Made by a program: the position numbers and the translations under genes
Notes under the pieces: model-generated
Told to the model about the DNA's origin: nothing
What the model saw: the letters and a program-made list of their open reading frames with translations, nothing else
The model's database searches: none
NCBI GenBank assembly: GCA_017430725.1
Contig: JAFRMK010000002.1
Coordinates: 1-64,000 of the forward strand
DNA from: Candidatus Saccharimonadota bacterium
GTDB lineage: Bacteria; Patescibacteriota; Saccharimonadia; Saccharimonadales; Saccharimonadaceae
Reading direction: 5' to 3'
DNA length: 64,000 nucleotides
Part shown: positions 1 to 64,000 of the stretch, piece after piece
Layout: every line of letters starts with the position of its first letter
Numbering within the stretch: the stretch's first letter is position 1

Positions 1-1
1 A

Positions 2-229
2 AATCCAGACGATTTGAAGACTTCTATTGAAGAATTTTTGAACTTGGCAAATAATGGCGAAAATAAGATGAGGGCTGGCACGAGTGTTGAAAAAGATATT
101 CTAGCACGAACTTTGCTTTTGAACATTGAAATTGACAACAAAAAAGAGCCCGTTTTCCTCTGGAATGAGCCCTTTAAGACTTTGCTTGAATCGCTTTCTG
201 TAAATTCTGGTGCGCGAGACTGGACTTGA
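2..229 (+). CDS. 5'-truncated hypothetical ORF
   Basis: An open frame runs in from the window edge and stops at TGA 227-229. The visible 75 or so residues are hydrophilic and mildly acidic, and I recognise no family. The last 22 bases lie antisense to the 3' end of the tRNA-Leu gene, so the final residues (NSGARDWT) come from tRNA sequence. That suggests either a gene whose original end was lost or an unselected open frame. The start is outside the window or at TTG 14. It is one of very few plus-strand frames in this part of the window. Low confidence. Confidence 0.25.
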   Translation, partial: NPDDLKTSIEEFLNLANNGENKMRAGTSVEKDILARTLLLNIEIDNKKEPVFLWNEPFKTLLESLSVNSGARDWT

Positions 230-292
230 ACCAGCACGCCCGAAGGCATATGCTCCTAAGGCATACGTGTATACCAATTTCACCACTCGCGC
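208..292 (-). tRNA. tRNA-Leu (anticodon UAG)
   Basis: Read on the minus strand this folds as a class II tRNA. The acceptor stem is GCGCGAG/CTCGCGC, the anticodon stem TATGC/GCATA closes loop CTTAGGA (anticodon TAG), a long variable arm follows, and the T-loop is GTTCAAGTC. The 3' CCA is genome-encoded at 208-210. It reads CUN leucine codons. An extended -10 promoter lies just upstream. Confidence 0.95.
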
Positions 293-306
293 ATGGTTAC
301 TGTGGT

Positions 307-315
307 ATTATAGCA
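307..315 (-). promoter_or_regulatory. Extended -10 promoter of tRNA-Leu(UAG)
   Basis: The minus strand reads TGC-TATAAT, with the hexamer at 307-312. It ends 14 bases before the tRNA 5' end. No good -35 was seen; the TGC extension is shared with many other promoters in the window. Confidence 0.6.
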
Positions 316-381
316 TATTTTGCGCAGCTTGCCTTGGCTTGGCGTCTAGATGAACTAGTCTTGTCGGTACCGAGAGATGCG

Positions 382-1290
382 CTAGAAGCCGCGCGACGAA
401 CCGCCGCCGCCCGATGAGCCGCCACCGCCCGAAAAACCGCCGGAAGAGCCACCCGAGAAACCACCACCCGAGAAACCGCCGCCTGAAAAGCCGCCAAGGG
501 AACTGCCGTCGCCTGTGGGGATGTATAGATATGTGGCTATCGCGTTGATGATGGTGCCGATACCAAGCATCAAAAGGCCAGCCCAGACAAGGAGGCCGCC
601 GCCAGAAATGGCCGAGAGAGTTATCATCACGGTAAGAAGCTCTAGTACAATAAAGCAGATGATGCGGCCTCGTTTGCTTTTTATGTAGGTGAAGAGCACG
701 CTCAGAGTAGCAAATATTTTCAACGAAAACAGGCTGGAGCTTATTTCGCTGTAATCGTTGTCTTTTGCGGCTTCGATGGGCGCCTCGGCCGACGATGCAT
801 CATAGCCATATTCATTGGCGACTTCGAGGTAGAGTGCCTTGTAGCCATTGAGTATTCCTTCGTCAAAGTTGTTGTCTTTGAAGAACGGAATCATGTATTC
901 GTCTTGAATGCGGCCAGTTTTAGCGTCTGGTAGTGCGCCTTCCAGACCATAACCGACCTCGATGCGTGATTGACGTTCTTCCAGCGCCAAAAGCATCAGC
1001 AGGCCGTTGTTTTGCTGCTTATCGCCAATACCGAAGCTGCGGAACAATTCCGTACTGTAGCTTTCGAGGTCCTGCGCCTCTAGGCTTTTTACGGTGACGA
1101 CGACGATTTGCGCCTTGGTGGCATCGGCGAGTTTTGCGCTTTGTTCGACAATGTATTGCTCAGTTTCTTCGCTGAGTACTTCAGCGTAGTCGTTGACATA
1201 AAAATCCGTAGTCGGCTTGACGACGGCGAAAGTTGGTGCCGTCGTCAAGAAAGCTAATAATAAAGCAAGCAGACCGCCGATTTTCTTCAT
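382..1290 (-). CDS. TPM-domain membrane protein (YgcG family)
   Basis: This 302-residue protein has a signal peptide (about residues 1-22, ending TFA), a TPM domain (about 30-150, with DYAEVLS and VGYGLEGALPDAKTGRI), hydrophobic segments at roughly 185-260, and a Gly/Ser-rich tail (about 263-302, repeated GGGFSGG units). This matches the YgcG/TPM family, whose domain has been linked to acid-phosphatase-like or membrane-protein maturation roles; the substrate here is unknown. It follows lemA by 3 bases, and LemA/TPM pairs are a common conserved neighbourhood. The two probably form one transcript from the lemA promoter. The domain would face outward, with the tail at the C-terminal end. Confidence 0.85.
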   Translation of the reverse strand: MKKIGGLLALLLAFLTTAPTFAVVKPTTDFYVNDYAEVLSEETEQYIVEQSAKLADATKAQIVVVTVKSLEAQDLESYSTELFRSFGIGDKQQNNGLLMLLALEERQSRIEVGYGLEGALPDAKTGRIQDEYMIPFFKDNNFDEGILNGYKALYLEVANEYGYDASSAEAPIEAAKDNDYSEISSSLFSLKIFATLSVLFTYIKSKRGRIICFIVLELLTVMITLSAISGGGLLVWAGLLMLGIGTIINAIATYLYIPTGDGSSLGGFSGGGFSGGGFSGGSSGGFSGGGGSSGGGGSSRGF

Positions 1291-1293
1291 AGA

Positions 1294-1866
1294 CTACTCG
1301 CTAAATTTGACAGTCGGGACATCTTCTTTTGATGAATCTGTGACGTCGAAGAGATCTTTTTTGTCTTTGCCAGCAATGCCGGCGACGATGGAGGTCGGGA
1401 AGCGACTAATCTTGGTGTTGTATTCGCGCACAACTTCGTTATAATCGCGTCTTGCGGTTGCAATGCGGTTTTCCGTGCCGGACAATTCGTCCTGAAGACT
1501 GATGAAGTTCTGGTTGGCTTTCAGGTCGGGATAGTTTTCGATTACGACGTTAAGGCTGTTCAGCGCGGCAGTAAGTTGTTCGTTTGCTTCGCTGAGCTCC
1601 TTGATATTGCCGGCATTTGTCATTTTTTCACGCGCAGATGTGATGTCTTGGATGACTTTTTCTTCGTGCGCGACGTAACCCTTAACGGTGTCGACGAGAT
1701 TTGGGATGAGATCAGCGCGACGCTGTAACTGAACTTTGATGTTCGAATATTGCGTATCGACGTTTTGTTCGATTGTGACGATTGAGTTATAGGTTTTGAT
1801 AAAGTAGCCCGCTAGCGCAACAACGGCGATAGCAATGATGCCAATAATTTTTCCTGCTTTTTTCAT
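1294..1866 (-). CDS. lemA: LemA family protein
   Basis: This 190-residue protein has one N-terminal membrane segment (about 6-24), followed by the helical LemA domain with the typical QYSNIKVQLQRRADLIPNLVDTVKGY and the coil that follows. It is membrane-anchored with the helical bundle outside; its biochemical role is not established. I chose the ATG at 1866 because AGGAG sits 6 bases upstream; an in-frame start at 1896 would add 10 residues overlapping the promoter. A TGC-TACAAT promoter lies just upstream, and the TPM gene follows 3 bases after the stop. Confidence 0.9.
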   Translation of the reverse strand: MKKAGKIIGIIAIAVVALAGYFIKTYNSIVTIEQNVDTQYSNIKVQLQRRADLIPNLVDTVKGYVAHEEKVIQDITSAREKMTNAGNIKELSEANEQLTAALNSLNVVIENYPDLKANQNFISLQDELSGTENRIATARRDYNEVVREYNTKISRFPTSIVAGIAGKDKKDLFDVTDSSKEDVPTVKFSE

Positions 1867-1886
1867 GCATTTCTCCTTTTGCTTAT

Positions 1887-1895
1887 ATTGTAGCA
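1887..1895 (-). promoter_or_regulatory. Promoter of lemA-TPM operon
   Basis: The minus strand reads TGC-TACAAT (hexamer 1887-1892), followed by a short leader of about 14 bases carrying the AGGAG ribosome-binding site. It excludes the longer lemA start. Confidence 0.6.
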
Positions 1896-1911
1896 AATTA
1901 GGAGTATTCTG

Positions 1912-2439
1912 CTAGATTTTTTGATAGATTTTGATATGCGCGGAGGCGTAGCTACGGTTACTGACCATGGCCAGACCGAGAAAAGCGGGCGGTTCCGGCG
2001 TGCCAGGGTGCGAAAGAATTAGCCATCCCCCGGGTCGTAGATGGTCGATGAGTTTTTCTATTTTGGCATATTGCGGCTTGTCGTATGGCGGGTCAGCAAA
2101 AATCACGTCATACTGCGCCGTTAGGCGCTTGATTACGCGTGCCTGTTGTTGCAAGCCCAACTTTGCAATGTTCTCGTTGATGGTTTTTTGCGCCTTAGCG
2201 TCATTATCCAGAAAATCTGCGCTCTTGGCGTTTTCGGATAAAGCGGTCAGACCGAGGGCGCCGCTGCCCGCGAATGCGTCCAGTACTGTGGCGTCCTTTA
2301 GGCTGCTCCGGATTCGATTAAAAATTGCAAGACGCTCCCGCTCCCCCATCGGTTGAGTAGTGCCATGGTTGCGCGGCGAGTTGATGATACGTCCGCCAAA
2401 TTTACCGGTTGCTATTCGGAGTTGTGTTTTGCCTCGCAT
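1912..2439 (-). CDS. rsmD: 16S rRNA (guanine(966)-N2)-methyltransferase RsmD
   Basis: This 175-residue S-adenosylmethionine-dependent methyltransferase begins with the RsmD signature (RIATGKFGGRIINSP), then PMGERERLAIFNRI, motif I DAFAGSGALGLTALS and the catalytic motif IV DPPYDKP. It methylates G966 of 16S rRNA during 30S assembly. The start codon overlaps the stop of the preceding gene (TAATG), which indicates translational coupling in a recG / metal-binding protein / rsmD operon. RsmD next to recG is a familiar arrangement. The length is normal for the family. Confidence 0.92.
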   Translation of the reverse strand: MRGKTQLRIATGKFGGRIINSPRNHGTTQPMGERERLAIFNRIRSSLKDATVLDAFAGSGALGLTALSENAKSADFLDNDAKAQKTINENIAKLGLQQQARVIKRLTAQYDVIFADPPYDKPQYAKIEKLIDHLRPGGWLILSHPGTPEPPAFLGLAMVSNRSYASAHIKIYQKI

Positions 2440-3269
2440 TACGCATTCTCCTTTTCTGTTGCCGAGATGATGCTATCGGCCCACGCCAGCGTGATGGCGC
2501 GAACTATTTCTGGAATAAGAATTTCTCGTGTTTCGATAATTAGTTGCGTGTTCCAGCCCTTCTTGAGGAAGCGATCATACATTTTCAGGTTTGCAATCTT
2601 TTCCAGAGAATTGTAAAAGGCGGTCTTTGCGTCTGGTGCGCTTAGATTATCCCGCGCAAAATCTTTTGGCGCCATTTTTTTGTACGGAATCGGCGCAATT
2701 GCATAGGCGACTCCGTATTCGAAGGCGATGTGCTTGGTCATTACGCCGCCGGCGCCCCAATATAACCAGTTGTTGCGGGCGGCCTGCGCCATGCTATTGC
2801 CACGCATGATGCCTTTGACCTCTTTACCAAAAAGGCGTTTATAGTCCTTGTCGGTCATCAGTTCGTCTACGACTTTACGAAATGGATAGTGATGAGCCGG
2901 AGTAAGGCCATCGGTGATTGCGTGCGCCATCCACGCAGCCTCAAATGCGGCACGCTCTTCGTTGTGGTTTTTTAGCGCCTGAATCAGGTTGTGGCGATGA
3001 TCCAGGACATAGCCGATAAGTTTGCCGTCGTCGTGGTCGGGTTGGATGAAATGCTCTGGTTCGTCTTTGCCGGGTGATTTGTTTTTTAGCCCGTCTGGCC
3101 CGCGTGTCCCCTCAAAATGTAAAATCTGTTTGGTGGTCGGAAAGAAGCCGTGCGTCGCTGATAGATTCTTGGCAAGCAGCCAGCGTGCAGTACGGTCCAA
3201 TTTTTGATGAACACCAATTAGTTCACCAGAGTGTTTTGAGTTTTCAACCAGACAAAGTGATGCGTACAT
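2439..3269 (-). CDS. Putative metal-binding all-helical protein (phospholipase C / P1-nuclease-like)
   Basis: This 276-residue protein is rich in histidine and aspartate in the spacing expected of a helical metal site: HQKLDRTARW near the N-terminus, HFEG, then PEHFIQPDHDDG and AHAITDGLTPAHHYPF. That resembles the zinc-dependent phospholipase C / S1-P1 nuclease fold, which is my inference; I do not assign a substrate. No signal peptide or membrane segment is visible, which is unusual for secreted enzymes of that fold. It sits between recG and rsmD and is coupled to both by TAATG overlaps, so it is expressed with DNA repair and ribosome maturation functions. Confidence 0.6.
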   Translation of the reverse strand: MYASLCLVENSKHSGELIGVHQKLDRTARWLLAKNLSATHGFFPTTKQILHFEGTRGPDGLKNKSPGKDEPEHFIQPDHDDGKLIGYVLDHRHNLIQALKNHNEERAAFEAAWMAHAITDGLTPAHHYPFRKVVDELMTDKDYKRLFGKEVKGIMRGNSMAQAARNNWLYWGAGGVMTKHIAFEYGVAYAIAPIPYKKMAPKDFARDNLSAPDAKTAFYNSLEKIANLKMYDRFLKKGWNTQLIIETREILIPEIVRAITLAWADSIISATEKENA

Positions 3270-5266
3270 TAGTTTAGGGTAGTTAATCGTTGATATTTAC
3301 GCACGGCGGCGCTTAACTCTTTATATTCTAGCACATTATACTCTTGCTTAATGAATTCATCTACGAGTTGACTTGCCTTGCGCACGAGCTTCGTATCGGT
3401 AACACTTGCAATCCGTAGGTCCAGAGCGCCGTGCTGCAGCGAACCGTATATTTCGCCCGGTCCACGCAACTTCAGGTCGACTTCCGCGAGATAGAAGCCG
3501 TCTTGCGAGCTTTCGATTTCGCGCAAGCGGCGCGATGGAGCATCCTGCGAGTTTAGAAGGTAGCAATACGAAGCACTAGCGCCGCGCCCGACTCGTCCGC
3601 GTAGCTGGTGCAGTTGCGACAGTCCGTACTGGTCGGCGTCGGCAATTACCATGACCGTTGCGTTCGGGACGTTAACACCGACTTCAACCACGGTCGTGCT
3701 GACCAATAAGTCGGTTTTGCCCTCCGAGAACGCCGTCATGATGGCCTCTTTCTCGGCCGCCTTCATTTTTCCATGCAGAAGACCGATGGAGTGCGCTGGA
3801 TAGCGTCGACAGATTTTCGCATATTCGCGCTTAACGGAACTAAGCTCGCTGGCACCCTTATCGTCAATTTTTTTACAGATGTAGTATACTTGGTGTTTTT
3901 TAGCCAACTCATCTTCGACGTCGCGCCACATTTTTTCGTGAGAGTTTTGCGGTACGACCACGGTCTTGATGGCCTTACGGCCAGCCGGAAGCTCGTCCAG
4001 CACCGAGACCGCCAAATCACCGAATATTGTGAGTTGCAGAGAGCGCGGGATTGGTGTCGCAGTCATCGATAGCAGATGCGGCAATGTGTGCGCCTTGGCG
4101 AGCAGTTTTTGGCGCTGATTTACGCCAAATCGGTGCTGTTCGTCAATGATCGCTAGTCCCAGATTGGCAAATTTTGTGTCGTCCGTTATCAATGCGTGCG
4201 TCCCAATAACCAAGTCTACTTCCCCGCTTTCGATATGCTTCTTGAGAGTGGGCTTGTGTTTGGTTGAGCCGGTCAACAGCGCAATCCGTATCTTGTCGCC
4301 AAATAGCTTGCTCAGGCTCTCGGCATGCTGTGCCGCCAGAACTTCCGTTGGTGCCATTAGCGCCGTCTGTACGCCCGCACAGGACGCCACAAAGGCGCTT
4401 AGCGCACCGACCATGGTCTTGCCAGAACCAACATCGCCCTGCAACAGTCGGTTCATGGGTGTTTCAGAATTCATATCTTGTAGAATATCCCAGGTCGCTT
4501 TGCGTTGAGCATTAGTTAGCTTGAACGGTAGCTCACCGACTAACCGACGTAGTTTGATTAGGTCGGTCGGGATAGGAGCTGTCTTGAGCCGTTGGTTGGC
4601 GCGACGATTCAACTGGGATGCCAGCATTAGGCAAAACAGCTCTTCCGTAGCAAGGTATTCCCTGCCTTGTTTTGCGGCTTGTTCGTTTTCGGGGTAATGT
4701 ACTGAGAACAAGGCCTCTGCGCGCCCTGGAAAGTTTGGTATTAAATCTGGGGCTTGGCTAATTGCACCGGCAATTTGCTTTAAGATTTTCTTGAAATTGG
4801 CGGATTTTAGACTGCCTTTGGCGGAATAAATGGGCTGGATTCCGGCCCGATCTTCGGATGCGATGTCAGCGGCAAGATTCACGGCTGGATTCTGTAGCTG
4901 ATAACGCCCGTAGGAGAAATTTAGCTTTCCGGAAAAAAAGTATTCTGCGTCTTCTTTAAACTGGTTTTTTCGGTACGGCTGGTTGAACCAAACTGCGCGA
5001 ATTGCGCCACTTTTGTCGCGCAAAGTCGCCTCAACAAGCGTCAGGCCGCGCCGTTTGCGGCTCAGCGAGACGGCTTCGACTCTTGCCTTGACCGTAACCT
5101 GTCCTGGCTTTAGATCTGCAATGCGCTGAGCTTGCTGAAAATTCTCATATGAACGTGGTAGATAATAAGCTAAATCTCGAAACGTAAATATACCAGCCTT
5201 ATGCAATAATTCGGCCGTTTTTGGGCCAACGCCTTTTACGTCATCGACTGGTGAGCTAAAATTCAT
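3269..5266 (-). CDS. recG: ATP-dependent DNA helicase RecG
   Basis: This 665-residue superfamily 2 helicase remodels stalled forks and Holliday junctions. The N-terminal wedge/OB region is followed by Walker A GDVGSGKT (about residue 275), the DEQH box in IIDEQHRFG (about 372), TATPIPR, and the RecG motif QLRGRVGRG (about 553). The length is slightly short of the usual 680-700, mostly at the N-terminus. I chose the ATG at 5266 because TAAAAT ends exactly 6 bases upstream, giving a leaderless transcript. The two following genes overlap by one base each. Transcription begins here, not at trmD. Confidence 0.97.
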   Translation of the reverse strand: MNFSSPVDDVKGVGPKTAELLHKAGIFTFRDLAYYLPRSYENFQQAQRIADLKPGQVTVKARVEAVSLSRKRRGLTLVEATLRDKSGAIRAVWFNQPYRKNQFKEDAEYFFSGKLNFSYGRYQLQNPAVNLAADIASEDRAGIQPIYSAKGSLKSANFKKILKQIAGAISQAPDLIPNFPGRAEALFSVHYPENEQAAKQGREYLATEELFCLMLASQLNRRANQRLKTAPIPTDLIKLRRLVGELPFKLTNAQRKATWDILQDMNSETPMNRLLQGDVGSGKTMVGALSAFVASCAGVQTALMAPTEVLAAQHAESLSKLFGDKIRIALLTGSTKHKPTLKKHIESGEVDLVIGTHALITDDTKFANLGLAIIDEQHRFGVNQRQKLLAKAHTLPHLLSMTATPIPRSLQLTIFGDLAVSVLDELPAGRKAIKTVVVPQNSHEKMWRDVEDELAKKHQVYYICKKIDDKGASELSSVKREYAKICRRYPAHSIGLLHGKMKAAEKEAIMTAFSEGKTDLLVSTTVVEVGVNVPNATVMVIADADQYGLSQLHQLRGRVGRGASASYCYLLNSQDAPSRRLREIESSQDGFYLAEVDLKLRGPGEIYGSLQHGALDLRIASVTDTKLVRKASQLVDEFIKQEYNVLEYKELSAAVRKYQRLTTLN

Positions 5267-5272
5267 AATGAT

Positions 5273-5278
5273 ATTTTA
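5273..5278 (-). promoter_or_regulatory. Leaderless -10 of recG operon
   Basis: The minus strand reads TAAAAT, then six bases (ATCATT), then the recG ATG. Position +1 would fall at or next to the start codon. Confidence 0.55.
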
Positions 5279-5285
5279 GCGCATT

Positions 5286-5945
5286 CTAGTCTTCGGCGGG
5301 CCTGGTCGGCGCATTTGCGGCGCGCCAACTGGCAATTGCGCCATGATTGCCCGAAAGGAGTATTTCCGGCACTTTCATGCCGCGGAATTCTTCTGGCCTC
5401 GTGTATTGAGGGTATTCGTAGTTATCGCCGTCGCTAAAGCTTTCGATTTCTGCCGATTGTTCGCCGCCCAGTACGCCAGGAATCAGCCGTACGATACTGT
5501 CAACTATTGTCATGGCGGGAATTTCGCCGCCCGTTAAAATGAATTTCCCAACTGATATTTGATGGTCCACTAGCGCTAGTATGCGCTCGTCATATCCTTC
5601 ATAGTGTGGGCAGATGATTATATAATCTTTTTGGCTGTTAGCGTATTGCTTGGCAAGCGACTGTGTCCAGGTTTGGCCTTTTGGCGTCATTAAAACTACT
5701 TTAGCATCTGGATATCGCTGTTTGGCGGACTCGACAGCTGCAAAAATCGGCTCAACTCGCAGCAACATACCATCGCCGCCGCCGTATGGCGTGTCGTCGA
5801 CTTGCTTGCGTGGGCCAAGACCAAAATCTCGCAAGTTGATATACTCAAACTTGCATAACTTGAGTTCTTGCGCCTTCCAGAGCATTGAGCTATCAAATAC
5901 GCCCTTGAACATTTCGGGGAAGAGGCTGATAATTACAAAATTCAT
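5286..5945 (-). CDS. trmD: tRNA (guanine(37)-N1)-methyltransferase TrmD
   Basis: This 219-residue SPOUT methyltransferase modifies G37 of tRNAs with G36 to prevent +1 frameshifting. The N-terminal MNFVIISLFPEMF, the PYGGGDGMLLR loop, YEGYDER and the knot segment ILTGGEIPAMTIVDSI are all present, as is the C-terminal PEILLSGNHGAIASWR. It starts inside the grpE stop (ATGA overlap, 4 bases), so it is the third gene of hrcA-grpE-trmD. That context is unusual: trmD normally travels with rpsP, rimM and rplS, and rpsP here lies 17 kb away. It should therefore respond to HrcA and heat. Confidence 0.96.
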   Translation of the reverse strand: MNFVIISLFPEMFKGVFDSSMLWKAQELKLCKFEYINLRDFGLGPRKQVDDTPYGGGDGMLLRVEPIFAAVESAKQRYPDAKVVLMTPKGQTWTQSLAKQYANSQKDYIIICPHYEGYDERILALVDHQISVGKFILTGGEIPAMTIVDSIVRLIPGVLGGEQSAEIESFSDGDNYEYPQYTRPEEFRGMKVPEILLSGNHGAIASWRAANAPTRPAED

Positions 5946-6352
5946 GATTTTTTCACTTTAACTAGCGCCGGTCGGAGCACATTTCCCTGATAGTAGTATC
6001 CCGTTTGTAAGGTTTCTGCAATGAGCTCTTTGTCGCCTTCGCCTTCGACGCTAGTGGCGAAATGCAGCTCGGGATTAAAGCTGGCGCCGTCTTTACTTTC
6101 AATCCTCGCCAACCCGAGCGCCGAGAGGGTTTTTTCGAAGTTTTTCGCCAAAGGAGCCATTACTTCCGGTTGGGCCTTCGTGGCGCGTTCAAAATCGTCA
6201 ATCAAAGGGAGCACCTTTTTGACGGTTTGTTCGGTGGCGATTTCGATGCTATGTTCTTTCTGTGCTTCGACTTGTCGACGGTAGTTTTCAAAGTCTGCGC
6301 GCGTACGCTGCAGATCGTTAGTCAGCTCTGTGATTTTTGGATTTTTACTCAT
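5942..6352 (-). CDS. grpE: Heat-shock nucleotide exchange factor GrpE
   Basis: This 136-residue protein is a compact GrpE. A coiled coil at about 5-50 (TNDLQRTRADFENYRRQVE) leads to LPLIDDFERA and the C-terminal beta domain ending in the GrpE signature TLQTGYYYQGNVLRPALVKV. GrpE releases ADP from DnaK. It is shorter than typical homologues (about 180-200) because the N-terminal helix is reduced. It overlaps hrcA by 8 bases and trmD by 4, and is controlled by the CIRCE operator upstream of hrcA. dnaK and dnaJ are not in the window. Confidence 0.93.
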   Translation of the reverse strand: MSKNPKITELTNDLQRTRADFENYRRQVEAQKEHSIEIATEQTVKKVLPLIDDFERATKAQPEVMAPLAKNFEKTLSALGLARIESKDGASFNPELHFATSVEGEGDKELIAETLQTGYYYQGNVLRPALVKVKKS

Positions 6353-7082
6353 ATATTACCTCTTCTAACATTAATCCGGCATGGCGCACCAGAGACATCA
6401 CGCGCTTATACGATTGGCGGGTCGGACCGAGGACGCCGATGTAGCTCCTGTCTGAATACGGCGAGCGAAAACGCGAAATCACTAACGATACGTTCGATGT
6501 TTTACCGACGGGATTTTCGGTGCCAATATAGACGTTAATCGCCTCGTTTGGCTGCACTTCACGGAGCCACGGTTTGATATTGTCGAGCAGTTGTCCGACT
6601 GCCTGTACCTGGGCGGCATGCATAAATTCCGGCTGGGCAAACAAGTTACCGAAACCAGAGATGTATAGCTGGTCGCCAAGCGTGGCGAGCCCCAAATTGC
6701 CGGTCAGGTCGACCAAGCTGTCAACCGCTGCGCGTACGGCATAGTCGATGCGGGTTTGGGACTGAATGCGCGTGGTTAGTGCGCGCGTGGTGCGGTCGAG
6801 ACCCTGCGGCGCTTCTTCGGCTTGCGCGGGTCGAGGCGACGACTCTAGCTTTTCCTGCAGCGAATTGACGTATAGTCGATAGCCGGCATCGGTCGGGATA
6901 CGCCCCGCTGATGTGTGTGGCTGCATCAAGTAGCCCATTTGCTCCAGTTTGCCCATCTCGGCACGAATCGTGGCCGAAGAAACGTCAAACAGCTTCGCAA
7001 GCGTAACGCTTCCAACCGGAGTGGCCAGCTCGGCATATTCTTCAATGATGGCGTACAAAATTTGACGCTGTCGTTCTGTCAT
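6345..7082 (-). CDS. hrcA: Heat-inducible transcription repressor HrcA
   Basis: This 245-residue protein opens with the HrcA winged-helix domain (RQRQILYAIIEEYAELATPVGS, then VSSATIRAEMGKLEQMGYL and HTSAGRIPTDAGYRLYV). The C-terminal dimerisation part is about 100 residues shorter than in typical 340-residue HrcA, but the ending, with YIGVLGPTRQSYKRVMSLV, is retained. HrcA represses CIRCE-bearing promoters and is relieved on heat stress. The ATG at 7082 lies exactly 6 bases after a TACAAT -10, so the message is probably leaderless. A degenerate CIRCE overlaps its -35, implying autoregulation. Confidence 0.95.
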   Translation of the reverse strand: MTERQRQILYAIIEEYAELATPVGSVTLAKLFDVSSATIRAEMGKLEQMGYLMQPHTSAGRIPTDAGYRLYVNSLQEKLESSPRPAQAEEAPQGLDRTTRALTTRIQSQTRIDYAVRAAVDSLVDLTGNLGLATLGDQLYISGFGNLFAQPEFMHAAQVQAVGQLLDNIKPWLREVQPNEAINVYIGTENPVGKTSNVSLVISRFRSPYSDRSYIGVLGPTRQSYKRVMSLVRHAGLMLEEVIYE

Positions 7083-7088
7083 ATTGTC

Positions 7089-7117
7089 ATTGTAATGCTT
7101 TTAGCACTCTTTGGCAA
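7089..7117 (-). promoter_or_regulatory. Leaderless promoter of hrcA-grpE-trmD
   Basis: The minus strand has TTGCCA (7112-7117), a 17-base spacer, TACAAT (7089-7094), then six bases to the hrcA ATG. The -35 lies in the loop of the CIRCE-like operator. Confidence 0.75.
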
Positions 7118-7127
7118 GGTCTGCTAG
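7101..7127. promoter_or_regulatory. CIRCE operator (degenerate half) upstream of hrcA
   Basis: The left arm TTAGCACTC (7101-7109) is perfect, a 9-base loop follows, and the right arm GTCTGCTAG (7119-7127) matches 6 of 9 bases of GAGTGCTAA. It overlaps the stop codon of the upstream gene. The weaker arm suggests looser repression of hrcA than of clpC or clpP. Confidence 0.75.
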
Positions 7128-8359
7128 TTTTCGGGAATCTGATAGAAGTTCGCATTGCTCAATAGATACGGCATACACTCTTCGCCGCTATGATCGTAGA
7201 GCTCATCATAGACTGCACCCTCAGTAATCGTTGCGCCACTGCGCGAATAGAGTACTAGGTCCTCCCCATCCGTGACGACGATTAATATCCCGTTGCGCGT
7301 GAAGAGCTTGTTTTGGCTGTCCGGATGGATGCTGACGATAGCTTTCGCGCCGGTCGTGTATGCATAAACCATATTGTTGGCCTCGTAACCGAAGAAGAAG
7401 CCGTCATGCATAAAAACACGGTTTGCGCCGGATACAACCGCTTTACCGGTGTCCAGGTCAACTAGTTTATAACTGCCATTGGCGCGCGCTAATATATATC
7501 CGCTGACAATGTCGCGCATACCGTCATAGCCGGCATTATTAATGTCATCATAAAATGTGTCAAAGCCGTAGGAGGTGATGTAGCGATTGTCGCTGACTGA
7601 GTAAAGCGCGGACGGGTCCGAGTTCGGGTCAAGCTCAAGATAAGTTTTGCCGCTCCAATTGAAACTTCGGATACTGTTGTAATCTTGCGTGTCAATAGTG
7701 GTCGAGCTACGTTCTTGCTTTTTGATGTCATATATATAGTATTCAGTATCGCGCAGCAGTATGCGACCATCGGGCAAGTCAGCGGCCTTGCCGCATAGGC
7801 TAGTCTCACAGTTGTAGCCGTCGACCGATGACAGCTCCGTTTCTTCAGCGGTCGAATCTTCGATAGTTGGCGAAACGGGCTTGCGGCGATTGATGAAAAT
7901 TGCAACTACTAACGCGATTGCGGCAATAACTACGGCGATGGCGATAATAATCGCGGTAATTTTCAGCCCGGTGCGTTTTGCTTTATTCTCTGCAATTTGA
8001 CGCTGCTGAGCGCGCATAGCTTCCTCGTTTTGGGCGCGCACGGCTTCGAGCTGCGCTTCGGTTATTTCGCGCTGCGAAAATACCAGGCTCTGCGAGCGGG
8101 CCATTTCGTATTCCTGCGGATTATATACTTTTGCCTGTTCTTGAGCCGCCATCTGCCGTACTGCCTCCGGGTCGGCACCTTCAGCGATTTTCTGCAACTC
8201 ATCGGTGTCGTCGATTGGCTTGGTCTGGTCAGCGTTTGGCGCGTAGCCGGTGCCACCCGTTTTGATGTTTGACTTACGAAATAAAGTGCCTTCCTTAAAT
8301 GCTTTACCAAGTTTCTTGCCGGCCGAGCCGATGCCCAACCCTTTATTGCCGTCTTCCAT
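7124..8359 (-). CDS. Single-pass membrane protein with beta-propeller-like extracellular part
   Basis: I recognise no named family for this 411-residue protein. A hydrophilic, Gln/Glu/Ala-rich cytoplasmic part (about 1-130, with a likely coiled coil QREITEAQLEAVRAQNEEAMRAQ) precedes one strong membrane helix (about 132-155) and an NRRK stop-transfer. The outer part (about 160-411) has repeated short beta-strand units with aromatic and Asp residues (such as YYIYD, YKLVDLDTGKAV and LVLYSRSGA), like a blade-type or WG-type repeat protein. It could be an envelope sensor. Its start is 18 bases from the divergent kinase gene, and its stop lies in the hrcA operator. Confidence 0.75.
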   Translation of the reverse strand: MEDGNKGLGIGSAGKKLGKAFKEGTLFRKSNIKTGGTGYAPNADQTKPIDDTDELQKIAEGADPEAVRQMAAQEQAKVYNPQEYEMARSQSLVFSQREITEAQLEAVRAQNEEAMRAQQRQIAENKAKRTGLKITAIIIAIAVVIAAIALVVAIFINRRKPVSPTIEDSTAEETELSSVDGYNCETSLCGKAADLPDGRILLRDTEYYIYDIKKQERSSTTIDTQDYNSIRSFNWSGKTYLELDPNSDPSALYSVSDNRYITSYGFDTFYDDINNAGYDGMRDIVSGYILARANGSYKLVDLDTGKAVVSGANRVFMHDGFFFGYEANNMVYAYTTGAKAIVSIHPDSQNKLFTRNGILIVVTDGEDLVLYSRSGATITEGAVYDELYDHSGEECMPYLLSNANFYQIPEN

Positions 8360-8366
8360 ATGTTAT

Positions 8367-8376
8367 TATTATAGCA
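8367..8376. promoter_or_regulatory. Overlapping divergent -10 elements
   Basis: Plus strand: TATTAT (8367-8372), then five bases, then the ATG at 8378. Minus strand: TGC-TATAAT (hexamer 8368-8373), then eight bases to the ATG at 8359. The two -10 hexamers share five bases, and the start codons are only 18 bases apart, so both transcripts must be nearly leaderless and mutually exclusive in initiation. Confidence 0.6.
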
Positions 8377-8377
8377 A

Positions 8378-9010
8378 ATGGAACAGAACATAAGCGAAAT
8401 ACGCAACTGGTTGGGTACGGGCAGTATTAACATCTTTGGTTTGCCGTTTTCTGGCAAAGATACGGTGGGGATACGTTTGGCGGAAAACTTAGGAGCGAAA
8501 TTTCTAAGCTCTGGTATAATTATGCGCACCGCCGCAGAGTCCGATAGCGAACTCGCCAAAGAAATGAATGCGGGCCTGTTGGCGACGAGCCAGAAGTTTA
8601 TTGATGCCGTAACGCCATACCTGCACCGACCTGAATTAAAAAAATCTGCCCTTGTCCTGAGTAGCGTCGGGCGCTGGAGTGGCGAGGAGCTGACCGTCAT
8701 TGATAACTGCAAGAGCTCAGGGCACCCCATAAAAGCCGTCATTTTGCTTAATATTTCTGTGTCAGAAACCAAAAACCGTTGGTTCGCCGCTAAGACCCTG
8801 ATGGATAGAGGCAAGCGTGTTGACGATAAAGACGCGCTTGTGCTTGACCAGCGTATTAACGAATTTATCGCAAAAACCATGCCGGTGATTGAGACATATC
8901 AGAAGCGTGGTCTGCTTATCCCGATTCAGGCTACCGGTGAGCGAGAGGCCGTTTATCAATTAATCGTTGAGAAACTGGCGGAGTATGCGCGTAGCCATCC
9001 GAACGACTAA
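8378..9010 (+). CDS. Adenylate kinase-like nucleoside monophosphate kinase
   Basis: This 210-residue P-loop kinase has Walker A GLPFSGKDT (about 21-29) in place of the classical GxPGxGKGT, LSSGIIMR as the NMP-binding segment, and a C-terminal lid/core region GKRVDDKDALVLDQRINEFIAKTMPVIETYQKRGLL that matches adenylate kinases. It probably transfers phosphate from ATP to a nucleoside monophosphate. The substitution of GKGT by GKDT, plus the weak NMP-binding part, makes the exact substrate uncertain; it may not be the main Adk. It is one of the few plus-strand genes, starts on a near-leaderless promoter, and its stop overlaps the lepA stop by 3 bases. Confidence 0.8.
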   Translation: MEQNISEIRNWLGTGSINIFGLPFSGKDTVGIRLAENLGAKFLSSGIIMRTAAESDSELAKEMNAGLLATSQKFIDAVTPYLHRPELKKSALVLSSVGRWSGEELTVIDNCKSSGHPIKAVILLNISVSETKNRWFAAKTLMDRGKRVDDKDALVLDQRINEFIAKTMPVIETYQKRGLLIPIQATGEREAVYQLIVEKLAEYARSHPND

Positions 9011-10785
9011 TCGCGCTTCAGCATCACGGTAAACGCTTCGCTCGGGATATCAACTTTACCAAAACGCTTCATGCGGGCTTTACCGCGTTTTTGCTTCTGC
9101 ATCAATTTCGCCTTGCGGTCGCGGTCGCCGGTATGGATCTTGACCGTCACGTCTTTTCGATAGGCGCCAAGGGTTTCTCTTGCGATTATGCGGGCGCCAA
9201 TCGAGGCCTGCAGAGCAACTTCAAAGTTTTGACGAGGAATTACCTCTTTTAGTTTCTTCGTCACGGTTCGCCCGATGGCATCGGCTTCGCTTCTGTGCGC
9301 CATCACGCTCAGCGCATCGATTCTTTCGCCGGCAACCAGAAAATCAATCCGCACCAGATCTTCGGCTCGATAGGCTAACAGTTCATAATTAAATGACGCA
9401 TAGCCAGAAGTCGACGACTTAAGCTGGTCGTAGAAGTCGGTTAGCAGGTTGGCCATCGGTGCCTCGAAGTCGATGATGGCGCGCGTGTCGATATAGCTGA
9501 TGTTCTTCTGGATACCGCGTTTTTTGATGATGAGGTCGAGAATTGGGCCAACATATTCTTTGGGGGCAATAATTTCACCCGTCGCCCATGGCTCGCGGAT
9601 TTCCGAGACTTTTGTAACGTCCGGTAAATCGGACGCCGAACGAATATCGATTTCCTTGCCAGTCGTTAGGACGACATGGTAATCGGTGGACGGATTAGTG
9701 ACGATTAGGTCCAGCTTAAATTCGCGCTCGAGGCGTTCGCGGATAATATCCATGTGGAGCAGGCCCAAAAAACCAATGCGGAGGCCGAAGCCAAGCACGG
9801 GCGAGTTCTCGGGCTCATACTGCAGTGCGGAGTCGCTGAGAGACATTTTCTCGATGGCTTCTTTGAGGTCTTTATACTGGTCGTTGCTAACTGGGAAAAA
9901 CCCTGCATAGACAAAAGGTCGGACATTTTTATAACCCGGAAGCGACTGTTGGCTGGGCTTTTTCGCCAGCGTTACGGTGTCTCCGACTTTTGCTTCGCGC
10001 GTGGCTTTGAGGTTTGTTACGATATAGCCAATCTCCCCTGCATGCAATTCGTTCTGGGGGGACATTTTGGGGCGGAGCGTGCCGATTTCCAGAGCAATAT
10101 CCTTTGACTGGGTAGCCATCATCTCAATGTTGTCGTTTTTATGCAAAACACCATCAAACATCCGTACGTACAGCACAACGCCGCGATAATCGTCGAAGTA
10201 TGAATCGAAAATGAGCGCGCGCATGCCAAATTGCTTACTTTGTCGTGGCGACGGTACACGCGCAATAATTGAATCCAGGACTTGGTCGACATTTTCGCCA
10301 GTTTTTGCTGAAACTTTGATGATGTCTTCTTGGTTACAGCCAAGCAAGTTTATGATTTCGGCCGAGACGCGCGGAACATCACTGGCCGGTAGGTCAATTT
10401 TATTAATAACAGGAATAATCTGCAGATTTTGCTCCAGCGCAAGATAAACATTTGCCAAGGTTTGAGCCTGGATGCCCTGCGTTGCGTCCACTACCAGAAC
10501 CGCGCCCTCTACCGCCTGCAAACTGCGTGAGACTTCGTAGGAAAAATCAACGTGCCCCGGCGTATCAATCAGATTCAGACTAAAGCCCTTGTAGGTCATG
10601 CAAACTGGCGTGAGCTTAATGGTGATGCCCTTTTCGCGTTCCAGCTCCATGCTGTCAAGCAATTGCGACTTCATTTCGCGTTTTTGCACTGTGCCGGTCA
10701 ATTCAAGCATACGGTCGGCCAATGTTGACTTGCCATGGTCGATGTGTGCAATTATGCAAAAATTTCTAATTTTATCTATATCCAC
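9007..10785 (-). CDS. lepA: Elongation factor 4 (LepA)
   Basis: This 592-residue translational GTPase carries G1 AHIDHGKST (about 13-21), G3 DTPGHVDF, G4 NKIDLP, and the LepA-specific C-terminal domain (RAEDLVRIDFLVAGERIDALS, then KAKLMQKQKRGKARMKRFGKVDIPSEAF). It back-translocates or remobilises stalled ribosomes at the membrane. The start is GTG 10785, chosen because TAAAAT ends exactly 6 bases before it; a nearby ATG is out of frame. It is convergent with the kinase gene, with overlapping stop codons. Confidence 0.97.
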   Translation of the reverse strand: MDIDKIRNFCIIAHIDHGKSTLADRMLELTGTVQKREMKSQLLDSMELEREKGITIKLTPVCMTYKGFSLNLIDTPGHVDFSYEVSRSLQAVEGAVLVVDATQGIQAQTLANVYLALEQNLQIIPVINKIDLPASDVPRVSAEIINLLGCNQEDIIKVSAKTGENVDQVLDSIIARVPSPRQSKQFGMRALIFDSYFDDYRGVVLYVRMFDGVLHKNDNIEMMATQSKDIALEIGTLRPKMSPQNELHAGEIGYIVTNLKATREAKVGDTVTLAKKPSQQSLPGYKNVRPFVYAGFFPVSNDQYKDLKEAIEKMSLSDSALQYEPENSPVLGFGLRIGFLGLLHMDIIRERLEREFKLDLIVTNPSTDYHVVLTTGKEIDIRSASDLPDVTKVSEIREPWATGEIIAPKEYVGPILDLIIKKRGIQKNISYIDTRAIIDFEAPMANLLTDFYDQLKSSTSGYASFNYELLAYRAEDLVRIDFLVAGERIDALSVMAHRSEADAIGRTVTKKLKEVIPRQNFEVALQASIGARIIARETLGAYRKDVTVKIHTGDRDRKAKLMQKQKRGKARMKRFGKVDIPSEAFTVMLKRD

Positions 10786-10791
10786 GCATCT

Positions 10792-10797
10792 ATTTTA
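10792..10797 (-). promoter_or_regulatory. Leaderless -10 of lepA
   Basis: The minus strand reads TAAAAT, six bases (AGATGC), then GTG. No good -35 is seen at 16-18 bases; a TTGACA lies only 6 bases upstream and is too close to pair with it. Confidence 0.45.
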
Positions 10798-10821
10798 TCA
10801 TATTGTCAAGCGCAAATTGCC

Positions 10822-11625
10822 TTATTTTAAGAGGAGGAAGATGATTATTGTCGTCGCTAATATGACACGATACCAGCCAAAATATTTTAGGGCATCTTTG
10901 CGGCGCAGGAAGCGTAGTGCCCATTTGATTATCAAGCCGCCGGCCGCGAACGCCAATATGTTCGCGAAGAGCACCATCGCCAGATTTTCTGCCATAAAAG
11001 TGCGGGTTTCTTCTGATAATAAGCTGTGACAGACAACGCCTATCATTAATGGGATACTGGCTAGAAACGAGTAATCTGCGGCTGACTTATTATCGAGCCC
11101 GACTAGGCGACCGGCGACAATCGTGGTTCCGGAACGCGAGGTGCCGGGAATCAGGGCCAGCATTTGCGCTAAGCCGATATAAAGTGCTCGCCGGTGACTT
11201 AGTTTTGTCTCGTCTTTTAGTCGCGAGAGCCGTGGTAGCCGGTCGATTACAATCATGACGATGCCCAGTAGCGCCATCATTATCGCCAGCACGACCTCGC
11301 TCGCAAAAAATGGCGAGTTGTCTATAAAATCAGACAGTAAAAGGCCGGCCAGTCCCGCCGGGATGCAGGTAATGATGATATTTACCAGAAGGCCCCATTT
11401 TTTATGTCGAATGACATCTTGCACAATTTCAACGATGCGGTGTCGGTAATAGATAATGAGGACGAGCAGAGTGCCAATATTGAGGACTTCAAGGAGGTGG
11501 CGAGAATTATCGGTTGCGCCGCCCATCAAGCTCTGCATAATCTCGAGGTGTCCTGAGCTGGAAATGGGCAGGAATTCCGTCAACCCTTGCGTTAGCCCGA
11601 GCCAAAAAGCCTGCCACCACAACAT
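10822..11625 (-). CDS. uppP: Undecaprenyl-diphosphate phosphatase UppP (BacA)
   Basis: This 267-residue multi-pass membrane enzyme recycles undecaprenyl pyrophosphate for cell-wall synthesis and gives bacitracin tolerance. Both signatures are present: GLTQGLTEFLPISSSGHL (about 10-27) with the catalytic Glu/Ser/His cluster, and PGTSRSGTTIVAGRLVGL with its essential Arg. About eight hydrophobic segments follow the BacA pattern. The start overlaps the preceding stop (TAATG). It closes a likely run of rpoB, rpoC, a desulfurase-like gene, a thioredoxin-fold gene and uppP. Confidence 0.96.
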   Translation of the reverse strand: MLWWQAFWLGLTQGLTEFLPISSSGHLEIMQSLMGGATDNSRHLLEVLNIGTLLVLIIYYRHRIVEIVQDVIRHKKWGLLVNIIITCIPAGLAGLLLSDFIDNSPFFASEVVLAIMMALLGIVMIVIDRLPRLSRLKDETKLSHRRALYIGLAQMLALIPGTSRSGTTIVAGRLVGLDNKSAADYSFLASIPLMIGVVCHSLLSEETRTFMAENLAMVLFANILAFAAGGLIIKWALRFLRRKDALKYFGWYRVILATTIIIFLLLK

Positions 11626-12701
11626 TATTCAGCCTCGAACTTTCCGGTGTGTTTACGACCGTCATAGATCATCGTAGGAATACCTTTGGCATGAATGTCA
11701 TTTGTCACGATTTCGTTGTTATGTTGAATGATTTCAGTTATTTCTGCGCTCATAGCAAGGTTTTTGATAGCGGCACGCTCATCACTATGATAGCCGAAAT
11801 CTTTCAGCCATTGCAAGAGCGTCGCCTCAGTTTGCTCGGCAGAATAATCGTCATTTAGGACACTTTGCCAGTTAATGCCGTCAGTATTTTTGGCGGTATA
11901 GATACGTTTGATAATTTGAAAAGCCACCGTGTCGGACTGGCTGGCGGCGTCACGCGGCTCGCCATATCGATAACTTGCCAGCATATAGCGAGCGATGATG
12001 TTAGAATTTGGGTATTTAAATTTACCCGCCGAGTCCTGAATTGGAAACGGCACGAGCTGCACATTGTGCGTATCGAAAAAGCCGCTATCGAGCTGTGCGC
12101 GGAACGATACCAGGCAAACTTCGCAGCCAGGATCAAAGATATCTATCGCTTCGTATTGCTGGGCTTCAGATGTTTTAGAAACACCATCAAACTTAAAGTT
12201 GTCGACCGACCAATCACGAAACTTGTCGGGGATTGCGCTAAAGATTTCACCCCAATCAGAAAACCACAGGCCGACTCGCTCGACTAAATTGTCGGGCTGA
12301 GTGTTGTCGTCAATGCTGCAAACTTCCGCACCAAGGCTGCAAGCCGAGGCGTGCTTCACGTTGCACGTTCCGAGCGTCCAAAGTGCCATTCCGGCCTTGA
12401 CGCCTTCGACGAGCGACCAGGCGGTGATTAATACGATTAGAATCGAGATGATTTCGATGCCGGCCGAAAGCGGTTTTACCATTTTCGGGCGACTTACGGC
12501 GACCCTGCCGAGAATGCTGTTTTTGACGTCGTCGCCAAAACCGGTTTCACATTTTTGCAATGTGACGCGCTTACCAAAACAGCCCCACGATTTTTTCAGA
12601 ATCTTCAGGTAGCGTTTGCCGATTTTTGGGCGAAAAATCGACACAAAGGCAACGATGATGCCGGCGAGTGCCAAGATTATAAATGCCGCAATACAAACCA
12701 T
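11625..12701 (-). CDS. Membrane-anchored thioredoxin-fold protein (CxxC)
   Basis: This 358-residue protein has an N-terminal membrane helix (about 3-23), a second at about 82-105, and an outer domain resembling a DsbA/thioredoxin fold. The strand leads to FDPGCEVCLVSFRAQL with CEVC at about 193-196, and GIPTMIYDG near 340 supplies the cis-proline. Several more cysteines lie at 112-128. A thiol-disulfide role outside the membrane is inferred. It is coupled by TAATG to the preceding cysteine-desulfurase-like gene and to uppP, which is a curious sulfur/redox/cell-wall grouping. The family assignment rests on motifs only. Confidence 0.6.
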   Translation of the reverse strand: MVCIAAFIILALAGIIVAFVSIFRPKIGKRYLKILKKSWGCFGKRVTLQKCETGFGDDVKNSILGRVAVSRPKMVKPLSAGIEIISILIVLITAWSLVEGVKAGMALWTLGTCNVKHASACSLGAEVCSIDDNTQPDNLVERVGLWFSDWGEIFSAIPDKFRDWSVDNFKFDGVSKTSEAQQYEAIDIFDPGCEVCLVSFRAQLDSGFFDTHNVQLVPFPIQDSAGKFKYPNSNIIARYMLASYRYGEPRDAASQSDTVAFQIIKRIYTAKNTDGINWQSVLNDDYSAEQTEATLLQWLKDFGYHSDERAAIKNLAMSAEITEIIQHNNEIVTNDIHAKGIPTMIYDGRKHTGKFEAE

Positions 12702-13861
12702 TAACGCGTCATCCTTTCTAGAACGTCGATCAAATGCTGAATATCACTATCGCGGTTATGTAGCCCCAGCGAGAAGCGTATTAATGGCGGATAGTGCATT
12801 TTGTGGTCTAAATAATAGTGCACGCAGAAATAGCCAGTACGCGCCATGATGCCCTGCGACGACAACGCTTCACCGGCGCGATGAGAGTCGAGGCCTTCGA
12901 TGTAGCACGAGATGGTTGGGCTAGGCGCTTGGTTGACAAGGTGAATTTTAGGATTCTTCGATAGATACTCGTACAATTTTTCCGATTGCATTTCAAGCTG
13001 GCGCTTTGCCCGCTTTGGGACTTTTTCTAGCCACTCGAGTGCTGCGCCAAAAGCCACGATTTCGCCCCAGGCTTGCAGTCCGGGCTCGAATTTCGTATAG
13101 CTGTGATTCGGTGATGTAGCAGAAAGCACGTAGCTTTCGGAATCTACGTCGTCGACCATACCACCGCCGATGAAGCTCGTCTCAAGCTTTTCGAAAAGCT
13201 GTCGCTTTACGACCATCACGCCAAGTGACGGTCCGTACATTTTATGTGCCGAGGTGCAAACTGCGTCAGCGTCCGTCTTGTACAGCAACTCTGGCGAATG
13301 CGCCAAGGCCTGGGCGGCGTCTATAATAATAGTGCCGCCCTGTTTATGCACCTGTTTAATCAGTTGCGTCAAGTTCGTCAGTTTGCGTCCATCGACGTTC
13401 GAGACACAATTTACGACCACCAGCGCTTCATGAAAGTCGCCATTAAGCGGCAGCGAACCATCGTCGTTCCGTGCAACGATTTCGCGCGGAATTTGATGCT
13501 TCTTTGCGAAGGCCATCGTCGAAAGAAAGGGCGAGTTGTGCTCGATGTCCGAAGTGATGACTTTACCGAACAATCCTGGCTTAAACTGGTTCAATAGCAG
13601 GTTAATTCCGTAAGTCGTGTTCAGAGTAAACGAGACACAGAAGTTACGCTTCTTTAGCTTTAGGTATTTGAGCATGGCGTCGCGCGTATCCTCGACGAGT
13701 TCGTCGGTTTTGCGCCCCCAGGCATATTTGACACGTTCGCCGCAGGAATTATGCTGCGTATAGTAGCGATTGAGCGCATCAATTACGGTGCGTGGACGCA
13801 ATGACTGGCAGGCGCTATCGAGATAGACGTCGCGTTCAGATAGGTAGTCGAAATCTTCCAC
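12701..13861 (-). CDS. Class V aminotransferase, cysteine desulfurase-like
   Basis: This 386-residue fold-type I PLP enzyme looks like SufS/Csd. The PLP lysine is K207 in TSAHKMYGPSLGV, DAAQ (about 182-185) provides the pyridine-binding Asp, and ARTGYFCVHYY (about 344-354) supplies a candidate persulfide cysteine where SufS has RxGxHC. It likely moves sulfur from cysteine for thiolation or Fe-S assembly, but no Suf/Isc scaffold genes are adjacent, so the acceptor is unknown. The start is GTG 13861 with GGAGG 7 bases upstream. It lies 15 bases after rpoC and overlaps the next gene. Confidence 0.82.
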   Translation of the reverse strand: MEDFDYLSERDVYLDSACQSLRPRTVIDALNRYYTQHNSCGERVKYAWGRKTDELVEDTRDAMLKYLKLKKRNFCVSFTLNTTYGINLLLNQFKPGLFGKVITSDIEHNSPFLSTMAFAKKHQIPREIVARNDDGSLPLNGDFHEALVVVNCVSNVDGRKLTNLTQLIKQVHKQGGTIIIDAAQALAHSPELLYKTDADAVCTSAHKMYGPSLGVMVVKRQLFEKLETSFIGGGMVDDVDSESYVLSATSPNHSYTKFEPGLQAWGEIVAFGAALEWLEKVPKRAKRQLEMQSEKLYEYLSKNPKIHLVNQAPSPTISCYIEGLDSHRAGEALSSQGIMARTGYFCVHYYLDHKMHYPPLIRFSLGLHNRDSDIQHLIDVLERMTR

Positions 13862-13876
13862 CCTGCAACCTCCTAC

Positions 13877-16800
13877 TTAAGCTTCTACTTCGGCTTCCGC
13901 CTGTTCTTGCTCTGCTTCCGGCACCGCATCCTCTGCGATGTGAAGAGGAGTTACGCCAGTGCCCACTGGAATCTTGCGACCGATAATCACGTTCTCTTTC
14001 AGGCCTTTCAGATGGTCGATGCGACCAGAAATCGCCGACGAGATTAACACGCGAGTTGTGTCCTGGAAGGACGCCGCCGACAAGAATGAGTCAGAGTAAA
14101 TCGATACTTTCGAGATACCGAGCAGCATTTGCGTGAACATGGCCGGTTTTTTACCGTTGGCTTCTGCGGCGGCATTCTCTTCGTAGACTGACGATTTGCT
14201 TACGATGTCGCCCGTCACGAAGCCCGTATCGCCAGGCTCATCAATCATTACTCGCGAGAACATCTGGCGGATAATCACCTCAAGGTGTTTTGCGGAAATT
14301 TCGTGACCCTGAGCGGCGTAAATCGTGAGGATTTCGTTCAAGATGTAACGCTCGGTCTCTTCGATGCCTTTGTATTTCATCAAATCCTGGAGGTTCAGCG
14401 AACCTTCGGACAGACGATCGCCCGCCTCTACTCTGTCGCCATCCTTGACCGTCAGAGCGTAATCGGATGGAACGTTGACTTTAATTGGCGTGCCGGCATT
14501 TGCGACTAGCACTATTTCTTTTTCGGTCAATTCAGCAATACCGTCAAATGGCGCCATGATGGGGTCTTTGCCGCGCGGCTTGCTGGCAATTACCGTACCG
14601 GTCTTCACGTTTGCGCCGTCTTTGACTTTCGCTTTACGACCGTCAAGCACAAAGTGTTCCGCTTTGCCAGCATCTGGCGTTACTTGGACGACATTATAAC
14701 GTCCTTCTTCCCAGACGCTGACTACGCCATCGATTGTAGAAATGTAGGCTTGGCCTTTTGGTGAGCGTGCCTCCAGCAACTCTTCGACACGCGGCAAACC
14801 ACGCGAGATGGCGCCTGAACCTGCCTGACCAGAACTGTGTTTGGTGTCTAGCGTCAGCTGGGTGCCAGGCTCACCAACGGATTGTGCGGCGATGACGCCG
14901 ACTGGCTCATGATAGGCAACTGGTTGGCGCGTCGACATATCGATGCCGTAGGCTTTGCGCGGAATCCCGTCGTTGCATTCAGTAGTCAAGATGCTCTGAA
15001 TCTTTAGGCTGTCAACATCGGCGTCTTCATCGAGCGCATTGGCAAGTTCACGCGTGATGATTTCGCCGGCTTGAATGCCATATTTCTCAACATCTTCGGC
15101 CGAATAGCGTCCATAAATACGCTCGGCAAACTTGATGCCCGTTAGTTCTGATTCGGACTTGTAGATGCGGAAACCAGGATCTTCATATTCGCCCTCGACA
15201 GTAAAGACGTCTTGTGATACATCGACCAGACGACGTGTTAGATAGCCGGAGTCGGCAGTACGAAGCGCCGTGGACACCTGACCCTGACGCGCGCCGCGGG
15301 TTGCAATAAACGACTCAAGAGTGTTCAGGCCTTTCTTAAAGCTCGATTTGACTGGGAGCTCAATTTCGCGGTTGAAGACGTCGACCTGAATACCGACTGC
15401 GGCCGAGGCGAGCTTAATGTTGCCAGCCGAACCACGCGCACCAGAGTTCGTCATAATTGAGATGTTGGTGTCGAGATGCTCAAGATTGTCTTTGACGATT
15501 TGCGAGATTTTATCGTCGACTTCACGCCAGGCGGCGATGGTGAGACGATATCGCTCGTCTTCAGTAATCAAACCATCGTCGAACTGCTGCGATATCATCG
15601 CGACCTTGCCTTCGCCCTCGGCGAGCAACGGCTCGACTTCTGGGTAATCTGGATAATCATCTTTAGACGTTGACACGCCCGCAATAGTCTCGTACTTGAA
15701 CGACAAATCTTTAATCGCATCAGCGGCCTCGACTGCGGCATCGGCGCCAAACTGGTCAAGAATGTCCGCCATCACCTTCTTGAGATGTTTGCTGTTCTGG
15801 ACTTCGTTGTCATACGGATAGTCCTTAGGCAGTATCTCGTTGAAGAAGACCCGACCCAGCGTGGTGTCACGCTTTTTGCCCTTGGTGTGAACCCGAATTG
15901 GCGTCTGCAGCTGGATTAAGCCCATATCATAGGCTAGTTCTGCTTCATAGACGCTAGTATAGGCCTTGCGCTCGGTCTGAGCAGACGGTTTTTCGTAGGT
16001 CAAATAGTAGCTGCCGAGCACGACATCCTGCGTGATAGAAAGCACTGGTGCGCCATCGGCGGGCTTAAGCAGGTTATGACCGGCCGACATCAGCTCACGC
16101 GCTTCGGCTTGGGCCTCTGCGGAAAGAGGAAGATGGACGGCCATTTGGTCACCATCATAGTCGGCATTAAAACCATTCGCAACAAGTGGGTGCAGCTTAA
16201 TCGCCTTACCGTCAACGAGCTTTGGCTGGAACGCCTGTACGGAGAGACGGTGGAGCGACGGTGCGCGGTTGAGCAGCACGTATTTGCCCTCAATCACCTC
16301 ATCGAGCGCATCCCAAACAACCAGCTCGCCCTGCTCAATCATGCGCGAAGCCGAACGGATATTTGGCGCATACTCGTGGTTAATTAGCCAGCTGATGACG
16401 AATGGCTTAAAGAGTTCAAGCGCCATCTGTTTTGGCAGGCCGCATTGGTTGATACGAAGCTCTGGACCGACGACAATTACGGAACGACCAGAGTAATCTA
16501 CGCGCTTACCCAAGAGGTTTTGGCGAAAACGTCCTTGCTTACCCTTGAGCAGATCTGAGAGGCTCTTCAGCCGACGTCGCCCGTTCTGTGAACTGGCCGC
16601 GCGACCACCGCGTGAGGCATTGTTATCAATCAAGGCATCAACGGCTTCTTGAAGCATGCGCTTCTCGTTGCGACAGATTACCTCTGGCGCATTCAGGTCA
16701 AGCAGTTTTTTCAGGCGGTTGTTGCGGTTGATAACTCGGCGATAGAGGTCGTTCAAGTCGGAGGTGGCGAACCGACCGCCGGCCAATGAAATCATTGGGC

Positions 16801-17725
16801 GCAAATCTGGTGGGATAACAGGTATTACTTCCAGAATGAAATCAGTTGGCTTGATGCCGGCAGACTGCATGCCTTCAAGAACCTTCAGGCGCTTCATGAT
16901 TTTCTTCTGTTTTTGACCCTTGCTGTTCTCGACGGCCTCATGCAGGTCGGCAATCATCTGGTTGGTGTCGATTTCGGACAACAGTTTTTGAATTCCGCTG
17001 GCGCCCATTTCGACCGTAATCAGATCCTCATAGCCCTCATCCTCGTCTTCGAGATTGCGATAGTCAATTTCGTTGATGATGGCACCCTTAAAGAATCCAC
17101 TGAGAATCTGCTTCTTGTGTTGGTAGTCGGCCTCAAGCTCTTCTAGCTCCTTGGCCTGCTCTTCGGCCAATGCCTTAAGGTCTGCGTCTTTGGCCTTTTC
17201 GGCTTCGGCGTAGCGAGCGTCAATGGCTTGACGCGCGACTTTGGTTTGCGTCTCGAGGTCTTCGAGGCGCTGTTCGATGGCTTTAGCGTCGGCATCGGTC
17301 ACGATATAGGCCGCAAAGTACACGACTTTTTCGAGATTTTTTACGGTGATATCCAACAATTGACCGATTGCGGACGGCGTGCCACGCATGAACCAAATGT
17401 GCGCTACCGGCGCAGCCAAACTGATGTGGCCCATTCGCTCACGGCGCGTAATACTTTTAGTGACCATGTTGCCATCTTTGTCGACCGCCGCTTCACGCGA
17501 GCGGACGCCTTTTAGCTTTGGGTCGTTTGGATTAATGTCCTTGACTGGTCCAAAAATGCGCTCGCAGAACAAGCCATCACGTTCTGGTTTTTGGGTGCGA
17601 TAGTTAATCGTTTCTGGCTTCGTGACTTCGCCGTAGCTCCAGTCAAGAATGTCTTCTTTGCTTGCTACGGAGAGGCGAATTGAATCAAAATCGTTTGCAC
17701 TGATGAAATTATCTTGCCAAGCCAT
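13877..17725 (-). CDS. rpoC: DNA-directed RNA polymerase subunit beta'
   Basis: This 1282-residue catalytic subunit starts one base after the rpoB stop, with GGGGAGG upstream. The active-site loop reads NADYDGDQM (about 516-524), keeping the three magnesium aspartates but with Tyr where NADFDGD has Phe. Bridge-helix and trigger-loop regions are present ([19 protein letters not shown]). Both zinc sites look lost: between FGPVKD and RRERMGHI the usual four cysteines are absent, and the second site reads [14 protein letters not shown] rather than the cysteine-rich CxTRxGVCxxCYG. A Lys/Glu/Ala coil (about 150-215) is inserted near the clamp. The C-terminus is acidic. Confidence 0.98.
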
Positions 17726-17726
17726 T

Positions 17727-20700
17727 CTAGAGTTCCTCCCCTTCCTTTAGTAGTTCGTCATTTTCAATCTCGAGCTCCGTTTCGTCTTCGGCGACTACCT
17801 CCTCCCCAATATCGACGGAGTCTGCCATGTCGTCGTCATTTGCTTCTTCGGCGCCCTCGTGTTGGGCGTAAATCACAGAGTCATCGCGCTGGCGTTCCAC
17901 CGCCTCGGTGGTTTCCTCGATAACCCGGTCGGCGTCGCGCGCAACGCTCCCCTCAAGCAGGTCGACTTTCAGGCTGAGGCCTTGCAATTCTTTAACTAGA
18001 ACATTAAAGCCTTCTGGAAGTTTTGGCCCCTCGATTGGCTCGTTCTTGATGATTGATTCATAGGCCTTAGCGCGCCCATAGACGTCATCGGATTTGATTG
18101 TCAACATCTCTTGGAGCGTTGAAGCTGCGCCATAGGCCTCGAGTGTCCAGACCTCCATTTCACCGAAACGCTGACCGCCATTTTGCGCCTTACCGCCAAG
18201 CGGTTGCTGGGTGACCATGGTATAAGGTCCGGTTGAACGAGCGTGTATTTTATCCGCAACCATGTGGTGTAGCTTCAGCATATACATCACGCCGACCGTT
18301 ACGCGTTCTTCAAATGGCTCACCGGTCAGGCCGTCATATAGCTTCACTCGACCATCTGGCTCAAAGCCCGCCTTTTTCAGCTCGGCTGAAATCTGCTCGT
18401 CGCTTACCGAGTTGAATGATGGGGTCGCGACTTTGTAGCCCAAGGCCCGTGCCGCCATACCGAGGTGTACCTCGAACAGCTGACCAAGATTCATGCGGCT
18501 AGGCACGCCCATCGGGTTCAGCAAGATATCGACCGGCGTACCGTCCTCGGTGAACGGCATATCTTCGACCGGTAGAATGCGTGCAATAACGCCCTTGTTC
18601 CCGTAACGACCAGCCAGTTTGTCGCCCACGCTGACTTTGCGCATCTCAGCAACGTAAATCTTGATTTGCATCAAAACGCCGGATTTCAGCTCGTTGCCCT
18701 GTTCACGCGTGAAGATTTTGACGCCAACAACTTTGCCGGTATCCGAACCGTTCATGCGAACAGATGTGTCGCGCACGTCTTTAGCCTTTTCGCCAAAGAT
18801 GGCACGAAGCAAACGCTCCTCAGAGCTCAGCTCCTGTTCGCCCTTAGGCGTAATTTTACCAACGAGCACGTCGCCCGGATGAACTTCTGAGCCGACCGTC
18901 ACGATGCCGTCTTCACCAAGGTGGCGCAGCGCCGCTTCAGAAACATTTGGAATGTCGCGCGTAACCTGCTCTGGGCCAAGCTTCGTTTCGCGAACTTCAA
19001 CGTCGAAATCGCGAATGTTGATACTGGTCAACGTGTCATCTTCGACCAAACGGCGCGAGATGACGATTGCATCATCCATATTGTAGCCACGCCATGGCAT
19101 GAAGGCGACCAATAAGTTTTTACCGAGCGACAGTTCGCCGTCAGCAATCGAGGCACCTTCCATAATCACGTCGCCTTTCTTAACCTTTTCGCCGCGCTTC
19201 ACGACGGTTCGTTCATCGTAACAGCGGTCATCGTTCGTCTTCATAAAGTGAATCAGATGATAGACTTTGGGCTCTTTCTTGCCCTTGTACTTGATTTCGA
19301 CGACATTCGAGTCGGCTTTCAAGACTTCGCCGTCATTTTCGGCGTAAACAATTTGCGACAAGTTCTTTGCAACTTCGGCATCGATGCCCGTTGAAACGGT
19401 GGCCGATTCGGTGCGAATTAGCGGCACGGCTTGCTTCTGCATCGCGCAGGCCATCAGCGAGCGGTCGACGCGGTTTTTCTCGACAAACGGAATCATTGAC
19501 GCGGCGACACCGAGAATTTCTTTGTGGGCAGCGTCCATATGCGTGACGTCTTTTGCTTCGACCTGTGTCGGCATCAAGGCTTTGCGAGCCGAGACCCATT
19601 CGTCGACAAAACGGCCGTTCTTGTCAAGCTTGGCGCTCGTATCGGCGATAATCATGCTCTCTTCCGCCGAGGCATCTGCCCAAACTATCTCATCGGTAAC
19701 TTTGCCGTTTTTCACCACGCGATAAGGTGCTTCGATGAAGCCGTATTCGTTGATACGAGCATAGATGGCGAGGTTTAGGACGAGGCCAACGTTGCCGCCT
19801 TCTGGCGTTTCAACGGTACAAATACGACCATAGTGCGTTGGATGAGAGTCGCGCACTTCGAAACCGGCACGTTCGCGCGTGAGGCCGCCGGGGCCCATGC
19901 TTGAAAGACGACGCTTGTGCGAAAGCTCAGAGAATGGGTTCGTCTCGTCCATTAGTTGGCTGAGCTGTGAACTCGAGAAGAATTCTTTTACGGCCGCGAC
20001 GACTGGGCGAGAGTTGACCAGTTGAGACGGCGTAACTGTTTGTGGGTCGCTCATCGACATGCGGTCGAGGATATTGCGCTGCAAGCGAAGCATACCAAGA
20101 CGGAATTGGCGCTGAACCAACTCGCCGACCAGTTTGACGCGACGATTCGCCAACGAATCAATATCATCGGGTGCATCCTGGGTGTTGTTGAGTCGAATGA
20201 TTTCGGAGATGATAGCCACCAAATCTTGCATCTGGAGGGTGCGATGCTCGTGGTCGTTTGGCGTATCAAAGCCGAGTCGTTGGTTGATTTTGTAGCGACC
20301 GACGCGTGAGTAATCGTAGCGACGGTAGTCATGGAAAGTGCGCTCAATCATGGAACGAGCGTTTTCGACGGTCGCCAAATCGCCCGGGCGTAGCCGGCGA
20401 TAGATTTCAAGTAGTGCCTCGCCCTCGGTTGAGCTGGGGTCTTTTTCGAGTGTGTTTGCAATGTAGGGAACGTCCCCTTTATCGATATCCTTGAAGCTTT
20501 CTTGAATTTTGGTCTTGGTCATGCCCAGGGCGCGCAGCAAAGTCGTAACCGGAACCTTGCGACGACGGTCAATCTTGACATAAATAACACCTTTCGTGTC
20601 GGTCTCAAATTCTAACCATGCCCCACGGCCAGGGATGATTTTGGCGCCATAGTAATTGCGGCCGCCAATCGTGTCGGCTTGGAAGAAAACGCCTGCCGAG

Positions 20701-21116
20701 CGAATTAATTGCGACACGATAACACGTTCAGTACCATTAATGATGAAGCTGGCACGGTCGGTCATCCAGGGATAGTCGCCGAAATAGATTTCCTGCTCCT
20801 TCACTTCGCCGGTGACTTTGTTGGTCAATTCTACATTGACATGTAGCGGTGCTTCGTAGGTCGTCAGGTTCTCTTTCGCTTCTTGATCGCTCTCGACTGG
20901 GTCTTTGAAGAAGTAGCTCTTGAAACGCAGGCTCATTTTCTGGCCCGTATAGTCGTCTATCGGGTTGAGCTCCTCAAAAACTTCTTGCAAACCATACTGG
21001 ACAAACTCTTGCCATGATTTGGTTTGGTGCTCGGTTAGATTTGGTATCGGAAGTGCTTGGTCGCCCTCTGTGAATTGCACGCGACCACTATTCTGCTTGC
21101 TTGTAGACTTTGCCAC
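17727..21116 (-). CDS. rpoB: DNA-directed RNA polymerase subunit beta
   Basis: This subunit of about 1129 residues begins at GTG 21116 (VAKSTSKQNSGRVQF), preceded by GAGGG. An in-frame extension to 21263 would cover its own promoter and is rejected. Recognisable are the rifampicin-pocket segment (SQLSQLMDETNPFSELSHKRRLSSMGPGG), GYNMDDA, the KxGDKLAGRxGNKG motif, and the C-terminal QPLGGKAQNGGQRFGEMEVWTLEAYGA. It ends in a long acidic tail rich in Glu and Asp. It is transcribed ahead of rpoC from a promoter about 110 bases upstream. Confidence 0.98.
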   Translation of the reverse strand: MAKSTSKQNSGRVQFTEGDQALPIPNLTEHQTKSWQEFVQYGLQEVFEELNPIDDYTGQKMSLRFKSYFFKDPVESDQEAKENLTTYEAPLHVNVELTNKVTGEVKEQEIYFGDYPWMTDRASFIINGTERVIVSQLIRSAGVFFQADTIGGRNYYGAKIIPGRGAWLEFETDTKGVIYVKIDRRRKVPVTTLLRALGMTKTKIQESFKDIDKGDVPYIANTLEKDPSSTEGEALLEIYRRLRPGDLATVENARSMIERTFHDYRRYDYSRVGRYKINQRLGFDTPNDHEHRTLQMQDLVAIISEIIRLNNTQDAPDDIDSLANRRVKLVGELVQRQFRLGMLRLQRNILDRMSMSDPQTVTPSQLVNSRPVVAAVKEFFSSSQLSQLMDETNPFSELSHKRRLSSMGPGGLTRERAGFEVRDSHPTHYGRICTVETPEGGNVGLVLNLAIYARINEYGFIEAPYRVVKNGKVTDEIVWADASAEESMIIADTSAKLDKNGRFVDEWVSARKALMPTQVEAKDVTHMDAAHKEILGVAASMIPFVEKNRVDRSLMACAMQKQAVPLIRTESATVSTGIDAEVAKNLSQIVYAENDGEVLKADSNVVEIKYKGKKEPKVYHLIHFMKTNDDRCYDERTVVKRGEKVKKGDVIMEGASIADGELSLGKNLLVAFMPWRGYNMDDAIVISRRLVEDDTLTSINIRDFDVEVRETKLGPEQVTRDIPNVSEAALRHLGEDGIVTVGSEVHPGDVLVGKITPKGEQELSSEERLLRAIFGEKAKDVRDTSVRMNGSDTGKVVGVKIFTREQGNELKSGVLMQIKIYVAEMRKVSVGDKLAGRYGNKGVIARILPVEDMPFTEDGTPVDILLNPMGVPSRMNLGQLFEVHLGMAARALGYKVATPSFNSVSDEQISAELKKAGFEPDGRVKLYDGLTGEPFEERVTVGVMYMLKLHHMVADKIHARSTGPYTMVTQQPLGGKAQNGGQRFGEMEVWTLEAYGAASTLQEMLTIKSDDVYGRAKAYESIIKNEPIEGPKLPEGFNVLVKELQGLSLKVDLLEGSVARDADRVIEETTEAVERQRDDSVIYAQHEGAEEANDDDMADSVDIGEEVVAEDETELEIENDELLKEGEEL

Positions 21117-21234
21117 ATTCCCTCGCTGTATATTAAGTGTTGATATCTTTGGCAGGAAGGATACCGTTTTGACTGTCTCTGCTTTGCCAGAGCATTGACC
21201 AAGAAAAATCAAAACACACTGCTTCTGATAGATG

Positions 21235-21263
21235 ATTATATCAGTTTTCGAAAAGGCAAACAA
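21235..21263 (-). promoter_or_regulatory. Promoter of rpoBC
   Basis: The minus strand has TTGTTT (21258-21263), a 17-base spacer, and TATAAT (21235-21240). The leader to the GTG is about 110 bases and contains a short hairpin (CTCTG/CAGAG). Unlike most genes here it is not leaderless. Confidence 0.6.
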
Positions 21264-21326
21264 GAGTTTTTCGCGATTTTGGCGACAATAATGCGATTAT
21301 GGCGGCAGCGGCGCTCTCCTAGCACT

Positions 21327-21358
21327 AAAAAACCGCCAATACCCAGTGGCGGTTTTTT
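21327..21358. terminator. Bidirectional intrinsic terminator between KH gene and rpoB
   Basis: An 11-base arm AAAAAACCGCC is mirrored by GGCGGTTTTTT around a 10-base loop. On the minus strand it ends the KH-protein transcript. Together with the rpoB leader and promoter and three small hairpins at 21364-21430, this accounts for the roughly 320-base gap 21117-21437. Confidence 0.85.
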
Positions 21359-21363
21359 AGCAT

Positions 21364-21430
21364 ATAAGCTCTCAACTTATTTGTTTAAAGCTGAACTCGC
21401 AGTTAGCTTAATGCTTTCGTTTTAAGCATT
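21364..21430 (-). other. Three consecutive small hairpins in the KH-gene 3' UTR
   Basis: The hairpins are 21364-21380 (ATAAG/CTTAT), 21388-21409 (nine pairs with one bulge, loop CGC) and 21410-21430 (AATGCTT/AAGCATT, seven perfect pairs). They sit between the KH stop codon and the terminator. They may stabilise the mRNA end or bind protein; no function is known. Confidence 0.4.
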
Positions 21431-21437
21431 GACACTA

Positions 21438-21860
21438 TTATATATCCAAATCGTCCAAATCTGCAAGCTCTGCGCGAGTTTTTTCGGCCAAATCGCTGGT
21501 CGAGTTTTCTTCGTCCTCTGCGTTTTCATCGGTTGATGGCTCGTCGGCCTCAGCGGCTGGCGCTTCGATATCGGCGGCTTTTTCGGATGGCTTTTCGCTG
21601 CTGCCATCATAATCATCGTTGTTGATAATCTTCAGGTTATAGCGTGCATCATTCTTCGTGCCAAGCGCGCGTAGCAAAGTGCGGATGCTTTGAGCGGTGG
21701 CGCCGCGGCGGCCAATGATGCGGCCGACATCTTCGGGGTCTACCTCAAGGCTGAGCAATACACCTTTTTCGTCGATGGTGCGGTCAACGCTGACTTTGTC
21801 TGGATTATTGACGAGAGTTTTAACAATATACTCCACGAATTGCTGATCTATAGTGGACAT
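21438..21860 (-). CDS. khpA: KH-domain RNA-binding protein (KhpA-like)
   Basis: In this 140-residue protein the first 75 or so residues match KhpA/YlqC: FVEYIVKTLVNNPDKVSV, then the KH core VGRIIGRRGATAQSIRTLLRAL with the RNA-gripping GRRG loop. KhpA binds RNA and affects cell division and small-RNA regulation in Gram-positives. The extra 55-residue acidic tail (Glu, Asp, Ala) is beyond the family norm and resembles tails on RpoB and S16 in this genome. A GGAG site lies 5 bases before the ATG. It appears monocistronic, ending at the 21327 terminator. Confidence 0.85.
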   Translation of the reverse strand: MSTIDQQFVEYIVKTLVNNPDKVSVDRTIDEKGVLLSLEVDPEDVGRIIGRRGATAQSIRTLLRALGTKNDARYNLKIINNDDYDGSSEKPSEKAADIEAPAAEADEPSTDENAEDEENSTSDLAEKTRAELADLDDLDI

Positions 21861-21920
21861 AACTTCTCCGTATTTATGTTTCTGATACTTTTAGTATATA
21901 TGATTTTGCGGTTTTTTGGG

Positions 21921-22721
21921 CTAGTTTTTGCGATGCACGTCAAGCTGCGGATACGGAATACTGACGTGGTGCTTCTCTAGTACGGCGAGAGCGGTACGCA
22001 AAGAATTGCGGCGTGTTTTGCGGCGTAGCTCTGCTTTTGTTTTGACTGAAATCAGATATTCGATTGCTGAATCGCCCAGCTCGCTGACGCCCAAATAGCT
22101 GGCATCGGTAACGTTTTCAAGTTGTTTAATTTCGTCGACTATCTCGGAAAGAATCGCTTCGGCCTTCGAGAGCTTCAAGTCATATGGCAGTGGTAGCTTG
22201 AAGGCGGTATTATTTGAGCAACGTTCAGCCTGTTGAATCTCGCGGTTGGCGACCGTCACGGTACAGCCATTCGTGATGCTCTTGAGTTTGGTCGAACGCA
22301 GACCGATTTCCGTCACGATGCCTTCCTGGTCATTATTGAATTTAATGACATCGCCAACGGAAAAGTAGTGGTCTGAAATAATACTAATGCCACGAATAAT
22401 ATCTTTCAGGGCATCCTGAACTGCTAGGCCAATAATCACGCCGACGAGACCAAGTCCGGCAAGAATCGATGATACGTCAACGCCGTTGACTTGCAGCACG
22501 GCCAAAATCGTCAAGATAATAAATACGTAGCGCACGGCGCTGAGAATTAGTCGAAAGTAGGTACGCCCGCGCCCTAACTTGACGTGCGAGGTCTTGCGCT
22601 CACTGCGAACAACAAAGTGGTGAACGATGCTGTAGATGATAACGCTAGCAACTATAACAATGCATGATTCGACAAGCTTATTCTGCATCAACTCGTCCCA
22701 AAATATATTGAATTTATTCAT
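21921..22721 (-). CDS. mscS: Small-conductance mechanosensitive channel (MscS family)
   Basis: This 266-residue protein has three membrane helices (about 13-33, 58-78 and 84-112). The pore helix GLGLVGVIIGLAVQDALKDIIRG shows the MscS Gly/Ala packing pattern. The beta domain follows (FSVGDVIKFNNDQEGIVTEIGLRSTKLKS, then NREIQQ), with an alpha/beta C-terminal part. It releases solutes on hypo-osmotic shock. I chose the ATG at 22721 because TACAAT ends exactly 6 bases upstream; the in-frame TTG at 22736 lies upstream of that hexamer. Confidence 0.93.
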   Translation of the reverse strand: MNKFNIFWDELMQNKLVESCIVIVASVIIYSIVHHFVVRSERKTSHVKLGRGRTYFRLILSAVRYVFIILTILAVLQVNGVDVSSILAGLGLVGVIIGLAVQDALKDIIRGISIISDHYFSVGDVIKFNNDQEGIVTEIGLRSTKLKSITNGCTVTVANREIQQAERCSNNTAFKLPLPYDLKLSKAEAILSEIVDEIKQLENVTDASYLGVSELGDSAIEYLISVKTKAELRRKTRRNSLRTALAVLEKHHVSIPYPQLDVHRKN

Positions 22722-22727
22722 ATTTAT

Positions 22728-22733
22728 ATTGTA
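22728..22733 (-). promoter_or_regulatory. Leaderless -10 of mscS
   Basis: The minus strand reads TACAAT, six bases (ATAAAT), then ATG. It abuts the rpsP terminator, so mscS initiation occurs right where the upstream transcript ends. Confidence 0.55.
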
Positions 22734-22734
22734 C

Positions 22735-22763
22735 AAAAAAACACCCCATTGCGGGATGTTTTT
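22735..22763 (-). terminator. Intrinsic terminator of rpsP
   Basis: On the minus strand a stem pairs AAAAAACATCCC with GGGGTGTTTTTT (one G-T pair) around GCAAT, ending in a U-run. It directly follows the rpsP stop. Confidence 0.75.
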
Positions 22764-22775
22764 TCGGGTTTTATC

Positions 22776-23153
22776 CTATTCCTCAGCCGTTTCAGCGGGA
22801 GCCTCTTCGGCGGACGTTTCTTCAGCGGGCGCCGATTCTTTCGGCTGATTCTTCCGAAGCTTGTCGGCGTGTTTTGCTTTGGCGTGTTTTTCTGGCAATC
22901 CTTTCACCCATTTGGGCATCTTGATGCCTTCTTTGGTCAGGATGCGAACAACTCGCGTGCTGGGCTGTGCGCCATTGCTGAGATATTTTTCGACCGCCTT
23001 TTTGTCGATAACGGTTTCTTTGGTGTGTGGGTTGTAGCTGCCGACCTGTGCAACAATACGACCCGAAAGAGGGTGGCGTTGCGCTTCTTGGACGACTATC
23101 CGGTAAAGCGGCAAAGCTTTCCGGCCATTACGCTGTAAGCGAATCGCAAGCAT
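22776..23153 (-). CDS. rpsP: 30S ribosomal protein S16
   Basis: This 125-residue protein has a first 80 or so residues that are standard S16: MLAIRLQRNGRKALPLYRIVVQEAQRHP, GRIVAQVGSYNPHTKE, VEKYLSNGAQPSTRVVRIL. A basic stretch and an acidic Glu/Ala tail (about 105-125) extend it. S16 stabilises the 5' domain of 16S rRNA. It has an AGGAG site 4 bases before the ATG and its own TATAAT promoter. The usual rimM, trmD and rplS partners are not adjacent; trmD is in the hrcA operon. Confidence 0.96.
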   Translation of the reverse strand: MLAIRLQRNGRKALPLYRIVVQEAQRHPLSGRIVAQVGSYNPHTKETVIDKKAVEKYLSNGAQPSTRVVRILTKEGIKMPKWVKGLPEKHAKAKHADKLRKNQPKESAPAEETSAEEAPAETAEE

Positions 23154-23182
23154 AATTCTCCTTAAATTATTATGGTTGCTTT

Positions 23183-23188
23183 ATTATA
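23183..23188 (-). promoter_or_regulatory. -10 of rpsP
   Basis: TATAAT on the minus strand, followed by a leader of about 25 bases with AGGAG. It represents the leadered class of promoter in this genome. Confidence 0.55.
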
Positions 23189-23200
23189 TCTTATTTTTAG

Positions 23201-23932
23201 TTATTTTGCAAGGAATAGCTCGGGGTGTGTTTTGCGGTACTTGCGAATAGCGCCTTCGGCCGCTTTAACCTGAGCGTCCTGTTTACTGTGGCCGCTGCCG
23301 GTGGCGCAAATATGCCCATCTATGATTACTGCTACAGTAAATGTCTTGTCGTGATCCGGACCATCTTCTTTGATGAGCGAATATTTCGGCACACCGCTCT
23401 TGGTTTTTTGAACGATTTGCTGCAGGAATGATTTAGCGTCACGCCAGGTCTTTTCTTCGATAATTTCATCGATGCGCTCGAGGCTGTGTTTTTTGATAAA
23501 CTTTTCAGCTTCGGCATAGCCATGGTCGAGATAAATGGCGCCAATTATTGCTTCGTAACAGTCGGCTATGATAGAGTGGTGCGCTCGCTCCGAGCCGTTG
23601 CGCTCGCCACGACTGAGCCGAATTAGCGGCTCATAGCCAAGTTCTTTGCCCGCCCTGGCGTTGGCCTCGGTATTGACAAGGGCGGCGCGCCAGCTGGTCA
23701 TTACGCCTTCTGGCTGGTCATAGTTACAATATAGAAAATCTGAAGTTACTAGCTCCAACACGGCATCGCCCAAAAATTCGAGCCGCTCGTTGTGTGCGAT
23801 TGGGCTGGAGCGGTGTTCGTTGATGTAGGAGCGATGGGTCAGCGCCGAAATCAGCAGGTTTATATCATTAAACTCTAGGCCGAGCTTTGTTTTGGCGAAG
23901 CTAATGTAGCTATCAAGCAGTTCCTTGTTCAT
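23201..23932 (-). CDS. rnc: Ribonuclease III
   Basis: This 243-residue double-strand-specific endoribonuclease has the signature NERLEFLGDAVLELV (about 43-57) with metal ligands Glu and Asp, and the second acidic site in DCYEAIIGAIYLDHG. A C-terminal dsRNA-binding domain runs from about 155 (DAKSFLQQIVQKT, then TGSGHSKQDAQVKAAEGAI). It processes rRNA precursors and structured mRNAs. It overlaps the NUDIX gene by one base (TAATG) and ends an rpmF-nusB-NUDIX-rnc operon; rpmF next to rnc is a classic arrangement. Confidence 0.97.
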   Translation of the reverse strand: MNKELLDSYISFAKTKLGLEFNDINLLISALTHRSYINEHRSSPIAHNERLEFLGDAVLELVTSDFLYCNYDQPEGVMTSWRAALVNTEANARAGKELGYEPLIRLSRGERNGSERAHHSIIADCYEAIIGAIYLDHGYAEAEKFIKKHSLERIDEIIEEKTWRDAKSFLQQIVQKTKSGVPKYSLIKEDGPDHDKTFTVAVIIDGHICATGSGHSKQDAQVKAAEGAIRKYRKTHPELFLAK

Positions 23933-24546
23933 TAGTTGAATTCTCCGCTACGGATGCGTTTTTTGGCAAGCAGCATTAGCTTCTCGATATCGGCGTACTC
24001 AATGGCGTCAAGCGCATCGCTAAAACTGAACCAACGAATACCGTTCATCCATTTCTCTTTGGTGGGATGCTCGCTGCTGTCGAGCGATTGGACGAGATAG
24101 ACCTGGGTGGTCATCAGCACAAGCTTGTCCTGTCGACGATATTTGAAGTGGATCTTGCCCAGCCAGGCGAGCACATCAACATGCTTGAGGCCAGACTCTT
24201 CGCCAATTTCGCGCACGGCCGTCTGCTTGGCGGTTTCTCCCGGCTCGATGTGACCTTTCGGAATGGTCCAGCGGTTTTTGCTGTCCTGAATAAGTAGGAT
24301 TTCGATGTCATTCTGGTCGGCCGTCATACGAAAAACAATGCCGCCGGCGGTGGGCTCACGCACGATTTCCTTTATTTCGGGCTTCTTGCGAAAAACTACT
24401 TGGCGCAACTTGCCAAGTCTCGGCTCTTTGTATTGCTTCGTCGGCAGCGCTTCTGGCACCTTGTAGCTGCGCTGTTTTTTGGTAGATGCTTTACTTGTCG
24501 TCTTTTTCGGACGACTTGCGTGGTTTTTTTGCTTTGCTTGAGTCAT
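23932..24546 (-). CDS. NUDIX hydrolase
   Basis: This 204-residue protein has a complete Nudix box, GHIEPGETAKQTAVREIGEESGL (about 97-119, written here only as its key residues G, E, REIGEE and G), in a fold starting near residue 62 (EPTAGGIVFRM). It hydrolyses a nucleoside diphosphate linked to another moiety; the substrate cannot be told. The first 60 residues are basic and low-complexity (Lys, Thr, Ser) and overlap the nusB end by 56 bases, so the true start could be downstream, although the ATG at 24546 is the most upstream one. Confidence 0.85.
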   Translation of the reverse strand: MTQAKQKNHASRPKKTTSKASTKKQRSYKVPEALPTKQYKEPRLGKLRQVVFRKKPEIKEIVREPTAGGIVFRMTADQNDIEILLIQDSKNRWTIPKGHIEPGETAKQTAVREIGEESGLKHVDVLAWLGKIHFKYRRQDKLVLMTTQVYLVQSLDSSEHPTKEKWMNGIRWFSFSDALDAIEYADIEKLMLLAKKRIRSGEFN

Positions 24547-24991
24547 GCTGTTTCTTTTCCTCTCCCCCTAGATTGCGAAATGCCGTACCCAGCACGCCGT
24601 TGATGAATTTTGACGAGTTTTCCGAACCAAAGGCTTTTGCAAGCTCAACGGCCTCGTTGATTGCGACCTTCGGTGGAACGCTGTCTTGTCGACGAGTTAG
24701 TTCAAAAAGCCCAATCCGCAGGACATTGCGGTCAATGGGCGAGATAGTTGAAATCGGCCATTCGGGTGCCATGGGCTGGAGTTCCGCATCAAGCGCTTCA
24801 TGCTCCGCGAGTACGCCTGTTGCAAGATCTCGGACGAATTTTACGTCCCCCAAGGCACTTTCGTAGGGTTCTATATTCTTTGCGACAATGCCATCAATGT
24901 CTGCACTGCTGTCCCCAGCGTTCTGGCGGAATTCGTACTCGTACAAACTTTGTAGAGCAACTATTCTTCCTAGATGACGGTTGCTTGCCAC
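24491..24991 (-). CDS. nusB: Transcription antitermination factor NusB
   Basis: This 166-residue all-helical protein binds boxA RNA with S10 in rRNA antitermination. Diagnostic parts are RHLGRIVALQSLYEYEF (about 5-21), the central STISPIDRNVLRIGLFEL and the C-terminal VAINEAVELAKAFGSENSSKFINGVLG. A Lys/Ser-rich tail of about 20 residues is added. The start is GTG 24991 with GGGAGG 9 bases upstream. It lies 15 bases after rpmF, and its tail overlaps the NUDIX gene. Confidence 0.95.
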   Translation of the reverse strand: MASNRHLGRIVALQSLYEYEFRQNAGDSSADIDGIVAKNIEPYESALGDVKFVRDLATGVLAEHEALDAELQPMAPEWPISTISPIDRNVLRIGLFELTRRQDSVPPKVAINEAVELAKAFGSENSSKFINGVLGTAFRNLGGEEKKQHDSSKAKKPRKSSEKDDK

Positions 24992-25006
24992 GTTAATTTG
25001 CCTCCC

Positions 25007-25201
25007 TTATTTTTTCTTTTTGGCGGTTTTTGTGATTTGTTGCTTCTTTTGATCGTTGAGTCTGAGTCGCGGCGTTGTCTTTGCTGTCTCAAATGCTTTG
25101 ACCGGCGAGTGACGATTGACGCTGCGCGCCAACTTCAAACGCAGGTGACTGCGGCGCAGACCAGTCTTTCGAGGACTACTCTGTTTTTTTGGTTCAGGCA
25201 T
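25007..25201 (-). CDS. rpmF: 50S ribosomal protein L32
   Basis: This 64-residue, strongly basic protein begins MPEPKKQSSPRKTGLRRSH, the L32 signature (P-K-x-x-x-S-x-x-R-x-x-x-R-R-S-H). Everything after residue 35 is shortened and altered, and the four zinc cysteines of the classical form are absent, as in the known zinc-free L32 paralogues. It is the first gene of the rpmF-nusB-NUDIX-rnc run, with AAGGAG about 9 bases upstream of ATG. Confidence 0.88.
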   Translation of the reverse strand: MPEPKKQSSPRKTGLRRSHLRLKLARSVNRHSPVKAFETAKTTPRLRLNDQKKQQITKTAKKKK

Positions 25202-25288
25202 TAAGCTGCTCCTTTTATTGATATATTACTTTGACAAAAGTTTACTATATTTTGGGTACATTTTCAAGGATACAACGCATAAGCAGTA

Positions 25289-25297
25289 TGCTAAAAT
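25289..25297 (+). promoter_or_regulatory. Extended -10 of sortase gene
   Basis: TGC-TAAAAT on the plus strand, ten bases before the ATG at 25308. It rules out the start at 25218, which lies upstream of it. Confidence 0.5.
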
Positions 25298-25307
25298 AGA
25301 TAGAGCT

Positions 25308-26129
25308 ATGAAGATAAGTAGAACCAAATCGCGCATCAAGTTGGCTTTTAGTTGCTTAATGGCCTTGGTCTGCACTGTGGGCGTTGGCTACTCTGGCGTC
25401 AAGATTATCGAATGGCTAATAGACAGCGCAAACACTAAGAATCAAAGCTCGGCCATCGAAGAGGCCGCTGGTCTGCATGAAGTCGACGACGGCGACGGCA
25501 CGGAGATTGTGCCCTCGGACGATGAGTCGGACCTATATCATAAGTTCCTAAAAATGAAGCTGCTTGACATTAATTTTGCAGAGTTGCGCGCCATGAACAG
25601 CGAAACCGCCGGCTGGATTGCCGTGAGCGGCACGGATATTAACTATCCATTCGTACAGACTTCTAATAATGATTATTATCTTAAACACTCTTTTGATAAG
25701 AGTTACAACAGCGCGGGTTGGGTATTTGCAGATTTTCGCAATAAACTAGACGGCACGGATCGCAACATGATTCTCTATGCGCATGGTCGTTATGACGGCA
25801 CGATGTTTGGTACCTTGCGCAATATTTTGAGCAGTGGCTGGCTGAAACAACCCGAAAACTTTACGGTACGCACCGTCACAGAATCGGAGACGGCGGCCTG
25901 GCAGGTGTTCAGCGTATACCGGATTCCCACGACACCAGATTACATTCGCACGAATTTCCGCGATGACGACGATTTTGTTAATTTCGCCAACATGCTCAAA
26001 GGTCGTAGCAGCTATAATTTCAATACGAATGTATCTGGCAGCGACCACGTTCTGACGCTTTCAACCTGCTACAGTAGCACCGAAAGAGTCGTACTGCACG
26101 CCAAGCTGATTAAGCGAAGCGCGCGCTAG
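25308..26129 (+). CDS. srtB: Class B sortase
   Basis: This 273-residue membrane-anchored transpeptidase has an N-terminal helix (about 12-35) and the class B core (TAGWIAVSGTDINYPFVQTSNNDYYLKHSF). The catalytic His is in ILYAHGR (about 157), the Cys in LTLSTCYSS (about 253) and the Arg in ERVVLHAKL (about 260). It attaches or crosslinks surface proteins bearing a C-terminal sorting signal. No LPxTG- or NPQTN-like substrate is visible in the window. It is transcribed alone on the plus strand and ends directly at the leuS stop. Its class is inferred from the spacing of TLSTC and R. Confidence 0.88.
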   Translation: MKISRTKSRIKLAFSCLMALVCTVGVGYSGVKIIEWLIDSANTKNQSSAIEEAAGLHEVDDGDGTEIVPSDDESDLYHKFLKMKLLDINFAELRAMNSETAGWIAVSGTDINYPFVQTSNNDYYLKHSFDKSYNSAGWVFADFRNKLDGTDRNMILYAHGRYDGTMFGTLRNILSSGWLKQPENFTVRTVTESETAAWQVFSVYRIPTTPDYIRTNFRDDDDFVNFANMLKGRSSYNFNTNVSGSDHVLTLSTCYSSTERVVLHAKLIKRSAR

Positions 26130-28517
26130 CTATTTCACGACAATATTCACAAGATGGTTCTTTGTGACAACAATTGTCTTGACGATTGTTTTGTCGGCGA
26201 GCATTGATTTAATTTTGGCGTCGTCTTTAGCGATTTTTTCTAGACTGGCGGCATCGTTTGCATGTTCGCTGGCGACTGCAATGCGGGCGCGTAATTTACC
26301 ATTGATTTGGACGACCAGCTCGACGGTTTCTTCCTGGAGATATGTTTCGTCGAATTGCGGCCAAGTGTCGTCAGCTTGTAATGTTTCAAGCATCTCGCAG
26401 GCGAGGTGGGGCGCAAATGGTTTAAGCAATTTGGCTAGTATGATTAAATCTTCGCGATTGGCGCCAGTTTTGAAGAGCTGGTTGACGTATTCCATCAGGC
26501 TGGCGACGGCAGTATTGAAGTTTGCGCGGCGAATGTCGTCAGTAACTTTTTTAATGGTCTTGTGGCGAACCGAGATATTTGCATCAGCTTTGACGGTTTT
26601 CTTGTCAAAGCAGAGCGTCCAGCAGCGATTAAGGAAGCGGTAGACGCCGCCAATCGCTTCTGTACTCCAAGAGGCATCGAGATTATATGGGCCGATGAAA
26701 AGTTCGTAAGTGCGCAAGGTGTCGGCACCGTAGCCTTGGTCAATCACATCGAGCGGGTCGATGCCGTTGCCCTTTGATTTGGACATTTTTTTGCCATCGG
26801 AAGCGTTGATGTAACCGTTATAGAGCAGCTTCTTGATTGGCTCGCGAAAATCCAAATAGCCTTCATCGGCAAAGAACTTGCACCAGAAGCGCACGTACAG
26901 CAAATGCGCCACTGCATGGTCACCGCCACAATAAATGTCTGTTGGCGCCCAGTAGTTAACCTTTTTCTTGTCCCATGCGGCTTTTTTGTTGTGTGGGTCG
27001 GTGTAGCGCCAGAGATACCAGCTACTACAGGCATATCCGTCCAGCGTGTCGGTCTCGCGGGTCATTTCTTCGCCGTCAATTATTACTTTCGTAAACTCTT
27101 TAGACTTCGCCAATGCACTGCGCCCGGATTCATCTGGCTTATAATCGTCGATTTTCGGCAATGTTACGGGTAGCTGGTCTTCTGGAATAGCATGGGCTTT
27201 GCCATTTTTATCGTAAGCGATCGGAATGGGGCATCCCCAGTAGCGCTGGCGAGAGATGAGCCAATCGCGCATCCGATAAGTGACTTTTTTATTGCCGAGT
27301 CCTTGCTGTTCGAGCCATGCGACTATCGCCTCGCGCACATCGGCGCTGTCTTGGCCGTTAAAATCGGCAGAGTTAATAATGGTGCCTTCACCGTCATAAC
27401 ACAGCGCATCATCTTTGGCCGTTTCAGGCTTCTCGATGACCTTGACGATTGGCAAGTCGAATTTCTCGGCAAAATCATGGTCGCGTTGGTCGTGCGCCGG
27501 CACGGCCATTACGGCGCCCGTGCCATAACCACTCAAAACGTAATCTGCCACCCAGATGGGGATTTTTGCGCCGTTGGCCGGATTAATGGCGTAGGCGCCT
27601 GTGAAGACGCCAGTCTTCTCTTTATTTTCTTGACGTTCGATTTCGCTTTTCTTGATGGCGGTTTCACAGTATGCCTGTACGGCTTCACGCGCATCGTCGT
27701 TTACTAATTTTGGAATGATGGTATTTTCGGGCGCCAAGACCATGAAAGTAGCGCCAAAGAGCGTGTCTGGTCGGGTCGTGAAAACACGAATTTTCGTATC
27801 CTTTTGGTCGGCAACCGCAAAATCGATTTCCGCGCCCTCGCTCCGGCCAATCCAGTTTTTTTGCATGGTCTTGATTTTCTCTGGCCAATCAAGCGCATCG
27901 ATTTCGTCCAACAGCTCATCGGCGTACGCAGTGATTTTGAAGAACCATTGTTTCATTTTTTTCTTCTCGACCTCTGCGCCACAACGCCAGCAATGACCAT
28001 TTTCGACCTGTTCGTTGGCGAGGACGGTCTTATCTTCTGGGCACCACCACTGAAAACTCTCTGCTTGGTAGGCTAAACCTTTTTTGTAGAGCTGAAGAAA
28101 ACACCACTGAGTCCATTTGTAGTATTCTGGGTCGGAAGTGTTGATTTCGCGCGACCAGTCAATTGCGAAACCGAGCCGCTTGGCTTGCTTACGGAAATTG
28201 TCGATGTTTGTCTTGGTTACGGCCTGGGGCGCAATTCCGGTCTTGATGGCGTAATTCTCGGCCGGCAGACCAAAGGTGTCATAGCCGAACGGGCGCATGA
28301 CATTCATGCCATTCTGGGCATAGAAGCGCGCCAAACAGTCCACAATTGAGAAGTTTCGCACGTGGCCAACATGAAGCCCGATGGACGAAGGATAAGGGAA
28401 CATCTCGGCAAGATACATTTTTGGTTGCTTGGCAAGGTCCTTGCAGGCAAAAGCTTGAGTTTCTTCCCAGCGTTTTTGCCATTTTTGTTCAATCTTCAAT
28501 GGTTCGTAGTGGCTCAT
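26130..28517 (-). CDS. leuS: Leucyl-tRNA synthetase
   Basis: This 795-residue class Ia synthetase has the HIGH-equivalent HVGH in FPYPSSIGLHVGHVRNF (about 45), a CP1 editing domain with GTGAVMAVPAHDQRDHDFA, a KMSKS loop (DGKKMSKSKGNGID, about 583) and an anticodon-binding domain. A zinc motif remains (CPEDKTVL, then CWRCGAE). It charges tRNA-Leu; two tRNA-Leu genes lie in the window. The ATG at 28517 is 8 bases after a TATAAT, so the leader is minimal. It is convergent with the sortase gene and divergent from the PBP gene. Confidence 0.98.
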   Translation of the reverse strand: MSHYEPLKIEQKWQKRWEETQAFACKDLAKQPKMYLAEMFPYPSSIGLHVGHVRNFSIVDCLARFYAQNGMNVMRPFGYDTFGLPAENYAIKTGIAPQAVTKTNIDNFRKQAKRLGFAIDWSREINTSDPEYYKWTQWCFLQLYKKGLAYQAESFQWWCPEDKTVLANEQVENGHCWRCGAEVEKKKMKQWFFKITAYADELLDEIDALDWPEKIKTMQKNWIGRSEGAEIDFAVADQKDTKIRVFTTRPDTLFGATFMVLAPENTIIPKLVNDDAREAVQAYCETAIKKSEIERQENKEKTGVFTGAYAINPANGAKIPIWVADYVLSGYGTGAVMAVPAHDQRDHDFAEKFDLPIVKVIEKPETAKDDALCYDGEGTIINSADFNGQDSADVREAIVAWLEQQGLGNKKVTYRMRDWLISRQRYWGCPIPIAYDKNGKAHAIPEDQLPVTLPKIDDYKPDESGRSALAKSKEFTKVIIDGEEMTRETDTLDGYACSSWYLWRYTDPHNKKAAWDKKKVNYWAPTDIYCGGDHAVAHLLYVRFWCKFFADEGYLDFREPIKKLLYNGYINASDGKKMSKSKGNGIDPLDVIDQGYGADTLRTYELFIGPYNLDASWSTEAIGGVYRFLNRCWTLCFDKKTVKADANISVRHKTIKKVTDDIRRANFNTAVASLMEYVNQLFKTGANREDLIILAKLLKPFAPHLACEMLETLQADDTWPQFDETYLQEETVELVVQINGKLRARIAVASEHANDAASLEKIAKDDAKIKSMLADKTIVKTIVVTKNHLVNIVVK

Positions 28518-28525
28518 ATCTGAAT

Positions 28526-28531
28526 ATTATA
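28526..28531 (-). promoter_or_regulatory. Near-leaderless -10 of leuS
   Basis: TATAAT on the minus strand, eight bases before the leuS ATG. Confidence 0.5.
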
Positions 28532-28592
28532 TAACAGATTGAGAAGATAGCATAGTGCCTATGTTTTGCTTTATTATCGAGCGCTCGTAGTG

Positions 28593-28598
28593 TATAAT
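28593..28598 (+). promoter_or_regulatory. -10 of the class A PBP gene
   Basis: TATAAT on the plus strand, nine bases before the ATG at 28608. It excludes an in-frame start at 28566. Confidence 0.5.
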
Positions 28599-28607
28599 TG
28601 TTTTGAT

Positions 28608-31364
28608 ATGGTGAAAGGAAAAACTGCGAAAAGATCGAGAGCCGCTTCGGCTAAGAAAGCGGTCAAAAATTTTACGGCGAAACAACGCGTACGTCGTAAA
28701 AAAAGCACCAACAAAGGTGGGCTGAGTCTTTATTCAAACTTGGCATATAAAAAACGCGTCAAGGCAGACGAACGTTCGCGAAAGAAAGCTGAAGAGTTGG
28801 CGAAACTTCCGAAGAATCCAATCTTGCGCTTTTTTGCGCGCTTGCGCCCAGACCGCGTGTTTAAAGCCGTGTTCTCCAAATCTGGTCTAATGACATTCTT
28901 GAAGATTCTCGCCGCCTGCGTTCTGATTGGCATCATTGCAATTGGCGGGCTATTCCTCTATTTCAAGAAAGACTTGTCCGAGATTGACCCTGTCGAGTTA
29001 GCGAATCGCGTCCAGGATACCGTCAATGTCTATCTTGACCGCAACGGCGAATTGCTATGGGAGGACAAAGGAAGTGGCGACTACCGACTGGTGGTTGATG
29101 GTGATGATATTTCGACCTATATGCGACAGGCGACTGTCGCAATAGAAGATAAAAACTTCTATAACCACATTGGTGTTGACTTCTCGGCCATCGGACGGGC
29201 GGCATATGTGACGCTATTGAAGCGTGGCGCCGTTCAGGGTGGCTCGACTCTGACGCAGCAGCTAATCAAGCAGGTCTATTTCTCCGATGAGGCCAAAGAC
29301 CGCACCATGAGCGGGATTCCGCGCAAAATCAAGGAGATGATTCTCGCAATTGAAGTCGAGAAGATGTACGACAAAGAGCAACTGATCACGCTGTATTTGA
29401 ACCAGTCGCCATATGGCGGTCGGCGCAACGGCGTCGAAAGTGCGGCGCGAACCTACTTCGGTAAAAGCGCAAAAGATTTGGACTTGGCAGAATCAGCGCT
29501 TTTGGCCGCTATCCCAAATAATCCGGCCGTGTTGAACCCCTACAATACCGCCGGCAATGAGGCGCTAATTTCTCGTCAGCACAAGGTACTGAGCTCAATG
29601 GCCGAAATGGGTTATATTTCAGACGAGCAAGCTAAAGAAGCGATGTCGATAGACATCATGGACAGAGTTTTGCCAGAGGCTGACCAATATGAAGGCATGA
29701 AAGCGCCCTGGTTCGTACTGGAAGTCAAGTCCCAGCTGGAGGCAAAATTCGGCATCAAGACCATGCGCGAGGGCGGCTTTACGATTAAAACAACGCTCGA
29801 TTTGCGCGCCCAAAACATCGCCGAAGCGGCCGTAGCAGAAGGCGCAAAGTATTTCTATACTATTAATTCTGACAATGCGACTTTGGTTTCAGTTGACGTC
29901 GAGACTGGCCAAGTGATGGCAATGGTTGGTAGCGTCGACTGGAACCGTGAAGGCTATGGACAAGTGAACGCCGCGACCTCGCTGCTTGAGCCGGCTTCAT
30001 CAATTAAGCCCATCCTCGACTACACGCCGCTATTCGTTGAACGTAGTGGCGTAAACTACGGGCCCGGCTCGGTGCTGACTGATGAAAATATCGACGCAAT
30101 TTACTGTCGTGGTACGCGCGGAAAATGTAGCGTGCGCAACGCCTCAGGGCGCAATTATGGCAATATAACGATTCGCCAGGCTCTGGGTGGTTCTCTGAAC
30201 ATTCCTGCGATTAAGGCCCTGTATATTAATGGTATTGATAACAGCCTGGAGGTCGCACATGCGCTGGGCGACGTGTCGTATTGCGCGAATGGTGAAATGG
30301 CTGGCCTGTCTATGGCGATTGGCGGTGGTTGTTCGGTGCGCCCCATCGAGCACGCCAATGCCTATGCTTCGCTGGCACGCGGTGGCGTCTACAAGGAGCC
30401 AAGCTACTGGCTTGAAGTGAAAAACTCCACTGGCGACGTGATTGATAGCTGGAAGGATTCGGAAGGCACCCGCGCGGTCGACCCGCAAGTCGCCTATATG
30501 ACAATTGACATGCTGAAAGATGCCAGTAGTCGTAGCTTCGTGTTTGGTAGCCTATCACGCACGCCAGGCTTCTACAGCAATGTCGTGAAATTCGGCGCTA
30601 AAACCGGTACGACTGAGAATGGAAATGGTCGAGCAAAAGACTCGTGGATTATGACCGTTTCGCCGGTGCTCGCCACTGCAATTTGGACGGGTAATCATGA
30701 CGGCTCGCCACTTTCGGGCGATAGCCACACGGTCTGCTTCAAGATTAGTGCTTCGTATATTGAGGCCGTGCACCGCGATGTTTATGGCGCCGACGGCAAG
30801 TGGGATACCAGCACCGACTTCGATAGACCAGCGGGGCTTCAGACGCTAACCGTAAATGGCCGCACCGATATCTGGCCGAGCTGGTACAACAAGAGTAAGT
30901 CTGGTGTCAAAACTGAAACGATGACCTTCGATTCGGTAAGCAAGAAGCTTGCGACTAATTGTACGCCACAAGAAACCCGCGTCGAAGTTAGCGTCTCGAA
31001 GATAATTGACCCGATGACCGGCAACGAAAACGTGTTCGCCGGCGACTATAATCCGAAAGAACAGGATGATGTACACCAATGCGACGACAAGAAGCCAAGC
31101 GTGAGTGGCATCAGCTGGGACGGCAGTAGCATTGTGGCCAACGTCGGCTTTGGCCGCTATAGCCTTGAGTCGTACGAGATTTACGCAGACGGTACGCTCG
31201 TAAAGAGCGGCAACCCGGGCGCATCGGGCGGACAGGTGAAATGCCCAATGAGCAAAAAACCCAAGAGCGTAACCGTCAAAGTGAAAGATGTGGCCGGGTA
31301 TTCCGCAAGCGCATCGGCTTCTTTCCCGAGCGGCGGTGACGCTGGCGGCGAATCGGACGAATAG
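28608..31364 (+). CDS. Class A penicillin-binding protein (transglycosylase/transpeptidase)
   Basis: This protein of about 918 residues has a very basic cytoplasmic tail (1-95), one membrane helix (about 97-120), then a GT51 glycosyltransferase domain with the catalytic Glu in ATVAIEDKNFYNH (about 181) and GGSTLTQQLIKQ. The transpeptidase domain has SSIK (Ser about 466), SxN (SLN in GGSLNIPA) and KTGT (about 664). A C-terminal beta-sandwich-like part (about 800-918) ends in a Gly/Ser-rich stretch. It polymerises and crosslinks peptidoglycan. It is monocistronic on the plus strand and ends 2 bases from the convergent PIN gene. Confidence 0.96.
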   Translation: MVKGKTAKRSRAASAKKAVKNFTAKQRVRRKKSTNKGGLSLYSNLAYKKRVKADERSRKKAEELAKLPKNPILRFFARLRPDRVFKAVFSKSGLMTFLKILAACVLIGIIAIGGLFLYFKKDLSEIDPVELANRVQDTVNVYLDRNGELLWEDKGSGDYRLVVDGDDISTYMRQATVAIEDKNFYNHIGVDFSAIGRAAYVTLLKRGAVQGGSTLTQQLIKQVYFSDEAKDRTMSGIPRKIKEMILAIEVEKMYDKEQLITLYLNQSPYGGRRNGVESAARTYFGKSAKDLDLAESALLAAIPNNPAVLNPYNTAGNEALISRQHKVLSSMAEMGYISDEQAKEAMSIDIMDRVLPEADQYEGMKAPWFVLEVKSQLEAKFGIKTMREGGFTIKTTLDLRAQNIAEAAVAEGAKYFYTINSDNATLVSVDVETGQVMAMVGSVDWNREGYGQVNAATSLLEPASSIKPILDYTPLFVERSGVNYGPGSVLTDENIDAIYCRGTRGKCSVRNASGRNYGNITIRQALGGSLNIPAIKALYINGIDNSLEVAHALGDVSYCANGEMAGLSMAIGGGCSVRPIEHANAYASLARGGVYKEPSYWLEVKNSTGDVIDSWKDSEGTRAVDPQVAYMTIDMLKDASSRSFVFGSLSRTPGFYSNVVKFGAKTGTTENGNGRAKDSWIMTVSPVLATAIWTGNHDGSPLSGDSHTVCFKISASYIEAVHRDVYGADGKWDTSTDFDRPAGLQTLTVNGRTDIWPSWYNKSKSGVKTETMTFDSVSKKLATNCTPQETRVEVSVSKIIDPMTGNENVFAGDYNPKEQDDVHQCDDKKPSVSGISWDGSSIVANVGFGRYSLESYEIYADGTLVKSGNPGASGGQVKCPMSKKPKSVTVKVKDVAGYSASASASFPSGGDAGGESDE

Positions 31365-31366
31365 AG

Positions 31367-32125
31367 CTATTTCTTGGAAAGGCGGTTCTTGGATGTTTTA
31401 TTGCGACGAGAACCGCGCTTTTCTTTTTGCGCTAACTTAGCAAACATCATTCGGCCAGCCGAAGTCTGCAAGTAACGTTCAAAGACGATGTCGACGTGTT
31501 GACCGGTGCCAGCATAACGCTCGGCGTCATCGACGACAATCATCGTGCCGTCGGCTAGATGTGCGATCCCCTGCTTTGGGCCACTGCCGACCATTGAAAT
31601 GGTGACGGTCAGTCGATCGCCAGGCAAGTATTCGCTGCGCAAACCCTGGGCGAGATTATTGATAGTGATGACGTCGATGTGTTCCGTAGCGGCAACCTTT
31701 GCGAGGTTGTAGTCGTTTGTCATAATCATGCCATGTTTTGATTTCGCTAGCTCGATAAGGCGTTCGTCTACTTTTGGGCTATCGGCTTTATCAGAGAATA
31801 CCTTTACATCCGCCAGCTCTACTCGCTCGAGCTCATTGACGACATCAAGGCCAAAGCGTGCACGCGTACGCTTTTCACTGTCACTGCCGTCGGCAAGCAA
31901 CTGAAGCTCGCGAATTACCGAGCGCGGGATAAGCAGCTCATCGCCTAAGAAACCGGCCCTGGCCACAGAAAGAATGCGGCCATCAATTAGTATCGAGGTA
32001 TCGACAAAAACTTTACGGCGTGGCGTTTTGCGGCCAGTCAGACCAGTTTTATCTTTGAGAATGATGGCCAATACAGCGGTCAATTCAGCAATTGCAATTA
32101 GCAACAAAAGGATAATCAGATTCAT
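31367..32125 (-). CDS. PIN/TRAM-domain membrane protein (YacL family)
   Basis: This 252-residue protein has an N-terminal hydrophobic helix (about 1-22), a PIN nuclease domain with acidic residues in FVDTSILIDGRI, the downstream VDERLIELA and TNDYNLAKVA, then a TRAM domain (about 165-225, LPGDRLTVTISMVGSGPKQGIAHLADGTMIVVDD). The tail is basic. YacL-type proteins are membrane-bound presumed RNases; the substrate is unknown. The ATG sits exactly 6 bases after a TATAAT, so the transcript is leaderless. It seems monocistronic. Confidence 0.9.
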   Translation of the reverse strand: MNLIILLLLIAIAELTAVLAIILKDKTGLTGRKTPRRKVFVDTSILIDGRILSVARAGFLGDELLIPRSVIRELQLLADGSDSEKRTRARFGLDVVNELERVELADVKVFSDKADSPKVDERLIELAKSKHGMIMTNDYNLAKVAATEHIDVITINNLAQGLRSEYLPGDRLTVTISMVGSGPKQGIAHLADGTMIVVDDAERYAGTGQHVDIVFERYLQTSAGRMMFAKLAQKEKRGSRRNKTSKNRLSKK

Positions 32126-32131
32126 TTTTAT

Positions 32132-32137
32132 ATTATA
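32132..32137 (-). promoter_or_regulatory. Leaderless -10 of the PIN/TRAM gene
   Basis: The minus strand reads TATAAT, six bases (ATAAAA), then ATG. Confidence 0.6.
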
Positions 32138-32171
32138 TCATACTTTTTAATTTTTTTCAATAGGCGCAGCG

Positions 32172-33083
32172 TCAGAGGTCAATAGATTCGATTGCTTCGC
32201 GCAAGATTTTTGTGCTTTGATCGAATTTCTGCTGCTCTTTTTCGCTCATCTTCAGGCCAATCCGCCGGATTACGCCGTCGGCGCCAACGACCGCCGGAAA
32301 ACCATTGTAGGTGTTGCTGAGGGCGTCGTAGCTGCTGACTGGCAAAATGCGACGTTCGTCGTTAAAAATGCAATTCGTGATGGAAGCAAGGCAACTACCG
32401 ATGCCATAATAGGTTGCACCCTTCTTCTCGATAATCGTATAGGCTTCTTTGCGAGCGTAGTCCTCGATTTCTGCGAGAGCCTTATTGTCGAGCAGGTCAG
32501 TCATCGGTTGCCCGCCGACGTTGGCGCAACTCCAGAGCGCGAATTCGCTGTCACCATGTTCGCCAACTTGATAGGCGTGAATGTTTTTCGGGTTCAAATG
32601 GAGACGCTGTGATAGGCGGTAGCGCAGGCGCGAAGAATCCAGTACTGTACCAGAACCAATTACGTGCTCGGCCGGCAGGCCAGAATAGCGCCAAACAAGG
32701 TAAGTCAACACATCCATCGGATTACTGGCGACAAGGAATAGCCCGTCAAAGCCCGTTGCCATGATTTGGCCAATCATATCCTTGAAGATTTCAGCGTTCT
32801 TCTTGAGCAATTCGAGCCGAGTTTCACCTGGTTTTTGTGGCACGCCTGCGGTCAAAACGATTAGGTCGCAGTCTCCGGCGTCGGCGTAGCTGCCGTCACG
32901 AATCTTGAGATAGCTGGGGGAGACTGTTAGCGCATCGCGTAAATCAATAGCCTCACCTTCGGCGTCAGCAGTGTTAATGTCGACCAGGACCAATTCATTA
33001 ACGGCGGTTCTTTGATGGACGAGCGAGAAAGCATAGCTCATGCCAACGTTGCCCGTGCCGACTACCATTACTTTGTTTGTCAT
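32172..33083 (-). CDS. ldh: L-lactate dehydrogenase
   Basis: This 303-residue NAD-dependent enzyme reduces pyruvate to lactate. The Rossmann motif is VGTGNVGMSYA (about 7-17), the specificity loop QKPGETRLELL has Gln as expected for lactate rather than malate dehydrogenase, with the catalytic Arg just after, and the catalytic His lies in GEHGDSEFALWS. It regenerates NAD in fermentation, in line with a small fermentative genome. It has a TGC-TAAAAT promoter and a short leader. It is one of only five complete genes here that I saw ending in TGA. Confidence 0.96.
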   Translation of the reverse strand: MTNKVMVVGTGNVGMSYAFSLVHQRTAVNELVLVDINTADAEGEAIDLRDALTVSPSYLKIRDGSYADAGDCDLIVLTAGVPQKPGETRLELLKKNAEIFKDMIGQIMATGFDGLFLVASNPMDVLTYLVWRYSGLPAEHVIGSGTVLDSSRLRYRLSQRLHLNPKNIHAYQVGEHGDSEFALWSCANVGGQPMTDLLDNKALAEIEDYARKEAYTIIEKKGATYYGIGSCLASITNCIFNDERRILPVSSYDALSNTYNGFPAVVGADGVIRRIGLKMSEKEQQKFDQSTKILREAIESIDL

Positions 33084-33115
33084 AGTTTGATGCCCTTCGT
33101 ATTAACGCTCCTATG

Positions 33116-33124
33116 ATTTTAGCA
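33116..33124 (-). promoter_or_regulatory. Extended -10 of ldh
   Basis: TGC-TAAAAT on the minus strand, about 32 bases before the ATG. The leader contains AAGGG. Confidence 0.5.
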
Positions 33125-33141
33125 TAAGCGGCTGCAAAACA

Positions 33142-33897
33142 CTAGTCGGGCCTCAGCATCCACGAGCTGACGCCGAAACTTTGTACGATACCGCTAAGTT
33201 CGAGCAGGCTGATTTGCTGATTAAAATCTGTTGCGTCTATTTTGAGTCGCTCAATTAATTCGCCGCTGGCGCAAGCGCCTTTTTCTAGTTCGTGGACGAT
33301 TTGGCGCGCGAGCTCGCTGAGTTGATTTAGCTGCTGGTTTTTTCGACGGCGTCGCACGACGCTCGCCCCAAATAAATCAATCAGAAAATCTTCAATGCCG
33401 ACGATTGGATGGGCGCCCATCTTCAAAAGCTTATTGCAGCCAGCCGAAGTGGGGCGCATGATGTCGCCCGGCACGGCGTATAGATCTCGGCCAAGCTCTA
33501 CGGCGCATTGTGCCGTGCGCTGAGTACCAGAACGCTCGCCCGCTTCAACGATAATAGTAGCGTCAGATAGCCCGACAACAATCCGATTCCTGTGCAGAAA
33601 ATGCCAGGCCCTGGTTTCGGTTTCGGGCGAATATTCAGATAAAATTGCACCATTTTGGAGAATCCGTTCGGCAAGACGTCGGTTGCTCTGGGGGTAGATT
33701 TTGTCAATTGGCGTGCCGAGTACGGCAACAGTCGTACCGCCGGCATCCAGACAACCGCGGTGGGCCGCCGTATCAATGCCGTAGGCCATACCGCTGATAA
33801 TGACGACCCCCTGCTCGGCCAAAGCATAAGCCAGGCGATAAGCGATATCCTCGCCGTATTTAGTGCAACGGCGCGCGCCAACAATACTGATTACCAT
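33142..33897 (-). CDS. dprA: DNA processing protein DprA, core domain after an in-frame UGA
   Basis: The 251 residues from ATG 33897 are the DprA/Smf Rossmann domain (VISIVGARRCTKYGEDIAYRLA, SGMAYGIDTAAHRGCLDAGG, ERSGTQRTAQCAVELGRDLYAVPGD) plus a winged-helix tail. DprA loads RecA on incoming single-stranded DNA in transformation. The frame continues upstream to ATG 34020 (...LREIKEPPVDEL-UGA-QIGSLPQAAG-MVISIVG), interrupted only by TGA at 33928-33930, where homologues have an aromatic residue (LYxxGxLP). The upstream ATG has a -10 exactly 6 bases before it, so the full gene is 33142-34020. Either UGA is read through, translation restarts at 33897, or it is a recent pseudogene. Confidence 0.9.
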   Translation of the reverse strand: MVISIVGARRCTKYGEDIAYRLAYALAEQGVVIISGMAYGIDTAAHRGCLDAGGTTVAVLGTPIDKIYPQSNRRLAERILQNGAILSEYSPETETRAWHFLHRNRIVVGLSDATIIVEAGERSGTQRTAQCAVELGRDLYAVPGDIMRPTSAGCNKLLKMGAHPIVGIEDFLIDLFGASVVRRRRKNQQLNQLSELARQIVHELEKGACASGELIERLKIDATDFNQQISLLELSGIVQSFGVSSWMLRPD

Positions 33898-34020
33898 GCC
33901 GGCAGCTTGAGGCAGCGAACCAATTTGTCAGAGCTCGTCGACGGGCGGCTCTTTTATCTCGCGCAAGTCGGCGAGTTTGGTGAGAAATGGTTGGGCGAGT
34001 TCGGCTTTTTGATAATTCAT
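33898..34020 (-). other. N-terminal segment of dprA ahead of the in-frame UGA
   Basis: This stretch holds 30 codons from ATG 34020, then TGA, then 10 codons in the same frame into the DprA core. The encoded KLADLREIKEPP looks like the normal DprA N-terminal linker. There are no frameshifts and no other stops. Confidence 0.65.
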
Positions 34021-34026
34021 GGCCCT

Positions 34027-34032
34027 ACTATA
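34027..34032 (-). promoter_or_regulatory. Leaderless -10 of full-length dprA
   Basis: The minus strand reads TATAGT, six bases (AGGGCC), then ATG 34020. It supports 34020 as the real start of the interrupted gene. Confidence 0.5.
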
Positions 34033-34083
34033 GCCCAGCCAGCTGTCGCGAAAAAGCACGAGTGCAATGATTCTGAAACAAAA

Positions 34084-35514
34084 CTAGTTTTCGCGGCGCA
34101 TTGGTGGGAACGGTACGCCTTCGCGCGCACTCACGCCCTCAAACAGCCAGAAGTTGCGCTCGGAATTGCCCCAGCCGCAAGTGGGCGGCATGCCATACTC
34201 CAGCATCTCGACAAAGTCCATGTCGAGCATCTGCGCCTCGGTGTCGCCGGCATCGCGCATCGCCTGTTGGCGTTGGAAGCGCTCGAGCTGGTCGAGAGGG
34301 TCATTTAGTTCGGAAAAACCGTTGCCCATCTCGGTGCCGAAGATAATGGGATGGAAGCGTTCGGTGACGCGAGGGTCAGCGGCGTGTTTTTTGGCAAGAG
34401 GTGAAAGCTCGACCGGCTCATGAACCAACCAAAATGGCCCTGCGGAGTCTTTTCGGATAATCTTCCAGAGGTAGTCTAACAAACGTGACGCTTCGGCGTT
34501 TTCGTCAAATTTGGCTTTGTGCTGTCGGAGAATTTGTTTAATCTGCTCGACATCAGGATTAAAGACGTCTACGTCGAAACGTTCTTTGATAATATCGGCA
34601 AAACTAATTTTCGGCCATTCGCAATCGAGATCGACTTTCATGCCGTCACGTTCAAACTGGAGCGTCCCCCAGGTTTCTTTGCAGACATATTTAATCATCT
34701 CCTCGTAGAGCGCCATACCCTCCTCGTAGTCCTGATAGGCGCAGTATGATTCCATCGCAACATGCTCCGGTAGATGCTCTTCGTCCATCCCCTCATTACG
34801 AAAACGCGGGCCAATATCGTAGACACGCTCATAGCCACCGCCAATCAGACGCTTCAGCGGCAATTCGTGCGAAATGCGCAAATAGAAATCCTGGTCCAGG
34901 GCATCCATATGTGTCACGAATGGATTGGCGTCGGCACCACCAGTCGTAACTTCTAGGACGGGGATGTTTATTTCAATAAAGCCGTGATCATTGAGGAATT
35001 GGCGCGTGGCGGTCCAAAATTTTGAGCGCCGGATGAAACGTTCGCGCACTTCAGGATTAACCGCCATGTCGACATAGCGCCGACGCAAGCGCTCTTCTTT
35101 GTTGGTGAAGCCATCACGCCCCGGCAATGGCCGCAAGGCTTTCGTGAGGATACGCGGCGCCGGGCAAAATACGGAAATTTCATCCGTCTTGGTCTTGCCG
35201 ACCTGTCCGGTGGCTTCTAGAAAATCGCCGGTATCAAGATTTTTCGTGAATTTAGCAGCCTCATCCTTTAGGAAAACTTGGATTTGGCCAGAATCGTCGG
35301 CAATCACCACAAATGCCAATTTCCCAAAACTGCGGATACTGACAATGCGCCCCGCAACACAAACTTCGTGGTCGGCAAATGCACCGTAGTCGGCCAAAAT
35401 GTCGCCAATCTTGGTGTTGCGGTTTGAGTGCGCCGGATAGGGGTCAATCCCCGCTTCGCGCAAGTTGTTTAGTTTGCGAATTCTTTCGTCACGAAAATCT
35501 TTTAGCGTTGCCAT
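34084..35514 (-). CDS. lysS: Lysyl-tRNA synthetase, class II
   Basis: This 476-residue protein has an OB-fold anticodon domain (about 55-140, VCVAGRIVSIRSFGKLAFVVI), then motif 2 (RFRNEGMDEEHLPEHVAMESYCAYQDYEEGM) and motif 3, which reads GMPPTCGWGNSERNFWLFEGVSAREG instead of the usual GxGIGIDR. An Arg is still available in NSER, so I expect activity; the form is a lineage variant. It charges tRNA-Lys. The ATG lies 7 bases after a strong promoter, so it is leaderless. dprA follows after 63 bases. Confidence 0.95.
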   Translation of the reverse strand: MATLKDFRDERIRKLNNLREAGIDPYPAHSNRNTKIGDILADYGAFADHEVCVAGRIVSIRSFGKLAFVVIADDSGQIQVFLKDEAAKFTKNLDTGDFLEATGQVGKTKTDEISVFCPAPRILTKALRPLPGRDGFTNKEERLRRRYVDMAVNPEVRERFIRRSKFWTATRQFLNDHGFIEINIPVLEVTTGGADANPFVTHMDALDQDFYLRISHELPLKRLIGGGYERVYDIGPRFRNEGMDEEHLPEHVAMESYCAYQDYEEGMALYEEMIKYVCKETWGTLQFERDGMKVDLDCEWPKISFADIIKERFDVDVFNPDVEQIKQILRQHKAKFDENAEASRLLDYLWKIIRKDSAGPFWLVHEPVELSPLAKKHAADPRVTERFHPIIFGTEMGNGFSELNDPLDQLERFQRQQAMRDAGDTEAQMLDMDFVEMLEYGMPPTCGWGNSERNFWLFEGVSAREGVPFPPMRREN

Positions 35515-35521
35515 ATCTTAA

Positions 35522-35550
35522 ATCATAACATATTTTGACGGATTGGCCAA
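35522..35550 (-). promoter_or_regulatory. Leaderless promoter of lysS
   Basis: The minus strand has TTGGCC (35545-35550), a 17-base spacer, TATGAT (35522-35527), then seven bases to the ATG. Confidence 0.6.
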
Positions 35551-35561
35551 CGTGAGCTGGT

Positions 35562-36008
35562 TTAGTTGATTTCGGTTATCTTGAAGCTTTTGCCGTTGGG
35601 CAACGTGACTTCTTCGCCGACTTTTTTGCCAATAATGGCGCGACCGATTGGTGACTCGTCGCTAATTTTGCCTTCGAGCGGGTTGGCCTCAACGGCGCCG
35701 ACAAGAGTATAGGTGTTGGTTTTTGCGCCAGAAGCAAGTGTCACCACACTGCCCATGCCAACCTTGGTGCGACGTCCGCCGCGAATGATTTTGGCATGCA
35801 ATAAAATATCTTCAATTTCCTGGATTCTGCCCTCAACGACTTTTTGTTCGCCGCGCGCGGCGCTGTAGTCCTCGTTCTCACTGAGGTCGCCATAAGAGCG
35901 TGCAGTGGCGATTTTTTCGGCCAGTTCTGGGCGACGAGCCTTGAGAGCCTCCAGTTCGGCCTCGAGCGCTTTTTTGCCAGCAGAAGTGATACTGATTGTC
36001 TTTGCCAT
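35562..36008 (-). CDS. greA: Transcript cleavage factor GreA
   Basis: This 148-residue protein has the N-terminal coiled coil carrying the acidic tip (ARSYGDLSENEDYSAARGEQ, about 37-56), which reaches the polymerase active site to rescue backtracked complexes. A C-terminal FKBP-like domain follows (VGMGSVVTLAS, then DESPIGRAIIGKKVGEEVTLPNG). The length is close to the usual 158. A weak AGG lies 8 bases upstream. The gap to proS contains an imperfect GC hairpin near 36025-36050. Confidence 0.96.
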   Translation of the reverse strand: MAKTISITSAGKKALEAELEALKARRPELAEKIATARSYGDLSENEDYSAARGEQKVVEGRIQEIEDILLHAKIIRGGRRTKVGMGSVVTLASGAKTNTYTLVGAVEANPLEGKISDESPIGRAIIGKKVGEEVTLPNGKSFKITEIN

Positions 36009-36064
36009 ATTAAACCTATCTCCTGCCCCCTTTCAGGGCCTGCTGTATTAACTAATAAAAATGT

Positions 36065-37300
36065 CTAAACTAGTTTATTGGTAAAGTCGGCGATTGTCAA
36101 TAGCTCAACGTCGCCGGTCTTGCGATTTTTCAGCTCGATTTTACCGTCTGCGAGAGTTTTGTCGCTCACCACGACGCGATACGGAATGCCCATCAGGTCC
36201 GCATCGGCGAACTTCTCGCCGTTTCGCGCAGTGTCGCGGTCGTCCCAAATGATATTTTCAGGGGCTTTAGCATATAGTTCGGCGCAGACTTTTTGGGCCG
36301 CTTCGCCAATACCGATCAGATAATAGCGATAAGGCGCGATTTCGTCTGGCCAACACAGGCCGTGTTCGTCTGAAAGGTTTTCGGCAATTACGCCCATTAC
36401 GCGGCTGGGGCCGATGCCATAACTGCCCATAAAGACCTGTTGGCGGACGCCATTTTCGTCATTAAAACATAAATCGAGCGCTTCCGAGAAGCGATAGCCG
36501 AGCGTAAAGATGTTACCAACTTCGGCAGACTTGTGCTGTTCGAGTTTAGTTTTGTCGAGACCGAGCTCGCGAATTGTGTCATCGTTGTAGACTTCTTCAT
36601 TGATGGCGATACCTTTTTCGCGGTCGAGATAAATCGTATCTTCGCCGACTTCACAGAGCGTCTGGAACTCATCGCTAAACTTGCTGAACGCACCGCCACT
36701 GGCAAAAGTGCGAAAGGTGGTATCACCAATGCCGAGCCTGGCAAAAATCTTCTGATAGGCCGCGGCGCAGCGTTCATAGAATTCATCGTGCTCGGCGCGA
36801 TTTTTCGAAAAACTGTACAGGTCTTTCATCATAAATTCGCGCGTGCGCAGAATGCCAGATTTGGCGCGCAACTCATTGCGGAATTTAGTTTGAAATTGAT
36901 AGGCATAAACTGGCAGATCTTTGTAGCTCGAAATGTATCCTTGCATCAAGCGAGTAATGGGTTCCTCGTGTGTAGGCGCCAGGCCAAGCTCGCCGCCTGC
37001 ATTCAGCTTCGTTTTAAACCAGACATCGAGTACGCTGTCGTCCCAACGTCCGCTTGATTCCCAAACGGACTTATTCTGCAACGCCGTCAGGCGTAGCTCT
37101 TCGGCGCCGAGCGCATCCATTTCTTCCCTGATAACTTGCATGATGTTTTCCAGAACGCGCATGCCCTGTGGCAGAAAATCATAAACTCCAGCCAGTTCTT
37201 TATAGATAAAACCGGCTTGCAGCAGTAGTTTTGCACTGCGGCTTGTCTCGTCATTGGGGACGGTCTTCGTCGTCTTGGCAAATGATTGACTTCTTTTCAT
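36065..37300 (-). CDS. proS: Prolyl-tRNA synthetase lacking the editing insertion
   Basis: This 411-residue class II synthetase has motif 1 region FLPQGMRVLENIMQVIREEMD, motif 2 FRNELRAKSGILRTREFMMKDLYSF and motif 3 GSYGIGPSRVMG. The bacterial INS editing domain (about 180 residues between motifs 2 and 3) is missing, so Ala-tRNA-Pro clearance would depend on something else. The C-terminal anticodon-binding domain is complete. The start lies exactly 6 bases after TGC-TAGAAT, so the message is leaderless. Confidence 0.95.
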   Translation of the reverse strand: MKRSQSFAKTTKTVPNDETSRSAKLLLQAGFIYKELAGVYDFLPQGMRVLENIMQVIREEMDALGAEELRLTALQNKSVWESSGRWDDSVLDVWFKTKLNAGGELGLAPTHEEPITRLMQGYISSYKDLPVYAYQFQTKFRNELRAKSGILRTREFMMKDLYSFSKNRAEHDEFYERCAAAYQKIFARLGIGDTTFRTFASGGAFSKFSDEFQTLCEVGEDTIYLDREKGIAINEEVYNDDTIRELGLDKTKLEQHKSAEVGNIFTLGYRFSEALDLCFNDENGVRQQVFMGSYGIGPSRVMGVIAENLSDEHGLCWPDEIAPYRYYLIGIGEAAQKVCAELYAKAPENIIWDDRDTARNGEKFADADLMGIPYRVVVSDKTLADGKIELKNRKTGDVELLTIADFTNKLV

Positions 37301-37306
37301 ACTTAG

Positions 37307-37315
37307 ATTCTAGCA
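37307..37315 (-). promoter_or_regulatory. Leaderless extended -10 of proS
   Basis: The minus strand reads TGC-TAGAAT, six bases (CTAAGT), then ATG. Confidence 0.6.
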
Positions 37316-37328
37316 CAAGATGAGCGAA

Positions 37329-39575
37329 CTAGGCGCAGCGCTCGTCGTATTCTTCCATCGAGCTGATAAGCACCTCGCGCGCCCGGTTGCCGCCTGGAGG
37401 TGGCGATACAACGCCCATTTCTTCCAAATCATCAATGATTGATGCAGCGCGACCAAAACCGATATGCATCTTACGCTGCAAAAGTGTCGTGGAGATTTTC
37501 TGGCTCTGAACGGCGATTTCGGCGGCCTGACGGTGGTCGTCATTAGAACCACTGCTCTCGAAGCCTCCGCCCGATGCGCCGGCGACCTGGACCTGTTGCG
37601 TCAAGACGGCCTCAACATATTGCGGTTCGCCTTGTTCGCGAAGGAATTTAACGATTTTGTTGATTTCCTTTTCGCTGACAAAAGCACTTTGTGCACGACG
37701 TGGCGAGGACATCTTACGCGTCATGTAGAGCAAATCGCCCATACCGATGAGCTTTTCGGCGCCGGCACGGTCGAGCGCCACGCGCGACTGAGTCTGTTCA
37801 ACGACCTTGAGCACGATGCGGCTCGGAATATTGGCCTTAATTGAAGTCGTGATAATATCGGCCTTTGGATACTGGGTTGCGATGACGAGAATAATGCCGG
37901 CAGCACGCGCCTTGGCGGCGATACGTGCCAACATCGCTTCAATTTCTTTGCCGCCCGGCTTGGCCTTGATGAAATCCTGCAACTCATCGAACGCAATGAC
38001 GATGTATGGCAGTTTTTGGCGTGGCTCTTCAGCGTCGTCTGGCGCTTCTTCGGGTGCCGTCGCGGCAGCTTTGCGCTGCTCTTCGGCAACTTTGGCATTG
38101 TAGCTGGCAATGTTCTGTACGCCATAATCACGCATCAGCTTCAGCCGATATTCCATCTGGTCGGTGGCCCACTTGAGTACGCTTAGCGTGCTCTTAACGT
38201 CTTCGACGATGGGTGTCAGTAAATGCGGAACATCATCATAAAGACCGAACTCCAAGTGTTTTGGGTCGATGAGGATAAGGCGCAAATCGGCCGGAGAGTT
38301 GTGATACAGGAGAGATATCAACATAGAATGAATTGTGACCGATTTACCAGAACCGGTGGTACCGGCAATTAACACGTGTGGCATGTCTGCGAGGTCGAGC
38401 ACGACCGAGTTGCCGTCATTGTCGCGCCCCAAAGCGAAGGCCATGCTCTTGTTGGCCGATAGTTCTTCCCAGTTGTTTGAGCTGAGGATTTCGCGTAAGC
38501 CAACTGTGGCCGGTTTCATATTTGGCACTTCAACGCCAATGATACTGCGTTCATTGGGTACTGGCGCAATGCGCACCGTGCCGTTGTCGCCCACGCCCAA
38601 AGCCATTGTCAGCTCTTCACTCATTGAGGTCATGCGCGAAATCTTGACGCCCGCCGGAGGAGTGACGCGATATTGCGTAACGCTTGGCCCGACAATCGCA
38701 TCGCCAACTTTTACGTCGATGCCGAATTCGCCAAATTTTTCACGGATGATGTCGGCGACTTTTTGTGGGTCACCGGGGTCAGCCTTGTTAGTGCGCCGAC
38801 TTAACAGGTCGAGAGTCGGAAACTTCCAGTCTTCGGTGTTAACCATCGACAACGACTGTTTACTGTCGTCTTTGCCGGTGGCCTCGCTGACTTTTTTGAG
38901 CAGATTGGCGCGCTTTTTGTCCTCCTTCTCTTCCACATCGGCGTTATTGACGATATTTAGCTTGCCGCTGTGGCTGGCGGATACGTCAGCAGCGACCGCC
39001 TTTGCGCCGCTATTGCGTCGCATGACGCGCGCATTGGCTTTGTCTTCCTCGGTCTTGCCGACAGCAAAGAGCCGACCAATCTTACGGAACAGCGCCGCTG
39101 GCGTCTCGGCATACATAAAAAGCGCCGTGACGAGTATTAATACGATATAGATAAAATAGGCGATGCCACCTGCGACGAGCTTCAGCATGAGACTGTTTAG
39201 GAGCGTGCCGACGAAGCCGCCATGCGGCACAGCCGTGCCGTGCGAACTGATGCCGAAGATACCGGCAAACCACAGGACGATGAGAAACGATGCAATCCAG
39301 ACGCTGGCGTCAAGACGATTTCCGTCGGTGCGAAAAATCATCACCGCAAGATAGACCAGAACCAACGGCAGCGTGAAGGTAGCATAGCCGATGGCCATCA
39401 GCAGAAAATCCTGCGCATTATTGAGGGCGACTCCGCCCTGCCCAAACCAGGCTGCGACCAAAATGACCGCCAGCGCGAGCATGAGTACGGCGCCAATTTG
39501 ATGCCAAAAACCCCCAGGTAACTCACGATGGTTTACTTCTGCGGGTTTTTTGCGTTGCGTGCGTTTTTTCGCCAT
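37329..39575 (-). CDS. ftsK: DNA translocase FtsK/SpoIIIE
   Basis: This protein of about 748 residues has four N-terminal membrane helices (within about 25-165), a short variable linker, then the RecA-like motor with Walker A AGTTGSGKS (about 410) and Walker B YIVIAFDELQDF. A C-terminal gamma winged helix reads polar DNA motifs (LLQRKMHIGFGRAASIIDDLEEMGVV). It pumps chromosome termini through the division septum. I chose the ATG at 39575 (MAKKRTQRKK) because TGC-TATTAT ends exactly 6 bases before it; a start at 39593 would lie inside the promoter. Confidence 0.96.
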   Translation of the reverse strand: MAKKRTQRKKPAEVNHRELPGGFWHQIGAVLMLALAVILVAAWFGQGGVALNNAQDFLLMAIGYATFTLPLVLVYLAVMIFRTDGNRLDASVWIASFLIVLWFAGIFGISSHGTAVPHGGFVGTLLNSLMLKLVAGGIAYFIYIVLILVTALFMYAETPAALFRKIGRLFAVGKTEEDKANARVMRRNSGAKAVAADVSASHSGKLNIVNNADVEEKEDKKRANLLKKVSEATGKDDSKQSLSMVNTEDWKFPTLDLLSRRTNKADPGDPQKVADIIREKFGEFGIDVKVGDAIVGPSVTQYRVTPPAGVKISRMTSMSEELTMALGVGDNGTVRIAPVPNERSIIGVEVPNMKPATVGLREILSSNNWEELSANKSMAFALGRDNDGNSVVLDLADMPHVLIAGTTGSGKSVTIHSMLISLLYHNSPADLRLILIDPKHLEFGLYDDVPHLLTPIVEDVKSTLSVLKWATDQMEYRLKLMRDYGVQNIASYNAKVAEEQRKAAATAPEEAPDDAEEPRQKLPYIVIAFDELQDFIKAKPGGKEIEAMLARIAAKARAAGIILVIATQYPKADIITTSIKANIPSRIVLKVVEQTQSRVALDRAGAEKLIGMGDLLYMTRKMSSPRRAQSAFVSEKEINKIVKFLREQGEPQYVEAVLTQQVQVAGASGGGFESSGSNDDHRQAAEIAVQSQKISTTLLQRKMHIGFGRAASIIDDLEEMGVVSPPPGGNRAREVLISSMEEYDERCA

Positions 39576-39581
39576 ATTTCT

Positions 39582-39590
39582 ATAATAGCA
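39582..39590 (-). promoter_or_regulatory. Leaderless extended -10 of ftsK
   Basis: The minus strand reads TGC-TATTAT, six bases (AGAAAT), then ATG. Confidence 0.6.
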
Positions 39591-39614
39591 CACAAATAGG
39601 GATAGAGCTCATAC

Positions 39615-40313
39615 CTATTGTTTGAAATAATCTGGCAAGTAGCTGTCTAGATCTGACCAATCGGTCATACCACGACTTTGGTGAAGATTGATGATAAGCG
39701 AGATGAAAATCATGGCAAAGCCGGCGATAGCAATTCCGAGCGCCACAAAACGCATCACGCTCAGATACTTCGCATCGCCTTTGGCGATTTTGCCACCGAT
39801 AAAGCACATCGCTATCGAGGCGCAGGCCAGTAGCAAGTTACTGACGAAGTTGCTCCCCCAGAGCGCGCCCTGGCTGAAACCATAATCTTTTCGACCAATC
39901 GACAAAAGTGAATACAGCGCAATAGCGACCAAATTCACGCAGAAAATGGCGCCGACGACAGCAAAGACTTTGGCGACTTTTTGCCAACTTTGCTTCATCG
40001 CATCAACGCTAACGACTTTACGCACGGTCGCCATACCGAGGACTGCGCATAGTAGCGCCGCGAGCGATATTACGAGACTATTGTCGACCGGCCCAAGATT
40101 TGAGCCAAGAAAGGCGCCCAGAAACGGAATATTGAAGCCCCATTTGCCGTCCGTAAAATTTGAAATGGCGGACATAACGGCACTAAAGCCGAAGAAACAG
40201 GCGAAGGCGGTCGCGAATGCATTGATGGCGGTCGCCTTCTTGTTGTCGATTTTGATTTTAGGTAGCTTAACGCTGTCAACTACCGATGAAGCTGATTTTT
40301 CTTCTTTTGACAT
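39615..40313 (-). CDS. Multi-pass membrane protein of unknown function
   Basis: I recognise no family for this 232-residue protein. A hydrophilic N-terminus (about 1-25) is followed by about five hydrophobic helices (roughly 30-50, 78-98, 115-140, 155-175 and 188-212) and a charged tail. The loops hold few conserved-looking motifs. I chose the ATG at 40313 (MSKEEKSASS) with GGAG 6 bases upstream; an in-frame GTG at 40319 has no spacing. It has its own TGC-TATAAT promoter with a 30-base leader and sits between pnp and ftsK. Confidence 0.7.
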   Translation of the reverse strand: MSKEEKSASSVVDSVKLPKIKIDNKKATAINAFATAFACFFGFSAVMSAISNFTDGKWGFNIPFLGAFLGSNLGPVDNSLVISLAALLCAVLGMATVRKVVSVDAMKQSWQKVAKVFAVVGAIFCVNLVAIALYSLLSIGRKDYGFSQGALWGSNFVSNLLLACASIAMCFIGGKIAKGDAKYLSVMRFVALGIAIAGFAMIFISLIINLHQSRGMTDWSDLDSYLPDYFKQ

Positions 40314-40344
40314 ATACACTCCATTTAGCTTTTGCTTTATATAA

Positions 40345-40353
40345 ATTATAGCA
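40345..40353 (-). promoter_or_regulatory. Extended -10 upstream of the 40313 membrane gene
   Basis: TGC-TATAAT on the minus strand with a leader of about 25-30 bases and a GGAG site. Confidence 0.55.
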
Positions 40354-40373
40354 AATGGAGTAAGCTTTTTGCA

Positions 40374-42557
40374 CTATTCTTGCGGCACGCGGCGCATGGA
40401 AAGGCTGAGGCGCCCCTTGTCGTCAATGGCATCAAGTCGAACTTTTACGCTGTCGCCAACCTTCAGAACGTCTTCTACCTTCGCGAGACGCTTCTCGGAT
40501 ATTTGCGATATGTGCAACATGCCATCGATGCCAGGCAGGATATTCACGAATGCGCCAAAGTCTTTAATTGAGACGACGGTACCTTGATAAATCTTGCCGA
40601 CCTCCGGTTCTTCGACCAGCGATTTTACCCAGGCGAGCGCTTTCTCGATTGAGGCGCCGTCTACGGCAGAAATAGTGACCAGACCGTCGTCGCCGATATT
40701 GATTTCCGTGTGCGTTTCGGAGGTGATTTTATTGATGGTTTCACCGCCCTTACCAATGATGGAACCGATTTTATCAGGATGAACCTTGAGCTTTTCAATG
40801 CGCGGCGCATAGGGGCTGAGTTTTTCGCGCGGCCCAGGCAATACGCTCAACATGTGCTCCATGATAAACATCCGGCCGGCGTGGGCTTTTTCGATGGCCT
40901 CGGCCAAAACCTTAATCGGCAAACCGTGGACTTTCATGTCCATTTGCAGAGCCGTGATGCCCTCGGATGTACCAGTGACCTTGAAGTCCATATCGCCCGC
41001 AAAGTCCTCTGCGTCCATCAAGTCGGTCAGGACGTAGGGCTTGTCGCCATCCATCATCAGACCCATCGCAACGCCTGCGACCGGTCGCTTCAGCGGAACG
41101 CCCGCGTCCATCAATGCGAGGCATGAGCTACAGGTAGCGGCCATGGAAGTAGAACCGTTTTGCGACATAATTTCGGTGACGCTGCGAATGGCATACGGAA
41201 AATCTTCTTCGCTCGGCAGAACCGGGATTAACGCCCGCTCTGCAAGATAGCCGTGGCCAATTTCGCGACGACCGGGGCTGCCCAATCGCCCAACTTCGCC
41301 GACTGTATAGCTGGGGGCGTTGTAGTGATGCATGTAGCGACGCGTACCATCGGTTACCTCCATCGTGTCGACTAGCTGCGCATAGCTGAGTGGAGCTAGC
41401 GTGACAATGTTCATGGCCTGCGTGACGCCGCGGGTGAACAGACTGGAGCCGTGTGTACGAGGCAGAATTCCGACCTGAGAGCTGAGCGGGCGCACTTCGT
41501 CGAGCTTGCGGCCGTCAGGGCGAATGCCATCTTCGATAATGTGTTTGCGAACGTCTTTCTTGACGGCAAGCTCGAAGGCCTCGCTATAGTCGGCACGAAA
41601 ATGCTCGTCATAGTATTGCGTGCGCGTAGTCATCTTTTCTTCTTCGCTCATTTTTGCGGTAATGCCGGCTTCTTCATCGGTGATTTCTTGCGAGAATTCA
41701 TCGTGCATCTGCCACTTGATCTCGTCAATTAGGTGATTGCGCTCGACGGCATCCTGCGTACGCAGCTCGTCGCCCAATTTTCCTTTCATCCAGGCGTCGA
41801 CTTTGGCCTGAACCTCTTCGCTCGGCAGCACCAGGCTATATTCCTGTTCGGTGACGCCGACTTTTTCGCGTAGCTCGTTTTGGAGCTTAATGGCCGGCTG
41901 AATCATCTTCAGGCCCCATTCCAGGCCGCCAATAATCACGTCTTCAGAGACCTCATTGGCGCCAGCTTCGACCATCGTGATACCGTCGGCTTTGCCGGCG
42001 ACAACTAAATCGAGATCTGATGCTTCGCGCTGTTCCGGCGAGAGAAAGGCCTGGTATTCGCCATTTACGCGACCGATGCGCAGACCAGCAATTGGCCCAT
42101 CAAACGGCACGCCGGCCAGCATCAGGGCGCTGGAGGCGGCAATCATCGCGACCATGTCCGGGCGGAAGCTGGGGTCCATCGAAAGGACGGTGGCGACGAC
42201 TTGGACTTCTTGGCGATAGCCTTTTGGAAATAGCGGCCGAATCGGGCGGTCAATTAAGCGACCAATCAGCACGGCATTGTCGGACGGGCGCCCTTCGCGC
42301 TTGATAAATTTACTGCTGCTGATTTTGCCAGAAGCATAGTATTTTTCTTCGTAATCAATCGATAGCGGAAAGAAGTCTTGCACGACCGGCTTGGTGCCGA
42401 CCACGACCGAGCCAAGCACGACCGTATCGCCGTAGCTGACTAGGACCGACGAGGTGGTGCGAAAACCGACACGATTCACCTCGAGCGTGAGCGGACGCCC
42501 ACAAAAATCCGTTTCCACTTTGACTACATGTTTACCACTTGGATTAATAATCTCCAT
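40374..42557 (-). CDS. pnp: Polyribonucleotide nucleotidyltransferase (PNPase)
   Basis: This protein of about 727 residues has two RNase PH cores (the second with DGTRRYMHHYNAPSYTVGEVGRLGSPGRREIGHG and an FAGDMDFKVTGT metal site), then a KH domain (VHPDKIGSIIGKGGETINKI) and an S1 domain (GKIYQGTVVSIKDFGAFVNILPGIDGMLHISQI). It degrades RNA 3' to 5' using phosphate. I chose the ATG at 42557 (MEIINPSGK) with AGGAAAT upstream; a longer frame to 42623 has no Shine-Dalgarno site. The roughly 85-base leader holds a small hairpin (GGCGA/TCGCC near 42595-42610) that might serve autoregulation. Confidence 0.97.
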   Translation of the reverse strand: MEIINPSGKHVVKVETDFCGRPLTLEVNRVGFRTTSSVLVSYGDTVVLGSVVVGTKPVVQDFFPLSIDYEEKYYASGKISSSKFIKREGRPSDNAVLIGRLIDRPIRPLFPKGYRQEVQVVATVLSMDPSFRPDMVAMIAASSALMLAGVPFDGPIAGLRIGRVNGEYQAFLSPEQREASDLDLVVAGKADGITMVEAGANEVSEDVIIGGLEWGLKMIQPAIKLQNELREKVGVTEQEYSLVLPSEEVQAKVDAWMKGKLGDELRTQDAVERNHLIDEIKWQMHDEFSQEITDEEAGITAKMSEEEKMTTRTQYYDEHFRADYSEAFELAVKKDVRKHIIEDGIRPDGRKLDEVRPLSSQVGILPRTHGSSLFTRGVTQAMNIVTLAPLSYAQLVDTMEVTDGTRRYMHHYNAPSYTVGEVGRLGSPGRREIGHGYLAERALIPVLPSEEDFPYAIRSVTEIMSQNGSTSMAATCSSCLALMDAGVPLKRPVAGVAMGLMMDGDKPYVLTDLMDAEDFAGDMDFKVTGTSEGITALQMDMKVHGLPIKVLAEAIEKAHAGRMFIMEHMLSVLPGPREKLSPYAPRIEKLKVHPDKIGSIIGKGGETINKITSETHTEINIGDDGLVTISAVDGASIEKALAWVKSLVEEPEVGKIYQGTVVSIKDFGAFVNILPGIDGMLHISQISEKRLAKVEDVLKVGDSVKVRLDAIDDKGRLSLSMRRVPQE

Positions 42558-42650
42558 ATTTCCTTTCTTCGAGAAAAATAATAAGTATTCGGCGGCGAGA
42601 ATTCGCCACAAAATATCTATCATTTTTCCCGATAGTTATTGTCTAAAGCA

Positions 42651-42659
42651 ATTATACCA
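42651..42659 (-). promoter_or_regulatory. Extended -10 of pnp
   Basis: TGG-TATAAT on the minus strand, about 93 bases before the pnp ATG. It is back to back with the plus-strand promoter at 42674-42702. Confidence 0.5.
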
Positions 42660-42673
42660 CAGCCAAAGTGCTA

Positions 42674-42702
42674 TTGACTTTTTTAGTGATTTGTAGTATA
42701 AT
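42674..42702 (+). promoter_or_regulatory. Strong promoter of the 42757 orphan gene
   Basis: TTGACT (42674-42679), a 17-base spacer, and TATAAT (42697-42702). This is the best consensus plus-strand promoter in the window. Confidence 0.75.
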
Positions 42703-42756
42703 TAATAAGAACCGTTTTGTACGGTAGCACAATGCCACAGAAAGGGGTTGAAAAAT

Positions 42757-43455
42757 GTGGCGATTACATACTGCTCAAGGTCGGTTCTTCGGGTAATGGG
42801 ATTGCCCGAAGAAGAAATCAAAGAAGCCTTTGAACGCGTACGCGGCACGCGTTACGTGTCCATGGAGCTCTACGATATAGGTGGAGGCGAGTTTGAAGTC
42901 TTCCTCTATCCGTTCAAGGTCCTCGAAGTCTACTTCGAGGGCGCGTCGGATGCGTACTACGTACCCGTCAGTATCGACATCCCCTATCAGTACAAAATGC
43001 TGATTGAGGGGCGGATTCCGCACGACAATCCTTACGGATTGTTATCGACGCGCGAAATCGTAAACGATTTCTGGATGCCGATCCGAAATGCCGGGAAGAA
43101 ATCTCGACATGCTGGCAAAAATCCCTGCAAAGGACTGAGCTGCGACGAGAAAAGTGACCTCTCGAAGGTCACCTTAACCGTCAGCAGCACGGAACATGGG
43201 GGAGAGGCAGTGACTGAGCTGTGTCTTTTTCCAGAGGCCTGGCTCTATGAATCGAAGTTCGGTCTGACTGGCGAACAGCGCGTCGTGCGCGCGCTGGAAA
43301 ACGCCACCAGGCTGCTGGGCGAGGAAATCAGGAAGCGCTATGAAGCACAGACGATGTTCTCGCTTAACTCAGCAGTCACTCTCGACAAAGTCAGCTACGA
43401 GCTCTCGACGGAGCTCGAAAATTGTTGCCTCGACATCGAGATTGGGCCCGCCTGA
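42757..43455 (+). CDS. Orphan protein of unknown function
   Basis: I recognise no family for this protein of about 232 residues. It is soluble, has no signal peptide or membrane helix, is acidic overall with a basic Cys/Lys patch in the middle (AGKKSRHAGKNPCKGLSCDEKSD), and ends with paired cysteines near the C-terminus. I chose GTG 42757 because GGGG lies 9 bases upstream; TTG 42748 abuts the GGGG with no spacing, and ATG 42755 is out of frame and stops after 13 codons. It is a stand-alone unit with a strong promoter and its own terminator. Its leader, AAAGGGGTTGA, recurs at the 55707 gene. Confidence 0.7.
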   Translation: MAITYCSRSVLRVMGLPEEEIKEAFERVRGTRYVSMELYDIGGGEFEVFLYPFKVLEVYFEGASDAYYVPVSIDIPYQYKMLIEGRIPHDNPYGLLSTREIVNDFWMPIRNAGKKSRHAGKNPCKGLSCDEKSDLSKVTLTVSSTEHGGEAVTELCLFPEAWLYESKFGLTGEQRVVRALENATRLLGEEIRKRYEAQTMFSLNSAVTLDKVSYELSTELENCCLDIEIGPA

Positions 43456-43462
43456 GCAACAA

Positions 43463-43490
43463 GCCCAGCCAAATATGGCTGGGCCTTTTT
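43463..43490 (+). terminator. Intrinsic terminator of the 42757 gene
   Basis: GCCCAGCC and GGCTGGGC pair perfectly around AAATAT, followed by CTTTTT. It starts 7 bases after the stop codon. Confidence 0.9.
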
Positions 43491-43501
43491 CTGTGTTCTG
43501 A

Positions 43502-43530
43502 TAAAAAAATAACCCCCGGGTGGGGTTATT
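43502..43530 (-). terminator. Intrinsic terminator overlapping the rpsO stop
   Basis: On the minus strand AATAACCCC pairs with GGGGTTATT, then a T-run. The first arm contains the TAA stop of rpsO (43526-43528). Confidence 0.85.
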
Positions 43531-43792
43531 TGCGGAGGCCGAGTTTCGCAACCGTGGCCTTGTAGGTGTCGAAATCGGTTTTTTCGAGGTATTTCAGCAG
43601 CTTTTTGCGCTGGCCGACCATCTGAATCAGGCCGCGCTTCGCCATGTAGTCGTGCTTATTTTGCTTAACGTGCTCAGTCACCTCTTTGATACGCTCAGTC
43701 AAAATCGAGACCTGCACCTCAGGCGAGCCGACATCCTTGTCGCTTCGCGCCAACTTCTTGATGGCGTTTGCCTTGTTGTCTTTTGTAATCAT
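43526..43792 (-). CDS. rpsO: 30S ribosomal protein S15
   Basis: This 88-residue protein has the S15 pattern: GSPEVQVSILTERIKEVTEHVKQNKHDYMAKRGLIQMVGQRKKLLKYL. It binds the central domain of 16S rRNA and helps bridge the subunits. The length is normal. It is monocistronic: TGC-TAAAAT ends 9 bases before the ATG, and the terminator overlaps the stop codon. In many bacteria rpsO precedes pnp; here the two are near each other but separated by the plus-strand orphan gene. Confidence 0.97.
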   Translation of the reverse strand: MITKDNKANAIKKLARSDKDVGSPEVQVSILTERIKEVTEHVKQNKHDYMAKRGLIQMVGQRKKLLKYLEKTDFDTYKATVAKLGLRK

Positions 43793-43801
43793 ATTGTTGA
43801 T

Positions 43802-43810
43802 ATTTTAGCA
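43802..43810 (-). promoter_or_regulatory. Extended -10 of rpsO
   Basis: TGC-TAAAAT on the minus strand, nine bases before the ATG, leaving almost no leader and so little room for S15 autoregulation in a 5' UTR. Confidence 0.5.
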
Positions 43811-43836
43811 CAGATAAGCCAATCTTGCAAATCTGT

Positions 43837-45195
43837 TTATTTGTTGTTCATGTACTTAACTAGCGCAGAGCGCAAATCTTTGACCGGCAAAACAAATTTG
43901 TCTTTGATGGTGGCAGGAGCAATCGCGTGTTTGAAGCCGAGTTTTTTAGCCTCGGCAATGCGACGCTCCGGCGCACTGGTGCTGCGAATTTCGCCGCCCA
44001 GTCCGACCTCGCCAAAAACTACTATATTTTCATCCAACTTGCGGGCAGCCGCTGCGCTGGCGATTGCCATGCAAACCGCCAAATCTGCGGCCGAATCATT
44101 CAGGCGCATACCGCCCACGACATTGATGAATACGTCTTTGTCCTGCAACTTCAGCTTGGTGCGTTTTTCGAGCACGGCGATCAGTAGGTTGAGGCGATTG
44201 AGGTCAAAACCGGAGGCGGTACGTTTTGGATAGCCAAAATTTGTCGGATTGACCAATGCCTGGATTTCGACCAAGATTGGTCGAGTGCCCTCGATGGTCG
44301 CCATAATTACGCTGCCGTCGGTGTTTTGGCGCTCAGACAAAAGCGCCTCAGATGGATTTTTGACTTCGCTGAGGCCGGCGTGCCCCATTTCAAAGATGGC
44401 CACTTCGTTAGTCGAGCCAAACCGATTCTTGACGGCGCGCACGGTCTTGAAGCCGCCATAGCGGTCACCCTCGAAGTTCAGCACGACATCAACCAGGTGT
44501 TCAAGGATTTTCGGGCCGGCCAGAGCGCCATCTTTTGTGACGTGTCCGACAATTACCACGGCAGTATTACTGGCTTTAGCGGCGCGAATAATCAGGTTGC
44601 CGCAATTGCTGACCTGGCTGACGGTGCCGGGCGCGGAGCTAATTTCGGCCAGAGACAAGGTTTGAATGGAATCGACAACGACTAAGTCATATTCGGCGCT
44701 CTCGATGGTTTTGGCGATGTCGTTACCGGACGTCGAACTGGCAAAGTGGAGCTTTTCTGAAGATGCGCCCAGGCGTACGGCGCGCAGTTTGACCTGCCCG
44801 GCCGACTCTTCACCCGAAACATATAACACTTTGCGATCGACAGATATGCTGGCGCAAATCTGCATCAGTAAAGTCGACTTGCCGATGCCGGGTTGGCCGG
44901 CCAGTAGATTGACCGAGCCAAGCAACAGGCCACCGCCCAACACGGCATCTAGATCCGAAAAACTTGTACCGAGGCGGCTGCCAGCGTCAGAAGGCTCAAT
45001 GGTATTTATCGAAACGGCATCAAGCTTTTTTCCAGAGATAGCGCCACGCGCCAGCGCGCCCTTAACGGCGGCCTCGTCCGGCAGGTTTTGCTCCAACAAA
45101 CTATTCCACTCGTGGCAGTTTTCGCAGCGACCAGACCACTTTACATAGACGGCGCCACATTTTTGGCACTGATAACGGGTTTTGCTTTTGGCCAT
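43837..45195 (-). CDS. radA: DNA repair protein RadA (Sms)
   Basis: This 452-residue protein has a four-cysteine zinc finger (C10, C13, C24, C27), a RecA-like ATPase with Walker A GQPGIGKST (about 100-108), the RadA signature KNRFGSTNE (about 255), and a Lon-like C-terminal domain (FINVVGGMRLNDSAADLAVCMAIASA). It is a branch-migration helicase in recombination and natural transformation. The ATG lies exactly 6 bases after TGC-TAGACT, so the message is leaderless. It is the third competence/recombination gene in the window with dprA and recG. Confidence 0.97.
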   Translation of the reverse strand: MAKSKTRYQCQKCGAVYVKWSGRCENCHEWNSLLEQNLPDEAAVKGALARGAISGKKLDAVSINTIEPSDAGSRLGTSFSDLDAVLGGGLLLGSVNLLAGQPGIGKSTLLMQICASISVDRKVLYVSGEESAGQVKLRAVRLGASSEKLHFASSTSGNDIAKTIESAEYDLVVVDSIQTLSLAEISSAPGTVSQVSNCGNLIIRAAKASNTAVVIVGHVTKDGALAGPKILEHLVDVVLNFEGDRYGGFKTVRAVKNRFGSTNEVAIFEMGHAGLSEVKNPSEALLSERQNTDGSVIMATIEGTRPILVEIQALVNPTNFGYPKRTASGFDLNRLNLLIAVLEKRTKLKLQDKDVFINVVGGMRLNDSAADLAVCMAIASAAAARKLDENIVVFGEVGLGGEIRSTSAPERRIAEAKKLGFKHAIAPATIKDKFVLPVKDLRSALVKYMNNK

Positions 45196-45201
45196 AACTC
45201 T

Positions 45202-45210
45202 AGTCTAGCA
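45202..45210 (-). promoter_or_regulatory. Leaderless extended -10 of radA
   Basis: The minus strand reads TGC-TAGACT, six bases (AGAGTT), then ATG. Confidence 0.5.
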
Positions 45211-45244
45211 CGCTTATCGAGCGCAAAAAGCATAAGTGTGATGA

Positions 45245-45826
45245 TTATGAAATGATTTCGTCAATAATACCGAAATCTTTGGCCTCTTCGGCGGACATCC
45301 AGTTATCGCGATCCATCGCCTGCTCTACCACTTTGGCGCTTTTGCCAGTATTTTGAGCCATGATATCAATCAGGCGCTTTTTTAGATAAACGCCTTCTTG
45401 CAAAGCGATTTCCTGGTCGGTAATTTTGCCTTCAGTACCAGAACTGGGCTGGTGAATCATGATACGGGCATTCGGCAGAACAAAGCGTTTGCCCTTTGCG
45501 CCGGCCGACAACAGCATGGCGCCCATTGAAGCCTGCAGACCGATGCCGATAGTCTGAACGTCTGGCTGAATGTAATTCATGGTATCAATAATCGCCAGGC
45601 CGTCGTAGACGGTACCACCCGGCGAATTTATATAAAGCTTGATGTCTTTTTTGGGGTCTTCATAGGCCAAGTGCAACAACTGAGCCACAACAAGGTTGGC
45701 CGTTTCCGGCGTCACTTGGTCGCCCAGAAAAACAACGCGCTCTTTCAAAAGACGCGAGTAGATATCGTAAGCTCGCTCGCCACGATTGGTTTCTTCTACA
45801 ACGGTAGGCACTAAATAGTTCTTCAT
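45245..45826 (-). CDS. clpP: ATP-dependent Clp protease proteolytic subunit ClpP
   Basis: This 193-residue serine peptidase has the nucleophile in [14 protein letters not shown] (Ser about 100), His in IMIHQPSSG (about 125) and Asp near 175 ([12 protein letters not shown]). Tetradecamers degrade unfolded proteins delivered by ClpC or ClpX. The start is preceded by GAGGAGG, with a leader of about 12 bases. A consensus promoter whose -35 lies inside a perfect CIRCE controls it, so it belongs to the HrcA regulon with clpC. Confidence 0.97.
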
Positions 45827-45843
45827 ATTCCTCCTCTGCTCTA

Positions 45844-45872
45844 ATCTTAGGCCATTAGCACTCGCATGTCAA
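45844..45872 (-). promoter_or_regulatory. Promoter of clpP
   Basis: TTGACA (45867-45872), a 17-base spacer, and TAAGAT (45844-45849) on the minus strand. The -35 lies entirely within the CIRCE loop. Confidence 0.85.
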
Positions 45873-45881
45873 GAGTGCTAA
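45855..45881. promoter_or_regulatory. Perfect CIRCE operator of clpP
   Basis: TTAGCACTC, nine bases, GAGTGCTAA: an exact match to the HrcA-binding consensus. It overlaps the stop codon of the upstream metallopeptidase-like gene (45878-45880). Confidence 0.95.
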
Positions 45882-46888
45882 TTCATGCGGTAATCTACTT
45901 CGGACGGCTTGGTGCTACTGTCGATACTCTCAAACAAGCCAGACAGATGCTCGACCAAGTCATTATAGCTCCCGATTTGCTGATTAACGTCGTCGACCAG
46001 CGCCGAAATTGCATCGTATTCCTGATTAAGCGCCGTTTGGCGCGCAACCAAGTTGTTGCGCTCGCGCTCGAGTGCAATGCGCTCCGATTCGCTGCGATAG
46101 CCCTGCCCGGCACGGTAATTATAGTTATCGATGTCCTGACTGAGTTGGCTAAAGCTTTGCTCATAGGCGGCGCTACGGCGCTCGATTTCGGCTTTTTTCG
46201 ACTGAATCTCGGACAGCATGGCGGTGGCGGTACGACGCTGGCCAGTCAAAAGCGCGTCGTAAGCCTTAAAATATGCCACTATCTTTGAGGGATTTTTGAA
46301 GTATGCGGCATAATGGTCGCGCAAGGTTTCATCGAGCGCAGCATAGTCAAGCTGTGTACCAATTACCGAATGAAGCTCATCGGTAAATTCGGCGCTTTCG
46401 TAGCTATCCATATGTTCAGACAGCTCGGCTTGATTCGCGACATAGGTCTGCTGCAGTAACTGGTCAAGCTGCTGTTTGGTAGTATCGTCGCTGCGTTCCC
46501 TGACGGCGTGCAGCAGTTCGTGTGCTAACACCGCCTCCTTGATGCCGTTTAGCTCGGCATTGTCAACGTCAAAAACGTAGATGTGGCGCGCATAATAGCA
46601 ACCCAGGGTCGATGTTTCAGTGCTGACGTTCGGACAATTCTGGCTGAATGCCGTAGCATCTTGCAGTTCTGGACGAGAGGCGCGCAAAATACGCATCCCT
46701 TTGTCCGTCAGCTCAATATTGTCAATCACGGTAGACATTTCGGCGGAGGGCTGATAACCAATACCAGCCACAGTGTCAAAAATCGGATAGTAGAACAATT
46801 GATACAGCAAGAAGGCCAGGCCGGCGGCACAGACGAATGCCAAGAGCTTGCGCCATACTCGGTTCTTGTTTGCTTTGACTTCCACCAA
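45878..46888 (-). CDS. Membrane-anchored HELLH metallopeptidase-like protein with coiled coil
   Basis: This 336-residue protein has one N-terminal helix (about 13-33), then an extracytoplasmic domain with HELLH (123-127 in AVLAHELLHAVRERS) and a downstream FTDELHS that could supply the third zinc ligand, as in gluzincins. A long coiled coil (about 225-320) follows. Peptidase activity is inferred from HExxH and its context. It starts 17 bases after clpC (TTG 46888, or GTG 46885, after AAGGAG) and should be cotranscribed with it under CIRCE. Its stop codon lies in the clpP CIRCE. No named family recognised. Confidence 0.7.
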   Translation of the reverse strand: MVEVKANKNRVWRKLLAFVCAAGLAFLLYQLFYYPIFDTVAGIGYQPSAEMSTVIDNIELTDKGMRILRASRPELQDATAFSQNCPNVSTETSTLGCYYARHIYVFDVDNAELNGIKEAVLAHELLHAVRERSDDTTKQQLDQLLQQTYVANQAELSEHMDSYESAEFTDELHSVIGTQLDYAALDETLRDHYAAYFKNPSKIVAYFKAYDALLTGQRRTATAMLSEIQSKKAEIERRSAAYEQSFSQLSQDIDNYNYRAGQGYRSESERIALERERNNLVARQTALNQEYDAISALVDDVNQQIGSYNDLVEHLSGLFESIDSSTKPSEVDYRMN

Positions 46889-46905
46889 TGTCGACTCCTT
46901 GTGTT

Positions 46906-49377
46906 CTATTCTTTAGCTATACTAAATACCAGTTTAGCATTTTTCAGGCCAATTTTCGCAATCATGCCCTTGTCCAGTTTGCCAGAGAGGATTTGGTCAG
47001 CCAACAGGGTTTCGAGTTGGTCTTCGATGGTGCGACGTAATGGTCGAGCGCCATTTTTGGCATCATAGCCCTGCTTAATCAGGTGCTTTTTGACGGCGGG
47101 AGCCAGCTCCAAGCCAATCGATTTCGCCGCAAGGCGCTGTTTGACGTTGGAAATCATGTTATCGAATATCTTCGATACATTCTCTTCGCTCAGCGCGTTA
47201 AAGGTGACGATTGCATCAAATCGGTTGACCAACTCTGGGCGCATAATCTTACGAAGCGCACGTTCGGCCGCGGCGGCGTTTTCGGCGTGCTCGGCCGCAA
47301 GTGCTTTTTTGCTATCGCGCGTTTTGGCGCTAAAGCCCATTTCGGATTCACGATACATCTCTTCGGCGCCAAGATTGCTGGTCAAAATCACAATTGTGTT
47401 GTTGAATTTGACTTTGGTGCCCTGTCCGTCCGTCAGGCTACCGTCTTCGAGAATTTGCAAGAGGATATTGAATACTTCAGGATGAGCCTTCTCGATTTCG
47501 TCAAACAGCACCACGGAATAAGGGTGGCGACGAATCCGCTCGGTGAGTTTTCCGCCGTCATCATACCCAACGTAGCCGGCCGGTGCGCCAACCAGGCGCG
47601 CAACATTGTGTTTTTCGCTGAATTCGGACATATCAATCTTCATGAGGGCATCTTCACCGCCAAACACTTCACGAGCGATAACTTTAGCAAGTTCAGTTTT
47701 GCCGACACCAGTTGGCCCCATAAAGATGAACGAACCGATTGGCCGATGCGGGTCAGCAATACCGGAACGGCCGCGCCGAATCGCCTTACTGACGGCATCT
47801 ATGGCTTCATCTTGGCCAATAATTGATTTCTTGAGGTGCGACTCGAGATGCAACAACAACTCTCGCTCAGAGCCATGCACGCGATTGACCGGAATACCGG
47901 TTTTTAGACTGATGGCGCTGGCCAGGTTTTCGGAACTGACTTCGGGCGCCGTTTTCAGGGCGTGGTTCGATTTTTCGAGCTTCTTGATTTCGGCCTGGAT
48001 ACGAGCGGAGCGCGTCTTAAAGTTCGCCGCCTTCTCATAATCTTGCGCATCAACGGCTTGCTCGATTTTCTTCTGCAGTTCCTCATATTCGATTTTCAGC
48101 TTTTTATAGGCACTACCGCCTTTTTTGTCGAGCGAAACGCGCGCAATGGCCGACGCCTCATCGATCACGTCAATGACCTTGTCGGGCATGAAACGGTCGG
48201 AAATATAGCGCTCGGACAGCGCAATAGCTTCTTCGAGAATTTCGTCCGAGATTTTGACCTTGTGATGCGCTTCGTAGTGTTGCTTGACGCCCTTTAAGAT
48301 GCGCAAGGTGACCGTAGCGGACGGCTCTTCAACCATGACGGTCTGGAACCGGCGCGCCAAAGCCTTATCTTTTTCGATACTCTTGCGGTATTCGTCAAGG
48401 GTAGTCGCACCAATCAGGCGTAAACGGTTGCGTGCCAGGGCCGGCTTCAGAATATTCGCAGCATCGAGGCTTCCTTCGGCGGAACCAGCACCCGACAATA
48501 GGTGCAGCTCGTCGATAAACAGCACCACCGAATCGTCGTGTACTGCCTCATCGATAATCCCCTTAATGCGCTCTTCAAATTCGCCACGGAATTTTGTGCC
48601 GGCAACGACCGAACTCAGGTCAATTTGCCAAATATGCTTACCGATGAGTTTATCGGGAACATCGTTTTTCGCGACGCGCATCGCCAAGCCCTCGACGATA
48701 GCGGTTTTGCCAACGCCGGCTTCACCGATTAAGACGGGGTTGCTCTTGCTGCGACGACACAGCACGGTGATGGCCCGTTCAATCTCCTGTTCTCGTCCCA
48801 CGACCGTATCAAGCTGCCCGTCGCGCGCCGCCTCGGTTAAATCCGTCCCGTATCGAGACAACCACCGGTAGTTTTTGCGATTCAAAATTCGGCGCCGAGC
48901 CTGTTCGAGCTTGGCCTCGCTGGCCTGTTCTTCGACGATGCGCTCAATGCTTTCGAGCATGGCGTCCGTATCGGCGTTAAGGTCTGCTAGCAATTTCAAG
49001 GCTCGCGAATTCGGCTGACGCAATAATGAGTAGACGATGTGCTCAGTGCCGACCGTTTCAAGGCCGTTTTCTTGGGCAAAATTCTGAGCCATGCGCAACG
49101 TGAGTACAGTAGCTTCAGACAGCGACATCATCGCCATGGGCGATGCCGGCACGTCGACCGCCACGCCGCCCTGTGCGCGTTCAATCTCGCCGAGATCGAC
49201 GCCGCCATCGCGCAACACTTTTGCGCCCGTAGACACGTCTTGGGCCAACACGCCCATCAAAAGGTGTTCCGTCCCCATGTAACCCTGATTGTAGCGCTTG
49301 CTATAATAGTCCGCTTTTTGCAAAGCAAAGCGGGCGTTTTCGCTCAAATGACTCATGATTTCGCCGAATTCTTCCAT
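46906..49377 (-). CDS. clpC: ATP-dependent Clp protease ATPase subunit ClpC
   Basis: This 823-residue AAA+ unfoldase has a Clp N-domain (about 5-145), AAA-1 with Walker A GEAGVGKT (about 219), a UVR-motif coil in the middle (about 425-455, EELQKKIEQAVDAQDYEKAANFK), AAA-2 with GPTGVGKT (about 552), and a ClpP-docking loop of the GF type (SEMGFSAK). It feeds substrates to ClpP. The Shine-Dalgarno TGGAGGAAG lies 2-3 bases before the ATG. It is controlled by a perfect CIRCE. No McsA/McsB-like partners are next to it. Confidence 0.97.
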   Translation of the reverse strand: MEEFGEIMSHLSENARFALQKADYYSKRYNQGYMGTEHLLMGVLAQDVSTGAKVLRDGGVDLGEIERAQGGVAVDVPASPMAMMSLSEATVLTLRMAQNFAQENGLETVGTEHIVYSLLRQPNSRALKLLADLNADTDAMLESIERIVEEQASEAKLEQARRRILNRKNYRWLSRYGTDLTEAARDGQLDTVVGREQEIERAITVLCRRSKSNPVLIGEAGVGKTAIVEGLAMRVAKNDVPDKLIGKHIWQIDLSSVVAGTKFRGEFEERIKGIIDEAVHDDSVVLFIDELHLLSGAGSAEGSLDAANILKPALARNRLRLIGATTLDEYRKSIEKDKALARRFQTVMVEEPSATVTLRILKGVKQHYEAHHKVKISDEILEEAIALSERYISDRFMPDKVIDVIDEASAIARVSLDKKGGSAYKKLKIEYEELQKKIEQAVDAQDYEKAANFKTRSARIQAEIKKLEKSNHALKTAPEVSSENLASAISLKTGIPVNRVHGSERELLLHLESHLKKSIIGQDEAIDAVSKAIRRGRSGIADPHRPIGSFIFMGPTGVGKTELAKVIAREVFGGEDALMKIDMSEFSEKHNVARLVGAPAGYVGYDDGGKLTERIRRHPYSVVLFDEIEKAHPEVFNILLQILEDGSLTDGQGTKVKFNNTIVILTSNLGAEEMYRESEMGFSAKTRDSKKALAAEHAENAAAAERALRKIMRPELVNRFDAIVTFNALSEENVSKIFDNMISNVKQRLAAKSIGLELAPAVKKHLIKQGYDAKNGARPLRRTIEDQLETLLADQILSGKLDKGMIAKIGLKNAKLVFSIAKE

Positions 49378-49402
49378 GCTTCCTCCAGATACTGATGCTT
49401 CT

Positions 49403-49431
49403 ATTATAGGTTTTTAGCACTCGCAAGTCAA
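49403..49431 (-). promoter_or_regulatory. Promoter of clpC
   Basis: TTGACT (49426-49431), a 17-base spacer, and TATAAT (49403-49408) on the minus strand. The leader is about 20 bases. The -35 is inside the CIRCE loop. Confidence 0.85.
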
Positions 49432-49440
49432 GAGTGCTAA
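49414..49440. promoter_or_regulatory. Perfect CIRCE operator of clpC
   Basis: TTAGCACTC, nine bases, GAGTGCTAA, an exact consensus match, between ligA and clpC. Confidence 0.95.
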
Positions 49441-49450
49441 TTCATCTGTT

Positions 49451-52476
<3,026 letters not shown>

Positions 52477-52490
<14 letters not shown>

Positions 52491-53364
52491 TTTCAAGCCT
52501 CTCGATGCGCGATTCGATGCTTGGATGAGTTGAGAACAATGTGCTGAACATGCTCTTGCGCAATGGATTTGATATATAAAGACTCTCGGCGGCGAGGTTC
52601 TGTTGGTGCATTGGTTGGGCGTGAGAATCGAGTTTGCGCAATGCGGCAATCATATCATCGGGACTGTGCGTCAGGTCGACAGATGAAGCGTCGGCGAGAT
52701 ATTCACGCTGACGCGACACGCCAAGCTGAATCAGCGTTGCAATAATTGGCGAGAGTATCAATACGGCGCCAGCAATCAAAATGCCAATCGGGGAATTGTC
52801 TTCGTCGTCGCGTCCACCACCGTAAAACATGACTCGCATACCAAAATCGGACAGTAGCCCGGCCAGCGAGACAAGACCGAACACAATCATCGTCACCCGA
52901 ATATCGTAATTCTTAACGTGCGACATCTCATGCGCCATGACGGCCCGCAATTCTTTATCGTCCATAATTTCAAGAATGCCGGTCGTGGCGGCAACGCAAG
53001 CATGCGCCGGATCGCGGCCGGTCGCAAAGGCGTTGGGCGCAGCATCATTTACAATGTAGACTTTTGGCATGGGGATTTTGGCCTCACTGGCGAGACTTGC
53101 GACAATATTATAGAGACGAGGATTATCGCTGGGCTGTATCTCGACCGCTCCGGCAGATTTAATGGCCAGCTTGTCCGCCAAGAAGTATTGTATGCCAGCA
53201 TAGAGCGCTGATACGGCTACGAAATACAGGACCATTTTGGGGTCTGAGTTCAGCCACGCAAAAATTCCGCCAATGGCAGCCATCATCAAAATGAATACCA
53301 AGATGATGAGTTTGGTATTGCGGTGGTTTTGTGCAATTTGTTTCTGCAAAGAAGTTGTGGCCAT
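52477..53364 (-). CDS. htpX: Membrane zinc metalloprotease HtpX
   Basis: This protein of about 295 residues has two N-terminal helices (about 19-37 and 44-62), the zinc site HEMSH (145-149, in VMAHEMSHVKNYDIR), two more helices (about 155-180 and 190-215), and the third ligand region REYLADASSVDLT. It is an M48 peptidase that removes damaged membrane proteins. I chose the ATG at 53364 (MATTSLQKQ) because TATAAT ends exactly 6 bases upstream; a longer frame to 53418 would overlap the promoter and the helicase gene. Confidence 0.95.
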
Positions 53365-53370
53365 GCCATT

Positions 53371-53376
53371 ATTATA
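53371..53376 (-). promoter_or_regulatory. Leaderless -10 of htpX operon
   Basis: The minus strand reads TATAAT, six bases (AATGGC), then ATG 53364. Confidence 0.6.
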
Positions 53377-53387
53377 CCATGCAAGCG

Positions 53388-54899
53388 CTAAGTCGGATGT
53401 CGCTTCAGATAGTCGCAACCGTAACGGAAGTTTGAGCAGTATGAAATATTCCCTTTGCGCAGTAATTCGCCAGAACGACAGCGCGGACAGAGCTTCTGGT
53501 ATAGCTCGTTCAATTCGTCAGATATCTCGAATAAAAACGGTGACGGATGTTGACGCTCGGCAATTAGATAGGTGGCGCGCCTAGCACGCGTGATTGCGAC
53601 ATAGAACAGTCGACGCTCTTCGGCGAAGGCGTAGTTTTCGGCACGCGACAGCAATAAGTCGCTGAGTGGATCGGTGTCGCGCGTCGCCGGCATGCCGTGG
53701 GGCGTGGAATTCATATTTAGCACGATTACCACATCGCGCGTAATGCCTTTCGACTTGTGCATCGAGCAAAACGGGATGATTTTTCCGCGCCACGATACGG
53801 CTTCGGCGGATAAGACCGTAAAATCCGGCATAGACTGGAGCCGGGAAATATCGTGATTGTAGCGAGAAATAATCTGTAGCTCCAGGTCGGCAAATGCGGT
53901 CGCCTGCTCATCGTGCAGTTTTGTCAGAACTCGAAGTAGCGCCGGTGTATCATTCCCGCGCTGACTGCTCAACACAACGTTGACCGGTGTATGGCGCTGA
54001 GGGTCGCCACGAATTTGCTTGCGGACTTGTTGGGGGTTTTTCGTGACAAAATCGCAACTAACGCGAATTGTCGGCTGGCCAAAACGATGTGTTTGCTCAA
54101 TCAGGCTGCGACGTGTGTGCAAGCTGAAATGTCGCTCGAAATCATAGATTAAATCAAGCCGGCTGCCGGTAAAGCGATAAATCGATTGCCAGTCATCGCC
54201 CACGGCGAAAAAACGACAACCCGGATTTTTGGCGAGAATGGCCTTGATAAGCCGGAACCGATTGGGCGACAAATCTTGCGCCTCGTCCAACAGAACATAG
54301 CGATAACCTTTAGCGCACTCGGCGATATCACCGACGGCCCTCGTTGCCTGGTTTATCATGTCTACGAAATCGTAGCCCTGATGGTCGTCCAGCCATCGCC
54401 GATACGCATAAAACAGCGGGCGAAACAGGCGCAGAAATGCACGTGCTCGACGACGCGCATAGCTGTCATGATTTTGCTTAAGCTGACGCGAAAGACGCGC
54501 AAAACTCATCAAGCTATTCTTAAATTGAAGGATATAGGCACGAAGATAGTCGATAAACGAATCGAGTTCCTTGCAAAGCTGAGGCGTCCGGATGATGTGG
54601 GTGAGAATAGTCGCCTCTTCCAGGCGTCGGGGTGTGATGCCCTGTCGTTTGAGAAATCTGCTTAGGCGAACGAAAACTGATTCATCATTCCAGTCGGCAG
54701 TCTTCAGTTGCAGATAGGGGCTTTGCTGAGCAGAATGAAAGCGTCGGCGCCATCGGCAATCGTGCAGGTAGGCCAAGCCATAGAAGCTGCGGCCGGCCTT
54801 GTCTCGTTCAACCAAATCGACATAGGCGGTTTTAGCCCCAAACGAAATCGTAAAACTAGGGCGATAATCTGGGCGTGACGGATGTGGCACGGACAGCAA
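53388..54899 (-). CDS. UvrD-like superfamily 1 helicase, C-terminal part after an in-frame UGA
   Basis: These 503 or so residues carry helicase motifs II (LLDEAQDLSP), III (VGDDWQSIYRFTGS), IV (EQTHRFGQPT), V (HKSKGITRDVVIVLN) and VI (EERRLFYVAITRARR), then a C-terminal four-cysteine ribbon (LCPRCRSGELL, then YCSNFRYGCDYL). Together with the piece at 54924-55520 they form one SF1 helicase of about 710 residues: the two are in the same frame and separated only by TGA at 54924-54926. Homologues have an aromatic residue there, before a short strand leading to YRPSFTI. All motifs are intact, so the gene does not look decayed. TTG 54899 is an unlikely start. Confidence 0.85.
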   Translation of the reverse strand: MLSVPHPSRPDYRPSFTISFGAKTAYVDLVERDKAGRSFYGLAYLHDCRWRRRFHSAQQSPYLQLKTADWNDESVFVRLSRFLKRQGITPRRLEEATILTHIIRTPQLCKELDSFIDYLRAYILQFKNSLMSFARLSRQLKQNHDSYARRRARAFLRLFRPLFYAYRRWLDDHQGYDFVDMINQATRAVGDIAECAKGYRYVLLDEAQDLSPNRFRLIKAILAKNPGCRFFAVGDDWQSIYRFTGSRLDLIYDFERHFSLHTRRSLIEQTHRFGQPTIRVSCDFVTKNPQQVRKQIRGDPQRHTPVNVVLSSQRGNDTPALLRVLTKLHDEQATAFADLELQIISRYNHDISRLQSMPDFTVLSAEAVSWRGKIIPFCSMHKSKGITRDVVIVLNMNSTPHGMPATRDTDPLSDLLLSRAENYAFAEERRLFYVAITRARRATYLIAERQHPSPFLFEISDELNELYQKLCPRCRSGELLRKGNISYCSNFRYGCDYLKRHPT

Positions 54900-54923
54900 A
54901 AATGGAATGCGATGAATGAATAG

Positions 54924-55520
54924 TCAGTTAGCAACGAGCTCGAGCTCTTTGCTGCGTGGCGCCTGCGCGACAAGCGCACGCCGAAGATAGCGTTGATTGA
55001 AGCGGACCTTTTGCTGGTGGTTTTGGTGAGCGCCAACGCTCTGCGGAGACGAATAATAGAACAGCAAGAAGTCATTGAAGGCGCGCGCAAACTGTGGGTT
55101 TTCGCAATGTTGGCGCCAAATATAGCGCCGGACAAAAGCCAGTTGGCTCTCGGCCGTCACCAAGCGGCGCCGCCCCAGGTCTCGTCGCTCGATAAACTGC
55201 AAAAGGCTATTGCCTAGACTATGAAAAGTCCGTATTTCGACGTCGGGATAAGGACATCGTTCGACGAGTTCACGCACGGTTTTATTCGTGAAGGAGATGA
55301 CTAAAATTTGGGGTGGCGGTATTTTTAATCCCGCCACGAGATAGCGAATCTTCGCCATCAAGCTCAACGTTTTACCGCTACCGGCCGAAGCCAGCACTAA
55401 TTGGGCATCTTCGCAGGCGATTACCGCCTCGTGCTGTTGCGCATCGAGTCGACAACCGTCAAATTCTAGCCCCTTTCGTAACTCGCGATGCAAGAAGCGC
55501 CGATTGTGCAAATGGCGCAT
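54924..55520 (-). CDS. UvrD-like superfamily 1 helicase, N-terminal part before an in-frame UGA
   Basis: These 198 residues carry the Q-motif region (LDAQQHEAVIACEDAQLVLAS), Walker A ASAGSGKT (about 45-52) and motif Ia (ISFTNKTVRELVER), and end with the segment leading to ELELVAN-UGA-LFIHRIPF. The frame also continues upstream of ATG 55520: four codons before it is another TGA (55533-55535), and before that an open stretch back to ATG 55580, 55604 or 55643. The upstream residues (SRQ-like STRQ, UGA, IIERMRHLHNRRF) read as a normal helical N-terminus if UGA encodes Trp. Transcription start not identified. Confidence 0.85.
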   Translation of the reverse strand: MRHLHNRRFLHRELRKGLEFDGCRLDAQQHEAVIACEDAQLVLASAGSGKTLSLMAKIRYLVAGLKIPPPQILVISFTNKTVRELVERCPYPDVEIRTFHSLGNSLLQFIERRDLGRRRLVTAESQLAFVRRYIWRQHCENPQFARAFNDFLLFYYSSPQSVGAHQNHQQKVRFNQRYLRRALVAQAPRSKELELVAN

Positions 55521-55660
55521 GCGCTCAATGATTCATTGCCTCGTCGATTCAGCATAGGGGACATAGTATTTTTTACGCATCAGCTGGACAATCGCACTAA
55601 ACATACCGTCATTTTCCGTCTTTTTTAAACTTTTTAAAAACATGAGCATAAAGAATTCGG

Positions 55661-55666
55661 TATAAT
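55661..55666 (+). promoter_or_regulatory. -10 of the 55707 orphan gene
   Basis: TATAAT on the plus strand; no convincing -35. The leader of about 35 bases carries AAAGGGGTTGA. The region 55521-55706 also contains the probable interrupted N-terminus of the helicase on the minus strand. Confidence 0.5.
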
Positions 55667-55706
55667 TGCAACATACGCTCTTGCCAGAAAGAAAGGGGTT
55701 GATATC

Positions 55707-56138
55707 ATGGCAAGTTTTAGCTGTACCTTAATTAGTGTTTTGGAGGAAATACTCGAGGAGGTGGCGCAGGATTGTCGGATCGAGGGCACCGAGTGCGAAT
55801 TAGTGATTAATTTACGCGCGCGGGTACCGAAAGATGCAGCAATACTGACATCGTGCGGCTTCCAATACTGCGCGTGGCAGATCTGCGCAAAGCGGTGGGA
55901 CGAGGAACGCCACAAGTTCCTCTTGCGCTACGCTGAGAGCTGTCACGACCACGCCCACGCAGATGAGTCGATTGACAAGGTCGGATGGTCGTCGGCCGAC
56001 ATTGCTGTTCGCTATCACATTATCACCGGCATTGACGGCGACTATTCGGTGCTGATGGCCACGTCGGCCAACGATAGCGCCACTAGCCACGACGTTTGCA
56101 AACGCCTAGAAGACTCAATTTCATTTCTCATTCCCTAA
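55707..56138 (+). CDS. Orphan small protein of unknown function
   Basis: I recognise no family for this 143-residue protein. It is soluble, acidic and cysteine/histidine-rich (six or seven Cys, several His around HDHAHADE), with no signal peptide or membrane helix. The start is clear: AAAGGGG lies 8 bases before ATG 55707. It is alone on the plus strand, with its own promoter and a terminator 7 bases after the stop. The leader matches that of the 42757 gene, but the proteins show no similarity I can see. The Cys/His content could mean metal binding; this is a guess. Confidence 0.7.
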   Translation: MASFSCTLISVLEEILEEVAQDCRIEGTECELVINLRARVPKDAAILTSCGFQYCAWQICAKRWDEERHKFLLRYAESCHDHAHADESIDKVGWSSADIAVRYHIITGIDGDYSVLMATSANDSATSHDVCKRLEDSISFLIP

Positions 56139-56144
56139 ACACGC

Positions 56145-56173
56145 AAAAAACCGAGCCTAGTTGCTCGGTTTTT
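56145..56173. terminator. Bidirectional intrinsic terminator
   Basis: ACCGAGC and GCTCGGT pair around CTAGTT, with an A-run before and a T-run after. It ends the 55707 gene on the plus strand and tRNA-Gly on the minus strand. Confidence 0.88.
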
Positions 56174-56237
56174 CTTGAGAAAAACGTATTTCGCTCCAAC
56201 GATGTACCTGATTTGTTAGTTTATACGAACAAAAAAA

Positions 56238-56313
56238 TGGTGCGGGTTAAGAGACTCTAACTCTCGACCTCTTCCTTGGCAAGGAAGCGCTCTAACAACT
56301 GAGCTAAACCCGC
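56238..56313 (-). tRNA. tRNA-Gly (anticodon GCC)
   Basis: A class I cloverleaf on the minus strand. The acceptor stem is GCGGGTT/AACCCGC, the anticodon stem CTTCC/GGAAG closes loop TTGCCAA (anticodon GCC), and CCA is encoded at 56238-56240. The T-loop region GAGAGTTAGAGTCTCT is slightly unusual. Confidence 0.93.
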
Positions 56314-56325
56314 AACTCTTTGACT

Positions 56326-56331
56326 ATTATA
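56326..56331 (-). promoter_or_regulatory. -10 of tRNA-Gly
   Basis: TATAAT on the minus strand, 12 bases before the tRNA 5' end. Confidence 0.5.
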
Positions 56332-56393
56332 GACGAAAATAGACCAGAATGCAACGCCTTGCCCCGACGGTGCGCCGGAGCAAGGCCATGCGA

Positions 56394-57062
56394 TTATTTC
56401 TTTTTCACGATTTCGGCTTCTTTGGCGTCGTCGGCTTTCTTGCTGGACTGCTTGCTGGCGCGCTTGCTGCGATTTTTTATCTCCAGGGCCTTAGTGTCGG
56501 AGGCCTCGACAATGATCGAAAGACCGTCAATCAACAGATAGAGGCCGATTACAACATTCAGGACCGCAACCGACATGGCCGGCATGGCAAAAAACAAAAA
56601 GGCCGCAACAACACGAAAAATACCATCGATAATCAGCCAATTGCAGTTTTTGATACCGATAGCGTGTAGCTGGGCGCTCCGTCCTAGCTTCGTGATGCCG
56701 GACGCCAGCAGATAAACGCCAATAATCAGCGAAAACAAGGTCAGTGCGGACTCGATTGACATCTGAAGCAAAAGCGCACCAATGAGCGCGCTGAAGATGC
56801 CACTGATGAGTTTTTCCGATGAGCGGAAAAGCGGCGGCGCCATGAAGTACTCAAAACAGCGTACTACGCCCAGACACATCACGGCGGTTGCGACAATGTA
56901 TTTCAGGGCAGCAGCGCTTTTTAGCGGCGAAAACAAAAACAAAACGCCAAGCAGGACAAAAAGCCCACCAAATACGAAACCGACCGTACGCAGCCACTGC
57001 ATGCGCTTATTCCAGCCGTTCTTGAACTCTTTGATGAGATCCCCCTCGAGGTCGATTTTCAT
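56394..57062 (-). CDS. HdeD-like (DUF308) membrane protein
   Basis: This 222-residue protein has six hydrophobic helices in paired repeats (about 23-45, 50-70, 80-100, 103-125, 140-160 and 163-185) with the DUF308/HdeD pattern (GVYLLASGITKL, IGLYLLIDGLSIIV). The tail is Lys/Ala/Asp/Glu-rich. HdeD of E. coli is linked to acid resistance; the role here is unknown. AAGGAG lies 5 bases before the ATG, and a TATAAT promoter lies about 25 bases upstream. Confidence 0.8.
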   Translation of the reverse strand: MKIDLEGDLIKEFKNGWNKRMQWLRTVGFVFGGLFVLLGVLFLFSPLKSAAALKYIVATAVMCLGVVRCFEYFMAPPLFRSSEKLISGIFSALIGALLLQMSIESALTLFSLIIGVYLLASGITKLGRSAQLHAIGIKNCNWLIIDGIFRVVAAFLFFAMPAMSVAVLNVVIGLYLLIDGLSIIVEASDTKALEIKNRSKRASKQSSKKADDAKEAEIVKKK

Positions 57063-57086
57063 AAAAACTCCTTATGCTTTTTTACT

Positions 57087-57092
57087 ATTATA
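57087..57092 (-). promoter_or_regulatory. -10 of the HdeD-like gene
   Basis: TATAAT on the minus strand, directly downstream of the tRNA-cluster terminator. Confidence 0.55.
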
Positions 57093-57094
57093 CA

Positions 57095-57124
57095 CAAAAA
57101 ATATCCCCAGGACAGGGGGTTATT
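57095..57124 (-). terminator. Intrinsic terminator of the tRNA-Leu/tRNA-Cys transcript
   Basis: On the minus strand AATAACCCC pairs with GGGGATATT around a short loop, followed by a T-run. Confidence 0.7.
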
Positions 57125-57149
57125 GCGCGGATTCGGCGATAGATTTACC

Positions 57150-57236
57150 TGGTGGGCGAGATGGGACTCGAACCCATAATCCGGTAAAGGAAGCAGATTT
57201 TAAGTCTGCCGCGTATACCAATTCCGCCACTCGCCC
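57150..57236 (-). tRNA. tRNA-Leu (anticodon UAA)
   Basis: A class II tRNA on the minus strand. The acceptor stem is GGGCGAG/CTCGCCC, the anticodon stem GCAGA/TCTGC closes loop CTTAAAA (anticodon TAA), a long variable arm follows, the T-loop is GTTCGAGTC, and CCA is encoded at 57150-57152. It follows tRNA-Cys on one transcript. Confidence 0.95.
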
Positions 57237-57245
57237 AAGGCAATC

Positions 57246-57319
57246 TGGAGGCGCGTACCAGAGTTGCACTGGTCTAGGAGGTTTTGCAGACCTCTGCGTA
57301 ACTGCTCCGCCAACGCGCC
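57246..57319 (-). tRNA. tRNA-Cys (anticodon GCA)
   Basis: A class I cloverleaf on the minus strand. The acceptor stem is GGCGCGT/ACGCGCC, the anticodon stem GAGGT/ACCTC closes loop CTGCAAA (anticodon GCA), the discriminator base is T, and CCA is encoded at 57246-57248. Confidence 0.93.
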
Positions 57320-57324
57320 GTGAT

Positions 57325-57336
57325 GGTATTATACCA
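57325..57336. promoter_or_regulatory. Palindromic bidirectional -10 between tRNA-Cys and a candidate ncRNA
   Basis: The palindrome GGTATTATACC gives TGG-TATAAT on the minus strand (for tRNA-Cys/tRNA-Leu, hexamer 57328-57333) and TGG-TATTAT on the plus strand (hexamer 57327-57332). Confidence 0.5.
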
Positions 57337-57343
57337 CGCTAAA

Positions 57344-57376
57344 GCGAAATACCCAGTCGTTAGACTGGGCTTCCCA
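57344..57376 (-). repeat. IS200/IS605-end-like palindrome (possible relic)
   Basis: On the minus strand the hairpin reads GGGAAGCCCAGTC, loop TAAC, GACTGGGTATTTCGC. This resembles the GAAGCCC...GGGTAnTTCnC palindrome at ends of IS200/IS605-family elements. No tnpA or tnpB is nearby, so at most it is a solo end. Confidence 0.3.
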
Positions 57377-57412
57377 ATAAGTATATCGCAGTTTTTTACA
57401 GTCCATCGAACC

Positions 57413-57440
57413 GTGAAGCTCACACTTCACTTTTTATTTT
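57413..57440 (+). terminator. Orphan intrinsic terminator
   Basis: GTGAAG and CTTCAC pair around CTCACA, followed by TTTTTATTTT on the plus strand. There is no annotated gene upstream on that strand. Confidence 0.65.
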
Positions 57441-57569
57441 AACGTATGCGTTTTGGCGTCAATATTGATTTTTCACGTTTTTGTGTATTAGTATCTGATA
57501 GAATAACAGAGGTCATGCTGCAAAAATCCTTGACATTTAGAATTTTTATCGTGAAATAATATACAGCAC

Positions 57570-57598
57570 TTGCCCTGTTTTGCCGACCATATTAAAAT
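57570..57598 (+). promoter_or_regulatory. Promoter of the superoxide reductase operon
   Basis: TTGCCC (57570-57575), a 17-base spacer, and TAAAAT (57593-57598), with AGGAGG at 57615-57620. A separate TTGACA at 57530-57535 has poor -10 spacing (about 19-21) and might be an alternative. Confidence 0.55.
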
Positions 57599-57623
57599 GT
57601 AGTTAAGCAGAAATAGGAGGTTT

Positions 57624-58019
57624 ATGCAGGACAAGCAAGAGGGCTTAAAATTTTACCGTTGCAATACTTGCGGAAATTTATTTTTGGTGATGGTTGACCC
57701 GGACGTAATTCCAACCTGTTGTGGGTCAGGTATGCATATTTTGCTACCGAATAACAACGACGAATGCGCCACGAAGCATGCACCGATTATTGAATGCGAC
57801 GGCAATCGCACCATCGTGCGCGTCGGCATGCAGCTTCACCCCATGGAGCCAGAACACCGAATCGAATGGATTGCGCTGACTGACGGCGAGCGAGTCGAGA
57901 TTCGCAAATTGGGCCTGACTACTAGGCCGGAGGTCGAGTTTGCCATGACAGACAAAAAGTGCCGCTTGCGCGCATATGCTTTTTGCAATATTCACGGTTT
58001 ATGGGAAAGCGAGAAATAA
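57624..58019 (+). CDS. dfx: Superoxide reductase (desulfoferrodoxin)
   Basis: This 131-residue iron protein reduces superoxide to peroxide. The N-terminal desulforedoxin site has C13, C16, C32 and C33 (CNTCG, CCGSG). The catalytic iron ligands are H52 (KHAPIIE), H72 and H78 (HPMEPEHRIEWI), C121 and H124 (FCNIHGLW). The catalytic Lys is kept (K51), but the neighbouring Glu of the EKH motif is Thr. It is first in a three-gene run with an intramembrane CPTC protein and a DsbA-like protein, which overlap each other. No rubredoxin donor is adjacent. The AGGAGG site fixes the ATG at 57624. Confidence 0.95.
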   Translation: MQDKQEGLKFYRCNTCGNLFLVMVDPDVIPTCCGSGMHILLPNNNDECATKHAPIIECDGNRTIVRVGMQLHPMEPEHRIEWIALTDGERVEIRKLGLTTRPEVEFAMTDKKCRLRAYAFCNIHGLWESEK

Positions 58020-58621
58020 AACGCAAAATCGGCGATTATATCGATAAAGCGGGTTTTGCCGTGCGCGGCTTTCGGTATTTACTGTCGCGACCAAAATACT
58101 GCACTGCCTTTTTGTTGATAACGCTCTTGCTGCTTTACGTCTTGGCGCAACTCCAAGACGGCGGCGCGGTGTGGAAGTTATTGTTCTCGAAGTTGTCGTT
58201 CGATAGAAAACTGGCGGCGCTGGGACTGAGCCTACAGGCCGCTGGACGATGTTTTCTTAGCCTGCAGGGCTGGCTGCTGGTACTTTTGGCAATTATGCAG
58301 GCGCTGGCAATCTGTGGCATTGTTTATGCACTGCGTAACCGCGCCAAAGACCAGGCAATCAACCATGCCAGCAGCGGCAGTATCGCCAGCGTGCTCGCAA
58401 TCGTGACGCTGGGTTGCCCCACTTGCGGCATTGGATTAATGACGCCCCTGCTGACGCTTGTTGTTGGCTCGAGTGCGGCGGCACTGGCTGAGCGCATTGG
58501 CGGCTTTCTGATGATTGCGGCCTTCATTTTGCTGGCAATCACCCTAATCGAATCTGGTTATTTGATATTTGTCACACAAAGCGCAAAACAAGCAAAGGAG
58601 AAACATGCAAAAAATCATTAG
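58001..58621 (+). CDS. Membrane protein with intramembrane CPTC motif
   Basis: I recognise no named family for this 206-residue protein. A basic N-terminus (1-30) is followed by four hydrophobic segments (about 34-50, 90-112, 128-158 and 166-190). The third contains TLGCPTCGIGLMTPLL, a CPTC motif (139-142) placed in a helix, with Gly and Pro around it. This is suggestive of a thiol electron carrier such as the DsbD/CcdA or VKOR kinds, without matching them. The ATG at 58001 overlaps the reductase end by 19 bases; a GTG 14 codons earlier is less likely. The DsbA-like gene overlaps its end by 17 bases. Confidence 0.6.
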   Translation: MGKREIKRKIGDYIDKAGFAVRGFRYLLSRPKYCTAFLLITLLLLYVLAQLQDGGAVWKLLFSKLSFDRKLAALGLSLQAAGRCFLSLQGWLLVLLAIMQALAICGIVYALRNRAKDQAINHASSGSIASVLAIVTLGCPTCGIGLMTPLLTLVVGSSAAALAERIGGFLMIAAFILLAITLIESGYLIFVTQSAKQAKEKHAKNH

Positions 58622-59342
58622 AATTATTGCCGGCCTATTGGTAGGCGGACTATTTATCGCACTCATCGTCAGCAGTACCGTCAGCAGCAACGAGAACGCC
58701 CGCAAGGCCTGGAACGACAATATGACACTGGGCGACCGCGAAACAGCCGAAAACGTCTTCTATGACTACACCGACATTATGTGCCCATATTGCGACAAAT
58801 TTGCCAACGCCGTCGCGGCGCATTTTGACGAGTTCACCGAAGATTACATCAAGGATAAAAAGGTCTACTTCGAGCTACGCCTGACTGATATGCTCTATGT
58901 TGCACACAAAGACGAAGGTGAAGGCGCCCAAAACAGCCGAAATGCCGGGTTGGCCGCCTATTGCGCTGCCGACCAAAATAAATTCTGGGAATACTATCAC
59001 GAGATTCTGCATAAACTGTACGAAGATTATCACTCTAAGGGCATCGGCGTTGACCGCAACTCCGAGGCAATTCCTAAACTTGAGGAAGAATACTTTATCT
59101 CCGTCGGCAAGCATATCGACGGCCTGGAATATGACCGATTCGCCGACTGCACGAAGAATGCCGAAAAAGCCAACGAGCTGGACCGTAACACGCAAAAAGC
59201 GATGAATATCACGCCCGGCGGCGTGCCGTATTTCGTATTCAATAAATATACCGCCAACGGTTTCCAGGGAAAATGGGACGCCGAGAACTACGACTGGGAA
59301 CAGGCCAAGTTGCTGCTTGATGCCGGATTGGCAGAAAAATAA
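58605..59342 (+). CDS. DsbA-family thioredoxin-fold protein, membrane-anchored
   Basis: This 245-residue protein has an N-terminal hydrophobic anchor (about 5-23) followed by a DsbA-like domain with CPYC (60-63, in DIMCPYCDKFANAV), a helical insertion, and cis-Pro in GGVPYFVFNKY (about 204-214). It probably forms or shuffles disulfides in exported proteins. AAAGGAG lies 5 bases before ATG 58605. It is the last gene of the superoxide reductase / CPTC / DsbA run, and the partner that reoxidises or reduces it could be the CPTC protein (inference). It ends close to a minus-strand terminator. Confidence 0.9.
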   Translation: MQKIIRIIAGLLVGGLFIALIVSSTVSSNENARKAWNDNMTLGDRETAENVFYDYTDIMCPYCDKFANAVAAHFDEFTEDYIKDKKVYFELRLTDMLYVAHKDEGEGAQNSRNAGLAAYCAADQNKFWEYYHEILHKLYEDYHSKGIGVDRNSEAIPKLEEEYFISVGKHIDGLEYDRFADCTKNAEKANELDRNTQKAMNITPGGVPYFVFNKYTANGFQGKWDAENYDWEQAKLLLDAGLAEK

Positions 59343-59348
59343 TTAGAC

Positions 59349-59382
59349 TAAAAAGCACGGCCGCCGTAATTGGCGACCGTGC
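59349..59382 (-). terminator. Intrinsic terminator of the stomatin-like gene
   Basis: On the minus strand GCACGGTCGCC pairs with GGCGGCCGTGC (one G-T pair) around AATTAC, followed by TTTTTA. It separates the convergent DsbA-like and stomatin-like genes. Confidence 0.88.
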
Positions 59383-59402
59383 AGGCTGTCAGAAAACGCG
59401 TA

Positions 59403-60140
59403 TTAGACTCGTTTTTTGAGAGCCTCTTGCAACTCGTTCGGCAGCACGATGACCGTCTTCTGGGACGGGTCGGAAGAAATCTTCTCCAAAGTCTGCAGCG
59501 TACGAATCTGGATACCACCCGGCGTACCGGCCAACAGGCTGGCAGCCTCAGCAACGGCCTGAGCGGCGGATTTCTCACCGTCTGCGACAATGATGGCGGC
59601 GCGGCGCTCACGCTCGGCCTCGGCCTGCTTGGCCATGGCGCGTTTCATATCGGCCGGCAATTCGATGTTTTGCAGTTTCACGTTCTCAATATCGATACCC
59701 CACTTGTCAGTCTCTTTGTCGACAATTTCTTTGATTTGGGCGGAAATTTCATCACGCTTGCCCAGAAGCTCATCGAGCTCAAAATTACCGGTGATGTCGC
59801 GCAATGCGGCTTGGGCAAAGTTAGTCGTTGCATAAACATAGTTTGTGGTTTCAAGCAGCGCCTTGGCCGGATCAAGCACGCGGAAATAGACAATCGCGTC
59901 AACATTGACGGTGACGTTGTCTTTGGTGATGACCTCTTGTTTTGGTACGTCGATAGGCGTCGAGCGTACGTCCACACGCTTCATAGTCTGCAGATACGGT
60001 ATGATCAGCGTGATGCCTGGATTGCGCACGCCGCTGTATTTACCAAGCGTGAATACCACGCCTCGCTCGAATTGCTGGACGACACGGATGCTTGGTATCA
60101 CGACAAGAATGATTAATGTTATTAGTAGCCCTAGAATCAT
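59403..60140 (-). CDS. SPFH/Band 7 (stomatin/slipin-like) membrane protein
   Basis: This 245-residue protein has one N-terminal hydrophobic helix (about 2-20), then a Band 7 domain (about 22-170: VVQQFERGVVFTLGKYSGVRNPG, VDVRSTPIDVPKQEVITKDNVTVNVDAIVYFRVLDP) and a C-terminal coiled coil (AKQAEAERERRAAIIVADGEKSAAQA). Such proteins form membrane scaffolds and often pair with NfeD; no NfeD gene is adjacent here. GGGAG lies 4-5 bases before the ATG, with TATAAT further upstream. Confidence 0.93.
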   Translation of the reverse strand: MILGLLITLIILVVIPSIRVVQQFERGVVFTLGKYSGVRNPGITLIIPYLQTMKRVDVRSTPIDVPKQEVITKDNVTVNVDAIVYFRVLDPAKALLETTNYVYATTNFAQAALRDITGNFELDELLGKRDEISAQIKEIVDKETDKWGIDIENVKLQNIELPADMKRAMAKQAEAERERRAAIIVADGEKSAAQAVAEAASLLAGTPGGIQIRTLQTLEKISSDPSQKTVIVLPNELQEALKKRV

Positions 60141-60167
60141 TTTTCTCCCTTCTTTTTAATTAGTTCT

Positions 60168-60173
60168 ATTATA
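60168..60173 (-). promoter_or_regulatory. -10 of the stomatin-like gene
   Basis: TATAAT on the minus strand with a leader of about 20 bases containing GGGAG. Confidence 0.5.
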
Positions 60174-60204
60174 ATACGACCAGGCGAAAAAATGTAAAAT
60201 ATGT

Positions 60205-60210
60205 TATAAT
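60205..60210 (+). promoter_or_regulatory. Leaderless -10 of the 60218-rarA operon
   Basis: TATAAT on the plus strand, seven bases before ATG 60218. Confidence 0.55.
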
Positions 60211-60217
60211 ATATCTG

Positions 60218-60913
60218 ATGGGAAAACTTTTTGGGGTTGATGGTTGCACGGATATTAAACAGGTTGGAAGCCTGGGGGCGTTTTTGGCGCAAATCGCCAA
60301 AAATGGCATGCGCATCGTGCCGGGGTTCGTAATACCGGTAGCATGCAAAGCCGGCGACGGACTGAGCAACGAAATACTGCGCAGCTTCGACCAACTCGGA
60401 ACCGATGAGGTGATCTTACGAGCTTCCGTGGTTGATGATTACGATGACGGCGAAGTGCGGCGCAATGTCAAACGCCCACATCTTTTAGATGAAATCGTTG
60501 ACTTCCAGTATCACCTACAGAAAAACGGCAAAACGGCGGCAATTATTGTTCAGAAATGTCTTAATGCGGAAACAATGGGCCGCATTTATTCCATCAATCC
60601 TGCCACGCGCGATTCCGGCGAGATTTTAATTGAGGCCGATTTATGGTCGGGCAAAACCGTTCTGTCCGGCGATAGCGACAGCGACATGATTCTCATCGAC
60701 AAACGCTCGGGGGCGATTTCGATGGAGAACAAAGAAGAGGATGATATTTGTTTAAGTCTAAGCCAAATTGAGCTATTGCACGGCATGATTCGCAAGATTG
60801 ACCGATTGTGCGCTTTCCCGGCCTACGCCGAATGGGCCTTCGACCGCGGAAAACTCTACATTTTGCGACTCGGGCCGATGAGCTGGGACCTTTATGCGGA
60901 GTTTAATCAATGA
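60218..60913 (+). CDS. Phosphoenolpyruvate synthase/PPDK N-domain-like protein, stand-alone
   Basis: This 231-residue protein resembles the ATP-grasp nucleotide-binding part of PEP synthase and pyruvate phosphate dikinase: VPGFVIPV near the start, DEVILRASVVDDYDDG (like the VRSSA region), AIIVQKCLNAETMGRIYSINPATRD and GKLYILRLGP (like LYILQARP) at the end. The phosphohistidine and PEP domains are missing, and some catalytic Arg and Lys look degenerate (ILRAS for VRSS). A regulatory or RNA/antibiotic-phosphorylating role is possible; I do not assign one. It overlaps rarA by 4 bases (ATGA) and is leaderless. Confidence 0.65.
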   Translation: MGKLFGVDGCTDIKQVGSLGAFLAQIAKNGMRIVPGFVIPVACKAGDGLSNEILRSFDQLGTDEVILRASVVDDYDDGEVRRNVKRPHLLDEIVDFQYHLQKNGKTAAIIVQKCLNAETMGRIYSINPATRDSGEILIEADLWSGKTVLSGDSDSDMILIDKRSGAISMENKEEDDICLSLSQIELLHGMIRKIDRLCAFPAYAEWAFDRGKLYILRLGPMSWDLYAEFNQ

Positions 60914-62088
60914 AAACTAACCGCGTACCGCTAGCCGAACGTATGCGTCCGCAAAAGCTAAGCGACGTTTTGGGGCAAAATGAGATTATTGGCGAAGGCA
61001 AAATTCTCACCGAGATCGTGCGCCAACAGGAGCCGGTAAATATCATCTTCTGGGGGCCGCCAGGAACCGGCAAAACAACCCTGGCACGTATCTTGGCGCG
61101 AGAATTCAAAGCCGACTTTATCGAAATATCGGCGGTGACGAGCGGCAAAAAAGACGTCGAGCGGGTCGTTGAGCATGCACGTCAAAACTGGAATCTGAAA
61201 GTACGCACAGTTTTGTTTGTTGACGAGATTCATCGCTTCAATAAGGCACAGCAGGATGCCTTTTTGCCGCATGTCGAAAGCGGCCTAATCACCCTAATCG
61301 GCGCGACGACCGAAAATCCCAGTTTTGAGGTGATATCACCACTACTCAGCCGTAGCCGCGTAGTAGTACTAAAGCACCTCGCCAAGAATGATATCGTCAA
61401 GGTGCTAAAACGCGCCATTAAGGCCGAAAAAGCCAGCCGGCGGATTTCGGGAGATGCAATTGATTATCTGGCGGAGTTGTCGGGAGGCGATGCGCGCACC
61501 GCTCTGGGCGATTTGGAATTGGCACTCAGCCTGAGCGACAAGATTGGCATAAAAGAGGTCAAAGAGGCGGCGGGACGCAAGTTGCCAGGCTATGACAAAA
61601 GGGGCGATGCACATTATGACAATATCTCGGCCTTCATCAAATCAATGCGTGGCGGTGACGCCGATGCGGCGCTGTATTACTTGGCGCGAATGCTCAATGC
61701 CGGCGAAGACCCCAAGTTTGTCGCGCGCCGGATGGTGATTTTCGCGTCCGAAGATATTGGTCTGGCCGGAAACGGCGCACTCGGTCTGGCACTTAATGCT
61801 TTTATGGCAGTAGAGCGCATCGGGATGCCCGAAAGTGGCCTGATTCTGGCGCATGTCACAACAGCACTGGCCAAATCAAAAAAATCGCGCCAAAGTACGG
61901 ATGCGTGGTATAAGGCGCAAGATTTGGCGCGCCAAACCATGGGGCTGCCTGTTCCAATTTGGCTACGCAATGCACCGACCAAACTAATGCGTGAGCTTGG
62001 TTTTGGCAAGGGGCAGAAGTGGGAGGCTGGTTTCAAGCTCGACAAAAACTATCTGCCGGACGAGATAAAAGACGAGAAATTATTCTAG
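60910..62088 (+). CDS. rarA: Replication-associated recombination protein RarA (MgsA)
   Basis: This 392-residue AAA+ clamp-loader relative has Walker [16 protein letters not shown] (about 48-60), Walker [22 protein letters not shown], sensor [12 protein letters not shown], and the C-terminal tetramerisation domain ([20 protein letters not shown]). It acts at stalled forks. It starts inside the stop of the PEP-synthase-like gene (ATGA). Its end overlaps that of the convergent DUF167 gene by 9 bases. Confidence 0.97.
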
Positions 62089-62304
62089 TATCTCAACCAC
62101 TTTTTGACGTGCTCTAGCGCCCTGAACGACCTGGATGCGACTTTTGGGAACATGCAACTCGTCAGATAAGAGCTCAACGAGCGCTTGATTGGCTAGCCCA
62201 TCGTGCGCTCTTGCCTGCAGAAAGGCGACATAACTGCCGTCCGCCTGCATCTCGAGGCGAGTGGGGCTCTTGCAGCCAGGTTTCACACGGACGGATAGTT
62301 TCAT
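62080..62304 (-). CDS. DUF167 (YggU) family protein
   Basis: This 74-residue protein has the YggU fold signature MKLSVRVKPGCKS, then SYVAFLQARAHDGLANQALVELLSDELHVPKSRIQVVQGARARQKVVEI. The function is unknown across the family. I chose the ATG at 62304, which overlaps the galU stop (ATGA); an in-frame start at 62316 lies inside galU. Expected to be coexpressed with galU. Confidence 0.88.
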   Translation of the reverse strand: MKLSVRVKPGCKSPTRLEMQADGSYVAFLQARAHDGLANQALVELLSDELHVPKSRIQVVQGARARQKVVEILE

Positions 62305-63140
62305 TTTTGTCCACAAACGACCTGGTTGGCGTGGAGCCAGCCCTCCACGGAGCCGCCGTCGAGATATTCGCCCTGGATTGGCAAAACCCGAATTTTGCGA
62401 CCGGCTTTGATATGCTCAATAATTGGGTCGGTAATGAGGTATTCTTGATCTTCTGGCCCAAAATCGTGGTCTTGGCAATATTTCACAATGCGCTGGAGTA
62501 GTTTTGGCGACATGATATATTTACTGATATTTATCAGATTACTGGGGGCATCGGCCTGCTTGGGTTTTTCGTAAATTCCCGCCAAACAGCCATCGTCGAC
62601 CTTCAAAACGCCATAGCGTTCGACTTCTTCGATGGGTACCTCGGTGGCCAGCATACCCGATTCGTCGGCGCTCTGCACTGTTTCCATCAGGCGCGCCAAA
62701 TCAGAAGAGCCGTCAGCATTAAAGACGAAATCATCGCCCATCAGCACCACAGTCGGCTCGTCAATACCAAATTCAGATACCACTTGGGCGACCGGCTCGG
62801 CTGAACCGTAACGCGAATCGACGTCTTTTTGGCAGAAAAAGTGAATTTGCAGACCGTCGCGTTGAGTGTTCAGGAGCTGAACGCGGTCTGCCTTGCCGCG
62901 ACTGCTCAGATAGTCTTCAAGCTTCTGATTCTGGGCATAGTAATCCTTGATTTGCGAAAAAGGCTTTTCGTCGATTACGATATATACCTCTGAAATGCCC
63001 GCTTTGGCACAATCTTCAACGACGTAATCGACCAGCGGACGATTGCCGATGGGCAACATGGCTTTTTCGATGGTTTTAGTAATTGGTAGGCGACGCGTAC
63101 CCCAACCAGCCACAGGAATAATTGCTTTTTTGATTTGCAT
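62301..63140 (-). CDS. galU: UTP-glucose-1-phosphate uridylyltransferase
   Basis: This 279-residue nucleotidyltransferase makes UDP-glucose for envelope glycans. The N-terminal VAGWGTRRLPITKTIEKAMLPIGNRPLVDYVVEDC holds the nucleotide-binding loop (RxxPxTK-like RLPITK) and sugar-binding residues; VLMGDDFVF is the metal-binding region. The length is near the usual 290. GGAG lies 8 bases before ATG. It ends in TGA overlapping the DUF167 start and lies 26 bases after gpmI. Confidence 0.95.
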   Translation of the reverse strand: MQIKKAIIPVAGWGTRRLPITKTIEKAMLPIGNRPLVDYVVEDCAKAGISEVYIVIDEKPFSQIKDYYAQNQKLEDYLSSRGKADRVQLLNTQRDGLQIHFFCQKDVDSRYGSAEPVAQVVSEFGIDEPTVVLMGDDFVFNADGSSDLARLMETVQSADESGMLATEVPIEEVERYGVLKVDDGCLAGIYEKPKQADAPSNLINISKYIMSPKLLQRIVKYCQDHDFGPEDQEYLITDPIIEHIKAGRKIRVLPIQGEYLDGGSVEGWLHANQVVCGQK

Positions 63141-63166
63141 CTGATGTCTCCGTAAGTTTTTCTATT

Positions 63167-64000
63167 CTAGTTTATACTATTCGGCCGAATGATGCCAGGA
63201 AGCCAGTGCTCGTCGGGCGTCTGCCCCAAGAGGATGGCGATGGTCGAGGCGAGGTTCGCCAAACCAAAATCGCCGTCAGCCAGCTCATAGCGTGCCGCAT
63301 TTGCAGTGTTGTCGACGAATATACAAGGGACGGGGTTGGTGGTGTGGGCGGTTTTGGGCTGCCCTGTTTCATCAAGCAGCTCTTCGGCATTGCCGTGGTC
63401 GGCCGTAATCAGGGTTATGCCGCCAAGCTGATTGACTTTCGTGATTATCTGCGCCAGAGCCAAATCAATCGCCTCGAGCGCAACGACCGTTGGCTGCATT
63501 TCGCCAAAGTGCCCAACCATGTCGCCGCCAGGATAGTTGACGCGCAAAAACTGATATTTCTCGCTCTCCAGCGCTGCCAGCAGACGGTCGGTGATTTCGG
63601 CGGTCTTCATCCAGGGGCGTGTATTGAAGGCCTCGGTATAGGATGGAATTTCGGCGGTTTCTTCGCCTGGTAGCGCAACGTGGCTATTCCCCTTAAAATA
63701 ATAGGTAATGTGTCCAAATTTGACAGTTTCGGAGATGGCAAACTGACTGACGCCACGGTCAGATAAAAACTGCGTGAGATTGTGCTGAAAACGTGGTGGC
63801 GCAACCAAGGTGTGCTCTGGGACATGCAAATCTTCGTTATATTCGGTCATGCCGGCAAAATACACATCGGGGCGTTGTCCGCGGTCAAAATATGGAAAAT
63901 CGTGATAGGTGAAGGCCATGGCCATTTCGATAGCACGGTCGGCGCGAAAATCGAGATACAGGCAAGCATCGCCGTCCTGCATGCGACCGATGGGCGCACC
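63167..64000 (-). CDS. gpmI: 2,3-bisphosphoglycerate-independent phosphoglycerate mutase, 3' part
   Basis: The C-terminal 277 or so residues of GpmI are visible; the gene runs out of the window at 64000. DGDACLYLDFRADRAIEMA (like the NFRxDRxR region), the metal-binding TADHGNAEELLDE (ligands Asp, His), and the GDMVGHFGEMQPTVVALEAID segment are diagnostic. It interconverts 3- and 2-phosphoglycerate in glycolysis using manganese. It precedes galU, which fits a carbohydrate cluster. No frameshift is seen in the visible part. Confidence 0.95.
   Translation of the reverse strand, partial: GAPIGRMQDGDACLYLDFRADRAIEMAMAFTYHDFPYFDRGQRPDVYFAGMTEYNEDLHVPEHTLVAPPRFQHNLTQFLSDRGVSQFAISETVKFGHITYYFKGNSHVALPGEETAEIPSYTEAFNTRPWMKTAEITDRLLAALESEKYQFLRVNYPGGDMVGHFGEMQPTVVALEAIDLALAQIITKVNQLGGITLITADHGNAEELLDETGQPKTAHTTNPVPCIFVDNTANAARYELADGDFGLANLASTIAILLGQTPDEHWLPGIIRPNSIN

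Follow-up and report, generated by a model that had tools for sequence, protein, structure and literature searches.

In-frame UGA codons at tryptophan positions of a helicase and of DNA-uptake genes in a genus of Saccharimonadaceae: a candidate translational gate

The window, a stretch of 64,000 nucleotides from a Candidatus Saccharimonadota bacterium (assembly GCA_017430725.1), is contig 4 of a genome of 688,696 bases in 10 contigs that is 98.4% complete and is referred to here as G000. The following features on its minus strand were mapped.

53388..55580, minus strand: helicase-IV/UvrD-like gene of 730 codons with two in-frame UGA codons (read here as Trp), a TAG stop and a C-terminal Cys4 ribbon
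55533..55535, minus strand: first in-frame UGA of the helicase gene (alignment column 127)
54924..54926, minus strand: second in-frame UGA of the helicase gene (context 'LVAN*LFIHR', alignment column 348)
33142..34020, minus strand: dprA (TIGR00732) with start ATG at 34020, stop TAG at 33142-33144 and one in-frame UGA
33928..33930, minus strand: in-frame UGA of dprA (context 'VDEL*QIGSLP')

The helicase frame runs from 55643, or from further upstream, to the TAG at 53388-53390 and is broken only by the two TGA codons, with neither TAA, TAG nor frameshift, as had been claimed in a preliminary description of this DNA and was confirmed here on the minus strand. The placing of the helicase in one frame was likewise borne out, as Pfam detected within it the two halves of an enzyme of the UvrD/helicase-IV type. 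The ATG at 55580 is the most likely start because relatives begin with 'MLQRYIPYS...' or 'MLQKYISYN...'. The closest NCBIfam model was PRK11054 (helicase IV, E 5e-83), and since the score of 279.7 bits lies below the family cut-off of 543, the protein was named helicase-IV-like and not filed as helicase IV. Motifs including GDDWQ are common to the window helicase, E. coli helicase IV (HelD) and UvrD-like SF1A helicases, whereas an extra inserted region and the C-terminal Cys4 ribbon, both predicted from the translation, set it apart from E. coli helicase IV. The UGA of dprA had been overlooked in the preliminary description; under the standard code this ORF would begin after the UGA, at 33897.

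The search of 60 relatives yielded 20 further full-length helicase homologues from the same genus with 47-60% identity. One to four in-frame TGA codons were found in 17 of these 20 (18 of 21 when the window gene is counted), UAA and UAG always being absent, and the gene is missing from part of the genus. At column 127, the first UGA of the window gene, TGG is present in G014, G028, G034 and G035, TGA in G005, G027, G031 and G036 besides the window gene, and other residues in the remaining homologues. At column 348, the second UGA, 18 of the 22 homologues have Trp, three have TGA (G000, G024 and G025) and one has Leu. Similar exchanges were seen at column 427 (11 Trp, 10 TGA, 1 Phe), at column 597 in the GDDWQ motif (23 Trp, 2 TGA) and at column 740 (19 Trp, 6 TGA). 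The earlier suggestion that a Trp or other aromatic residue fits both UGA sites, and that UGA may be read as Trp, was therefore upheld by the TGG codons of relatives at both sites and by TGA/TGG swaps at invariant Trp positions.

The alignment of 25 same-genus homologues (781 columns) contains 43 in-frame TGAs, among which 23 fall within the six majority-Trp columns and 37 within the 30 columns holding any Trp. By parsimony at least 20 TGA/TGG switches were counted on the helicase tree. TAA or TAG in frame was not found in any of the 25 homologues, despite 790 Gln codons that are one C-to-T transition away from a stop. Close species gave a dN/dS of 0.06-0.10, with 0.02-0.09 for the part that follows the last UGA; the UGA-free pair G034/G035 gave ~0.09, similar to the UGA-bearing pairs. 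The switches, the missing TAA and TAG and the low dN/dS together indicate, therefore, that the helicase protein beyond every UGA is made and selected, and the absence of TAA/TAG with dN/dS of 0.02-0.10 agrees with the earlier judgement that random decay was unlikely. Signs of selenocysteine were absent, as the helicase UGAs stand at Trp positions and no UCA tRNA was found in G000. The bases after the UGAs were mostly A or C and rarely G, and a clear motif was not seen.

All frames of G000 (~98.6% of the genome) were scanned with TGA read as W and aligned to large parts of G034, G022 and G006. Genes with UGA-Trp were the helicase (two UGA), dprA (one), comEC (two), comFC (one) and a secreted cutinase/PKD-like gene (one), and comM of G000 contained no in-frame UGA. 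The genome-wide count of in-frame UGA that had been proposed earlier thus showed UGA-Trp outside the helicase as well, limited in the scanned part of G000 to these five genes. The aligned set comprised 444 genes holding 1393 TGG; the com genes and the helicase had ~20 TGG and 6 UGA against ~1370 TGG and 1 UGA elsewhere, a split that would arise by chance at the order of 1e-10 by a rough hand estimate for a gene set named after it was seen. That the recoding is largely confined to DNA-uptake genes had also been overlooked in the preliminary description. Extra UGA genes in the raw scans were discarded, being mostly antisense or out-of-frame shadows or lying upstream of true starts.

The cutinase-like gene (G000:C2:83700-85300) codes for a secreted protein with a PKD domain and has its UGA where the G034 homologue has Trp; it is perhaps a further member of the DNA-uptake module. 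A lamin-tail-domain (LTD) surface protein in G022 (G022:C7:51600-53000) has one in-frame UGA against TGG in G034. The scan also detected UGA in comM/yifB of G006 and G022. Upstream of comM (G006:C8 ~6780 and G022:C8 ~10280) lies a strongly conserved stretch with TGA in frame, possibly an RNA or a small gene.

The in-frame UGA was found to be widespread in competence genes of the genus. In comFC it occurs in 28 of the 30 matched genus genomes (27 plus G000, whose UGA adjoins the model match upstream), in comM in 15 genus genomes, in dprA in 11 of 21 genus genomes against 0 of 14 others, and in the core domain of comEC in 11 of 37 genus genomes. The comEC analysis was limited to conserved columns because the N-terminal columns carry noise from the 5' flank in all families. 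No in-frame UGA was present in the comFC and dprA matches of other families, nor in the comEC core domains listed for other families, among them those from a broader sampling of the order; sister genera were compared through this ComEC core domain. Within the genus the distribution was uneven: of the genes scored, comFC alone carries UGA in G034, G035 and G011, and the matched core regions of the com genes scored are free of it in G002 and G013. Several UGA codons may occur within one comEC, like the up to four within one helicase. The comEC frames of the sister genus g27 (G092, G228, G241, G243, G247 and G263) measure 349-410 codons against ~490, and this shortness could reflect N-terminal stops there too.

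At individual columns the UGA again exchanged with Trp. Among genus members DprA column 105, which holds the UGA at 33928-33930, has nine Trp, six UGA and four Tyr; other families have Tyr or Phe there. At ComM column 299 the genus shows six Trp, seven UGA, two Phe and one Val, and Tyr prevails outside it. These two patterns thus place some UGA sites at Trp positions that are new to the genus. At ComEC columns 374 and 407 each of the 11 other families sampled has Trp, and UGA stands there in G006 or G024. Taken together, the homologue comparison supports read-through as Trp or selective recoding, as first proposed for the helicase, and decoding of UGA as Trp in the helicase and com genes appears strongly supported. 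The use of UGA-Trp seems largely restricted to comEC, comFC, dprA, comM/yifB and the helicase, and to this genus, as far as sampled. ComM/YifB is a competence helicase in other bacteria. A transfer of these genes from a code-4 organism was considered unlikely because genus members carry a mixture of TGG and TGA with switches between them, and the com copies of other families have no UGA.

UGA also serves as a stop in these genomes. It terminates 38 of the 418 G000 genes (~9%), for example a grpE-like gene, and the next in-frame stop behind UGA-ended genes follows at a median of 7 codons against 13 (p 1e-6), to which gene overlaps could contribute. Such a nearer backup stop is expected if UGA is leaky. 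Of 61 genomes, 56 have an RF2 that scores above the family cut-off; G000 is one of them, with the gene located as follows.

L354:3492-4529: RF2 gene of G000

The SPF and GGQ motifs are retained in RF2 of the genus. Just before GGQ an Arg-to-His change was found in 14 of 14 genus genomes, Arg being present in correctly read sequences of other families, and an Asp-to-Asn change near GGQ was found in 13 of the 14. RF1 of G000 keeps the Arg. The Arg-to-His change in RF2 would also fit a leaky UGA in this genus. The leucyl-tRNA synthetase (LeuRS) showed no internal stop across 61 genomes, and its copy in the window holds 23 Trp. This window copy (26133-28517) has ~795 aa, as in most genus members, and LeuRS of G004, G005, G021, G027 and G036 reaches ~940 aa and contains, near query residues 365-375, a stretch without a match; it is possible that the shorter form lost the editing domain.

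A tRNA-Trp with UCA anticodon, or an unusual CCA tRNA, had been named earlier as a possible decoder, and neither was found. ARAGORN predicted 41 tRNAs in 679 kb of G000, none with anticodon UCA, and the covered portion of G034 (800 kb, 40 tRNAs including tRNA-His) also lacked a UCA tRNA. Since tRNA-His and some other isoacceptors are missing from the 679 kb of G000, some tRNAs must lie in gaps or have been missed. The tRNA-Trp genes of the genus recovered by similarity search have the normal CCA anticodon together with G24 and an anticodon stem of 5 bp; neither the Hirsh G24A change nor a short anticodon stem was seen in them. The 14-base insert in tRNA-Trp of G006 consisted of scaffold Ns. 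Lysidine on tRNA-Trp through a second TilS was rejected, as genus members have a single TilS gene.

With moderate confidence we propose that decoding of UGA as Trp competes with RF2, and that a set of DNA-uptake genes uses UGA as a translational gate. UGA would then have two meanings in the genus, an RF2-dependent stop for a minority of genes and Trp inside a defined gene set. The one near-cognate tRNA-Trp(CCA) would most likely be the decoder, by outcompeting RF2. Full-length DNA-uptake proteins would be produced in quantity under high read-through, as with limiting RF2, and otherwise they would not. The helicase would belong to this DNA-uptake/recombination module as well. That read-through may be regulated is suggested because UGA is limited to one module and because several UGA per gene would hardly be supported by weak constitutive read-through. 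We infer the gate, the regulation of read-through and the CCA-tRNA as decoder from evidence that is comparative throughout. The RF2 change beside GGQ would be the only clue to the trigger. Several findings speak against the gate: RF2 retains SPF and GGQ, UGA occurs also in the cutinase-like (G000) and LTD (G022) genes, which have no known link to DNA uptake, some genus members have UGA in one gene alone or in none scored, and comM of G000 is free of it. Saccharibacteria have ComEC, DprA and ComFC as their core DNA-uptake proteins; in the cultured species S. epibionticum these make no significant contribution to fitness on the host, and comEC is required for transformation (PMC10633639). A further-reaching version is put forward tentatively, as possible though somewhat short of probable: the competence regulon would be written in a second code dialect in which a defined physiological state is required for UGA to be read as Trp in DNA-uptake genes, termination through the modified RF2 would be the master switch of gene transfer, and the codon would mark membership of the regulon.

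The proposed gate was weighed against four other explanations. In the first, which we regard as rather unlikely, UGA is constitutively leaky owing to a weak RF2, and genes in low demand can exchange TGG for TGA and back with little penalty and without regulation. This would agree with the genus-wide change in the GGQ loop, the backup stops close behind UGA stops, the frequent TGG/TGA switching at sites that are not fixed, and a com system that is dispensable for growth in the cultured relative (PMC10633639). However, such tolerance predicts UGA in many low-demand genes, and the scans, which covered G000 and much of G006, G022 and G034, detected almost none; PcrA/UvrD paralogues, LeuRS and TilS have no UGA; several UGA per gene would multiply the loss; and new Trp/UGA sites have appeared where other families have Tyr or Phe (ComM column 299 and DprA column 105). 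A gate worked by a conditional decoder, either a UCA tRNA that was unassembled or unrecognised or a modification of C34 in tRNA-Trp, appears improbable. The division of G000 into 10 contigs and the tRNAs absent from its 679 kb leave room for such a tRNA, but every tRNA-Trp read in the genus has CCA and G24 (the G006 copy being interrupted by Ns), the covered part of G034 yielded no UCA tRNA, and TilS is single copy. A genome-wide UGA=Trp code (table 4), to which the minority status of UGA among stops (38/418 genes of G000) might point, or an error of sequencing or assembly is very hard to sustain: RF2 and UGA stops including that of the grpE-like gene are kept, the housekeeping LeuRS of 61 genomes is free of UGA, and the same feature recurs in independent assemblies, UBA4387, RUI495 and RGIG2864 among the relatives. 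Finally, a decaying helicase pseudogene whose open frame is recent is scarcely credible, since in-frame stops as the usual sign of decay and the absence of the gene from part of the genus are outweighed by stops that are only UGA and mostly in Trp columns, by the missing TAA/TAG and dN/dS below ~0.1 past all UGAs, and by the same UGA pattern in several genes of tens of species.

The gate proposed here was compared with known systems. UGA likewise means Trp in Mycoplasmatales, Hodgkinia, Zinderia and the Patescibacteriota family JAKLIH01 (PMC13092985). Those codes are genome-wide, whereas the present genus keeps RF2, UGA stops and a standard tRNA-Trp(CCA) and has few UGA-Trp genes. In JAKLIH01, which belongs to the same phylum but another class, RF2 and UGA stops have been lost, and a UCA tRNA is present in two of four genomes (PMC13092985). 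Stage-specific stop-codon recoding in crAss-like and related phages (discussed in PMC10879173 and PMC11210395) likewise concerns a functional gene set with stops read as an amino acid, and timing has been proposed for it; the phages bring suppressor tRNAs, whereas here the genome is cellular, the set serves DNA uptake and suppressor tRNAs were not found. UGA-reading variants of E. coli tRNA-Trp(CCA) include Hirsh G24A, A9C and a 4-bp anticodon stem (PMC13092985). The likely decoder here is also tRNA-Trp(CCA), but the genus tRNA shows none of those changes, and a tRNA of wild-type appearance would have to read several UGA per mRNA.

In the open-access literature, neither UGA read-through in Saccharibacteria nor competence with UGA read-through was found; a chromosomal use of UGA as Trp limited to one pathway was also not found, JAKLIH01 being the Patescibacteriota reassignment encountered. 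No Saccharibacteria case is mentioned in a screen of >250,000 genomes (PMC8629427), as expected if only few genes per genome are affected. Thus, a stop codon with two meanings, largely in one pathway and alongside an ordinary tRNA set and RF2, is undescribed in the literature found. Because standard annotation breaks the UGA genes, this genus would be recorded as having lost competence; the UGA codon may also help to recognise new module members such as the helicase, the cutinase-like protein and the LTD protein. If true, the genus would represent a natural intermediate of codon reassignment, in which horizontal gene transfer is controlled at the level of translation termination.
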